From the NCBI GenBank assembly GCA_947173495.1, contig CAMWFQ010000032.1, positions 1-44,893 of the forward strand: a stretch of DNA of 44,893 nt. The letters run 5' to 3'. The notes under the pieces are model-generated. The model saw only the letters and a program-made list of their open reading frames with translations, was not told where the DNA came from and made no database searches. Both the position numbers and the translations under genes were made by a program. Origin of the DNA: an uncultured Lachnospiraceae bacterium. GTDB lineage: Bacteria > Bacillota > Clostridia > Lachnospirales > Lachnospiraceae. Shown in pieces: positions 1-44,893 of the stretch. Position 1 is the first letter of the stretch, and the number at the start of each line of letters is the position of its first letter.

Positions 1-4
1 CCAG

Positions 5-78
5 CGTTCCCGAGGTGACTCGAACACCCGACCTACCGCTTAGGAGGCGGTCGCTCTATCCATCTGAGCTACGGAAAC
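5..78 (-). tRNA. tRNA-Arg (anticodon CCT)
   Basis: Read on the minus strand this folds as a complete cloverleaf of 74 nt. The acceptor GTTTCCG pairs with CGGGAAC (one G-T pair), the D arm is GCTCAGATGGATAGAGC, and the anticodon stem ACCGC/GCGGT encloses the loop CTCCTAA. The T arm has the loop TTCGAGT. The anticodon CCT reads the arginine codon AGG. The discriminator base is G and no CCA is encoded. Its acceptor differs from the GTCCTCG acceptor shared by the decayed copies at 111-181 and 219-283, so it may not be a simple duplicate of them. Confidence 0.88.
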
Positions 79-110
79 GTGTATAAAATTGTGTGTGACT
101 TACTACCTCA

Positions 111-181
111 TGTCCTCCAAAAAGTTTCCGTTGTAGGTTCTCTTAGGAGGCGTGTGCTCTATCCAGCTGAGCTACGAGGAC
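111..181 (-). pseudogene. tRNA-Arg(CCT)-like copy with replaced 3' half
   Basis: On the minus strand the first 39 nt look like a normal tRNA 5' half: acceptor GTCCTCG, TA, D arm GCTCAGCTGGATAGAGC, then CACGC and the loop CTCCTAA. The next bases (GAGAACCTACAACGG) cannot close the anticodon stem and contain no TTCRA T loop. The 3' acceptor strand GGAGGAC is still present and pairs with GTCCTC, giving a 71-nt tRNA-sized unit. It is unlikely to be an arginine acceptor in translation. It lies about 103 bp from the intact tRNA, loop to loop. Confidence 0.6.
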
Positions 182-218
182 TCGAACGATATGAAGTTTA
201 TGAAAAGAGCTTTTTTAC

Positions 219-283
219 CTCCACGGACTTTGATGACCGGGATATTAGGAGGCGATCGCTCTATCCAACTGAGCTACGAGGAC
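219..283 (-). pseudogene. Second tRNA-Arg(CCT)-like copy with replaced 3' half
   Basis: The minus strand begins GTCCTCG-TA-GCTCAGTTGGATAGAGC, followed by GATCGC and the loop CTCCTAA, so the 5' half is well preserved and very close to the copy at 111-181. The expected GCGAT strand of the anticodon stem is replaced by TATCC, and the T arm is not recognisable. A GGAGG near the 3' end matches part of the acceptor. It is in tandem with the other copies, with loop spacing of 102 bp. The exact 3' end is uncertain. Confidence 0.55.
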
Positions 284-337
284 TTGTATGAAAAACCTGC
301 TAATAGGCAAGTCATTCAGCTATGAAATTGTTGATTT

Positions 338-410
338 TACGTTGTTTTGGCAATCGAACATCTGCCACTTAGGAAGTTATTCTATCTATTTGCACTCCTT
401 TCAGGCACTG
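338..410 (-). pseudogene. Strongly decayed tRNA-like remnant
   Basis: The minus strand retains GATAGA, an anticodon-like CTTCCTAAG and a T-loop-like GATGTTCGATTGCC in the right order and roughly the right spacing. The acceptor and D stems are not recognisable. It is placed as the fourth member of the tandem tRNA-Arg series because its CCTAA loop is 124 bp beyond that of the third copy. Unlike the second and third copies, its 3' half is the better-kept part. From about 410 to 563 I see no gene and no clear terminator. Confidence 0.35.
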
Positions 411-563
411 AATTATTTTAACATAATCTGTCAGCACTAGCAACCAAAAATTAAAACTTAATAAAAATTAAGGATGATATTTCATCATAACATAATTATC
501 CTCAAACTGACTGAGCTTTTATAGGTAACAATTCAGCTCACAAAACAGGATCCTTACTGGAAC

Positions 564-1472
564 CTATAGGTTAGGAAAATTAATGTATCCCTGCATCCAT
601 ATAACACCCTTAAATCTTCTTCCAATACAGGGTTCTCCATAAACATCTTCTTTATTGATACAGAGATCAAATATCATATCATTACAGTTGATAGTCATAA
701 AATAAATATCTTCTTCTGTAAGAGAATTTTTAACTTCACTGAATTCCATGATTTCTCCCAGAATTGAATAGTGATCGCATTCCACGCCATAAGGCATAAA
801 ATAAGTATCTACAAGACTGAATACATCTTCTTTCTGAATTCTCTTTGAAATTGTAGTATAAGTATCCATATCATCCAGTGTGAGACTTTCAATCGCATTT
901 TCATCTCCTCTTCTGGCAGCATTTAAAAGCTGACTTCTGTTCATGGATACTTTTTTATTTTTCATCAGGTCCTTTTCACTCTTATTAATAGGCATCATGA
1001 TCATGCCATCAGTAGAAAGAGCCGATAATGTGAGAGTAGTTCCTCTTACAGGTAAAATTCCGGAATTTTTAATTTTAACATAAGGTATCATATTCTGCAG
1101 ATAGAAAATAAGTGATATTCCTATTCTCACATCGTCGCACACACCTGCATAAGATTCCTGTGCAGCATGTCGCTCCACAGAAACGTCCTCTTCTGAGCTG
1201 ATATGAATTCCTTTTAAATAAGGAAAATAGTAATCATAAGTAAATTTATCTTCACTGTCAAATTCGCCACAGACAGCAATACCTGCAGAAAATCCTGTTC
1301 CGTTTTCACTGTTTTTGGTAAAATCCTTACAAAATTCAGCTAAAAGAGTATCATTTCCGTTAGAAGTATAAGAACGCTCATTCCCATTAATTATTACATC
1401 AGTTATGAGCTTCTGAAGTTCTTTTCTGTCTGTTACTTTACTGAAACCAATGGCTCTCATATATTTATGCAA
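564..1472 (-). CDS. DUF3881 family protein
   Basis: Predicted cytoplasmic protein of about 302 residues, no signal peptide or membrane segment. The N-terminus MHKYMRAIGFS matches the usual start of the DUF3881 family of Clostridia, whose function is unknown. I place the start at a TTG at 1472 because AGGAGG lies 8 nt upstream; the in-frame GTG at 1481 would overlap that site. It is the last gene of the minus-strand group, 43 nt after serS. The family assignment is from memory of the motif. Confidence 0.7.
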   Translation of the reverse strand: MHKYMRAIGFSKVTDRKELQKLITDVIINGNERSYTSNGNDTLLAEFCKDFTKNSENGTGFSAGIAVCGEFDSEDKFTYDYYFPYLKGIHISSEEDVSVERHAAQESYAGVCDDVRIGISLIFYLQNMIPYVKIKNSGILPVRGTTLTLSALSTDGMIMMPINKSEKDLMKNKKVSMNRSQLLNAARRGDENAIESLTLDDMDTYTTISKRIQKEDVFSLVDTYFMPYGVECDHYSILGEIMEFSEVKNSLTEEDIYFMTINCNDMIFDLCINKEDVYGEPCIGRRFKGVIWMQGYINFPNL

Positions 1473-1515
1473 GGATTTCACCTCCTGCCAATTTTAATCA
1501 TATGTCTTAGCTCTA

Positions 1516-2793
1516 TTATGCTAATTTTTCTTTTCCTCCCATATAAGGACGAAGGACCTCCGGGATTTTTACAGAACCATCCTTTTGAAGATTATTTTCC
1601 AAAAAAGCAATCAGCATTCTTGGAGGAGCTACTACCGTATTATTTAATGTATGCGCATAGTATTTCCCATTTTCTCCATTTATACGAATTTTTAATCTTC
1701 TTGCCTGTGCATCTCCCAGATTAGAACAACTTCCTACTTCAAAATATTTTTTCTGCCGGGGCGACCATGCTTCAACATCATAAGATTTAACCTTTAAATC
1801 AGCCAGATCACCTGAACAACATTCAATGGTTCTCACCGGAATATCCAAAGAACGGAATAGATCTACTGTATTTTGCCAGAGTTTTTCAAACCATACCTTT
1901 GAATCTTCCGGTTTACATACAACGATCATTTCCTGCTTTTCAAACTGATGAATTCTGTAAACTCCTCTTTCTTCCAGTCCATGGGCACCCTTTTCTTTTC
2001 TGAAACAGGGGGAATAACTGGTAAGCGTTTTTGGAAGTTCTGATTCCGGAACAATTGTATCAATAAATTTTCCTATCATGGAATGCTCTGAAGTTCCTAT
2101 GAGATATAAATCTTCTCCTTCAATTTTATACATCATGGCATCCATTTCCGCAAAACTCATAACACCTGTTACTACATTGCTTCTGATCATAAAAGGAGGT
2201 ACGCAATAAGTAAATCCTCTGTCTATCATAAAATCTCTTGCATAAGAAATAACAGCTGAATGAAGCCTTGCAATATCTCCCATTAAATAGTAAAATCCAT
2301 TGCCTGCCACTTTTCTTGCACTTTCAAAGTCTATTCCCTTTAATTTTTCCATAATTTCAGTATGATATGGAATCTCAAAATCAGGAACTACAGGTTCCCC
2401 ATATTTTGTTACTTCTACATTTTCACTGTCATCCTTTCCTACAGGAACACTGGGATCTATTATATTTGGGATCACCATCATAATTTCTGTTATTTTTTCA
2501 TTTAACTCTTTTTCTTTTTCTTCCAACTCAACAAGACGCCTGGCACCGGCAGCAACCTCTGCTTTTTTTGCTTCCGCCTCTTCTCTCTTTTTTTGTGCCA
2601 TTAATGCTCCAATTTCTTTGGATATTTTATTTCTTTTTGCCCGAAGATCATCTGCTTCCTGCTGCGTTTTTCTGCTTTCTGCATCAAGCTTTATTACATC
2701 ATCTACCAGTCCAATCTTTTCATCCTGGAATTTCTTTCTGATATTTTCTTTAACAATTTCCGGATTTTCTCTTAAAAATTTAATGTCAATCAT
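1516..2793 (-). CDS. serS: Seryl-tRNA synthetase (variant clostridial type)
   Basis: Charges tRNA-Ser with serine; cytoplasmic class II synthetase of 425 residues, normal family length. The first 110 residues form the antiparallel coiled-coil arm rich in K, E and A. Motif 2 is CFRKEKG followed by GLEERGVYRIHQFEKQE. The C-terminal motif 3 region reads HTLNNTVVAPPRMLIAFLEN and the protein ends near VLRPYMGG. The active site deviates from the textbook form (GTSEHSMIG instead of TAEVPL; NTVVAPPRM instead of GSGLAVGRT). An ATG at 2793 has GGAGG 8 nt upstream and is preferred over the GTG one codon earlier. There is no T-box leader directly upstream, where DUF4446 lies 16 nt away, so serS depends on an upstream promoter. 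Confidence 0.95.
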   Translation of the reverse strand: MIDIKFLRENPEIVKENIRKKFQDEKIGLVDDVIKLDAESRKTQQEADDLRAKRNKISKEIGALMAQKKREEAEAKKAEVAAGARRLVELEEKEKELNEKITEIMMVIPNIIDPSVPVGKDDSENVEVTKYGEPVVPDFEIPYHTEIMEKLKGIDFESARKVAGNGFYYLMGDIARLHSAVISYARDFMIDRGFTYCVPPFMIRSNVVTGVMSFAEMDAMMYKIEGEDLYLIGTSEHSMIGKFIDTIVPESELPKTLTSYSPCFRKEKGAHGLEERGVYRIHQFEKQEMIVVCKPEDSKVWFEKLWQNTVDLFRSLDIPVRTIECCSGDLADLKVKSYDVEAWSPRQKKYFEVGSCSNLGDAQARRLKIRINGENGKYYAHTLNNTVVAPPRMLIAFLENNLQKDGSVKIPEVLRPYMGGKEKLA

Positions 2794-2809
2794 CACTAAT
2801 TCCTCCCAA

Positions 2810-3322
2810 TCATTCTTCTTTCATTGCAATTTTCAAAGCTTTTTCTTCTTCAGGGCCTAATGAAATTTCACATTCACCACTTTTTATCTCTTTTGTAAAA
2901 GAATAACATCCTTCTGCACCGTGAACAGAATTCAAAACAAACCCATTATTATTTTCATCCAGAAGGGCAAGGCAGAAACTTAAATTTCCTCCCATTTGGT
3001 CAAAGGCATCATATTTTATTATTCCTACCTTCTGAAGAGATGATTCGAATTTACGATGCAAAGTTCTTATATCTTTTTTATTTTTATCAATTGAGTTTTT
3101 TATAAATTTATTATCCTCGAATAGTGCAACTACTTCTTCTTCCAGACTGCCGGCATTTTTACCCAGCATAAATCTTCTGTATTTCTTTTTTAACTTTGAT
3201 ATAGAACAAATATTTATTATATTCAAAACAAAGAGAATCAATATGATAGAGACCAAAACCAATAATAAAATTCCTATATCAATATTTTCTAAACCAATAC
3301 TGGTAAAAAAGTAATTATTCAT
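2810..3322 (-). CDS. DUF4446 membrane-anchored protein
   Basis: 170 residues with one N-terminal hydrophobic segment (about 15-37), then a basic stretch (KLKKKYRR), a coiled-coil-like region (about 60-95) and a compact C-terminal domain. The C-terminal pattern IIKYDAFDQMGGNLSF...LALLD...GCYSF.KEI is characteristic of DUF4446, which in Clostridia is regularly found beside parA and parB. The function is unknown; the position suggests a role in origin or membrane organisation, which is inference. It lies 41 nt after parB on the same strand. Confidence 0.8.
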   Translation of the reverse strand: MNNYFFTSIGLENIDIGILLLVLVSIILILFVLNIINICSISKLKKKYRRFMLGKNAGSLEEEVVALFEDNKFIKNSIDKNKKDIRTLHRKFESSLQKVGIIKYDAFDQMGGNLSFCLALLDENNNGFVLNSVHGAEGCYSFTKEIKSGECEISLGPEEEKALKIAMKEE

Positions 3323-3363
3323 TTTTCATCTTGTACCCTTCTTAAATCTTTTGTTTAAATTAT

Positions 3364-4254
3364 CTATTTTGATAACAAATCCATGATTTTTTCCAAATCA
3401 TCGTGGCTGTAAAATTCAATTTCTATCTTTCCTGTTCCATTTCCTTTAGAAGTAATACTTACTTTTGTACTTAATTTTTGTTTTAAATTTTCTTCAATAT
3501 CCTTATAAATTGCCTCCAGGCTTTTGTCAGAAGAAATAACTTTTTTATTTTTTACAGGTTTTCCTAAATTTTTAACCAACTTTTCAACATCACGTACGCT
3601 TAATTTTTCATCAATAATACGTTTTGCAATCTCTGATTGCTGCTCTGGATCCTCTATTGTAATAAGTGCCCTGGCATGTCCTGTAGAAAGTGTGCCTGCA
3701 ATAACCATCTGTTGTACATTTTCACATAATTTTAAAAGACGCATGGAATTTGTAACGGCAGTCCTGCTTTTAGCAACTCTTTCCGCCACCTCATCCTGCT
3801 TTAAATTAAATTCTGTCAGAAGCCTTTTATAGGCCTGTGCTTCTTCAATTGGATTCAGATTTTCTCTTTGAATATTTTCAATTAAGGAAATTTCAACTAT
3901 TTCTCTTTCTGTCAGATTTTTAATAATGACAGGTATCTCCTTTAATCCTGCTTTTTTAGCAGCCCGCCATCTTCTTTCACCGGCTATAATTTCATAGTAA
4001 TTTTTTTTATCCTGAACAATAATAGGCTGCAATAAACCAAATTGCTTAATAGATTCTGCCAGTTCCTCCAGAGAATCTTCATCAAATTTTTTTCTGGGCT
4101 GTTCTCTGTTAGGTTCGATTTTAGTAATATTAACTAATGTTTCACCTGATTTTTCTTCAATTTCAATTTTATTTACATCATTTTTTGATTTTGTATTAAT
4201 TCCATTTGGAATTAACGCATCTAACCCTTTTCCCAACCCTCTTGCAGCCGCCAT
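3364..4254 (-). CDS. parB: Chromosome-partitioning protein ParB (Spo0J)
   Basis: CTP-dependent DNA clamp that loads at parS and spreads along the origin. The 296 residues begin MAAARGLGKGLDALIP, typical of Spo0J. The ParB/Srx nucleotide-binding part holds GERRWRAAKKAGL (about residues 90-105) and ENIQRENLNPIEEA (about 125-140), followed by a helix-turn-helix (QDEVAERVAKSRTAVTNSMRLL) and a C-terminal dimerisation domain. It starts 3 nt after the parA stop, so the two are translationally linked. Two perfect parS sites lie upstream of parA at 5337 and 5385. Confidence 0.96.
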   Translation of the reverse strand: MAAARGLGKGLDALIPNGINTKSKNDVNKIEIEEKSGETLVNITKIEPNREQPRKKFDEDSLEELAESIKQFGLLQPIIVQDKKNYYEIIAGERRWRAAKKAGLKEIPVIIKNLTEREIVEISLIENIQRENLNPIEEAQAYKRLLTEFNLKQDEVAERVAKSRTAVTNSMRLLKLCENVQQMVIAGTLSTGHARALITIEDPEQQSEIAKRIIDEKLSVRDVEKLVKNLGKPVKNKKVISSDKSLEAIYKDIEENLKQKLSTKVSITSKGNGTGKIEIEFYSHDDLEKIMDLLSK

Positions 4255-4257
4255 AAC

Positions 4258-5025
4258 TTAATTTTCCTTTCCACCAATAATTTCATCCGCCAACATAGAA
4301 TATGCTTCTGCTCCTGCTGATTTAGCATCATAAATATTAATTGGCATTCCATAGCTGGGTGCTTCCGCCAATCTTATATTTCTTGGAATGACAGTATTAA
4401 AAATCCTATGATTTAAATTATTTTTTACATTTTCTACTACTTGTAAGGATAAATTTGTTCTGGAATCATACATAGTAAATACAACCCCTTCCATTTCAAG
4501 ATCAGGGTTTAATCGCTCCTTAACAAGATTTATAGTATGTATCAGCTGACTAAGTCCCTCCAAAGCATAATATTCACATTGAATAGGAACTAAAATAGAG
4601 TCAGCCGTTGTCATTGCATTTATTGTTAAAAAATTCAAGGAAGGAGGGCAATCTATTATAATATAATCATAACTTTCTTTTACCCATTCAACTTCCTTTT
4701 TTAATATAAATTCTTTTTTTTCAACACCAATCAGTTCAATTTCTGTGGCAGCAAGATTTACATTTGAAGGTATGACCGAAATTCCAGAAATAGCATCTCT
4801 TATAATACATTCTTTAATTGAACATTCATTTAACATTAATTCATAAATTGTATTTTCCTGCTCATTTTTTTCTATTCCAAAACCACTGGTAGTATTTCCC
4901 TGTGGATCAGTATCGATTACCAGTATATTTTTTCCCTTAGCCGCAAGCGCAGCAGATAAATTAATTGAAGTAGTTGTTTTTCCTACTCCACCTTTTTGGT
5001 TTGCAATCGCAATAACTCTTCCCAT
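4258..5025 (-). CDS. parA: Chromosome-partitioning ATPase ParA (Soj)
   Basis: Walker-type ATPase that binds DNA and works with ParB in origin segregation and control of initiation. The deviant Walker A motif KGGVGKTT lies near residues 11-18, Walker A' is IDTDPQGN and Walker B is IIDCPPSL. Length 255 residues is normal for Soj. I choose the ATG at 5025 because GGAGGA lies 6 nt upstream and the protein then begins MGRVIAIANQKGG; a longer frame to 5055 adds ten atypical residues. It is the first gene of the parA-parB-DUF4446-serS-DUF3881 run. Confidence 0.96.
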   Translation of the reverse strand: MGRVIAIANQKGGVGKTTTSINLSAALAAKGKNILVIDTDPQGNTTSGFGIEKNEQENTIYELMLNECSIKECIIRDAISGISVIPSNVNLAATEIELIGVEKKEFILKKEVEWVKESYDYIIIDCPPSLNFLTINAMTTADSILVPIQCEYYALEGLSQLIHTINLVKERLNPDLEMEGVVFTMYDSRTNLSLQVVENVKNNLNHRIFNTVIPRNIRLAEAPSYGMPINIYDAKSAGAEAYSMLADEIIGGKEN

Positions 5026-5269
5026 GAAAATCCTCCGTGCTACCAGCACCTGCAAATTTAGGCGTCAGCATAATATTTGCAAAACGAACAAATTTGTTTG
5101 TGAAAAAATTATTTTTCACAGTATCACACCTTCCTTTATCAGCAGGTAAATTTAAAATTTTATATTTTTCAAGTAATTATAACACTTCTGCTATCTATAT
5201 TCCATGTATATTTGTTAATAAAATTAAATATAAAATATAAAATTCTTAATCATAATGTACACATAATTA

Positions 5270-5312
5270 TGTTTCACAAATAAATATTGAAAATAATGGA
5301 ATGTTTCACAAA
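5270..5312. promoter_or_regulatory. Two parS-like half sites upstream of parA
   Basis: The sequence TGTTTCACAAAT occurs twice, at 5270 and at 5302, 32 bp apart. Its first eight bases equal the left arm of the perfect parS sites at 5337 and 5385, but the right arm is missing. They sit between the complete sites and parA, where they could weakly bind ParB or be eroded parS copies. No binding is demonstrated. Confidence 0.4.
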
Positions 5313-5336
5313 TATAAACTATATTTTGGGGTAAAG

Positions 5337-5352
5337 TGTTTCACGTGAAACA
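5337..5352. promoter_or_regulatory. parS site 1
   Basis: TGTTTCACGTGAAACA, a perfect match to the 16-bp palindromic parS consensus bound by ParB/Spo0J in Firmicutes. It lies in the 389-bp non-coding interval between parA (5025) and the response regulator (5415), about 8 kb from dnaA, as expected for origin-proximal parS. Confidence 0.97.
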
Positions 5353-5384
5353 TTATATTGTATTATTTTCTATTTAAATAGATA

Positions 5385-5400
5385 TGTTTCACGTGAAACA
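5385..5400. promoter_or_regulatory. parS site 2
   Basis: A second perfect TGTTTCACGTGAAACA palindrome, 48 bp from the first (start to start) and only 15 bp from the end of the response-regulator gene. The rest of the 5026-5414 interval is very AT-rich and holds only the two half sites; I see no RNA gene there. Confidence 0.97.
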
Positions 5401-5414
5401 TCATCAAAATACTC

Positions 5415-6053
5415 TCATATTTTTACTATATTATTTTTTATTGCAAAAACAGCCGCCTGTGTTCTATCAGAAACATTAATTTTTCTAAATATATTAGAAA
5501 TGTGATTTTTAACAGTTCTTTCACTTATATTTAAATTATTAGCTATTTCCTTATTAAACATTCCTCCCGCTAATTGTATTAATATTTCCAATTCTCTTTT
5601 TGTTAAAGACTCTATTTTTTCTTTATCAACATTCTTATTCACAATTTTTTTATCTAAAATTGGTAATAAACTCGGTTGTATATAAGTTTCATTATTCAAA
5701 ACAATACGAATTGCATATTTCAATTCTTCTAATCCAGATTCTTTTAAAATATAACCATTTGCCCCTGAATCCATAGCACTAATAATAAATTCTGCCTCAT
5801 TATGAACAGTCAATATCAAAACTTTTACAGGATTCTTTATTTTTTTTAATTCTTTTAAAACATGAATTCCACTCATATTAGGCATACTGAGATCTAATAA
5901 TAATATATCCGGCTTTTCACTTTCCAGTTTTTTTAAACATTCAACTCCATCTTTTACTTCAGCAATCACCTCCATGCTTTTATCAAACTCTAATAAATGT
6001 CTGATACCTTCACGAACCAAAACATGATCATCTGCAAGCATTACTTTAATCAT
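5415..6053 (-). CDS. NarL/LuxR-family response regulator (orphan)
   Basis: Two-component response regulator of 212 residues, a cytoplasmic transcription factor. The receiver domain (1-120) has the acidic pair D8/D9, the phosphoacceptor D54 in LLLDLSMPN and the conserved lysine K104 in ILKESG, so it should be phosphorylated normally. A LuxR-type helix-turn-helix follows (about 148-208: LTKRELEIL, NKEIANNLNISERTVKNHISNI). The ATG at 6053 is preferred because AGGAGG is 9 nt upstream; a start at 6059 would leave only 3 nt. No histidine kinase is present in the window, so its partner and targets are unknown. It sits between rsmG and the parS/parAB locus. Confidence 0.9.
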   Translation of the reverse strand: MIKVMLADDHVLVREGIRHLLEFDKSMEVIAEVKDGVECLKKLESEKPDILLLDLSMPNMSGIHVLKELKKIKNPVKVLILTVHNEAEFIISAMDSGANGYILKESGLEELKYAIRIVLNNETYIQPSLLPILDKKIVNKNVDKEKIESLTKRELEILIQLAGGMFNKEIANNLNISERTVKNHISNIFRKINVSDRTQAAVFAIKNNIVKI

Positions 6054-6125
6054 CGTCATTTTCCTCCTGATCATTGGTTATGATTTTATTTAATTTTTAA
6101 TATTTTAATTATAAAAGAATTTATT

Positions 6126-6866
6126 TCATTTTACAATCGGCTCCTTTGAAGGAATTCCAGCCTTTCTCGGATATTTTAAAGGTGTTGGTTTTATTTTTTT
6201 TATAACTATAAGATTTCTTCCTATATCTGAATTTGGAAGAAAAAAATGAATTTGATTTTCCAGTTTTCCACCTAAAATATGAATAACATTTTTTGCATTT
6301 TCATATTCTTCGCTAATCTGCTCTGACTTATATGAAATAAAAAAACCATTTTTTCTAACAAAAGGAATGCAGTATTCAGATAAAGTTGCTAAATTAGAAA
6401 CAGCTCGTGAAATACAAAAATCATACTTTTCTCTTAATTTTCCTGGCCTGGCTAAATCTTCTGCTCTTCCATGAATAATTGTCATATTCTCTAATCCAAG
6501 ACTATTTGAAACCTCATTTAAAAATCTAATTCTTTTATTTAAAGAATCAATCAGTGTTACTTTTAATTGGGGAAATATAATTTTAAGTGGAATACCAGGA
6601 AACCCTGCTCCACTTCCTACGTCTATTATCTGATAAGAGTCCTTTAATAAATACGGCACAGCATTTACAAGAGAAATACTATCTATAAAATGTTTTTTCA
6701 TTACTTCCGAAAAATCTGTGATAGACGTTAAATTCATAAATGAATTCCATTCTATCAATAATTCATAATATTTAAGAAAACAATCCAATTTTTTATCATC
6801 TAAAACTATATTAAATTTCAATAAATCCATTCTAAACGAATCTATTTCATTTTCTTTATAATTCAT
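6126..6866 (-). CDS. rsmG: 16S rRNA (guanine-N7)-methyltransferase RsmG
   Basis: SAM-dependent methyltransferase that modifies a guanine (G527 in E. coli numbering) of 16S rRNA. The 246 residues carry WNSFMNLTSI, the FIDSI element, and the SAM-binding motif IDVGSGAGFPGIPLKI (about residues 73-88), with RAVSNLATL later. It overlaps its neighbour closely: the start ATG lies 1 nt after the mnmG stop codon, in the usual mnmE-mnmG-rsmG order. Its C-terminal tail is basic (KYPRKAGIPSKEP), which is normal for the family. Confidence 0.96.
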   Translation of the reverse strand: MNYKENEIDSFRMDLLKFNIVLDDKKLDCFLKYYELLIEWNSFMNLTSITDFSEVMKKHFIDSISLVNAVPYLLKDSYQIIDVGSGAGFPGIPLKIIFPQLKVTLIDSLNKRIRFLNEVSNSLGLENMTIIHGRAEDLARPGKLREKYDFCISRAVSNLATLSEYCIPFVRKNGFFISYKSEQISEEYENAKNVIHILGGKLENQIHFFLPNSDIGRNLIVIKKIKPTPLKYPRKAGIPSKEPIVK

Positions 6867-6867
6867 T

Positions 6868-8799
6868 TCATTTATATCCTCCGTCTATATATGATTGTCT
6901 ATGATGAAGCTGCTCCAGGTAAATAAGCAAAACAGAAATATCTGCAGGAGAAACTCCTGAAATACGTGATGCCTGTCCCACAGACACAGGATGAAATGAC
7001 TTTAATTTTTGTCTTGCTTCAATACGAAGGCTCGGTACATCATCATAATCTATATCCGGAGGAATCTTCTTATTTTCCATTTTTTTGAACTGTTTTACCT
7101 GGCGAAGCTGTCTTTCTATATAACCTTCATATTTAATTTCAATTTCCACCTGTTCAATTACCTGACTTGGAAGTTCAGTTCTATCAGGATCTAATTCCTG
7201 CAATATGTCATAATTCAGTTCTGGCCGGCACAATAATTCAGCTAAATTAGAACCTGTTTTTAGAGATGTACTTCCGTACTTTTCCAAAAAACTCTGATTT
7301 TTTTTAGAAGCTCCTATTTTAACATTTTTAAGACGATTAATTTCATCCTCTATTAATTTCTTTTTTTTCACAACTTCATCATACTGCTCTTTCGATATAA
7401 GACCTACTCTATATCCCTTTTCTCTTAATCTGAGATCCGCATTATCCTGTCTCAATAAAAGTCTGTATTCCGCCCGGGAAGTCATCATACGATAAGGTTC
7501 ATAATTATCCTTTGTAACCAGATCATCAATTAAAACACCTATATATCCCTCTGACCTGTCAATAATTAATGATTCTTTTCCAAGTATAAACTGAGCAGCA
7601 TTAATTCCTGCAATCAAACCCTGAGCGGCCGCCTCTTCATAACCACTGCTCCCATTTATCTGTCCACCGCTGTAAAGTCCTTCTATTTTTTTAAATCCTA
7701 AAGTAGGATAAAGCTGCTTTGGATTAATACAATCATATTCAATTGCATAAGCATTTCTTACTATTTCACAATTTTCCAATCCAGGTACTGTCCTGTACAT
7801 AGATAATTGTACATCTTCCGGAAGAGATGAGGACATTCCTCCCACATACATCTCATTTGTATATAATCCTTCCGGTTCAATAAAAACCTGATGCCTTTCT
7901 TTATCCGGAAATTTTACAACTTTATCTTCAATAGAAGGACAATATCTTGGTCCTGTCCCTTCTATTACTCCGGCATAAATCGGAGAACGGTCAAGATTTT
8001 TTCTTATAATTTCATGTGTATTTTCATTTGTATATGTCAGATAGCATGATACCTGATCAATCTGAACAGAATCCGGATCCGTTGAAAAAGAAAAAGGAAC
8101 GACTTTTTCATCGCCAAACTGCTCTTCCATTTTTGAAAAATCAATGCTTCTTTTATCCATCCGTGCCGGTGTTCCTGTTTTAAAACGATTTATTTCAATT
8201 TCCATCGATAAAAGAGAATCTGTCAGATAATTTGCTGCCTGAAGACCATTTGGACCAGTATATGTAATAGACTCTCCACACAAACATCTTGCTTTTAAAT
8301 AAGTGCCTGTACATAAAACTACTGCCTTACATTCATAAATTATTCCCGTAAAAGTTTTAACCCCTGTAATTTTTTTTATATAGCCGAAATCTGAATTATC
8401 AATTTTCTTCCAAATCAGTTCACATACTTCCGCCTGCTTAATTATTATATTTTTCTGGTTTTCAAGAACTTTTCTCATAGAATGACTATATTTCTGCTTA
8501 TCAGCCTGTGCACGAAGTGAATGCACTGCAGGTCCCTTTGAAATATTAAGCATTTTGGATTGTATAAAAGTCTTATCAATATTTTTACCCATCTCTCCTC
8601 CTATTGCATCAAGTTCTCTCACAAGATGTCCCTTAGAGGATCCGCCAATATTAGGATTACAGGGCATAAGAGCAATACTGTCTATACTGACCGTAAAAAT
8701 AACCGTTTTAAGTCCGAGTCTTGCACAGGCCAGAGCGGCTTCACATCCGGAATGTCCTGCACCTATCACACAAACATCTGTACCTTTTATTATCTTCAT
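6868..8799 (-). CDS. mnmG: tRNA uridine-5-carboxymethylaminomethyl modification enzyme MnmG (GidA)
   Basis: FAD-dependent enzyme that, with MnmE, makes the cmnm5 modification at the wobble uridine of several tRNAs. The 643-residue protein begins with the dinucleotide-binding motif [12 protein letters not shown] (about 11-22), followed by [21 protein letters not shown] sequence and the C-terminal GidA-associated domain ([19 protein letters not shown]). Length is normal (about 620-650). It begins 13 nt after mnmE; GAGGA precedes the ATG. Confidence 0.97.
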
Positions 8800-8812
8800 A
8801 AATTATTCCTCA

Positions 8813-10204
8813 TTATTTACCCATACAAAATTTTGAAAAGATTTCATTTACCAAATCTTCCTCTACTTCTTCTCCAATCATTTTTCCCAAATTACCATAA
8901 GCACTCATAAGATCAATCGAATAAAAATCCTCTGGCAATCCATTATCCAAACTCTTCTTAACATCTGATAAATTCATTAATACATCACTTAAAATTTCTT
9001 TATGTCTGAGATTTGTAATTATAATCTCATTATCACAATCAATTTTTCCATAAAAAAATAATTTTTTTACAGCTTCCTCGAAATCCTCTATTCCCATATT
9101 TTCTTTCATAGAAGTCTTTATAAATAAGGGAGATACAGATCTTTCCTTCATGACCTTACAAATTTCTTCCTGCGAAATTTCTGCATTCAAATCCGATTTA
9201 TTAAATAATACAATACATTTTTTATCACCTATCATATTAATAATTTCCATATCATTTTCATCCAAAGAAATACTGGAATCCACTACATAAACAATCAGAT
9301 CTGCCTCTCTTAAATATCTTTTTGCCTTTTCAACACCCATTTTTTCAATAATATCATCTGTACTACGAATTCCTGCGGTATCAATCAAACGAAGATTAAT
9401 ACCATTTAATCTTATATCCTCCTCAATAATATCACGCGTAGTTCCTGCTATATCCGTTACAATTGCTCTTTCCTCTCCCACCAGTCTGTTCAACAAAGAT
9501 GATTTGCCCGCATTTGGCTTTCCAACAATAACAGTACGAATACCTTCTTTTATTATTTTTCCATTTTCAAAAGTAGATAATAGTTTTCTTATATTTTCAA
9601 TCAAAAAATCTACTTCTATATTTAATCTGTCCGTATATCCTTCCATATCAATATGTTCAGGATCATCCAGAGCAGATTCTATAAAAGCTATTTCATGAAT
9701 AATTTTTTTTCTGTATCTTATTATTTCATTATAAATAGAGCCTTTCATTTGTTTTGCCGCATTTTTAAGAGCAGCTTCATTCTGCGAAGAAATAATATCC
9801 ATTACGGCTTCCGCTCTGGACAGATCAATTCGCCCATTCAAAAAAGCTCTCTTTGTAAATTCCCCGGGTTCTGCCAGTCTTGCTCCATGCCCAATTACAG
9901 TTTTCAAAATACGATTAATTACAAAACTACCTCCATGACAATTTATTTCTATTGTATCTTCAGTGGTAAAACTGTTTGGCTTTTTAAAAACAGAAACCAT
10001 CACTTCATCTAACAATTCATCTTCATCATAAATAAAACCATAATGAATCGTATTAGACTTATAATTTTTAAGAGATTTTTTATTATTTTTATCTCTGTAA
10101 ATCAAATCAACAATATCAATTGACTCATCTCCACTTATTCTAATAATTCCAATACCAGAATTACTCATAGCAGTCGCACTGGCAGCAATTGTATCTGTTT
10201 TCAT
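8813..10204 (-). CDS. mnmE: tRNA modification GTPase MnmE (TrmE)
   Basis: Partner GTPase of MnmG. The 463 residues show the folate-binding TrmE N-domain (1-118), a helical domain, and an inserted G domain with G1 GKPNAGKSS (about 228-236), G3 DTAG and G4 NKSD. The C-terminus ends FCMGK, retaining the cysteine of the conserved C-[IVL]-G-K tail. A GGAG lies 7 nt before the ATG. A hairpin at 10241-10276 separates it from jag, so it may have its own promoter. Confidence 0.97.
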   Translation of the reverse strand: MKTDTIAASATAMSNSGIGIIRISGDESIDIVDLIYRDKNNKKSLKNYKSNTIHYGFIYDEDELLDEVMVSVFKKPNSFTTEDTIEINCHGGSFVINRILKTVIGHGARLAEPGEFTKRAFLNGRIDLSRAEAVMDIISSQNEAALKNAAKQMKGSIYNEIIRYRKKIIHEIAFIESALDDPEHIDMEGYTDRLNIEVDFLIENIRKLLSTFENGKIIKEGIRTVIVGKPNAGKSSLLNRLVGEERAIVTDIAGTTRDIIEEDIRLNGINLRLIDTAGIRSTDDIIEKMGVEKAKRYLREADLIVYVVDSSISLDENDMEIINMIGDKKCIVLFNKSDLNAEISQEEICKVMKERSVSPLFIKTSMKENMGIEDFEEAVKKLFFYGKIDCDNEIIITNLRHKEILSDVLMNLSDVKKSLDNGLPEDFYSIDLMSAYGNLGKMIGEEVEEDLVNEIFSKFCMGK

Positions 10205-10240
10205 AGAAATTCTCCATTATATCATTTATCCTGTACATAT

Positions 10241-10277
10241 AAGAAAATGTTGGAGGAATACCCCCAACATTTTCTTT
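10241..10277 (-). terminator. Hairpin terminator between jag and mnmE
   Basis: A 13-bp stem (AAGAAAATGTTGG with CCAACATTTTCTT) encloses a loop of about 10 nt in the 126-bp jag-mnmE gap. On the minus strand it is followed by TTATATG, a weak T-tract, so it may be a partial terminator or attenuator after the rpmH-to-jag operon. Confidence 0.55.
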
Positions 10278-10330
10278 AACATAAAGGCAGTTTACAAAAC
10301 ATGCTGCCCGTTGTTCCATATCATATATTA

Positions 10331-10957
10331 CTATCTTTTTAGGGTAACAACAACCCTTCTGAAAGGTTCTTCTCCCTCACTGTGAGTAGTAACATATTTA
10401 TCATTCTGTAAAGCAGAATGAATAATTCTTCGCTCATAAGGATTCATAGGCTCCAGAGATACGGAATGCTTTGTTCTTTTTACTTTATAAGCAATATTTT
10501 TTGCCAGATTTTCAAGTGTCTCTTTTCTTCTCTTACGATAATCCTCTGTATCAACCTTTACCCTTATATACTCCTCTGATCCTTTATTTACAACTAATGA
10601 TACAAGATATTGAAGGGAATCCAGAGTTTGTCCTCTTTTTCCTATAAGGATACCCATTTCATCCCCACTTAAATCAATATTCAGATTCTTATTTACCTCG
10701 TCATATTTAATATCCAAAGCCACAATAATATTCATAGCATTAAATACTTCTTTCAGAAAATCACCGGCTTTTTCAGGTACAGAGGCACATTTTACCCTGG
10801 CTTTAATAACAGCGGGCTTTGATCCAATACCAAGAAACCCTGATGAACCTTCTTCCACCACTATATAGTCCAGTTTATCGCTGGTCACAACAAATTTCTG
10901 ACATGCTTCTGTAATTGCATCATTGACTGTTTTTGCTGAAACTTCTACATATTCCAT
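10331..10957 (-). CDS. jag: RNA-binding protein Jag (KhpB / EloR)
   Basis: RNA-binding regulator linked to cell elongation in Firmicutes. The 208 residues contain the Jag N-domain (1-50: MEYVEVSAKTVNDAI and VEEGSSGFLGIGSKPA), a KH domain with GILIGKRGQTLDSLQYL (about 112-128) and a C-terminal R3H domain (RTKHSVSLEPMNPYERRIIHSAL, about 160-182). It follows yidC by 14 nt, the usual arrangement. The ribosome site is a weak GGGGG 10 nt upstream. Confidence 0.95.
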   Translation of the reverse strand: MEYVEVSAKTVNDAITEACQKFVVTSDKLDYIVVEEGSSGFLGIGSKPAVIKARVKCASVPEKAGDFLKEVFNAMNIIVALDIKYDEVNKNLNIDLSGDEMGILIGKRGQTLDSLQYLVSLVVNKGSEEYIRVKVDTEDYRKRRKETLENLAKNIAYKVKRTKHSVSLEPMNPYERRIIHSALQNDKYVTTHSEGEEPFRRVVVTLKR

Positions 10958-10971
10958 AAATAAAAAACCCC

Positions 10972-12303
10972 CTATTTATTATTCCTCTCATTATATTGTC
11001 TTACCATATTTGCTTTTGCTGCCAGACTTCCGGGTTTTGCATTTTTATTATAATACTCCGTAGATTTTTTCATTGCCTCATCTTTTTCTTCCTGAGACAA
11101 AGAAGTGGTTTTTGCTTTTGTTGATATGGAAGATTTAGATGTATTAACATTCCTGGTACTCAAAGTTGCATTTTTGTTTAATGTTTTAGGATCAATACCC
11201 GCTTTTTCAAGCTTTTTGATTCTCTTATCTTCATTCTTTTTAATCAGATCGTCAATATCTATCTTATCGATTTTCTTATTAATAACAATCTGCTGTATAC
11301 TTCTCACTACTGAACCGGCAATCCAGTAAAGCCCCATACCGGCAGGAAGCGTATAACAAAAAAATGCAGACATAAGAGGCATCATGGTATTCATCATTTT
11401 CATAGACTGAGCCATAGTATTCTGCTGATCATTCTGACTGGAGGAATCTGCCTGGGGCATCAGCTTTGTATTAATCCACTGTGTAACCGCTGACAGGACA
11501 GGAATAATAAAAGCTGCAATAATTAAAATCCACTGTATTCCTCCTTCCGCATTCCATGCTTCACTTACCATGTAGGAAGGAGAATTTCCAATATTGATTC
11601 CCAGAAAATTATTATACCTGTTTAAATAAGACAACGTATTTTCAACATCATTTGCCAGATTTGGAAACTTGTCCGCAATACTTGCAAATTCTGTAGTAGA
11701 GGCTTTATTCAAAATATCAATATAAGTATTTTGAACATAAATATTATCTGCAACACCTTCCACAAAAGCTTCATTTGCAATCTGCCTTGAATACATTGCT
11801 GTGTTTTTAAAGGTCTGAAGAAATTCCAGACTTCCAGCCTGTGTAATCAAATTTGTTACCAAAGGAAAAAATACTTCTTTTATCTTTCCAACATAAGCAG
11901 GCATAGCATAAATAACTCTATAAAGCGCAAACAAAATAGGCATCTGAATTAAAAGCTGAACGCAGCTTCCACTGGGAGAAACTCCATATTTTGCATATAC
12001 GGCCTGGGTTTCGGCATTCATTGCCATCATGGAATCATTATCTTTTTTATTTTTATATTTTGCCTGGATAGCCTGAAGCTCAGGATTCATCTTCGCAGAA
12101 AGCTTTGAAAACTTTTGCTGTTTGATCGTAAGAGGCATCAGCAACAGATAAATAACAATCGTAAATAAAATAATAGAAAGCCCTACATTTGGAATCCCTA
12201 TGAAATCAAGAAAAAAGAAAACTCCTTCCATGATATATCCAAGCACCTTAGCGATAGGGCCTAATATTAAACCGTCATATTGAGTTAAAACTATTCCTGT
12301 CAA
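10972..12303 (-). CDS. yidC: Membrane protein insertase YidC/Oxa1
   Basis: Inserts and folds membrane proteins, alone or with SecYEG. About 443 residues with hydrophobic segments near 15-30, 38-60, 125-150, 265-285 and 325-350. The conserved GxC region reads SGSCVQLLIQMPILFALYRV, and the C-terminal tail is basic, as in ribosome-binding YidC types. I choose a TTG start at 12303 because AGGAGG lies 6 nt before it and the protein then begins MTGIVLTQYDG; the frame opens 10 codons earlier at another TTG with no ribosome site. No lipobox is seen. The periplasmic loop (about 155-240) is larger than in minimal Gram-positive homologues. Confidence 0.94.
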   Translation of the reverse strand: MTGIVLTQYDGLILGPIAKVLGYIMEGVFFFLDFIGIPNVGLSIILFTIVIYLLLMPLTIKQQKFSKLSAKMNPELQAIQAKYKNKKDNDSMMAMNAETQAVYAKYGVSPSGSCVQLLIQMPILFALYRVIYAMPAYVGKIKEVFFPLVTNLITQAGSLEFLQTFKNTAMYSRQIANEAFVEGVADNIYVQNTYIDILNKASTTEFASIADKFPNLANDVENTLSYLNRYNNFLGINIGNSPSYMVSEAWNAEGGIQWILIIAAFIIPVLSAVTQWINTKLMPQADSSSQNDQQNTMAQSMKMMNTMMPLMSAFFCYTLPAGMGLYWIAGSVVRSIQQIVINKKIDKIDIDDLIKKNEDKRIKKLEKAGIDPKTLNKNATLSTRNVNTSKSSISTKAKTTSLSQEEKDEAMKKSTEYYNKNAKPGSLAAKANMVRQYNERNNK

Positions 12304-12336
12304 ACTATTTCCTCCTGTTTTTGATTTTATCAATTA

Positions 12337-12546
12337 TTACGGTACAGGATCATAACCTCCCTTAGAAAATGGATTGCATCTGACGATCCTCCACAAAGCC
12401 AAAAGCCCGCCCTTAAAAGCACCATATTTTTCAACAGCCTCCAGCCCATACTGTGAACAGCTCGGAAAATAAGGACATTTTGTACGTTTCATGGGAGAAA
12501 TATTTTTTTTATAAAATTTAATCAATAAAATCATCAAATATTTCAT
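12337..12546 (-). CDS. yidD: Membrane protein insertion efficiency factor YidD
   Basis: Small inner-face membrane protein of 69 residues that assists YidC-dependent insertion. It has an amphipathic start (MKYLMILLIKFYKKNISP), the conserved cysteines in CPYFPSCSQYGLEAVEKYG, and the end RCNPFSKGGYDPVP, all diagnostic. It sits between rnpA and yidC, its normal place. Confidence 0.96.
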   Translation of the reverse strand: MKYLMILLIKFYKKNISPMKRTKCPYFPSCSQYGLEAVEKYGAFKGGLLALWRIVRCNPFSKGGYDPVP

Positions 12547-12597
12547 ATCATTATCTAATTTTTCATCAATTCAATAAAATACTACCTGCCTGATATT

Positions 12598-12933
12598 TTA
12601 AATATGATGAAGTTTTGCAAGATGTAACAGTGCATTCTCTATCTCTCTAAAGGCCACAGAGGAAGCACCTTTTCTGGCTATGACTACTATATCTAAACCA
12701 CTATTAAATATACTTTCATGCAGTCTGTAGCTTTCTCTTATCAATCTTGTAATTTTATGTCTGACAACGCTGTTTCCTACTTTTTTGCTTACACTTATTC
12801 CCAGTCTGTTTTTATCGGTATTATTTTCCAGTACATACATCACTAAATATTTGTTGGCATAAGATTTGCCATTCTTATAAACATGCTGGAAATCACAATT
12901 TTTTTTTAGAGACTCCGAAAATACGTATCCCAT
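12598..12933 (-). CDS. rnpA: Ribonuclease P protein component
   Basis: Protein subunit of RNase P, which trims the 5' leaders of tRNAs. The core reads SESLKKNCDFQHVYKNGKSYANK, then NRLGISVSKKVGNSVVRHKITRLIRESYR, the RNR-type basic motif. The open frame extends upstream to 13032 and would overlap rpmH in another frame; I prefer the ATG at 12933, giving 111 residues (normal 110-120), 40 nt after the rpmH stop. No strong ribosome site precedes that ATG, so the start is the uncertain part. Confidence 0.93.
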   Translation of the reverse strand: MGYVFSESLKKNCDFQHVYKNGKSYANKYLVMYVLENNTDKNRLGISVSKKVGNSVVRHKITRLIRESYRLHESIFNSGLDIVVIARKGASSVAFREIENALLHLAKLHHI

Positions 12934-12973
12934 TTCATATGCCCACGTAGAAAAAAAGGCCACATGACGCGGC

Positions 12974-13108
12974 CTATGCTGATAATATTTTTCTTCCTTT
13001 TGCTCTTCTGGCTGCGAGTACCTTCCTGCCACCGCGAGTACTCATTCTGGCTCTGAATCCATGAACCTTTGATCTCTGCCTTCTCTTAGGCTGATAAGTC
13101 ATTTTCAT
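12974..13108 (-). CDS. rpmH: 50S ribosomal protein L34
   Basis: 44 residues beginning [19 protein letters not shown] and ending GRKILSA. AGGAGG lies 9 nt before the ATG. Its coding region overlaps in another frame the long upstream extension of rnpA, which is why I shorten rnpA. It is the first gene of the minus-strand operon and follows a strong promoter at 13194-13222. Confidence 0.97.
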
Positions 13109-13193
13109 TTTAATGCACCTCCTTCACTAAACCTTAATCTATAATAAGGTAAACAAATATTTAGATTCATTTTTTCTGGAAAATATCAAATCG

Positions 13194-13222
13194 ATTATAT
13201 AAAATTATAGTCCTTCCGTCAA
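13194..13222 (-). promoter_or_regulatory. Sigma-A promoter of rpmH operon
   Basis: On the minus strand TTGACG (13222-13217), a 17-bp spacer and TATAAT (13199-13194) form a near-consensus housekeeping promoter, about 86 bp before rpmH. It would drive rpmH-rnpA-yidD-yidC-jag. Confidence 0.85.
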
Positions 13223-13269
13223 GTAAAAACAAAAAAATAATACAGACTTTCCTTTTAATTTACATAAGT

Positions 13270-13301
13270 ATATCCACAAATTGTGGATAAGTTGTGGATA
13301 T
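13270..13301. other. oriC: Origin of replication, part 1: DnaA-box cluster upstream of dnaA
   Basis: Three closely packed DnaA boxes: ATATCCACA (13270-13278), TGTGGATAA (13282-13290, a perfect inverted TTATCCACA) and TGTGGATAT (13293-13301). The surrounding 13109-13524 interval is non-coding, AT-rich, and contains the rpmH promoter and a probable dnaA promoter. Gene orientation switches here, with both arms transcribed away from it, as at a chromosome origin. Confidence 0.85.
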
Positions 13302-13437
13302 CTTTCTTTTTTTCAACAATGCTACATAAAAATCTAATAATTTTCCGCTTTTTCCCATGTGTAAATTGTTCATTTCTTTTTTTAAGTTATTAACATAAAG
13401 AATCCTGCTTTTTAAAATTATGTAAACTAAAAATTAT

Positions 13438-13466
13438 TTGATATTTTACGATTTTTATATTAAGAT
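13438..13466 (+). promoter_or_regulatory. Possible dnaA promoter
   Basis: TTGATA, a 17-bp spacer and TAAGAT lie 59 bp before the dnaA start. The -35 matches 5 of 6 consensus bases and the -10 only 4 of 6, so the assignment is tentative. Confidence 0.45.
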
Positions 13467-13524
13467 ATATAAAGAGAGATTTTCTTTTTTGAAAGAAAAT
13501 TGCTATGGATTTGGGGGTCGTATC

Positions 13525-14862
13525 ATGAGCTATATTGAAGAAAACTGGGAACTTATTAAAGAAACCCTTAAAACTGAATATGACTTATCAGAAATATCCT
13601 ATAAGACATGGATTCAGCCTTTAAGCTTTCACAGTGAAAATAATGATATTGTTACGATCATGATTCCTTCCGACCAGGCTCATTCCCTGAAATATATTTC
13701 TTCCAAATATAAAAGCTTTTTTCAGGTAACAATTTCCGAGATGATGGATCATACCTATGACATCTCCTTCATACTGGAAAAAGACGCCGCCAATGACATG
13801 GGTGCTGTTTATAATATTAATTACGAAAATGCCAATCTTATTTCAAAATACAGATTTGATACCTTTGTCGTAGGAGGAAATAATAAATTTGCCCATTCTG
13901 CTTCTCTTGCTGTTGCAGAGTCTCCTGGCGAAGTATACAATCCTCTTTATTTATATGGAGGTGCAGGACTTGGAAAAACCCATCTGATGCATTCTATCGG
14001 ACATTTCATACTGGATCAGGACCAGGATATGAAAGTGCTTTATGTTACTTCAGAACAATTTACCAATGAAGTAATAGAATCTATCAGAAGCGGTAATGCA
14101 GCAAAAATGAACAAATTAAGAGAAAAATACCGGACAGTAGATGTTCTCCTGATTGATGACGTCCAGTTTATAATAGGAAAGGAAAGCACACAGGAAGAAT
14201 TTTTCCATACCTTTAATGTACTGCATTCCGCCGGAAAACAGATTATTCTTTCATCCGACAAGCCTCCTAAAGAGATGGAAACGCTGGATGAAAGATTCAG
14301 GTCCCGTTTTGAATGGGGCTTAATTGCAGATATTCAGCCTCCTGATTATGAAACACGAATGGCTATTCTTAAAAAAAATGCTGAAATATCCAACAAAGAT
14401 ATCAGAGAAGAAGTTTTTCAGTATATCGCAACCAATATAAAATCCAATATAAGAGAACTGGAGGGAGCATACAATAAGGTCATTGCTTTTTCAAAATTGA
14501 ATAATGTAGAAATAACCCTCGATAACATAGAAGAAGCTCTTAAGGATATCATATCTCCCAATGTTAAAAAAATAATCACGCCTCAGCTGATTATTGATGT
14601 TGTGGCAGAACATTTTAACATTTCAGCACAGGATATCCTTTCCAAAAGACGTAACTCTGAATTTGTACAGCCAAGACAAATCTGTATGTATCTGTGCCGT
14701 CATTTAACAGAAGAATCTCTGCAGAGTATTGGAAAATCTCTTGGAAAAAAAGATCATACCACGGTGATTCACGGAATAGAAAAAATAGCTTCCGAAATAC
14801 AGACGAATGATGAACTCAAAAACAGAATAGAAAATATAAAAAAGAAAATAAATCCCAGCTAG
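13525..14862 (+). CDS. dnaA: Chromosomal replication initiator protein DnaA
   Basis: Initiator ATPase that binds DnaA boxes and opens oriC. About 445 residues. Domain I (1-80) has WELIKETLKTEYDLSEISYKTWIQPL. The AAA+ domain III contains Walker A GGAGLGKTHLMHSIG (about 149-163), Walker B VLLIDDVQF and the sensor/box motif region. Domain IV ends with the DnaA signature RRNSEFVQPRQICMYL and GKKDHTTVIHGIEKI. The frame opens at 13438, but I choose the ATG at 13525 (MSYIEENWELI), which fits family length; the upstream site GGGGG is weak. DnaA boxes flank it on both sides, suggesting autoregulation. Confidence 0.97.
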   Translation: MSYIEENWELIKETLKTEYDLSEISYKTWIQPLSFHSENNDIVTIMIPSDQAHSLKYISSKYKSFFQVTISEMMDHTYDISFILEKDAANDMGAVYNINYENANLISKYRFDTFVVGGNNKFAHSASLAVAESPGEVYNPLYLYGGAGLGKTHLMHSIGHFILDQDQDMKVLYVTSEQFTNEVIESIRSGNAAKMNKLREKYRTVDVLLIDDVQFIIGKESTQEEFFHTFNVLHSAGKQIILSSDKPPKEMETLDERFRSRFEWGLIADIQPPDYETRMAILKKNAEISNKDIREEVFQYIATNIKSNIRELEGAYNKVIAFSKLNNVEITLDNIEEALKDIISPNVKKIITPQLIIDVVAEHFNISAQDILSKRRNSEFVQPRQICMYLCRHLTEESLQSIGKSLGKKDHTTVIHGIEKIASEIQTNDELKNRIENIKKKINPS

Positions 14863-14875
14863 GATTAAGGAGTAT

Positions 14876-14976
14876 TGTGAATAAACTCAGAGTTATCCTT
14901 AAAAAAATTTAATTTATCCACACATTTCATATTTTCTTTTAGATTGAAAAATAGTACAATAATGGAGTTATACACA
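14876..14976. other. oriC: Origin of replication, part 2: DnaA boxes between dnaA and dnaN
   Basis: The 223-bp dnaA-dnaN gap has one perfect DnaA box TTATCCACA (14914-14922) and two one-mismatch boxes, TGTGAATAA (14876-14884) and TTATACACA (14968-14976). Downstream, around 14995-15035, is a very AT-rich stretch that could be the unwinding element. With the 13270 cluster it forms a bipartite origin as in Bacillus. Confidence 0.75.
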
Positions 14977-15085
14977 AATCAACATCTATTACTGATTCTA
15001 TTACTGAATTTATTATATATTTATAACTTACGATTTCAGATAAAGGAATCATTTTTTATTATAACCAGGGAGGAGATCATATCAT

Positions 15086-16195
15086 ATGAAACTAGTATGC
15101 AGTAAATCAAATCTGTTAAACGGAGTACAGATTGTTTCCAAGGCAGTACCAAATAAAACGACAATGTCTATTCTTGAATGCATTTTAATAGATGCTACTG
15201 GTAAAAATATAAAACTTATTGCAAATGATATGGAGTTGGGCATTGAAACTGTTATTGAAGGAAATATTATCGAAAAAGGCAGAATAGCTCTTGATGCCAG
15301 AATACTTTTTGATATTGTAAGAAAGCTTCCTGACAATATGATATCCATCGAATCAGATAAATCCTTTAAAACTAATATAACATGCGAAAAATCCAAATTT
15401 TCCATCATAGGAAAATCAGGAGAGGATTTTACATATCTTCCTTCTATTGAAAGAATCGATTCTGTTGTTCTTTCACAGTTTACTTTGAAGGAAATTATAC
15501 GGCAGACAATTTTTTCCATTTCTGATAATGACAATAATAAGCTTATGACAGGAGAACTGTTTGATATTAATGGAGATATTCTTAAGATCGTATCTCTTGA
15601 CGGACACAGAATTTCTATTCGTAAAATTGGTCTCAAAAACAGTTATCCTGCAAGAAAGGTGGTTATTCCAGGAAAGACATTAAATGAAGTAAGCAAAATT
15701 ATTTCCGATAGTATAGAGAAAGATGTAAATATATTTTTCACGGGAAAGCATGTGGTATTTGAATTTGATAATACAATCGTAGTTTCCCGTCTGATAGAAG
15801 GTGAATATTTTAAGATCGATCAGATGCTTTCAAGTGATTATGAAACAAAGGTGACTGTAAACAAAAAAGAATTGCTGGAATGTATTGACAGAGCAACTCT
15901 TCTTGTAAAAGAAGGAGATAAAAAGCCTATTATTATAAATATAACAGATGATACGATGGAACTTAAAATAAATTCTACTATGGGAAGTATGAATGAGGAA
16001 ATCGATATCAGAAAACAGGGAAAAGATCTTATGATTGGATTCAATCCCAAATTTATGATAGATGCACTTAAGGTTATTGATAATGAACAGATTGATATTT
16101 ATCTTGTAAATCCAAAAGCTCCCTGCTTTATAAGAGATGCCGGCGAAAATTATATTTATCTGATTCTTCCGGTGAATTTCACTACTGTAAATTAG
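15086..16195 (+). CDS. dnaN: DNA polymerase III sliding clamp (beta subunit)
   Basis: Ring-shaped processivity clamp. 369 residues, normal length. It begins MKLVCSKSNLLNGVQIVSKAVPNKTT, with GxxLxIxxxDxE-type strands, SLDGHRISIRKI around 170-181 and the C-terminal YLVNPKAPCFI...YLILPV strand pair, the usual beta-clamp ending. GGGAGGAG precedes the ATG. It follows dnaA in the standard order, probably co-transcribed with yaaA-recF-gyrB-gyrA. Confidence 0.97.
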   Translation: MKLVCSKSNLLNGVQIVSKAVPNKTTMSILECILIDATGKNIKLIANDMELGIETVIEGNIIEKGRIALDARILFDIVRKLPDNMISIESDKSFKTNITCEKSKFSIIGKSGEDFTYLPSIERIDSVVLSQFTLKEIIRQTIFSISDNDNNKLMTGELFDINGDILKIVSLDGHRISIRKIGLKNSYPARKVVIPGKTLNEVSKIISDSIEKDVNIFFTGKHVVFEFDNTIVVSRLIEGEYFKIDQMLSSDYETKVTVNKKELLECIDRATLLVKEGDKKPIIINITDDTMELKINSTMGSMNEEIDIRKQGKDLMIGFNPKFMIDALKVIDNEQIDIYLVNPKAPCFIRDAGENYIYLILPVNFTTVN

Positions 16196-16230
16196 TATAT
16201 TTAAAGGCAGCAGATTAAAAGAGGAATAAT

Positions 16231-16440
16231 ATGGAAATAATCAAATTAAGAGATGAATATATCAAACTCGGTCAGGCTCTTAAAGCTGCCGGATTTGTTT
16301 CGTCCGGAGTTGAGGCAAAGCTTGTAATACAGGACGGCCTGGTAAAGGTAAATAATCAGACGCAATACCAGAGAGGTAAAAAGTTATATGATGGAGATGT
16401 GGTGGAATATAAAGAAAATTATATTCAGATAGAAAGGTAA
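16231..16440 (+). CDS. yaaA: S4-domain RNA-binding protein YaaA (RlbA)
   Basis: 69-residue S4-like RNA-binding protein found between dnaN and recF in many Firmicutes. The motif IKLGQALKAAGFVSSGVEAK followed by IQDGLVKVN is typical of the family. Its exact role, likely in ribosome assembly, is not established by the sequence. Confidence 0.9.
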   Translation: MEIIKLRDEYIKLGQALKAAGFVSSGVEAKLVIQDGLVKVNNQTQYQRGKKLYDGDVVEYKENYIQIER

Positions 16441-16458
16441 TCAGGTTGAAAGTTTAAT

Positions 16459-19517
<3,059 letters not shown>

Positions 19518-19550
19518 AGATATCTCAAATGTCAGAAGTTAGGAGTAAAA

Positions 19551-22061
19551 ATGGAAGATAATATTTTTGACAAAATCCATGATGTAGACTTGAAAAAAAC
19601 CATGGAAAACTCTTATATTGATTATGCAATGAGCGTTATTGCCGCCAGAGCACTTCCTGATGTAAGAGATGGACTAAAGCCTGTGCAGAGAAGGGTTCTT
19701 TATTCCATGATAGAACTTAACAATGGGCCTGATAAGCCTCACAGAAAAAGCGCACGTATTGTGGGTGATACAATGGGTAAATATCATCCTCACGGAGATA
19801 GTTCTATTTATGGGGCGCTTGTAAATATGGCGCAGCCCTGGTCGTTTCGATATCCACTGGTAGATGGTCATGGAAATTTCGGTTCCGTTGATGGAGACGG
19901 AGCTGCTGCTATGCGTTATACAGAAGCCAGACTTAGTAAAATATCTATGGAGCTTCTGGCGGATATCAATAAGGATACTGTTGATTTTATTCCTAACTTT
20001 GATGAAACAGAAAAGGAACCTTCTGTTTTGCCAAGCCGATATCCGAATCTTCTGGTAAATGGAACAACAGGAATTGCTGTAGGAATGGCCACTAATATTC
20101 CTCCTCACAATTTAAGGGAGGTAGTAGATTCCATCATTCAGATTATAGATAACAGAATAAATGATGACAGGGATACCAGAATAGAAGAAATTCTTTCTAT
20201 TGTCAAAGCTCCTGATTTTCCTACAGGAGGTATTATTTTAGGCACAAGGGGGAGTGAGGAGGCTTACAGAACAGGACGTGGCAAGATAAGAGTCCGCGCA
20301 GTGACAGATATTGAAACAATGTCCAATGGTAAAAACAGGATTGTAGTGACAGAGCTTCCTTATCTGGTAAATAAAGCAAATTTAATACAAAAGATTGCAG
20401 AGCTGGTTAAATTAAAAAAAATAGATGGAATTACCGATCTGAGAGACGAATCCGACAGAGAAGGAATGAGGATTGTCATTGAGCTTCGTCGTGATGCCAG
20501 TGCGAATATTGTGCTCAACAGCCTGTTTAAGCATACGCAAATGCAGGATACTTTTGGAGTGATCATGATTGCTCTGGTTAACAATGAGCCTAAGGTATTA
20601 AATATTCTTGATATGCTGAAGGCTTACATAGCACATCAGGAAGATGTTGTTACAAGAAGAACCAGATATGAGCTAAATAAAGCAGAAGAAAGAGATCATA
20701 TTTTACAGGGATTGTTGATTGCTCTTGATTATATTGATGAAGTAATCAAAATTATCAGAGCAAGTCGTTCTACACCGATTGCAAAAGAAAGTCTCATAGA
20801 GAGATTTGATCTTACGGATCCTCAGGCTCAGGCAATTGTGGATATGAGACTCCGCGCACTCACAGGATTGGAAAGAGAAAAGCTTGAAAATGAGCATCAG
20901 GAACTGCTTGTAAGAATAGCAAGGTTAAAGGAGATACTTGCGGATGAAAAAATTCTTTTAGGTGTGATCAGAACAGAAATTAAAGAAATATCTGATAAAT
21001 ATGGAGATGACAGAAAGAGTAAGATAGGATTTGACGATTCTGATATTACCAGAGAAGATATGGTTCCTAATGAGAATACCATTATTGCCATGTCAAATCT
21101 GGGATATATCAAACGAATGACAATTGATAATTTTAAATCCCAGCATAGAGGCGGAAGAGGAATCAAGGGAATGCAGACCATAGAAGATGATTTTATAGAA
21201 GATCTTCTTATGACAACTACCCATCATTATATTATGTTCTTTACCAATTTTGGACGTGTATACAGACTTAAAACCTACGAGATACCGGAAGGAAGCCGCA
21301 CTTCAAGAGGGGTTGCAATTGTAAATCTTCTTCATTTAAATCCTGATGAAAAAATAAGTGCAATTATTCCAATTAAGGATTATGAAGAAGATAAAAATCT
21401 GTTTATGGTAACTAAAAACGGCATCATCAAAAAGACCAGCGTTATAGAATTTAAGAATGTGCGTAAAAACGGCCTGGCGGCTATAACCCTAAAGGAAGAT
21501 GATGAGCTGATAGAAATAAAGGTTACTGATCAAAATACAGAAATTTTCCTTGTAACAAAGTTTGGTATGTGCATTCGTTTTAAGGAAACAGATCTGCGCG
21601 CAACAGGAAGATCGTCCATGGGTGTAATTGGAATGAACCTTAATAAAGGGGATGAAATTGTTGGCATGCAGCTTGATCATCAGGGAGATTCTCTTCTTAT
21701 CGTTTCTGAAAATGGAATGGGAAAGCGTACTCTTTTAGAAGAGTTTGGTGTTCAAAAGCGAGGAGGAAAAGGTATAAAATGCTATAAGGTTACCGATAAA
21801 ACAGGATATGTAATAGGAGTAAAAGCGGTAAATGATGAGCATGAAATCATGATGATTACCACAGGAGGGGTAATTATTCAGATTCCAATGGAAGATGTAT
21901 CAACGATTGGACGTATTGCCTCAGGAGTAAAATTAATTAATCTGGATGATGGAGTAACAGTTGCACAAATTGCCAAAGTAAGAGAAAAGGTTTCAGACGG
22001 CGATTGTGAAATGGAAGATGAGACAGATGAAGAATATGAAGAAGATACAGAAATAGAGTAA
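19551..22061 (+). CDS. gyrA: DNA gyrase subunit A
   Basis: DNA cleavage and rejoining subunit of gyrase. 836 residues. The catalytic tyrosine lies in [12 protein letters not shown]. The quinolone-determining stretch reads [19 protein letters not shown]: the Ser83 equivalent is Ser, but the Asp87 equivalent is Gly. The C-terminal wrapping domain has the gyrase-box-like QHRGGRG and a second RGGKG, which supports GyrA rather than ParC. The tail is very acidic. AGGAG precedes the ATG. Its stop codon overlaps the first bases of the repeat element at 22061. Confidence 0.97.
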
Positions 22062-22149
22062 ATCGAGTAGGAAAGGTTTATATTCCCCTACTCGCCGCGC
22101 GGGGTGTGTGCTGCATAGCAGCAATTTTCCATACACACCCCTGCGCATA
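22061..22149 (+). repeat. Terminator-associated structured repeat, copy A
   Basis: An 89-bp element running from AATCGAGTAGG to TGCGCATA. Hairpin 1 pairs CGAGTAGG (22064-22071) with CCTACTCG (22087-22094). The palindromic linker CCGCGCGG follows. Hairpin 2 has an outer stem 22101-22109 / 22133-22141 (GGGGTGTGT with ACACACCCC), an inner stem-loop GCTGC-ATA-GCAGC (22110-22122) and about 10 unpaired bases on the 3' side. The TGCGCATA end runs directly into the terminator stem at 22150. Related copies are at 28813 and 41257. Confidence 0.85.
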
Positions 22150-22187
22150 AAAATATCCCGGAGAGTAAAATCCCCGGGATATTTTTT
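22150..22187. terminator. Bidirectional terminator after gyrA and the sugar operon
   Basis: A 12-bp stem (AAAATATCCCGG with CCGGGATATTTT) and a 12-nt loop, with T-runs on both strands, lie between convergent gyrA (plus) and the operon ending at 22186 (minus). Its right arm overlaps the stop codon of the latter. On the minus strand its T-tract abuts repeat copy A. Confidence 0.88.
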
Positions 22188-23022
22188 AAAGATTAAACCA
22201 GTCTCTGTAGCCCATTGATATCAGATTATCACGGCTGATTTTCAGGCTTTCAAATGGATCACGTCCATAGGTATCATCCTGCTCGATCAGGAAGTATTTG
22301 CTTCCTCCTGCAAGTCCTGCTTCAATACATTCTTTAACAGGGAGATTTCCTTCTCCAACTTCAGCAAATTCTACCAGATTATAAAACTGACTCATAACTT
22401 TTTTGATGTCAAAATCATCTTCCGAAACCTGTATCTGTGCAATTCTGTAATCCTTCAGATGAAGAAGACGGATACGCCCGGCATATTTATTGATGAATTC
22501 CACAGGATTCTCGCCTCCGCGGTGGATCCAGTGAATGTCCAGTTCGAAACCCATTTTTCTGGTATTATCTTTAATGATATCGAGAAGATATTGTCCATCA
22601 TATTTAACAAATTCCACATGGTGATTATGATAATAAAGATCGATCCCATGTTCTCCAAGTCGTTCAGCCATTTCATCTGCCTGTTTGACAAAATCAATTG
22701 CCTTTTCTCTGCTTCCCATACATGGGAAAGGCAGCATGCCTATGCGAACCATATTCGTATCAAGAGCCTTACAGTCATCCACCACCTTATCAAATTCCGT
22801 TTTCAATAAATCCAATGAAGCTGTATTGGCGGCTATTTTGATTCCATATTCATCACAGGCTTTTTTCATGCCGGAAACATTTTCTTTTGTCATGGGAATC
22901 TGGCTTACTTCCATACAGTGGTATCCCATTTCCGCACATGCTCTTAATGTCTCATAAGCTCCCAGCTCATCTACTTTTTTCTTTATGGTACTCATTTGAA
23001 TACCGATTAATCCTTTATTCAT
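22186..23022 (-). CDS. Sugar phosphate isomerase/epimerase (TIM barrel, AP endonuclease 2 fold)
   Basis: 278-residue cytoplasmic protein of the xylose-isomerase-like TIM-barrel family. It begins MNKGLIGIQMSTIKKKVDELG, has a metal-site-like HNHHVEF (about residues 151-157), ELDIHWIHRGG, LLHLKDYRI and the end VEFAEVGEGNLP and FLIEQDD, giving the usual E/D/H/E metal ligands. The substrate is unknown. It is the last gene of a four-gene minus-strand operon with two Gfo/Idh/MocA oxidoreductases, so a keto-sugar isomerase or epimerase acting on their products is likely (inference). GGAGGA lies 11 nt before the start. Confidence 0.85.
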   Translation of the reverse strand: MNKGLIGIQMSTIKKKVDELGAYETLRACAEMGYHCMEVSQIPMTKENVSGMKKACDEYGIKIAANTASLDLLKTEFDKVVDDCKALDTNMVRIGMLPFPCMGSREKAIDFVKQADEMAERLGEHGIDLYYHNHHVEFVKYDGQYLLDIIKDNTRKMGFELDIHWIHRGGENPVEFINKYAGRIRLLHLKDYRIAQIQVSEDDFDIKKVMSQFYNLVEFAEVGEGNLPVKECIEAGLAGGSKYFLIEQDDTYGRDPFESLKISRDNLISMGYRDWFNL

Positions 23023-23041
23023 ATTTTATAATTCCTCCAAA

Positions 23042-24043
23042 TTAAATTTTGACTGTTTTTCCCGTTCTTCCTGACTCCTGAATGGCATCGATCAGTCGAA
23101 TGCTCATGAGAGAATCTCTTACATGGATATAATTCTGGTTATTTTTTTCTATTGAATCATAGAACCTGTCGATTAGCTTTCCATGGCTTGCACCATAATA
23201 AAATTTAGTACCGGGCATTTTGGAATCTTCCTGAAGCTTTTCTTTTTCTCCATCCTCAGTAATACGATAAAGAATATTGTCAGCAATCAGAAATTCCCCT
23301 CTTTCCAGCTGAAGAGATATCTGTACACCTTCGTTTTTGTAATTAGCATTGGTAGCCAGGAATAATCCGGGGGCTCCATTTGAAAAGGTAAGCCTTGCTG
23401 CCACAGTATCTTCCACTTCGATTCCGTAGTCCAAAAGCTGAGCAGTTACTGCTTTCAGTTCTTTAATTTCGCCGCCAAGATAATAAAGAAGGTCAAGTGT
23501 ATGTACAGATTGATTAATCATACATCCTCCACCGGCAGTATTCCATTTTCCCCGCCATGGCTGAACTTCATAATATTCCTTTGGACGGTGCCATGGAACA
23601 GTACCCCGTATACCTGTAAGAGAACCGTAAATTCCTCTGTCTATCATATCTTTCAGCAATACAACAGATTCATTTAATCGATTCTGAAGACAGATTCCAA
23701 TATGAATTTCCGGATGGGATGCCTCAAAATCTGCAAATTCTCTTCCCTCCGCCTGATTCATTGCCATAGGCTTTTCGCAAAAAACATGAACACCCATTAA
23801 AGCTGCCCATTTTGCCACAGAAAAGTGAAGATAATGGGGAAGACAGATATGTACCACATCGGGATGTGTCTCCCGAATCATTTCTTTATAATCTGTAAAG
23901 AAAGGGATCCCTTCCGGAGCTTCAGATTTTTTTTTATCATCAATATCACAAACACCAACCAGAGTGATCTGAGGATTATTTTGAATGGATGCAATATGGA
24001 TGGAAGATATCACTCCCATACCTATAATAGCTGCTTTTTTCAT
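23042..24043 (-). CDS. Gfo/Idh/MocA family oxidoreductase (333 aa)
   Basis: NAD(P)-dependent sugar or cyclitol dehydrogenase family member. The Rossmann motif is AAIIGMGVISSIH (4-16), the catalytic lysine is in CEKP (K91), and the second catalytic patch reads GGGCMINQSVHTLDLL with H181 and D184. The length is normal. It lies 19 nt upstream of the TIM-barrel gene and 16 nt after the second oxidoreductase. The substrate cannot be read from sequence. Confidence 0.9.
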   Translation of the reverse strand: MKKAAIIGMGVISSIHIASIQNNPQITLVGVCDIDDKKKSEAPEGIPFFTDYKEMIRETHPDVVHICLPHYLHFSVAKWAALMGVHVFCEKPMAMNQAEGREFADFEASHPEIHIGICLQNRLNESVVLLKDMIDRGIYGSLTGIRGTVPWHRPKEYYEVQPWRGKWNTAGGGCMINQSVHTLDLLYYLGGEIKELKAVTAQLLDYGIEVEDTVAARLTFSNGAPGLFLATNANYKNEGVQISLQLERGEFLIADNILYRITEDGEKEKLQEDSKMPGTKFYYGASHGKLIDRFYDSIEKNNQNYIHVRDSLMSIRLIDAIQESGRTGKTVKI

Positions 24044-24059
24044 AGTGATTCATTCCTTT

Positions 24060-25256
24060 TTATCTTGTAGGAAACTTTCCTTCCTCAGCAATTTTTTTGT
24101 TTAATTCTTCCAGATACAGATCTTCATCAACAGGCATATCTACTTCCTTTCCAAGCCATGAAGACAGTAATATTGCGTTTGCCAGATTGACACCATTGAT
24201 TCCATCAGATCCGGGTGCGAGGAGAGGGACTCCTTCCAGCATATGTAATGCAAAATTTTCCATAACACTGGTGTGCTGCTTACCCCATCCGTCTGTATTT
24301 TCAAAGGTTTCAACAGTAAAAAGTTCACTTCCGGAAGAATTTCCGGACACCAGCCTGGATACCTCAGTCATGCTCATAGTATCATTCATTTCTGATTCTG
24401 TTTTGGTCAGGCGGTAAACAGTGGCTTTTTTACTGTTATCTACTATGATTTTACCATTATCCAGGTCAATCTCAAGGCGGTCGGTTCCAATCGGGTCATG
24501 CGTGCAGGTAATAAAAGTTCCTGTTGCGCCGTTTGGATATTCGGTAATAGCTGTAACGTCGTTTTCTACAACAATATCTCTGTGACATCCATACAGACAT
24601 TTTGCATATACCTTATTGGGAACGCCACACATCCATTGCCAGAGATCCAACTGATGAGGAGCCTGATTTACAAGAACACCTCCGCCTTCACCGCCCCAGG
24701 TAGCTCTCCATGCACTCTGACGGTAATAACTGTCTGGACGCCACCAGGAATTGATGATCCAGCTGGTACGGCGGATTTCACCCAGTTCTCCGGATTCAAT
24801 AATTTCTTTAACCTTCTGATAAAGGACATTTGTTCTCTGATTAAACATTACGCCGAAAGCAACATCAGGATGGGCAGCAGAGCATTCATTCATAAGTCTT
24901 ACTTCTTTGGAATAGACACCTGCAGGTTTTTCACATAATACAGCTACGCCGTGTTCGATACAAAAGATAGCAATTTCGGTGTGAAGATAGTGAGGAACTG
25001 TCGTAATAACCGCATCAACATCTCCTGATAAGGCCATATCCTTCCAGTCTTTGTAGAATGGATATTCGGGATATTCCTTTTTGCAAAGATCCTCTTTTGC
25101 AGGATCAATATCGCAAAGGGCGCCAAGGCAGCAGTGAGGAGGACATTCCGGTGCAGGCATTCCAGCCACTTCTCCTCCCTTACTGGTCAAAAATTTTGCA
25201 TAGGCTCCTCCCTGTGCTCCTATTCCAATAAGACCAAAACGTATTTTCTTGTCCAT
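24060..25256 (-). CDS. Gfo/Idh/MocA family oxidoreductase (398 aa)
   Basis: A second NAD(P)-dependent oxidoreductase of the same superfamily but a different subgroup. The Rossmann motif is FGLIGIGAQGGAYA (7-20), the catalytic lysine K110 is in CEKPAG, and GGGVLVNQAPHQLDLW carries H201 and D204. An unusual proline/cysteine-rich insert (PAPECPPHCCLGALCD, about 34-49) lies in the loop after the first beta strand. GGAGAG precedes the ATG. Two distinct oxidoreductases in one operon suggest an oxidation-reduction pair around a keto intermediate (inference). Confidence 0.9.
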   Translation of the reverse strand: MDKKIRFGLIGIGAQGGAYAKFLTSKGGEVAGMPAPECPPHCCLGALCDIDPAKEDLCKKEYPEYPFYKDWKDMALSGDVDAVITTVPHYLHTEIAIFCIEHGVAVLCEKPAGVYSKEVRLMNECSAAHPDVAFGVMFNQRTNVLYQKVKEIIESGELGEIRRTSWIINSWWRPDSYYRQSAWRATWGGEGGGVLVNQAPHQLDLWQWMCGVPNKVYAKCLYGCHRDIVVENDVTAITEYPNGATGTFITCTHDPIGTDRLEIDLDNGKIIVDNSKKATVYRLTKTESEMNDTMSMTEVSRLVSGNSSGSELFTVETFENTDGWGKQHTSVMENFALHMLEGVPLLAPGSDGINGVNLANAILLSSWLGKEVDMPVDEDLYLEELNKKIAEEGKFPTR

Positions 25257-25342
25257 AATTCTCTCCTTTTCCTATTTCTTGATTTATTATTTCTATTTCT
25301 TTTTATAGAGGAATACGATCATCTACGTATTTTTCTGAATAT

Positions 25343-26218
25343 TTAAATAGAATTCAGGATATCATACAAAGCGCGATATTGCATGGTATAGCCTTCCGCA
25401 CCATCTTTTGCCTTATTTTCCCTGATAACGTTTTCCGCCGCTGTGGTTTCAAGAGAAGAAAGAGAATCAAAAAGCACCAGATGAGGCTCCAGGGTCAGAA
25501 ATCCATTGTATCCTTCTTCATTAATAGCCTGATTCAGAATTTCCCTGATTTTTCCTTCTCCTGTTCCGCATACTACATTTTCCTTGCTGGAAAATAATGC
25601 ATCTTTAATATGAATGTAGATTACATATTGTTTCAATATATTCCAGCATTCATAAGGGTCTTCTCCGCACTGAACAAAGTTTGCAAAATCAAAAGCACTC
25701 TTAAAGCATGGACAATTCAGATTTTCCATTAGATCAAGACAGCGCTCTTTTGTATCTCCATAAATTTCCTTTTCGTTTTCATGTATCAATATGACATTGT
25801 ATTCCTCGGCAATATCAATAAATTTATGGAGTTTATAAAATACTGTTTTCCTGTAATCTTCAGGTTTTTTTCCTTCCGGTATAAAGAAACTGAACATTCT
25901 GATATATTGACAATTCAGTACTTTGCATATCCGGCATAACTGTTCAAGCTGTTCCAGTTGTCTTGAAAATCCTTCTTCATCTTCCACACCCACTTTTCCA
26001 ATGGGCGAACCCAGAGAGGAGACTTTAACGTTTGATTTTTGAAGCCTTGGAAGAAGCTTTTCCCGGACTTCCTCTGCAGAATAATCTGCAATACCTTTTC
26101 CGTCAGCGGAACGAAGAGAAATATATTCCATTCCCAGTTCTGTTACAGTTTTAAGCTGTAAATCGAAGTCAGGGCTGATCTCATCCGCAAAGCCGGAAAT
26201 CATGATATTTTTATTCAT
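25343..26218 (-). CDS. Sugar phosphate isomerase/epimerase (TIM barrel)
   Basis: First gene of the operon, about 291 residues. Start MNKNIMISGFADEISPDFDLQL is typical of this AP endonuclease 2-like family; LIHENEKEIYGDTKERC and SAFDFANFVQ supply metal-binding Glu/Asp, with YIHIKDALF and FLTLEPHL near the end. I prefer the ATG at 26218 (GGTGGG 4 nt upstream) over a TTG at 26230. It differs clearly from the TIM-barrel protein at 22186. A strong promoter lies at 26267-26295. Confidence 0.84.
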   Translation of the reverse strand: MNKNIMISGFADEISPDFDLQLKTVTELGMEYISLRSADGKGIADYSAEEVREKLLPRLQKSNVKVSSLGSPIGKVGVEDEEGFSRQLEQLEQLCRICKVLNCQYIRMFSFFIPEGKKPEDYRKTVFYKLHKFIDIAEEYNVILIHENEKEIYGDTKERCLDLMENLNCPCFKSAFDFANFVQCGEDPYECWNILKQYVIYIHIKDALFSSKENVVCGTGEGKIREILNQAINEEGYNGFLTLEPHLVLFDSLSSLETTAAENVIRENKAKDGAEGYTMQYRALYDILNSI

Positions 26219-26266
26219 ATAACCCACCAATCCTTTCTAAATATCATGTTTTATCCTGTTTATTAA

Positions 26267-26295
26267 ATTATACTGTCTTTTGTCCATTCTGTCAC
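26267..26295 (-). promoter_or_regulatory. Promoter of the isomerase/oxidoreductase operon
   Basis: On the minus strand GTGACA (26295-26290), a 17-bp spacer and TATAAT (26272-26267) lie 48 bp before the start at 26218. The -35 matches 5 of 6 and the -10 all 6 consensus bases. Confidence 0.78.
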
Positions 26296-26330
26296 TTTCT
26301 TTTGAAATAAACATTTCGGGCAAAAATATC

Positions 26331-26360
26331 TTGTAATGATGTGTATAAAAGATATATTAT
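26331..26360 (+). promoter_or_regulatory. Probable promoter of the FGGY kinase-araD operon
   Basis: TTGTAA, an 18-bp spacer and TATTAT on the plus strand, 36 bp from the divergent promoter. Downstream, before the kinase start, TTCAACAA (about 26374) and TTGTTGAA (about 26416) form a separated inverted repeat that could be an operator. No regulator gene is nearby. Confidence 0.5.
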
Positions 26361-26454
26361 AAATATGTGATGATTCAACAATTTGAATTAACAGGAATCA
26401 ACAACAGCTTATATTTGTTGAAGGCAGCTGAATAATGAAAACAGGAGAAAATCT

Positions 26455-28044
26455 ATGGAAAAAAAATTAATGATTGAAGAAGGAAGGACATCACTCGGAA
26501 TTGAACTGGGTTCTACAAGAATTAAATCAGTACTTGTTGATGAAAAAGGTACTCCTCTGGCATCCGGAAGCTATGAATGGGAAAATCAGTACATTGATGG
26601 TATATGGACTTATTCTCTGGAAGAAGTATGGAAAGGAATACGGCTCTGTTATCAGGACTTATTTCAGAATGTAAAAAACACATATGATACGGTTCTTACC
26701 AAAATCGGTTCTATTGGATTTTCAGCTATGATGCATGGATATCTGGTTTTTGACAGAGAAGATAATCTTCTGGTTCCTTTCAGAACATGGAGAAATACGA
26801 TTACAGAGGAGGCTGCCTCTGTTTTAACAAAAGAATTTAATTATAATATACCTCAAAGATGGAGTATTTCTCATTTGTATCAGGCAATTTTAAATAAAGA
26901 AGAGCATGTAAAGGATATATCCTTTATGACAACTCTGGCAGGATATGTTCACTATAAACTCACTGGAAATAAAGTACTGGGAATAGGCGATGCTTCGGGA
27001 ATGTTCCCAATTGATACAAAAATAGGTAATTTTGACCAGACAATGATAAGCCGCTTCAATCATCTGATAAGTAAAGAAGGATTTTCATGGAAGTTACAGG
27101 ATATTCTGCCGGAGGTCATGGTCGCTGGAGAAACAGCCGGAAAGCTTACTTCAGAAGGAGCTGCTCTTTTGGATATCAGTGGAAATCTTCAGTCAGATAT
27201 ATCTGTTTGTCCGCCGGAAGGAGATGCGGGTACCGGTATGGCAGCAACAAACAGTGTGGCAAAAAGAACAGGGAATGTTTCCGCCGGAACCTCAATTTTT
27301 GCCATGATTGTGCTGGAAAAGGAACTTACAAAGGTTTATCCTGAAATTGATCTGGTAACTACCCCGGATGGAGCCCTGGTAGGGATGGTTCATTGTAATA
27401 ACTGTACATCGGATTTAAATGCGTGGGTTAATCTGTTTGATGAATTTGCAGAAATTACTGGAAATAAAATTGACAGAAATCAATTATTTTCTGTTCTATA
27501 TAACAAAGCGCTTGAAGGAGATACAGATTGTGGAGGGCTGATCTCTTATAATTATTTTTCAGGTGAGCCCGTAACGGGATTTGAAGCAGGAGCTCCTCTT
27601 TTTGTAAGAAAAGCAGAGGATCATTTTAATCTGGCAAATTTTATGAGGGTTCACTTATATTCTTCTCTCGCTGCATTAAAAGCAGGACTTGACCTTCTTT
27701 TTAAAGAAGAGGCAGTGGAAGTGGACGAAATGTTTGGCCACGGCGGTTTATTTAAAACAAAAGGAGTAGGACAGAGAATAGCCGCCGCCGCTATGAATTC
27801 TTCTGTGTCGGTAATGGAAACCGCAGGAGAAGGAGGAGCCTGGGGAATAGCGCTTCTTGCATTATATATGAAGAATAAGGAAAAGAACGAAAATCTTGAG
27901 GATTTCCTGAATAATAAAATATTTGCCGGACAAAAAGGAAGTAAGATGGATCCTGTTAAAGAGGATGTGGAAGGTTTTGAAAAATTTATGAAACGCTATA
28001 TGACAGGACTTGCCATTGAACGCGCAGCGGTGAATGTTCTTTAA
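26455..28044 (+). CDS. FGGY-family carbohydrate kinase, probable L-ribulokinase-like
   Basis: ATP-dependent sugar kinase of 529 residues. N-terminal phosphate-1 motif [16 protein letters not shown] (about 14-29), then [13 protein letters not shown] and FRTWRN, the substrate side, and [15 protein letters not shown] and AGTSIFAMI, the phosphate-2 and adenosine parts. [15 protein letters not shown] and [13 protein letters not shown] complete the FGGY C-terminal domain. araD follows after 14 nt, so the natural substrate is probably L-ribulose or a related pentulose; xylulose cannot be excluded. No araA is in the window. Confidence 0.88.
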
Positions 28045-28058
28045 AAAGGAGGAAAACT

Positions 28059-28754
28059 ATGCTGGAAGAACTGAAAAAACAGGTATATGAGGCAAATATG
28101 AAGCTGCCTTATTATGGTCTCGTTACATTTACATGGGGAAATGTAAGTGGAATTGACAAAGAAAAAGGACTTTTTGTAATCAAACCGAGCGGTGTTGATT
28201 ATGATAAACTGACGCCGGAAGCTATGGTAGTGATGGATTTGGAGGGAAACAAAATAGAAGGAAATCTGAATCCTTCTTCCGATACTCCTACCCATTTGGA
28301 GATTTATAAAGCATTTCCTGAAATAGGAGGAATTGTTCATACTCATTCTTCCTATGCTACCAGCTGGGCACAGTCAGGAAGAAGTATTCCCTGCTATGGA
28401 ACGACACATGCAGATTATATTTACGGGGAAGTTCCCTGCTTAAGATGCCTTACAAAAGAAGAGATTGATCAGGCATATGAAGAAAATACAGGGCATCTTA
28501 TCGTAAATGAGTTTCTTCGTATGAATAAAGATCCTATGGCGGTGCCTGCCGTACTCTGCAAAAATCATGGGCCTTTTACATGGGGAAAGGATGCAATGGA
28601 TGCCGTACATAATGCAGTGGTTCTGGAAGAGGTAGCCAAGATGGCTTATCGCACGGAAACCATTCAGCCTAAAGTTGCTCCGGCTCCTATAGAACTTCAG
28701 AATAAGCATTATTTCCGAAAACACGGAGAAAACGCTTATTATGGACAAAATTAA
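28059..28754 (+). CDS. araD: L-ribulose-5-phosphate 4-epimerase
   Basis: Converts L-ribulose 5-phosphate to D-xylulose 5-phosphate, linking arabinose use to the pentose phosphate pathway. 231 residues, the same length as E. coli AraD and strongly alike throughout: [49 protein letters not shown]. The zinc ligands correspond to H94, H96 and H170 (in NHGPFTWGK). Ends [18 protein letters not shown] precedes the ATG. It is followed by a strong terminator at 28781. Confidence 0.95.
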
Positions 28755-28780
28755 GTAAATGATATTTTGACTATTTGTAA

Positions 28781-28809
28781 AGTGCAGAAGAAAAACTTCT
28801 GCACTTTTT
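28781..28809 (+). terminator. Rho-independent terminator after araD
   Basis: Perfect 10-bp stem AGTGCAGAAG / CTTCTGCACT with loop AAAAA and a run of five T. Repeat copy B begins four bases after the T-tract. Confidence 0.93.
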
Positions 28810-28812
28810 CCA

Positions 28813-28902
28813 TATGCGCAGCCCCATGCAGAAGAAGCATGCCGCTAAAGCGGCGCATGGGACGCGCGGCGAGTAAGGGAAAAAGTATCCCCCTACTCGA
28901 TT
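28813..28902 (-). repeat. Terminator-associated structured repeat, copy B
   Basis: A 90-bp element on the minus strand from AATCGAGTAGGG to TGCGCATA. Hairpin 1 pairs 28870-28878 with 28891-28899 with one mismatch. The linker is CCGCGCGT. Hairpin 2 has an outer stem CCCATGC / GCATGGG (28823-28829 / 28855-28861), an inner GCCGC-loop-GCGGC (28841-28854) and 11 unpaired bases. Its TGCGCATA end faces the araD terminator. The gap to the DUF4173 gene (28903-28959) contains nothing else recognised. Confidence 0.85.
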
Positions 28903-28959
28903 TTAAGATATCGCATATGAAGAAGAAATACAGATATCACAGAGAAGATCTATAACAGA

Positions 28960-30648
28960 TTAATAACCGTAACCGGTATAGTCAAAAATATCAGACTCAA
29001 TATTCCATGCAAAATCAGAATTTGATTTATAATACTCTGTGAAGTATTTTTCTCCAATCCAACGGGAAAGATTCCATTTACGAAAAGATTTTTTTGCAGG
29101 AAGACAATTTCCGCCTTCAAAACATATTTTGACCAGTTGATCTTTATCATAGTCATAACTGGATTTTACAATGCGGGCAGCGTAGTTTCTAAACCACCAG
29201 GTGGAACTATAACCCAGTTCATCTGCTTTTCCAAAGATCACCGGTGCAGCATCACTGGAAAGGTTCTCCAGATAATTAAAATTTGACCGAAAACTGTTTT
29301 CTGTTCCGGTATCTGATTCAGAAACAGGATTACTCAGATTATACCGTGCAATCCAGTAATCCGGATGAGAAAAAGAAAAGACAAGATATAAAATGGTTAC
29401 AGTGATCAGACAATATCTGGTAAAGGGAAACTTTTCCCGGTATATTACAATTAATGCCCCGCTTACAAGAAGAAAGATCACAGACAAAGCCCATAAAACG
29501 AATACTCTCAAAAAAGTCAGCCGATATACCTGGATATAAAGGAGCATACGATAGGTACTTGAGGCGATCATGATATAGGTACAGACGGAAATAAAAGTAA
29601 GGATTCCCTTTAAGATTTTGTTTTCCTGAAAATGTCTGATGCATGTAAGCACCAGTAAAAGATTGATTATGCATACAAATACCAGCTGAAAAAATCCTTC
29701 TCTTGCATAGGATGCATAGGTATAATTTTCCGGCAGTGTTCCAAATCCTCCAAAAAGATATACAACCTGGATATAGCAAAATATGAGATATACAATCGAT
29801 AAGATTCCGGTAAATGTAATTCCCATGACAGGCTCCAGATTTTTCTTTTCAGTTACATTCTCCTTCAGATTATGAAGCGAGATTCTGCATAAAATACTGT
29901 AGGAAGCAAAAAATACAGCCAGGAAAAGGAAGGAAACACCAAACAGAAATGTAAAGTTAAAATCCAGGGTAAAAAGACGGTCACAGATATCGGAAAATAC
30001 GGCATCCGCCTCATACAGAAGGATTAATATTACAAATAACAGAGGGAAGGATATCAAAACACCAAAGAATACATATTTCCCTTTTCCTTCCGGTTTATTT
30101 TCTTTTTCTCTTCTGATTTTCAGAAAGAGAGAAAGGTCCGTAAAGGGTCTGAATATAAATACAAAGCTGGTGCAGATAATATTTGTAATAGCTCCTGCAT
30201 ATTTTGGAATATCCCAGTCTCTATCTTCATATAAATTATGAAGGATCATATAAAAAAACAGTAAAAAGATTCCAAATTTATTAAAGAAAATCAAAACACC
30301 AGAATCAGTGGTGCAGGTGTTTATTCCCAGAAGGATCAGGCTTGTAATGATAAAACGGGAAAACTTTTTGGCGGTAATTCCTGACTTTTTCAAATAAAAG
30401 AAGAAAAACAAGCAGGTTCCGCCTACGAAAAAAGGGTAAGTGATCCCCGAGTGGTTTTTATATAACAATAATGTATAAAAAAAGGCATAAATACAGCTCC
30501 CTGTTCCTATAAATGAGAAAAGGGGATCCAGTGTCCTGACAGAATTTTCGGGTAAATTTTGTGATGTTTCAGATTTTGTATTCTGTACAGAAGGAGTTTC
30601 ATTATTCACTGATTCTATAGCAGAAGAATTTGTATTAATATTTTCCAT
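28960..30648 (-). CDS. DUF4173 multi-pass membrane protein
   Basis: About 562 residues. A polar N-terminal stretch of roughly 50 residues (Asn/Ser/Thr/Glu-rich) precedes a series of about 12 hydrophobic segments, and a soluble C-terminal region of about 120 residues follows (with RYNLS, SSTWWFRNYAARIV, FAWNIES). This organisation and the pattern around YLIFCYIQVVYLFG fit DUF4173 of Firmicutes; the function is unknown. It starts 10 nt after the stop of the Xre-like gene. The ribosome site GGAGG lies inside the end of that gene, 15 nt from the ATG, so coupled translation is likely. Confidence 0.78.
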   Translation of the reverse strand: MENINTNSSAIESVNNETPSVQNTKSETSQNLPENSVRTLDPLFSFIGTGSCIYAFFYTLLLYKNHSGITYPFFVGGTCLFFFFYLKKSGITAKKFSRFIITSLILLGINTCTTDSGVLIFFNKFGIFLLFFYMILHNLYEDRDWDIPKYAGAITNIICTSFVFIFRPFTDLSLFLKIRREKENKPEGKGKYVFFGVLISFPLLFVILILLYEADAVFSDICDRLFTLDFNFTFLFGVSFLFLAVFFASYSILCRISLHNLKENVTEKKNLEPVMGITFTGILSIVYLIFCYIQVVYLFGGFGTLPENYTYASYAREGFFQLVFVCIINLLLVLTCIRHFQENKILKGILTFISVCTYIMIASSTYRMLLYIQVYRLTFLRVFVLWALSVIFLLVSGALIVIYREKFPFTRYCLITVTILYLVFSFSHPDYWIARYNLSNPVSESDTGTENSFRSNFNYLENLSSDAAPVIFGKADELGYSSTWWFRNYAARIVKSSYDYDKDQLVKICFEGGNCLPAKKSFRKWNLSRWIGEKYFTEYYKSNSDFAWNIESDIFDYTGYGY

Positions 30649-30658
30649 AATTTTAATC

Positions 30659-30889
30659 TTATACCTCCGTTTCTGAGTTGTTTTCATCATCTACAAATTC
30701 CAGAATGTCTCCTGGCTGGCATTGAAGTGCCCTGCAGATCGCATTCAGGGTTGAAAAGCGTATGGCTCTGGCTTTATTGTTTTTCAGTATGGAAAGATTG
30801 GCAAGGGTAATATCTACATCTCCTGCAAGTTCCGTAAGGCTTTTTTTCTGTTTTGCCATTTCCACATCAAGATTTATGATGATTGCCAT
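30659..30889 (-). CDS. Small Xre-family helix-turn-helix regulator
   Basis: 76-residue transcription regulator consisting of little more than one HTH_3/Xre domain: MAIIINLDVEMAKQKKSLTEL, a helix-turn-helix at about 18-43 (AGDVDITLANLSILKN) and AICRALQCQPGDILEF. Such YozG-like proteins commonly accompany DUF2975 membrane proteins and are thought to regulate their own operon. A dyad over the operon promoter at 31449-31490 is a plausible target. Confidence 0.9.
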   Translation of the reverse strand: MAIIINLDVEMAKQKKSLTELAGDVDITLANLSILKNNKARAIRFSTLNAICRALQCQPGDILEFVDDENNSETEV

Positions 30890-30929
30890 GGGAATCCTCC
30901 TGTTTACAGTTGATTAGTTATTCTGCGGT

Positions 30930-31376
30930 TTAAATGGTAAGATCATTTTCAATTTTATAGGTTACCGCTTTATCAAAAACATGAGAGAGAACTTTACTGA
31001 AAAGACCAGCAATCACAAACACGAGAATCACAATAATAACTGCCGGAGTAAGATAAAGAAAAAGCCGGCAGCAGGTGATCAGGGCAATAAAGAAGCTGTA
31101 GGTTCCCATACGATTAAGGCTCTTTACATTTTCTCTGATAAAACAGTCGTTTGCCAACACAGATTTAAATAATCTGCGAAGTTCATGTATGATCAACACT
31201 GCGAAAATACCGGAAGAGACAAAGATAAAACTCAGCTGGGGAACATTATCGCCAAAATAACTGTTGTACCTTCCATATCTTTTAATAATGAGGGGAACCA
31301 GGATGGTAACTATGATTCCTGTGTAATACATAAAATCCAGAAGTACTTTTGTAAATAAGGTCAGTCTGCTATTCAT
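30930..31376 (-). CDS. DUF2975 membrane protein
   Basis: About 148 residues with four hydrophobic segments (about 8-30, 45-65, 90-108 and 112-135). The order DUF2975 then a tiny Xre regulator is a very common Firmicutes pair of unknown function. I choose the ATG at 31376, which has AAAGGAG 7 nt upstream; the open frame reaches 31415 but those 13 residues lack support. First gene of the operon. Confidence 0.82.
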   Translation of the reverse strand: MNSRLTLFTKVLLDFMYYTGIIVTILVPLIIKRYGRYNSYFGDNVPQLSFIFVSSGIFAVLIIHELRRLFKSVLANDCFIRENVKSLNRMGTYSFFIALITCCRLFLYLTPAVIIVILVFVIAGLFSKVLSHVFDKAVTYKIENDLTI

Positions 31377-31431
31377 TTGAATGCTCCTTTCATATTTTCT
31401 GGAAAACAGTTCCATTCACCGCTTGTTATAA

Positions 31432-31460
31432 AATATAGCACTGGTATAATTGATTGTCAA
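31432..31460 (-). promoter_or_regulatory. Strong promoter of the DUF2975-Xre-DUF4173 operon
   Basis: On the minus strand a perfect TTGACA (31460-31455), a 17-bp spacer and TATATT (31437-31432), 55 bp before the start at 31376. The -35 box is part of the dyad ATTGATTGTCAAT (31449-31461). Confidence 0.85.
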
Positions 31461-31490
31461 TAATATTTTATTGATAATCAATAAAATATT
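31449..31490. promoter_or_regulatory. Double dyad operator candidate
   Basis: Two adjoining dyads: ATTGA-TTG-TCAAT (31449-31461) and a 29-bp palindrome with perfect 14-bp arms AATATTTTATTGAT / ATCAATAAAATATT around one central base (31462-31490). The first covers the -35 box of the minus-strand promoter. Both share TTGAT/ATCAA halves, as expected for a dimeric repressor. It lies between the DUF2975 operon and the DUF1538 operon and could affect both. Confidence 0.6.
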
Positions 31491-31608
31491 TTCGTTCATC
31501 GATAAATTATTAAGAAAATGTTAAGAATAGGAAAGAATTACATTTTTTTTCTGAAAATAACAATTTTATGATATAATTAAATAACAATTATCTTAAAAGG
31601 AAAGGCGT

Positions 31609-33156
31609 TTGATATTTTTGCATGTTAATCGATCTAAGTTAAAAGAAAAATTTTATGAGACATTAAAGGCAGTTTTTCCAATACTTGCAATTGTTTTGAT
31701 ATTGTGTTTTACAATTGCTCCTATTCCGCCCAGTATTTTGATGGCTTTCCTGATAGGAGCAGTATTGTTGCTTGTGGGAATGTTGCTTTTTAATGTGGGC
31801 GTGGAATTGTCCATGACATTAATGGGAGAAAGAGTAGGTACAATTCTTACAAAATCCAAAAAGCTTTCAGTTATGATTCTGATCGGATTTATTATGGGAA
31901 TGATTATTACCATATCAGAACCGGATCTTCAGGTACTTGCTCAGCAGATTTCTTCCATACCAAATATGACGCTGATTCTGGCAGTGGCGGCAGGAGTAGG
32001 CGCCTTTTTGGTAATTGCTCTTTTACGTATGCTGTTTGGAATTGCATTACATTATCTTTTGCTGGTTTTTTATGGAATTGTATTTCTGTTGACATTTTTT
32101 GTACCGGCAGATTTTCTTTCAATTGCATTTGATTCCGGCGGCGTTACCACAGGACCAATGACAGTTCCTTTTATTATGGCTTTTGGTGTAGGTATTACTG
32201 CGATTCGAAGTGACAAACATGCTTCGGATGACAGTTTCGGACTCGTATCTCTTTGTTCTGTGGGTCCTATTCTGGCAGTTTTGATTCTTGGAATGATTTA
32301 TCATCCCGGACAGAGTGAGAATGTTTCGGAATCTATACCGATCATTGATAATACAGTAGATTTGTGGAGAATGTTTTCACATGGTCTTCCTACTTACATA
32401 AAAGAAATGGCTGTTTCTCTTTTCCCTATTGTTTTTTTCTTTGGAATATTTCAGTTGGTTTCCAGGGATATCAATAAAAAGACTTTGATTAAAATTGGAG
32501 TAGGTCTGATATATACTTATGCAGGTCTGGTACTTTTTCTGACAGGCGTTAATGTAGGATTTATGCCTGCAGGAAATTATCTGGGACAGACTCTGGCAGG
32601 ACTTTCCTACGCATGGATTATCATTCCAATTGGTATGATAATCGGTTATTTCATCGTACTTGCAGAGCCTGCGGTATTTGTGCTTACTAAACAGGTAGAA
32701 GAAATAACTTCGGGAGCGATTTCGGCAAAAGCTATGGGAACCAGTTTATCTGTGGGTGTATCCGTTTCTGTGGGAATTGCCATGATCAGAGTTCTTACCG
32801 GAATTTCCATTATGTGGTTTATCATACCCGGATACGCAGTTGCACTTGTTTTGACATTTTTTGTACCGCGTATATTTACCGCTATTGCATTTGACTCCGG
32901 TGGTGTTGCTTCCGGTCCAATGACGGCTACTTTCCTGCTTCCTCTTGCAATGGGAGCCTGCCAGGCACTGGGAGGAAATATTATCACAGATGCTTTTGGA
33001 GTGATTGCTATGGTGGCCATGACACCTTTGATTACAATTCAGGTCATGGGGCTGGCATTTAAGATTAAGGAAAGCAGTATGCATAAGAAGGCCTTTGGTC
33101 AGAAAGCATATGTTCCTCTTGATGAATTTGGAGATATGGAAATTATTGAATTATAG
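31609..33156 (+). CDS. DUF1538 membrane transporter-like protein (two fused repeats)
   Basis: 515 residues, highly hydrophobic, with about 12 predicted membrane segments. It has an internal duplication: FLSIAFDSGGVTTGPMTVPF near residue 180 and IFTAIAFDSGGVASGPMTAT near 425, each followed by a small-residue-rich helix. This IAFDSGGV..GPMT repeat is the DUF1538 signature. As I recall, a DUF1538 pair from Halomonas was reported as a cation/proton antiporter; here both halves are in one chain. The TTG at 31609 follows AAAGGAAAGG; no ATG fits better in this frame. A TATAAT at 31572 is a plausible -10. The P-II-like gene follows almost immediately. Confidence 0.82.
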   Translation: MIFLHVNRSKLKEKFYETLKAVFPILAIVLILCFTIAPIPPSILMAFLIGAVLLLVGMLLFNVGVELSMTLMGERVGTILTKSKKLSVMILIGFIMGMIITISEPDLQVLAQQISSIPNMTLILAVAAGVGAFLVIALLRMLFGIALHYLLLVFYGIVFLLTFFVPADFLSIAFDSGGVTTGPMTVPFIMAFGVGITAIRSDKHASDDSFGLVSLCSVGPILAVLILGMIYHPGQSENVSESIPIIDNTVDLWRMFSHGLPTYIKEMAVSLFPIVFFFGIFQLVSRDINKKTLIKIGVGLIYTYAGLVLFLTGVNVGFMPAGNYLGQTLAGLSYAWIIIPIGMIIGYFIVLAEPAVFVLTKQVEEITSGAISAKAMGTSLSVGVSVSVGIAMIRVLTGISIMWFIIPGYAVALVLTFFVPRIFTAIAFDSGGVASGPMTATFLLPLAMGACQALGGNIITDAFGVIAMVAMTPLITIQVMGLAFKIKESSMHKKAFGQKAYVPLDEFGDMEIIEL

Positions 33157-33170
33157 GAATGAGACAGCTT

Positions 33171-33848
33171 ATGAGTAAATTATATTTGATGGTAACGATC
33201 GTTGACAGAAAGATCGGAAAAAGATATCTCAAACTGTATAAAGAGAATGAGCATCATGTAATGTTTACAAGCCTGGGATCGGGTACTGCAGCCAGTGATG
33301 TATTGAATTACCTGGGATTAGAAGCTACAGAAAAATTAGTCATATTTTCTGTCCAGGAGGATGGCAGCTGGTATCATACTAAAAAACAGCTTCAGAGTAA
33401 CCTGAGGATTGATGCGCCCGGAGGAGGAATTGCTTTTATTGTCCCTTTAAGCAGCATAGGAGGAAAGAAAGCACTGCAATTTCTTCTGGCAAAAGAGGAT
33501 TATCAGAAAGAGGAGGAATCGACCTTGAAGGATACAGTACATGAACTGATTATAGTGATTGCTAATCAGGGGAATATAGAATTGGTCATGGATGCGGCAA
33601 GAGAAGCAGGTGCTTATGGAGGTACGGTGATTCATGCCCGCGGAACCGGAATGGAAAAAGCTGAAAAGTTTATGGGAGTTTCTCTGGCGGCAGAAAAAGA
33701 AATGATTTTCATTGTTGCTAAAAAGGAACAGAAAAATAATATTATGAAAGCAATTATGGAAAAGGCAGGGCCTGAAAGTCATGCCAAATCCATAGTATTT
33801 TCTCTTCCTGTTACAGATACGGCAGGATTAAGATTAATAGAAGATTAG
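33171..33848 (+). CDS. Tandem P-II-like signalling protein
   Basis: About 225 residues made of two GlnB-like alpha/beta repeats. The first (1-110) has YLMVTIVDRKIGKRYLKLY; the second (about 118-225) has ELIIVIANQGNIELVMDAAREAG, then GGTVIHARGTG and the closing FSLPVTDTAGLR, which resembles the P-II C-terminal signature. The uridylylated tyrosine loop of classical GlnB is not evident. The start could be 33159 or 33171; I prefer 33171 because the first ATG has almost no space after AGGA. It lies directly downstream of the DUF1538 gene, so it probably regulates that transporter (inference). Confidence 0.82.
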   Translation: MSKLYLMVTIVDRKIGKRYLKLYKENEHHVMFTSLGSGTAASDVLNYLGLEATEKLVIFSVQEDGSWYHTKKQLQSNLRIDAPGGGIAFIVPLSSIGGKKALQFLLAKEDYQKEEESTLKDTVHELIIVIANQGNIELVMDAAREAGAYGGTVIHARGTGMEKAEKFMGVSLAAEKEMIFIVAKKEQKNNIMKAIMEKAGPESHAKSIVFSLPVTDTAGLRLIED

Positions 33849-33869
33849 CCCGGCGGCTAATCTTCTATT
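33836..33869. terminator. Long perfect hairpin after the P-II-like gene
   Basis: AATAGAAGATTAGCC pairs perfectly over 15 bp with GGCTAATCTTCTATT around the loop CGGC. The left arm includes the last codons and TAG stop of the P-II-like gene. Only short T-runs follow on either strand, but the position between convergent genes supports a bidirectional terminator. Confidence 0.75.
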
Positions 33870-33891
33870 GTATTCGGGGAAAAAATCTTCT

Positions 33892-34647
33892 TTACTCAAT
33901 TATTATACCTACAGGACAATGATCAGACCCGGTAACTTCACTGCAGATAAACGCGTCTTTCAGGACAGGCTTCAGAGATTCAGATACCAGAAAATAATCG
34001 ATACGCCAGCCTGTGTTTTTTTCTCTTGCTTTGAATCGATAAGACCACCAGGAATACGCTCCTTCCAGGTCAGGATAAAAATGACGAAAGGTATCTGTAA
34101 ATCCAGAATTCAGAAGGGCTGTAAATTTGTTTCTTTCTTCGTCTGTAAATCCTGCATTTTTATGATTGGTCTTAGGATTTTTTAGATCGATTTCTCTGTG
34201 AGCCACATTCATATCACCGCATACGATAACAGGTCTGGAATTTTCAAGCTCTTTAAGATAGGTAAGAAAATCATCTTCCCACTTCATTCGATAATCCAGA
34301 CGTTTCAATTCCTCCTGGGAATTAGGCGTGTAGACAGTGACCACATAAAAATCTTTAAATTCCAGAGTGATGATCCTTCCTTCATGGTCGTGCTGTTCGA
34401 TTTCCATTCCATATGAAACGAATAAAGGTTCTTCTTTGGTAAAAACGGCAGTACCGGAATACCCTTTTTTTTCTGCATAATTCCAATACTGATAATATTC
34501 GGGAATATCCAGATCAATCTGCCCTTCCTGAAGCTTTGTTTCCTGAATACAGAAAATATCTGCGTCAATTTCTTTGAAAAAATCAAGAAACCCTTTGTTT
34601 ACACAGGCTCGAAGGCCATTTACATTCCAGGATATAAGTCTTTTCAT
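33892..34647 (-). CDS. xth: Exodeoxyribonuclease III
   Basis: Mg-dependent 3'-5' exonuclease and AP endonuclease of base-excision repair. 251 residues with [14 protein letters not shown] (N7-type Asn), [42 protein letters not shown] and the final [11 protein letters not shown] with the catalytic Asp-His. I start at 34647, where AAAGGA lies 8 nt upstream; the frame opens 6 codons earlier. The gene could also be called exoA. Confidence 0.95.
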
Positions 34648-34746
34648 CGTTTTTGTCCTTTCCAAACTTAATGTACTTCTCTTATATGATACTTACATTA
34701 TACTTGAATTTTTGTTTGAAAAACAGGCAAAAAGATAGAAATTCTG

Positions 34747-35370
34747 TCAGTTGTCCAGAATCCTTTTTTCAATAATATCCAGAGCACGCTCATTTTCATG
34801 AAGACAATAAGCTTTCATTTTTTCAGTTCCTTCCTGTTCAAAAGGAGTAATATCAGCGCCAAGCTGAACATAACAGACGTAGTTTCCGATTGTTTCTATT
34901 CTGGATGCGGATATTTTTGCTTCATTTTGTTTTTGCTGTTCATAAATTTTAAGGAGAATTTTTCGGTATTCACTTAAATAGTTTTCTACATTTTCGATTT
35001 CATTTTCTTTGGCTTTTATCAGGATCATCATATCAATCCCGGCTTCTGTATGTTGATATTCGGCTAAATAATCATCATACATATTTTCAGAGATCCCGGT
35101 TCTTTCTGCAAGTTCTTCAGCGCTTAAAAGGGTATCCGGCCAATAGTTTTCTCCTATGATTTCAACAACAGCATCTTTGAGATCATCCATTGGACCAATA
35201 ATCTTATATTTGCTGCCTGCCTGAAGCGTGTTTACCGCTTCATCTTCCAGATTCCCTTCTCTACTGTATGCCTGGCTGTTTTCATCTCTGTCAATGTTAT
35301 TTTTTTTTGTGCATCCGGTAAAGATCACAGATACAGACATAATGATAAAAAATAAAACGGATTTTTTCAT
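34747..35370 (-). CDS. DUF4358 lipoprotein
   Basis: About 207 residues. The N-terminus is a lipoprotein signal peptide with the lipobox IFTGC (cysteine 20), then an acidic linker and a DUF4358-like domain: ENYWPDTLLSAEELAERTGI, DDYLAEY, then MMILIKAKENEIENVENYLSEYRK. Family members occur beside MBOAT acyltransferase genes in Lachnospiraceae; the function is unknown. GAGG lies 6-7 nt before the ATG at 35370. Confidence 0.8.
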   Translation of the reverse strand: MKKSVLFFIIMSVSVIFTGCTKKNNIDRDENSQAYSREGNLEDEAVNTLQAGSKYKIIGPMDDLKDAVVEIIGENYWPDTLLSAEELAERTGISENMYDDYLAEYQHTEAGIDMMILIKAKENEIENVENYLSEYRKILLKIYEQQKQNEAKISASRIETIGNYVCYVQLGADITPFEQEGTEKMKAYCLHENERALDIIEKRILDN

Positions 35371-35569
35371 GTTTTTCCTCATTTCTGCGTAGTTATTGCA
35401 CGCTGAATAAAATAAATTTTCGGTGGTATGTTATAGTTTATAGTGACTAAGTATTTCCATATATTAGACAAAATATGTGAAAGTATGGTAAGATAAAAAA
35501 CGAGGCTTTTCATTTTTTACAGGCTTTTTATCAACAGGATTTTATTCATAGATATATGGAGAGATCATC

Positions 35570-37066
35570 ATGCTGTTTAATTCCTATATTTTTGTTTTTT
35601 TATTTTTGCCGATGACCCTGGCCGGGTGGTATGTTCTGAATCATTTGAAAGCTTATGAGCCTGCTAAATTATTTTTGGCAGGTATGTCATTATGGTTTTA
35701 CGGTTATTTTAACATTTATTATCTTGCCGTTATTGTGGCCAGTATCCTGGGAAATTATTGTTTAAGTTATATGATGAAGTTTTCACGGACAAAGTTTACT
35801 TCCCGGATGGGACTGGCCGCAGGTATAGTGTTGAATCTTGGTTTTTTGTTTTATTTTAAATATTACGACTTCTTTTTTGAAAATATAAACGGGATATTTC
35901 ACACTGATTTTAACCTGAAGCATATTCTTCTTCCTCTTGGCATCAGTTTTTTTACTTTTCAACAGCTTTCCTTTATTATTGACAGATGCAAAGGAAAGGC
36001 GGAACATTATTCTTTTATAAATTATCTGACATTTGTGACATTTTTTCCCCAGCTGATTGCAGGTCCGATTGTTTTGTATCAGGAAATGATGCCTCAGTTT
36101 GAAGATACATCCAAACGGAGAATGAATTTTGATAATTTTGCAAAAGGAATTGTACTTTTTACTCTTGGTCTGGGAAAAAAGGTATTATTGGCAGACACTC
36201 TGGCGATTCCAGTAAATTATGGATTTGAGCAGACGGTATTTTTAGATACGCCTTCTACTTTGTTGGTTATTCTGGCATATACCTTCGAGATTTATTTTGA
36301 TTTCAGTGGTTACAGCGATATGGCGATGGGACTTGGAAAAATGTTTAATATCGAGCTGCCTGCTAATTTTAATTCTCCTTATAAATCCTGTTCCGTAAAA
36401 GAACTCTGGCAGAGATGGCATATAACCCTCTCACGTTTTTTTATCCAGTATGTCTATATTCCTTTAGGAGGAAGCAGAAAAGGGAAGGCAAGGACTTTAA
36501 TCAATACTTTTATGGTATTTTTTTTAAGCGGGCTCTGGCACGGGGCAAATTGGACGTATGTGGCATGGGGGTCCATGCAGGGACTTCTGGTAATATGGGA
36601 TAATATAGGAATTGTAGGGATAAAAGGAAGTAAGGAAGAGCGTTCTGCCAAGATTGTAATCCCAGGATGGCTGGGATGGATCTTTACTTTTACTTTTTTT
36701 AATTTATCCCTTTTCTTTTTCCGAAGTGAGAATATGACAAGTGCTTTTCAGATGTTTAAAAATCTTCTGGCATTTAAAAATACCGGCTATCTTTATAAAA
36801 TAGCAGCCAGACTGGATATACCGGAATTTTATCTTATAAAGCAGGCAATCAATATGACAATGCCTGATAAGCTTGCTTTTGTTTATCTTCTTCTGTTTGT
36901 TTTTTTGTTGGCTGTCAGCGCCTTTATTATTACTGGAAAGAATACACTTGAGATTGTGTCAGAACATCCTTTGGATTCCAAACTTTGTTTTCTGGTTACA
37001 GTGGTTTTTGTGTGGTCTGTGATTTCTTTTTCTCAGGTTAGTACGTTTATTTACTTTAATTTTTAA
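35570..37066 (+). CDS. MBOAT-family O-acyltransferase (DltB/AlgI-like)
   Basis: Multi-pass membrane enzyme of 498 residues that moves an acyl group, usually acetyl, across the membrane to an extracellular polymer. Typical features are the start FNSYIFVFLFLPMTLAGWY, LGISFFTFQQLSFIID, FPQLIAGPIV, YFDFSGYSDMAMGLGKMF, ELWQRWHITLS and the catalytic-histidine motif LSGLWHGANWTY with His near residue 324. The substrate polymer is not identifiable here. The next gene encodes the expected SGNH-like partner. Confidence 0.93.
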   Translation: MLFNSYIFVFLFLPMTLAGWYVLNHLKAYEPAKLFLAGMSLWFYGYFNIYYLAVIVASILGNYCLSYMMKFSRTKFTSRMGLAAGIVLNLGFLFYFKYYDFFFENINGIFHTDFNLKHILLPLGISFFTFQQLSFIIDRCKGKAEHYSFINYLTFVTFFPQLIAGPIVLYQEMMPQFEDTSKRRMNFDNFAKGIVLFTLGLGKKVLLADTLAIPVNYGFEQTVFLDTPSTLLVILAYTFEIYFDFSGYSDMAMGLGKMFNIELPANFNSPYKSCSVKELWQRWHITLSRFFIQYVYIPLGGSRKGKARTLINTFMVFFLSGLWHGANWTYVAWGSMQGLLVIWDNIGIVGIKGSKEERSAKIVIPGWLGWIFTFTFFNLSLFFFRSENMTSAFQMFKNLLAFKNTGYLYKIAARLDIPEFYLIKQAINMTMPDKLAFVYLLLFVFLLAVSAFIITGKNTLEIVSEHPLDSKLCFLVTVVFVWSVISFSQVSTFIYFNF

Positions 37067-37173
37067 GAAATTACTTTGAAAGCGCCGGACAGCGGCTGTG
37101 GGGATGAGTGTGTTTACACGCACAGCCTGAGCAAGATGAGAGTTTACTTAGGAAGCATGGAGTGTGATTCGTT

Positions 37174-38250
37174 ATGTCAAAAAAATTTATCAGAAATTTT
37201 ATGCTCTCAAGCGGAATTTTGTTATTGTTATGTATTTTTGTTGTAGTACTGTTTGATCCTTTTTTTCAATATCATAAGCCATTAAAAGGTCTTAAAGCCG
37301 TGCTTACAGATAAAGAATATCAGTGTGTGGGTTCCCTGAAAACATTCGATTATGACAGTGTGATTGCAGGCTCTTCTGTGTCGGAAAATTATTATAATGA
37401 TTGGTTTAATCAGGGATTTGACTGTAATGTGATCAAAGCGATTCGTTCTTATGGCGCTACGGCAGATCTCTGTTATCTTCTTGACATTGCTTTTTCCTGT
37501 CAGGATCTGAAATATGTTTTTTATAATCTGGATCCTTCTGCATTGACAGCGGATCCAAAAACCACATATGAGCTCACAGGGTGCCCCATGTATTTATATG
37601 ATGATAATTATATCAATGATGTAGAATACTGGTTGAATAAGGGAGTTCTTATGGAAAAGATTCCTTATATGGTTGCAAATTCTCTGATAGGAGATTATGA
37701 CGAAAATAATTCTTACAATTGGGCACAGTGGAAGGAATTTAATTCTGATATGATTCTGGGTCTGTATATTCGTAAACCTTCCATTTCAGAGATGAAACCG
37801 GAAAAATATTATGAAGATGTATTGAGGAAAAATTTAGATCTGTTAACGGAAAGAATCAATTCACACCCTGAAACAGTTTTTTATATATTTATCCCTCCTT
37901 ATTCTATGCTCTGGTGGGATAATATTTACCGGGAGGGCGACACTGAAGCATATCTTTATAATCTGGAACAGGCAATGCAGGAGCTTGTTCGTTACGACAA
38001 TGTAAAACTTTTTTATTTTCAAAATAACAGGGAAATCATTACAAACCTGGAAAATTATATGGATATCATTCATTTTTCTCCGGATATTAACCGTTATATC
38101 TGTGAAAGTCTGATAGATGGAAAACATCAGGTAAATGAAGAAAACTACAGGAAAAATATCAGTGAAATGAAAGAACTGTCGGATGAGATCGTACAAAAGC
38201 TTGTCAAACCTTATGAAGAAAGAATCAAGGTTGACATTTATGATGACTAA
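37174..38250 (+). CDS. SGNH-hydrolase-like partner of the MBOAT acyltransferase
   Basis: 358 residues with one N-terminal membrane anchor (about 9-28) and an extracellular domain. A GSSVSE block (67-70 region) could supply the nucleophilic serine and DIIHF (D297 and H300) the other catalytic residues, as in AlgJ/AlgX/DltD-type proteins. These proteins receive the acyl group handled by MBOAT enzymes. The 107-bp gap after the MBOAT gene contains a hairpin at 37094-37127. Assignment rests on architecture and neighbour rather than overall similarity. Confidence 0.7.
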   Translation: MSKKFIRNFMLSSGILLLLCIFVVVLFDPFFQYHKPLKGLKAVLTDKEYQCVGSLKTFDYDSVIAGSSVSENYYNDWFNQGFDCNVIKAIRSYGATADLCYLLDIAFSCQDLKYVFYNLDPSALTADPKTTYELTGCPMYLYDDNYINDVEYWLNKGVLMEKIPYMVANSLIGDYDENNSYNWAQWKEFNSDMILGLYIRKPSISEMKPEKYYEDVLRKNLDLLTERINSHPETVFYIFIPPYSMLWWDNIYREGDTEAYLYNLEQAMQELVRYDNVKLFYFQNNREIITNLENYMDIIHFSPDINRYICESLIDGKHQVNEENYRKNISEMKELSDEIVQKLVKPYEERIKVDIYDD

Positions 38251-38255
38251 GCCGA

Positions 38256-38480
38256 TTAAGGAACAATGGAAAAAGTTTTAAAAATTGCCCAGATATAGGG
38301 AGCCCCGAAAACATTCAGAGATTTAGGACCTGTTATTCTGTCAGGATCCTTTTCCAGTTTGTCAAGCGCCTGTTCAAGAGTTGCCTTCGTGATGGATTTG
38401 GACCGTCTGTCCACAAAAATCTCCCCGCCTTTAACTGTATAAGTAAAGGGCAGTTTTTTTACAGTATATAAATTTATCAA
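38256..38480 (-). pseudogene. Fragment of a small conserved accessory protein
   Basis: 74 codons reading LYTVKKLPFTYTVKGGEIFVD and ending NVFGAPYIWAIFKTFSIVP, convergent with and 5 nt after the SGNH-like gene. I recognise this as resembling a small hypothetical family of about 90 residues often seen near mobile elements in Lachnospiraceae. The frame continues upstream without a credible start codon or ribosome site until a stop, so the N-terminus appears lost. Function unknown. A possible relative fragment is at 43644. Confidence 0.45.
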
Positions 38481-38496
38481 TGAACAAACGCTATTG

Positions 38497-38862
38497 ATGA
38501 ATAAATCAGTTATGGAGCCTGCTAAATATGATCCCTATGGAAATATAAGACAATATGGTGCCGTTGAATGGAATGCAGATACCACAGAATTGGAATATCA
38601 AAGGGAACAGGTACGGCGTGCGGGTATGATTTTGCGCAATATATTGTGCCCCGCTCATTTTGATAATTCTAAATCATTCAATACAGTTGCTTCATTAGAA
38701 GAAATATGTGAACAAGGAAATATTTGTACAAAAAATATAGATGACGAACTGATGAAAAAATTATTTTATGTTTCAAATAGTTTAATAAGCGATACTGATT
38801 ATTCGTTAGAGCAGGCTTATGATGCAATTGAGGGTATGATAAATGAGTACTACGGTGATTGA
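38497..38862 (+). CDS. Unknown 121-residue protein overlapping a helicase fragment
   Basis: Not recognised. Polar and acidic, no membrane segment, with RREQ-type helical sequence in the middle and C-terminal YSLEQAYDAIEGMINEYYGD. There is no good ribosome site before the ATG at 38497, so it may be the C-terminal part of a longer protein. It overlaps the helicase reading frame by 20 nt, which implies that the two were an established operon. The divergent neighbour at 38480 leaves only 16 bp for a promoter. Confidence 0.5.
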   Translation: MNKSVMEPAKYDPYGNIRQYGAVEWNADTTELEYQREQVRRAGMILRNILCPAHFDNSKSFNTVASLEEICEQGNICTKNIDDELMKKLFYVSNSLISDTDYSLEQAYDAIEGMINEYYGD

Positions 38863-39376
38863 CTACAGAGAAGCTAAGGATATGATAGCTGAATGGGGAT
38901 ATGATAAACTTACTGCATTGCAAGATGTGGTCTTTAAAGATTGTGGCTGTTGGGAAAATGCTAGAGAGTTTATTATAGGCTCAACATCGTCTGGAAAAAC
39001 ACTGATTCCACTTGTATGTTACAAAACTGATAAAAGACGATTTGAGAGAAAAGCCAAGCTGCTTTATCTAGTTCCATATAGAGCACTTGCTACTCAAAAA
39101 GAAAGAGAGTTCATACAAAAATTTTCTGAAGAGCGAATAATTGTTTCTACAAGTGAATATTGTTCTGAAGATGTTAATGTCATGAATGGCAACTGCGATA
39201 TAGCTATAGTTATATATGAGAAAGTGTTCATGTTTCTCTCAAATGATAAAAATTTTTTGGTCCAGTATACACAAAACGGAAGAGGAACGATAGCCAGTGG
39301 AAAAAAGAGCGATGTGGGAGGACTGCTCCAAACGGGTAAGCGTAAGCAATTAGAAAGGAAGGAATCATATGGCTGA
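38843..39376 (+). pseudogene. Truncated Ski2-like superfamily 2 helicase (N-terminal part)
   Basis: 177 codons. The start resembles a Ski2-like helicase: Q-motif-like GYDKLTALQ (19-27), Walker A GSTSSGKTLIPL (about 46-57), motif Ia LYLVPYRALATQKE, then IIVSTSEY and AIVIYEKVFMFL, the equivalent of the AxYEK motif. The sequence loses similarity soon after, before any DExH motif, and ends in an unrelated basic tail (TGKRKQLERKE). Whole helicases of this type are 700 residues or longer, so about three quarters is missing. Such helicases occur in defence operons such as Hachiman; whether this one did is unknown. Confidence 0.7.
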
Positions 39377-39587
39377 AAGAGAAAGGGAGCATTGTATTGC
39401 TCAAAGAAAAGGGAAAGAAAGAGATTTATATACTTGTCAAGTTTGTGGATCTACCGTTCATGTAGAAGGCCATCATATTATAAATTATCAGTACGGTGGA
39501 GTTGCAAGCATTGATAATATCGTAACTTTGTGTCAAAAATGTCATAAGCAGGTTCACAGAGGTAACATAGATATTCTTAAAATATAG
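39369..39587 (+). CDS. Small HNH endonuclease domain protein
   Basis: 72 residues with a complete HNH motif: CQVCG (zinc pair), EGHHIINYQYGG with the catalytic His, DNIVTLCQKCHKQVH with Asn, second zinc pair and final His. The N-terminus is a basic helix. The ATG overlaps the end of the truncated helicase frame by 8 nt, and AAGGA lies 5 nt upstream. It may be the nuclease of a mobile element or phage, or the surviving 3' end of a larger gene. Confidence 0.75.
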   Translation: MAEREREHCIAQRKGKERDLYTCQVCGSTVHVEGHHIINYQYGGVASIDNIVTLCQKCHKQVHRGNIDILKI

Positions 39588-39685
39588 AAAAATAACATCA
39601 TTTAGCCACACTCCAATTAGTACAGACGGATAACAAAGAAGCCTTAGGGATTTATTAACAATTGATAATTATGGAGGTATCATCA

Positions 39686-39835
39686 ATGAAGTTAAAAGAG
39701 ATTATTTCACAGAAAAAAGCACCTTGCGAAAAATGCCCATATAAATTAGGGATGATTAAAACGCTGGCTAACCCCTGTCCGCAGTGTAAGCTGAACGGTT
39801 ATCGTTCTTATGAATGGTTCCGGAACATGCAGTAG
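39686..39835 (+). CDS. 49-residue CxxC protein
   Basis: A short frame starting MKLKEIISQKK and holding two cysteine pairs, CEKCPYKLG and CPQCKLN, that could bind one zinc; it ends WFRNMQ. GGAGG lies 8 nt before the ATG, an excellent ribosome site. The spacing (about 17 residues between pairs) suggests a zinc ribbon or a rubredoxin-like knuckle. Function unknown. It sits alone between the HNH gene and the convergent rlmI-like gene. Confidence 0.65.
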   Translation: MKLKEIISQKKAPCEKCPYKLGMIKTLANPCPQCKLNGYRSYEWFRNMQ

Positions 39836-39911
39836 CAGGGAAAAGATGTGAAAAAATACTGGCCTTCAGCTTTCACAAATTTTTTTAATCACTCTTACAT
39901 AAATTTAAAAA

Positions 39912-39946
39912 TTCTAAAAAGAAGGAAGGTACGAAAGATCCTTCCT
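39912..39946 (-). terminator. Terminator of the rlmI-like gene
   Basis: On the minus strand AGGAAGG and CCTTCCT form a 7-bp stem (39940-39946 with 39923-39929) followed by TCTTTTTAG, 31 nt after the rlmI stop codon. Confidence 0.75.
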
Positions 39947-39976
39947 CCCAAACCGCTAAAACACAGCATTTCAACT

Positions 39977-41179
39977 TCACCTCTCCTCACACACCTGAAA
40001 AATATAAAATTTTAAATAATAAGACTCATCCGCCGCCCAAAGAATGGGATGATCTGGTGCCTGGGTTCTGAATTCCACCTGTCTCAAACGTTTATGTACA
40101 TTTCTTGCCGCCTGATGAATGGTCTGTGTAAAAAGCTCATATGACATAAAATGGGAGCAGGAACAGGTAGCCAGAAATCCTCCGTTCCTTACAAGCTTCA
40201 TCGCCCGCAGGTTGATCTCCCTGTACCCCTTTACAGCATTTTTAATGGAATTACGGGATTTGGTGAAAGCAGGAGGATCCAGAATGACTACATCAAATTT
40301 TTCTCCCTTTTCCTCCAGTTCCGGAAGCAACTCAAATACATCCCTGCACAAAAATCTTACTCTCTCCGTTACATGGTTTAACTCCGCATTTATAATGGCC
40401 TGATCAATGCCGATTCTGGAAGAATCCACCCCGATCACCTCCTTTGCTCCTGCTTTTGCCGCATTTAAGGCAAAGGATCCTGTATGTGTAAAACAGTCCA
40501 ACACCTTTGCATCTTTACAGAGCTTCTGAACAGCCAGACGGTTATATTTCTGATCAAGGAAAAAGCCTGTCTTCTGTCCATCCTTTACGTCCACCAGAAA
40601 TCTGACACCATTTTCTTCAATTTCCACATTGGTGTCAAACTCCATTCCCATAAATCCTTTCATCCGTTCCATGCCTTCGTTCAGTCTTACCTTTGCATCA
40701 CTCCGCTCATAGATGCCTTTAATCAAAATTCCATCCTTAAGAAGAAGATCCTTTAAAATTTCCACAATCTCCTCCTTAAATCTGTCGATTCCAAGAGCCA
40801 GGGATTCTACTACCAACACATCAGAAAACTTATCAATCACAAGGCCCGGCAAAAAATCCGCTTCTCCGAATATCATCCGGCAACTCCCCGTATCAACTGT
40901 TTTCTTGCGATATTCCCAGGCATCCTTCACCCTCTTTTTCAGAAAACTTCTGTCAATCTGCTGATCCGTATTTCTTGTCATCATTCTGATCCGTATTTTG
41001 GAATTCTGATTGATAAAACCTTTTCCCAGAGGATAACCGTCAAAATCATGGATTACCACAATATCTCCATTAACAAAAGTTCCCATGATGCTTTCGATCT
41101 CATTATCATATATCCACATACCGCCGGATTTAACCGTACGTCCCTCTCCCTTTTTAAGAGTCACTACTGCTTCTTTCAT
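39977..41179 (-). CDS. Class I SAM-dependent rRNA methyltransferase, RlmI-like
   Basis: About 400 residues. An N-terminal PUA domain (EGRTVKSGGMWIYDNEI, about 10-80) is followed by a THUMP-less middle region and a Rossmann methyltransferase domain: GFFLDQKYNR, VLDCFTHTGSFALNAAKAGA (SAM site, about 223-242) and the catalytic FDVVILDPPAFTKSR. This is the COG1092 family, 5-methylcytosine methyltransferases of 23S rRNA in E. coli. I choose the ATG at 41179 with AAAGGTGAG just upstream. Confidence 0.9.
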   Translation of the reverse strand: MKEAVVTLKKGEGRTVKSGGMWIYDNEIESIMGTFVNGDIVVIHDFDGYPLGKGFINQNSKIRIRMMTRNTDQQIDRSFLKKRVKDAWEYRKKTVDTGSCRMIFGEADFLPGLVIDKFSDVLVVESLALGIDRFKEEIVEILKDLLLKDGILIKGIYERSDAKVRLNEGMERMKGFMGMEFDTNVEIEENGVRFLVDVKDGQKTGFFLDQKYNRLAVQKLCKDAKVLDCFTHTGSFALNAAKAGAKEVIGVDSSRIGIDQAIINAELNHVTERVRFLCRDVFELLPELEEKGEKFDVVILDPPAFTKSRNSIKNAVKGYREINLRAMKLVRNGGFLATCSCSHFMSYELFTQTIHQAARNVHKRLRQVEFRTQAPDHPILWAADESYYLKFYIFQVCEER

Positions 41180-41256
41180 TTTCTCACCTTTATACACTTT
41201 CTTTATTTTCATACAGTATATCTGATTTTGCTTTTAAACACAATGTTCTCCTGTGC

Positions 41257-41344
41257 AATCGAGTAGGGATGCTTTTTCTCCCTACTCGCCGCGCGGCCCG
41301 CACGCCGCTTTAGCGGCATATTCCTCTGTGCGGGCCTGCACATA
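41257..41344 (+). repeat. Terminator-associated structured repeat, copy C
   Basis: An 88-bp element from AATCGAGTAGGG to TGCACATA. Hairpin 1 pairs 41260-41269 with 41279-41288 over 10 bp. The linker is CCGCGCGG. Hairpin 2 has the outer stem GGCCCGCAC / GTGCGGGCC (41295-41303 / 41328-41336), the inner GCCGC-TTTA-GCGGC (41304-41317) and 10 unpaired bases. It ends against the terminator at 41348, whose minus-strand T-tract (ATTTTTATG) touches the element. Confidence 0.87.
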
Positions 41345-41347
41345 AAA

Positions 41348-41376
41348 ATCCCCTGAAATTATTTTTTTCAGGGGAT
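41348..41376 (-). terminator. Terminator of the 41401 membrane-protein gene
   Basis: Perfect 11-bp stem ATCCCCTGAAA / TTTCAGGGGAT with a 7-nt loop and a T-run on the minus strand, 25 nt after the stop of the upstream minus-strand gene. Confidence 0.9.
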
Positions 41377-41400
41377 CAGATTCCTATGCCTTTTTTAATC

Positions 41401-42096
41401 TCATGCAAAAAATTCTTCCAGAAGATCCTCCAGTTCATCCTGATACCCGCTTACTGCAGATTCCGGCTCCTTTTTGAAAGTCTCCTCCGGTACTTTTTCT
41501 TCTGTCATTTTCTCTCCCAGAAATTCCTTTACATACTTCTCTCTTTTTTTGATTCCTTCCTCCATCGCATTTTCTTTTTCTGTTTCAAGTCTGGGAGCAT
41601 AATGATTTTCCAGATAATCTGTCAAATTTGTTTTCAGTATCTTTCTTTTCTCCTGTGCATCTACGATCCCTGTTATAGAAAAATACAGATATAACCCGAG
41701 TATACTGATCAGATAATAGGGAATAATCTGAAATATGGTACTTCCTGATGCCAGCGACAGACAAATGGATAATCCTGTCATTAATACAGAGAGCATCATA
41801 AACTGTCCTGAAATATGATCCAGACGCGTCAGTTTTATTTGGGCGAAGCAGACTTTTTGAAGGAACTTGTCCACAAAAACATCTGTATTTACCATTTTAC
41901 CGTTTAATTTGTAATAACTGGCATATTTCTCTTTACACTGCTTTAACTGTTTATTTTTTGTATCTGACATATGATCTGACTGAGATATCATCCTGTAATA
42001 AATGATTCCGGATATCATCTGACAGATAATACTGAAAAATAAAAAAAACGCTATCAGGCCCGTAAGAATTTTGTGCTCAAATAATATTATAAACAT
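41401..42096 (-). CDS. Membrane protein of unknown function
   Basis: 231 residues. One N-terminal membrane segment (about 8-32), a polar region with NTDVFVDKFLQKV, two further segments (about 98-117 and 122-143) and a long charged C-terminal region (Lys/Glu-rich, likely helical). I do not recognise a named family. It has no close partner: 172 nt separate it from the divergent TSCPD gene. A ribosome site GGAGGAAAT precedes the ATG. Confidence 0.7.
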   Translation of the reverse strand: MFIILFEHKILTGLIAFFLFFSIICQMISGIIYYRMISQSDHMSDTKNKQLKQCKEKYASYYKLNGKMVNTDVFVDKFLQKVCFAQIKLTRLDHISGQFMMLSVLMTGLSICLSLASGSTIFQIIPYYLISILGLYLYFSITGIVDAQEKRKILKTNLTDYLENHYAPRLETEKENAMEEGIKKREKYVKEFLGEKMTEEKVPEETFKKEPESAVSGYQDELEDLLEEFFA

Positions 42097-42267
42097 ATTT
42101 CCTCCTTCCTTTACTATATTATAATAAAAGGGGATTTTTCACTCAATAATCAGAGGGCTGTAATTCCTCGTCATTTTTCGTCAAAAATACCCTTTCTTAC
42201 CAGAAAAAGCACTGGCATATGCCGGTATTTTCTGCTATACTTATTTTCTATAGAAAGGATGGGTCAT

Positions 42268-42513
42268 ATGAAATATCAAACAAAAGGTACCTGCTCCACA
42301 TCCATTGATGTAGAGGTAGAGGATGGAAAAGTAAAATTTGTCGAATTTTTTGGCGGCTGTAACGGCAATCTTAAGGGAATTGCAAGCCTTGTTACCGGTA
42401 TGCCGGTGGATGATGCTATTTCCAAGCTGAAAGGAATTCGCTGTGGTTTTAAGGCTACTTCCTGCCCGGATCAGTTGGCACATGCTCTTGAACAGATCAA
42501 AAACGGCAATTAA
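42268..42513 (+). CDS. TSCPD domain-containing protein (TIGR03905-like)
   Basis: 81 residues of a small conserved family named for its TSCPD motif, present here as FKATSCPDQLAHAL. Other conserved parts are YQTKGTCS and VEFFGGCNGNLKGIASLV. Four cysteines suggest metal or redox chemistry. It is similar to the C-terminal part of some ribonucleotide reductases, but its function is unknown. I choose the ATG at 42268 with AAAGGA 8 nt upstream. A palindromic CTGGCATATGCCGG (42212-42225) lies just before a TATACT -10-like box. Confidence 0.9.
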   Translation: MKYQTKGTCSTSIDVEVEDGKVKFVEFFGGCNGNLKGIASLVTGMPVDDAISKLKGIRCGFKATSCPDQLAHALEQIKNGN

Positions 42514-42535
42514 TAACTAACTGGAGGTTCCTTCT

Positions 42536-43642
42536 ATGGGTGGCTTAAATACAGCAAGTGACTTGAATACAACCAAAAAAATAGTTCTTACAGGTGGAGG
42601 AACCGCAGGCCATGTAACGCCTAATATTGCTTTAATGCCTCATCTTAAAGAGGCCGGTTATGAAATTTTTTATATTGGTTCTTATGAAGGGATTGAGAAG
42701 AAACTGATTACCGACTTTGACATTCCTTATTATGGAATCGCTACCGGAAAATTCAGACGGTATCTGGATATTAAGAATCTGACAGATCCCTTTCGAGTAA
42801 TCAGGGGATATGGTGAAGCCAGAAAGATTCTGAAAGAGATCCAACCCAATGTCGTTTTCTCGAAAGGCGGTTTTGTCAGTGTTCCTGTGGTGCGGGCGGC
42901 TGCATCTCTGCATATCCCCTGCATTATTCACGAATCTGATATGACTCCGGGTCTTGCAAATAAATTATGTATTCCTGTCGCCAGCAAAGTATGCTGCAAT
43001 TTTCCTGAAACCCTTGCCATGCTTCCAAAAGAAAAGGCAGTGCTGACCGGTTCTCCTATCCGGGAAGAGCTGACTCGTGGTAATAAAATCGCTGCTCTCG
43101 ATATGTGCGGATTCACTGCAAATAAGCCAGTCATCATGGTGATTGGCGGGAGTCTCGGCGCAGCTTCTGTCAATCAGGCAGTACGTGAAGCATTGCCTAT
43201 GCTTCTAACTGATTTTCAGATCGTTCACATCTGCGGAAAGGACAAAATTGACGCCTCCCTCCTTAAAACAGAAGGATATATACAGTTTGAATATGTTAAG
43301 ACGGAACTGAAAGATTTGTTTGCTATAGCAGATGTTGTGGTTTCCCGGGCAGGAGCCAATTCTATTTGTGAACTTTTAGCTCTTAAAAAGCCTAATCTGC
43401 TGATTCCACTTTCCGCCCACAGCAGTCGGGGAGATCAGATCTTAAATGCCAGATCTTTTGAATCACAGGGATTTTCTATGGTTATTGACGATGACAGTTT
43501 GTCTCCTGATCTTCTGGCGGAAAAGATTATTGAATTATACTTTACCAGACAGACTTATATTGAAGCAATGGGCAGAAGTAATCAGCTTGGTTCTATCAGA
43601 ACCATAATAAAACTGATTCAAAACGAAACAGACTCCTACTGA
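42536..43642 (+). CDS. murG: MurG-like N-acetylglucosaminyltransferase (standalone type)
   Basis: GT-B glycosyltransferase of 368 residues that adds GlcNAc to lipid I in peptidoglycan synthesis. The N-terminal glycine loop is LTGGGTAGHVTPNIAL (about 18-33), then FSKGGFVSVPVV, IHESDMTPGLANK, a second loop VIGGSLGAASVN, and the UDP-GlcNAc site VVSRAGANSICELLAL. The variant GGGTAGH and an additional 13-residue N-terminus mark the standalone subtype seen in Firmicutes that usually have another murG in the mur cluster. GGAGG precedes the ATG; it follows the TSCPD gene by 22 nt. Confidence 0.88.
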   Translation: MGGLNTASDLNTTKKIVLTGGGTAGHVTPNIALMPHLKEAGYEIFYIGSYEGIEKKLITDFDIPYYGIATGKFRRYLDIKNLTDPFRVIRGYGEARKILKEIQPNVVFSKGGFVSVPVVRAAASLHIPCIIHESDMTPGLANKLCIPVASKVCCNFPETLAMLPKEKAVLTGSPIREELTRGNKIAALDMCGFTANKPVIMVIGGSLGAASVNQAVREALPMLLTDFQIVHICGKDKIDASLLKTEGYIQFEYVKTELKDLFAIADVVVSRAGANSICELLALKKPNLLIPLSAHSSRGDQILNARSFESQGFSMVIDDDSLSPDLLAEKIIELYFTRQTYIEAMGRSNQLGSIRTIIKLIQNETDSY

Positions 43643-43643
43643 T

Positions 43644-43763
43644 ATGGATAAGAATATGACAAAAGATTTATTATGGCAATTGATTGTTGCTCATCAAAAT
43701 GAAACTTTTTATACTGGAAACAAAAAATCCAGTGTTTTCGGAACGTTTACCGGGAGAGTGTAG
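43644..43763 (+). pseudogene. 39-residue fragment, possible relative of the 38256 protein
   Basis: Starts just after murG and reads MTKDLLWQLIVAHQNETFYT before a short divergent end that includes VFG. I recall similar N-termini in the small hypothetical family also represented by the fragment at 38256. If so, the middle of the protein has been deleted here. Evidence is weak. Its 3' part lies in the left arm of an imperfect inverted repeat. From 43825 to 43943 I see no gene. Confidence 0.3.
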
Positions 43764-43824
43764 GAATAATCAAGAAATAAACGACTTTTCTACACCCTCC
43801 GGTACTACGTTTCACTTTTGTTTC
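43717..43824. repeat. 108-bp imperfect inverted repeat
   Basis: The outer arms GAAACAAAA (43717-43725) and TTTTGTTTC (43816-43824) are perfect inverses. Inside, AACGTTTACCGGGAGAGTGTAG (given here in two parts: AACGTTTACCGG and GAGAGTGTAG, 43742-43763) pairs imperfectly with 43790-43812. It lies between murG and the prophage remnant. It may be a MITE-like element or a recombination scar; no target duplication was recognised. Confidence 0.5.
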
Positions 43825-43943
43825 TGCAATAAGAATATGACTATATTATGACACAGGTCGTACCTCTTTACAATAAAAAATGCCGCCGATTGTCAATGGG
43901 CAGCGAGGTATTATAACCATATTCAAATTGTACCGGCACGACC

Positions 43944-44147
43944 TTACTGTGCCTTGTTGTAGTTTGCAGAACTGATACCAAGGAGAACCCCAAGGAAGGT
44001 GTCAATAGCCGTAATGGTGCCGACTACCTGCTCGCCATAGGGAAGCCCCCAGATCCCTGCCAGCGCAAAGTACAGAGTACCCGCCGCCGGAAGCAGAAAC
44101 TGCGCGATCCATTTCAGTACATCATAGGTTTTGTTACTCATGCTCAT
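43944..44147 (-). CDS. Phage holin
   Basis: 67 residues with two membrane segments (about 12-30 and 37-58), a short turn with WGLPYGEQ, and the end LLGISSANYNKAQ, matching small holins of Firmicutes prophages. GGAGGA lies 8 nt before the ATG at 44147, which is why I do not use the in-frame ATG at 44168. It overlaps the preceding gene by 14 nt. No lysin follows, although one would be expected next in an intact phage lysis cassette. Confidence 0.82.
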   Translation of the reverse strand: MSMSNKTYDVLKWIAQFLLPAAGTLYFALAGIWGLPYGEQVVGTITAIDTFLGVLLGISSANYNKAQ

Positions 44148-44472
44148 GATTTTGTTCCTCCATTTCATAGGTTGATTTATGAATCGGTAATTTGTTTACC
44201 TCATTCATCACACGTTTTGCGGAGCCGTTTCCGCCCATTTTCTCATAAGGTTTGTAGAGATACTCGTAGAGATTTTCATACTCGTCCGAAGTGATGTATC
44301 CCCTTTCTATGTAGACCATACCCAAATACATAATACGGTCATGCCCAAGCCCTATGAGCATTTCGGTTTTTACGTCTTTTTTCTCAAGCCGCTTTGTTAT
44401 GTAGGCCCACAGCCCAGAAGACGCAAGAACTGAGCTAAATATAGTTAGTAATATTTGAAACCATTGTTCCAT
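44134..44472 (-). CDS. Small phage protein upstream of holin
   Basis: 112 residues, an N-terminal membrane segment (MEQWFQILLTIFSSVLASSGLWAYITKR) followed by a soluble part: LIGLGHDRIMYLGMVYIERGYIT and YEYLYKPYEKMGGNGSAKRVM. This type is common directly before holin genes in Lachnospiraceae prophages; the function is unknown. AGGAGG lies 6 nt before the ATG at 44472, so a longer frame from 44511 is not used. Confidence 0.75.
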   Translation of the reverse strand: MEQWFQILLTIFSSVLASSGLWAYITKRLEKKDVKTEMLIGLGHDRIMYLGMVYIERGYITSDEYENLYEYLYKPYEKMGGNGSAKRVMNEVNKLPIHKSTYEMEEQNHEHE

Positions 44473-44507
44473 GTCATACCTCCTGTATAATATTTTGTGG
44501 CGACCTA

Positions 44508-44873
44508 TCAAATATAACCAGCTTCTTGTTTACGACTGTTACTGTCTTGTCGGATAGAAGCTCCATTGTCATAAATAATCCGTTTCTTTACTTCTGGCAA
44601 CAGAACATCATCACATAATACATGGCGAACGATACGGTCTCTGATTCGAATACTTGTGATAGGTCTTACCCGGCCCCGTTCAGACAGCGAGAATTCTTCC
44701 GTCGGACCATTTTGAAGAGTCCGATTAAGAAGATCATCTTGTATAGAAAAGATATAGCGCAGAAAATTCATCATGAACTTCTGAGTTGTTTCTTTCCATT
44801 TGCTACCTTTCACGGAAGCCTTGTAAGCCCTATACAAATTGTTGGCGTCAGACAAAATCTCTTCATACGTCAT
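44508..44873 (-). pseudogene. Truncated prophage reverse transcriptase
   Basis: 121 codons. The first 106 match the start of a reverse transcriptase of the group II-like/DGR-like kind: NNLYRAYKASVKGSKW, then RGRVRPITSIRIRDRIVRHVLCDDVLLPEV and IIYDNGAS, corresponding to RT regions 0 to 1. Similarity stops there, and a stop codon follows after DSNSRKQEAGYI. The palm with the catalytic YxDD is absent, so it cannot be active. It precedes the small phage protein on the minus strand. The window ends 20 bp beyond its start. Confidence 0.7.
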
Positions 44874-44893
44874 ATTTATTCACCGTGATAGCA

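Follow-up and report, generated by a model that had tools for sequence, protein, structure and literature searches.

In PMC8919778, group IIC (bacterial-C) introns are described as inserted immediately behind intrinsic terminators, in the lagging-strand template. The repeats described here, from the genome of an uncultured Lachnospiraceae bacterium (GCA_947173495.1, our genome G000), also lie right behind terminators and on the lagging template, so that their choice of site has a precedent in these introns. Unlike the introns, the repeats are 88 nt long, carry no reverse transcriptase, match no Rfam intron family and show no RNA-type wobble. With the REP/BIME repeats and their TnpA-REP (RAYT) enzymes they share a small size, an extragenic position, palindromic sequence, more than 100 copies, clustering and a presumed mobilization in trans. 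PMC6006769 assigns both lagging-template targeting and REP mobilization to the Y1 group of enzymes and gives a GT[AG]G foot as the defining mark of REP repeats. The present repeats differ from these: their unit has two hairpins, the second of them bulged; a GT[AG]G foot is missing; the genome contains no Y1 gene; and the target is a terminator edge. GTAG is found in the element only inside the stem of hairpin 1. Its T forms the first base of pair 8-72 and is a C in roughly one-third of the copies in G000.

Three other groups can be compared. The PATE elements derived from IS200/IS605 have hairpins near their ends, cause no target duplication, keep one fixed flank and are oriented with the lagging template, as the present repeats do; for the latter, however, no parent IS was recognized in the loci scanned, the target is tied to a terminator hairpin, and several high-copy genomes have no Y1 gene. 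Classical MITEs are likewise short, non-autonomous, intergenic and present in many copies, but the repeats lack the target duplication, and no terminal inverted repeats are seen in the alignment of the window version; the distant g84 version, in contrast, carries TATAGTAAACGAC..GTCGTTTACTATA. Integron attC sites are structured single-strand sites in polar arrays. The repeats resemble them in both respects but have no cassettes or genes between their units.

The window is the whole stretch of DNA analyzed, positions 1-44,893 of contig CAMWFQ010000032.1, and it contains three copies. The first-pass annotation had described them as 88-90 nt repeats with common ends (AATCGAGTAGG and TGCRCATA), a CCGCGCG linker, an outer stem that differs between copies and a conserved loop hairpin; their positions, strands, ends, linker, outer stems and loop hairpins have all been verified. 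Copy A (22061-22149, + strand; core 22061-22147) scores 94.7 bits with a covariance model and folds into hairpin 1, the linker, hairpin 2 with an asymmetric loop, and the TGCGCA end. Hairpin 1 (CGAGTAGG..CCTACTCG) spans 22064-22094, and its pairs have been counted in the covariation alignments. Hairpin 2 (22097-22146), supported by the fold and by covariation, consists of a GCGC foot, a variable outer stem, an inner GCTGC..GCAGC hairpin and a 10-nt unpaired side. Copy B (28813-28902, - strand; core 28815-28902) and copy C (41257-41344, + strand; core 41257-41342) score 94.6 and 95.8 bits, respectively. The folding energies of copies A, B, and C are -42.7, -50.3, and -46.9 kcal/mol, with z scores of -7.6, -6.4, and -6.7. 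None of the 200 dinucleotide shuffles made of each copy folded as well as the real copy (0/200 for each of the three), and a chance origin of the fold is excluded.

Each copy is adjoined by a terminator-like hairpin, identified from the sequence and the open reading frames and, for copy A, also from a flank test of all copies. Beside copy A, the hairpin with its A and T tracts occupies 22150-22187, between the convergent ORFs 19551-22061 (+) and 22186-23022 (-). The hairpin of copy B (28777-28810) stands behind ORF 28059-28754 (+), which is convergent with ORF 28960-30690 (-). Copy C lies beyond the T tract of ORF 41401-42096 (-) and antisense to that ORF, whose terminator-like hairpin is at 41345-41376. 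TGCGCA is most likely the end of the element itself. The trailing TA(AAAA) would then belong to the edge of the genomic terminator, or contribute no more than one base to the element, the rest being target.

These copies have many relatives in the same genome. An exact pattern for hairpin 1 has 30 matches in G000, and the same pattern read backwards, used as a control, has none. The covariance model, built from 29 copies, finds at least 150 matches in G000, all with E up to 0.01 and the last few short or weak; 150 is a lower bound because it is the number of candidates that the model scored. Relatives occur across the Lachnospiraceae, and the family is real, structured and covarying, with very many further copies. 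The surroundings of the 150 copies form 115 clusters, resolved into 121 arrays, 101 of which are single in the model's list. While 111/150 copies are terminal, the other 39/150 run into another unit, and tandem copies are undercounted because shorter or decayed units adjoin some of the apparently single ones. Most copies sit between called ORFs, though the ORF calling was crude and some arrays overlap a called ORF.

The distribution of the family is patchy. Within the genus, 20/36 genomes match under stricter filters, with 0 to at least 64 copies per genome, while 24/295 genomes match in a sample of the order, G000 included. The exact pattern is present in at least 108 stretches, mostly Lachnospiraceae records (55 accession prefixes, counted by hand). 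With one copy as the query, plasmids and GenBank phages gave no match at E 1e-3. Viral contigs gave a single match (IMG/VR 3300013414_000178, 8080-8167), on the sole contig of the viral collection with the exact pattern, which may be phage or host DNA. The comparison with Rfam that the first-pass annotation had proposed has been made: no family matches the window at gathering score or the repeat copies at six loci of G000 and foreign genomes at E up to 1, and only T-box leaders reach gathering score at the loci searched. A search of the literature, outside of which many subscription papers lay, found no description of the repeat family. The three window repeats belong to a large family of small DNA elements, each with two hairpins, that occurs in gut bacteria and seemingly has no name.

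Distant versions of the repeat score 37 to 56 bits. They have hairpin 1 and, in most cases with a TTCC-like side, hairpin 2, together with GTGYGCAT and two more hairpins, one short and GCCCGGAGGGC-like and the other long. By eye, the versions in genomes G077, G109, G138, G205, and G301 also end at an A tract and hairpin, while the g84 form ends in TATAGTAAACGAC repeats outside such a context. At loci L427-L433 of family f11, to which g84 and g128 belong, the repeats are ~150 nt long, start with TATAGTAAACGAC, end with GTCGTTTACTATA and have a core like the window element. Several g84 and g128 assembly contigs begin within about 45 bases of such a repeat. All these versions may form one lineage, or their likeness may be partly convergent.

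The first-pass annotation had read the compensatory change in the stem as selection on folded RNA or single-stranded DNA. Compensatory pairing itself is borne out by two alignments that lean towards the structure of the model because both were fitted to it: 128 distinct matches from G000 have 466 double-change cells against 176 after shuffling (94.0% against 83.4% of cells paired), and 107 distinct rows, roughly 90 of which come from other genomes, have 398 against 122 (96.1% against 83.7% paired). A MAFFT alignment of the 29 copies gives 92 against 33. A small number of outer-stem sequences come back repeatedly in hairpin 2, among them CCCCATGC, GCCCGCATG, GGGGTGTGT, GCCCGCAC, GGGCGCAC, and GCCCGTGC, and the changing stem largely reflects recurring subtypes combined with different variants of hairpin 1. 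A further subtype, CACCGGGCACCCGTCAGC..GCTGACATTTTTCCTCTGGGTGCCC, is found at G000:C4:114152 (L100) and G000:C10:169984 (L129), which are 98% identical to each other. It scores lower in the model, and similar tails form the outer units of other arrays.

The RNA half of that reading is not supported. Pairing maintained at the RNA level would be expected to leave far more G.U than A.C on the strand that is transcribed. The stems of the copies in G000 contain 111 G.T, 126 A.C, and 84 other mismatches among 3501 cells, and those of the mostly foreign copies contain 98 G.T, 68 A.C, and 44 others among 2905 cells, 41 of the 98 G.T falling in one column. In the terminator hairpins that adjoin the copies in G000, which were scored on the strand of the gene without favoring wobble, there are 62 G.T against 11 A.C and 28 others (88/111 flanks with a good stem). 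Because G.T and A.C are about equally frequent in the element, unlike in the adjoining terminators, its pairing is not of the RNA type on either strand. A control with 51 distinct tRNAs (82 G.T, 0 A.C) has been set aside since ARAGORN, which supplied them, may bracket only real pairs. Selection on DNA hairpins could account for the element pairing, and so could the correction of imperfect palindromes (quasipalindrome correction).

The terminator edge seen in the window recurs throughout the genome. The 111 terminal copies end in TGCGCA, followed by T in 94/111, by A in 90 to 93/111 at each of the next five places, and then by a stem, giving the layout TGCGCA/TAAAAA-hairpin (the slash marking the end of the copy). 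A strong stem lies 3' of the terminal copies in 60/110 flanks against 6.6 in shuffled flanks, starting at a median of 7 nt past the copy. Among the 114 arrays with a called gene on the terminator side, the gene runs toward the element, which is then antisense to it, in 95 and away from it in 19, ORF calling for this count being crude. Because the neighboring gene points toward the element, the usual order on the strand of the gene is stop codon, terminator hairpin, TTTTTA and the reverse complement of the element. In fetched DNA of G000, an A follows the T tract in 44/52 terminators with an element right behind them against 18/60 without one, and the A of TTTTTA may be a target or an element base. 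The flank at C21:51415 reads as the end of a tRNA gene behind a T tract. At G000:C25:64240 (L171), where the contig ends, the copy is followed by GTCGCCCCCACCCGTAAAACGGGTGG.. in place of the A tract and terminator, and this flank may mark one end of a mobile element that has inserted there.

The same edge is found in other genomes. Searching 80 of the at least 108 stretches and one viral contig gave 91 matches, of which 83 were used after eight weak or cut ones had been dropped; 81 of the 83 have no following unit, and 79 have long enough flanks. A strong stem is present on the 3' side in 50/79 against 4.7 in shuffled flanks, compared with 12/79 against 5.8 on the 5' side. The gene on the 3' side is antisense to the element in 62/71 cases.

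The orientation of the repeats follows replication. In G000, the strand of the element agrees with that of the other elements of the same contig in 68 of 71 arrays, a count that leaves out nine arrays whose contigs are mixed and 41 whose contigs carry fewer than four arrays, that of the window included. Arrays between convergent genes have no preference imposed by the genes, and since 14 of them follow the contig orientation and one opposes it, gene direction alone fails to explain the agreement. Of the arrays flanked on either side by genes that run in the element's direction, three follow the contig and two oppose it. With skew taken from fetched flanks, the + strand as given here is the C-rich strand in 107/121 arrays. 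With replication direction read from GC skew, standard fork geometry would place the reverse complement of this strand on the lagging-strand template.

This orientation has also been observed in two further genomes. Lachnospiraceae bacterium COE1 has 50 copies, and on the two scaffolds sampled for skew their strand flips where GC skew flips, 17/20 agreeing. Of the other 30 copies, 14/16 on scaffold C1 share one strand, and scaffolds C14 and C15 together carry 11 that appear to be of mixed orientation. G077, a single-contig genome from another family, has 74 BLAST matches to a divergent version. Among the matches listed, the 40 long ones change strand at each of the two places where the skew switches (340-420 kb and 1900-1930 kb), with 37/40 in agreement, and the others are short antiparallel matches of its palindromic end. 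Near 1.9 Mb, a TGTTTCACGTGAAACA site, which we take to be an origin mark, precedes a gene that reads like ParA, as seen in the near-identical G109 locus. The near-constant orientation, together with the position at terminators, suggests that the repeats spread by insertion into exposed single-stranded DNA at replication forks.

The arrays look mostly built by successive insertions. Fifteen arrays contain 24 abutting pairs of units, of which 15 are less than 90% alike, as random pairs can also be (mean 0.78; 0.69-0.90 from the 5% to the 95% point). The other nine are at least 91% alike, five of them 97-100%, and are consistent with local duplication. In 17/24 tandem pairs, as read from a rounded list, the unit with the closer dispersed sibling is the one on the terminator side, with six ties and one opposite case. 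Insertions made one after another at the edge of the terminator would fit this polarity, and so would a weaker constraint on the outer units. The profile bits of terminal and internal units, compared over all units and unpaired, gave no age difference (p=0.17). That the newest unit lies next to the terminator is supported by the paired comparison and not by the unpaired one. A target duplication was not detected: 4-mers are shared in 33/61 cases against 26 after shuffling, the shuffled maximum being 38.

No exact empty site was obtained from the orthologous loci compared. Orthologs of ORF 28059-28754, which precedes copy B, occupy 24 other loci in the genus, and the element is missing from all of them. 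Two of these loci, in G005 and G020, also keep the convergent gene (65% and 58% amino-acid identity, respectively), and their spacers have diverged. A 96-base gap in G138, the best candidate for an empty site, proved to be a truncated copy that keeps the long hairpin.

Taken together, the repeats are probably a non-autonomous, REP/MITE-like DNA element of two hairpins and no gene that enters the lagging-strand template behind terminators in the form of single-stranded DNA. The observations on which this reading is built are the copy number and patchiness of the family, its adjacency to terminators, its orientation with the replication strand, the absence of detectable target duplication, the absence of wobble bias and the polar arrays, which look mainly like the product of one insertion after another; from them we infer transposition, single-stranded arrival, the terminator hairpin as landmark and an enzyme acting in trans. 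We propose that each copy would arrive as single-stranded DNA at the replication fork, where a terminator on the lagging-strand template could fold into a DNA hairpin followed by its T tract. The element, as the reverse complement of the strand given here, would be joined just 3' of TTTTTA. The mobilizing enzyme probably recognizes the element's own hairpins, and from such recognition it would follow that the hairpins stay paired while their sequence drifts. Later insertions would reuse the same terminator edge, and head-to-tail arrays would for that reason grow from the terminator side. The enzyme would act in trans, and in G000 it may have been lost or be of an unrecognized kind.

No mobilizing gene was found, and no autonomous, gene-carrying form was recognized in the loci scanned. 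A scan for separated halves gave 193 unpaired half-matches, largely opposite-strand matches of hairpin 1 or halves beside a diverged partner. One pair of halves in G000, about 1.1 kb apart, encloses an ORF of 312 aa on the other strand, whose sequence does not, by eye, look like that of a transposase.

The best-surviving alternative, though an unlikely one, is that the repeats are palindromic elements of the PATE/REP type derived from IS200/IS605, whose Y1 HUH transposase was recently present and has now been lost here. Hairpins near both ends, the missing target duplication, a 5' flank that is fixed on the active strand and the lagging-template orientation all agree with it. Y1 genes are indeed found among carriers: two in G028, which with 29 copies is one of the four highest-copy genomes of the genus, and at least one in six of ten further carriers tested (G077, G205, G301, G061, G219, and G199). 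The transposase domain PF01797 is nevertheless absent from the other three highest-copy genomes, G000 (0 matches), G020, and G012, and from the remaining four of the ten further carriers, G109, G138, G290, and G063. The loci of G109 are 98-100% identical to those of G077, which has the gene, although G109 is a draft of 250 contigs and could have lost the IS. Y1 presence is no consistent correlate of the repeats, and a Y1/RAYT driver has been rejected. No convincing repeat was found at 30 Y1 loci of relatives, where the lone match covers 18 nt at E 0.06 (L340), or at four further Y1 loci, where there was none. No hairpin of the element has a GT[AG]G foot. We know of no terminator dependence in the IS200/IS605 group, which also counts against this origin.

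A second alternative, less probable still, is a non-autonomous relative of group IIC introns, in which an intron-type reverse transcriptase would act in trans and the RNA would be reverse-spliced or copied into the lagging template behind terminators. RVT_1 genes, which would be needed in trans, occur in 23/36 genomes of the genus. However, G000 has just two, of 404 aa in a DGR-like set and of 933 aa with a primase domain beside Cas1, and no intron maturase domain is found by Pfam in either protein. A reverse transcriptase driver has therefore been rejected, there being no intron-type gene in the genome. High-copy G020 has no RVT_1 gene, and the genomes richest in RVT_1 (G013, G017, G019, G021, and G029) have 1, 0, 0, 3, and 2 copies of the repeat. 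The Rfam comparison above (six loci at E up to 1, the window at gathering score) returned no intron family, and neither strand tolerates wobble as RNA would. The ends of the element also do not look like the end motif of such introns.

The two reverse transcriptase neighborhoods of G000 have features of their own. The 933-aa protein (L362, G000:C5:209000-215500) combines reverse transcriptase and TOTE-type primase domains and adjoins Cas1 by Pfam, an RT-primase CRISPR neighborhood. The 404-aa RVT_1 protein (L361, G000:C12:103500-108500) is accompanied by a 135-aa protein with no Pfam match and a 319-aa DUF6273 protein, and together these resemble a diversity-generating retroelement. Open-frame reverse transcriptases of 418 aa are also present in G012 and G028.

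Hardly more or less probable than an intron relative is a functional DNA signal, for example a site for gyrase, nucleoid or fork proteins, selected behind terminators in replication orientation in place of a selfish insertion. REPs of E. coli bind gyrase downstream of genes. The strict orientation and the pairing at the DNA level would suit such a signal, as would the TTCC of the unpaired side of hairpin 2, which is kept in 93/125 long rows from G000 and 80/101 from other genomes. Its weakness lies in a copy number that ranges from 0 to more than 64 between species of one genus, in the 24 ortholog loci of one neighboring gene without an element, and in arrays that resemble successive insertions of different subtypes. 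Function and mobility of the repeats are not exclusive. An RNA element of the 3' UTR or a small RNA, to which the strong fold and the covariation would be suited, is very improbable and has been rejected on position, orientation, and wobble: the repeat usually stands behind, not before, the terminator of the neighboring gene and antisense to that gene, has no wobble bias, unlike the adjoining terminators, and is oriented by replication beyond gene direction.

The preferred reading thus classes the repeats as REP/MITE-like with an unusual target rule. Terminator adjacency, replication orientation, the lack of wobble bias, and array polarity go beyond what the first-pass annotation had seen. More tentatively, and with a real chance that falls short of even, the repeats may be transposable elements of a kind not described before. 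Such an element would take as its landmark an intrinsic terminator folded into a single-stranded DNA hairpin at the fork, and the enzyme moving it would belong neither to the Y1 HUH transposases nor to the reverse transcriptases of group II introns. Its polar arrays would record successive insertions at one terminator, and at least two forms, one of 88 nt and one of about 140 nt with an extra hairpin, would share the target across families of one order.

Small repeats are usually filed as debris. In this family, the position, strand, and array order of the copies give a consistent picture of arrival at terminators, on one replication strand and one by one. Such arrays may break short-read assemblies; the contigs C2, C10, and C25 of G000 end within 120 bases of a copy. 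If the proposal is true, the direction of replication in draft genomes could be computed simply from the orientation of the copies, group II introns would not be the only elements to land at terminators, and an unrecognized mobilizing activity would be at work in common gut bacteria.
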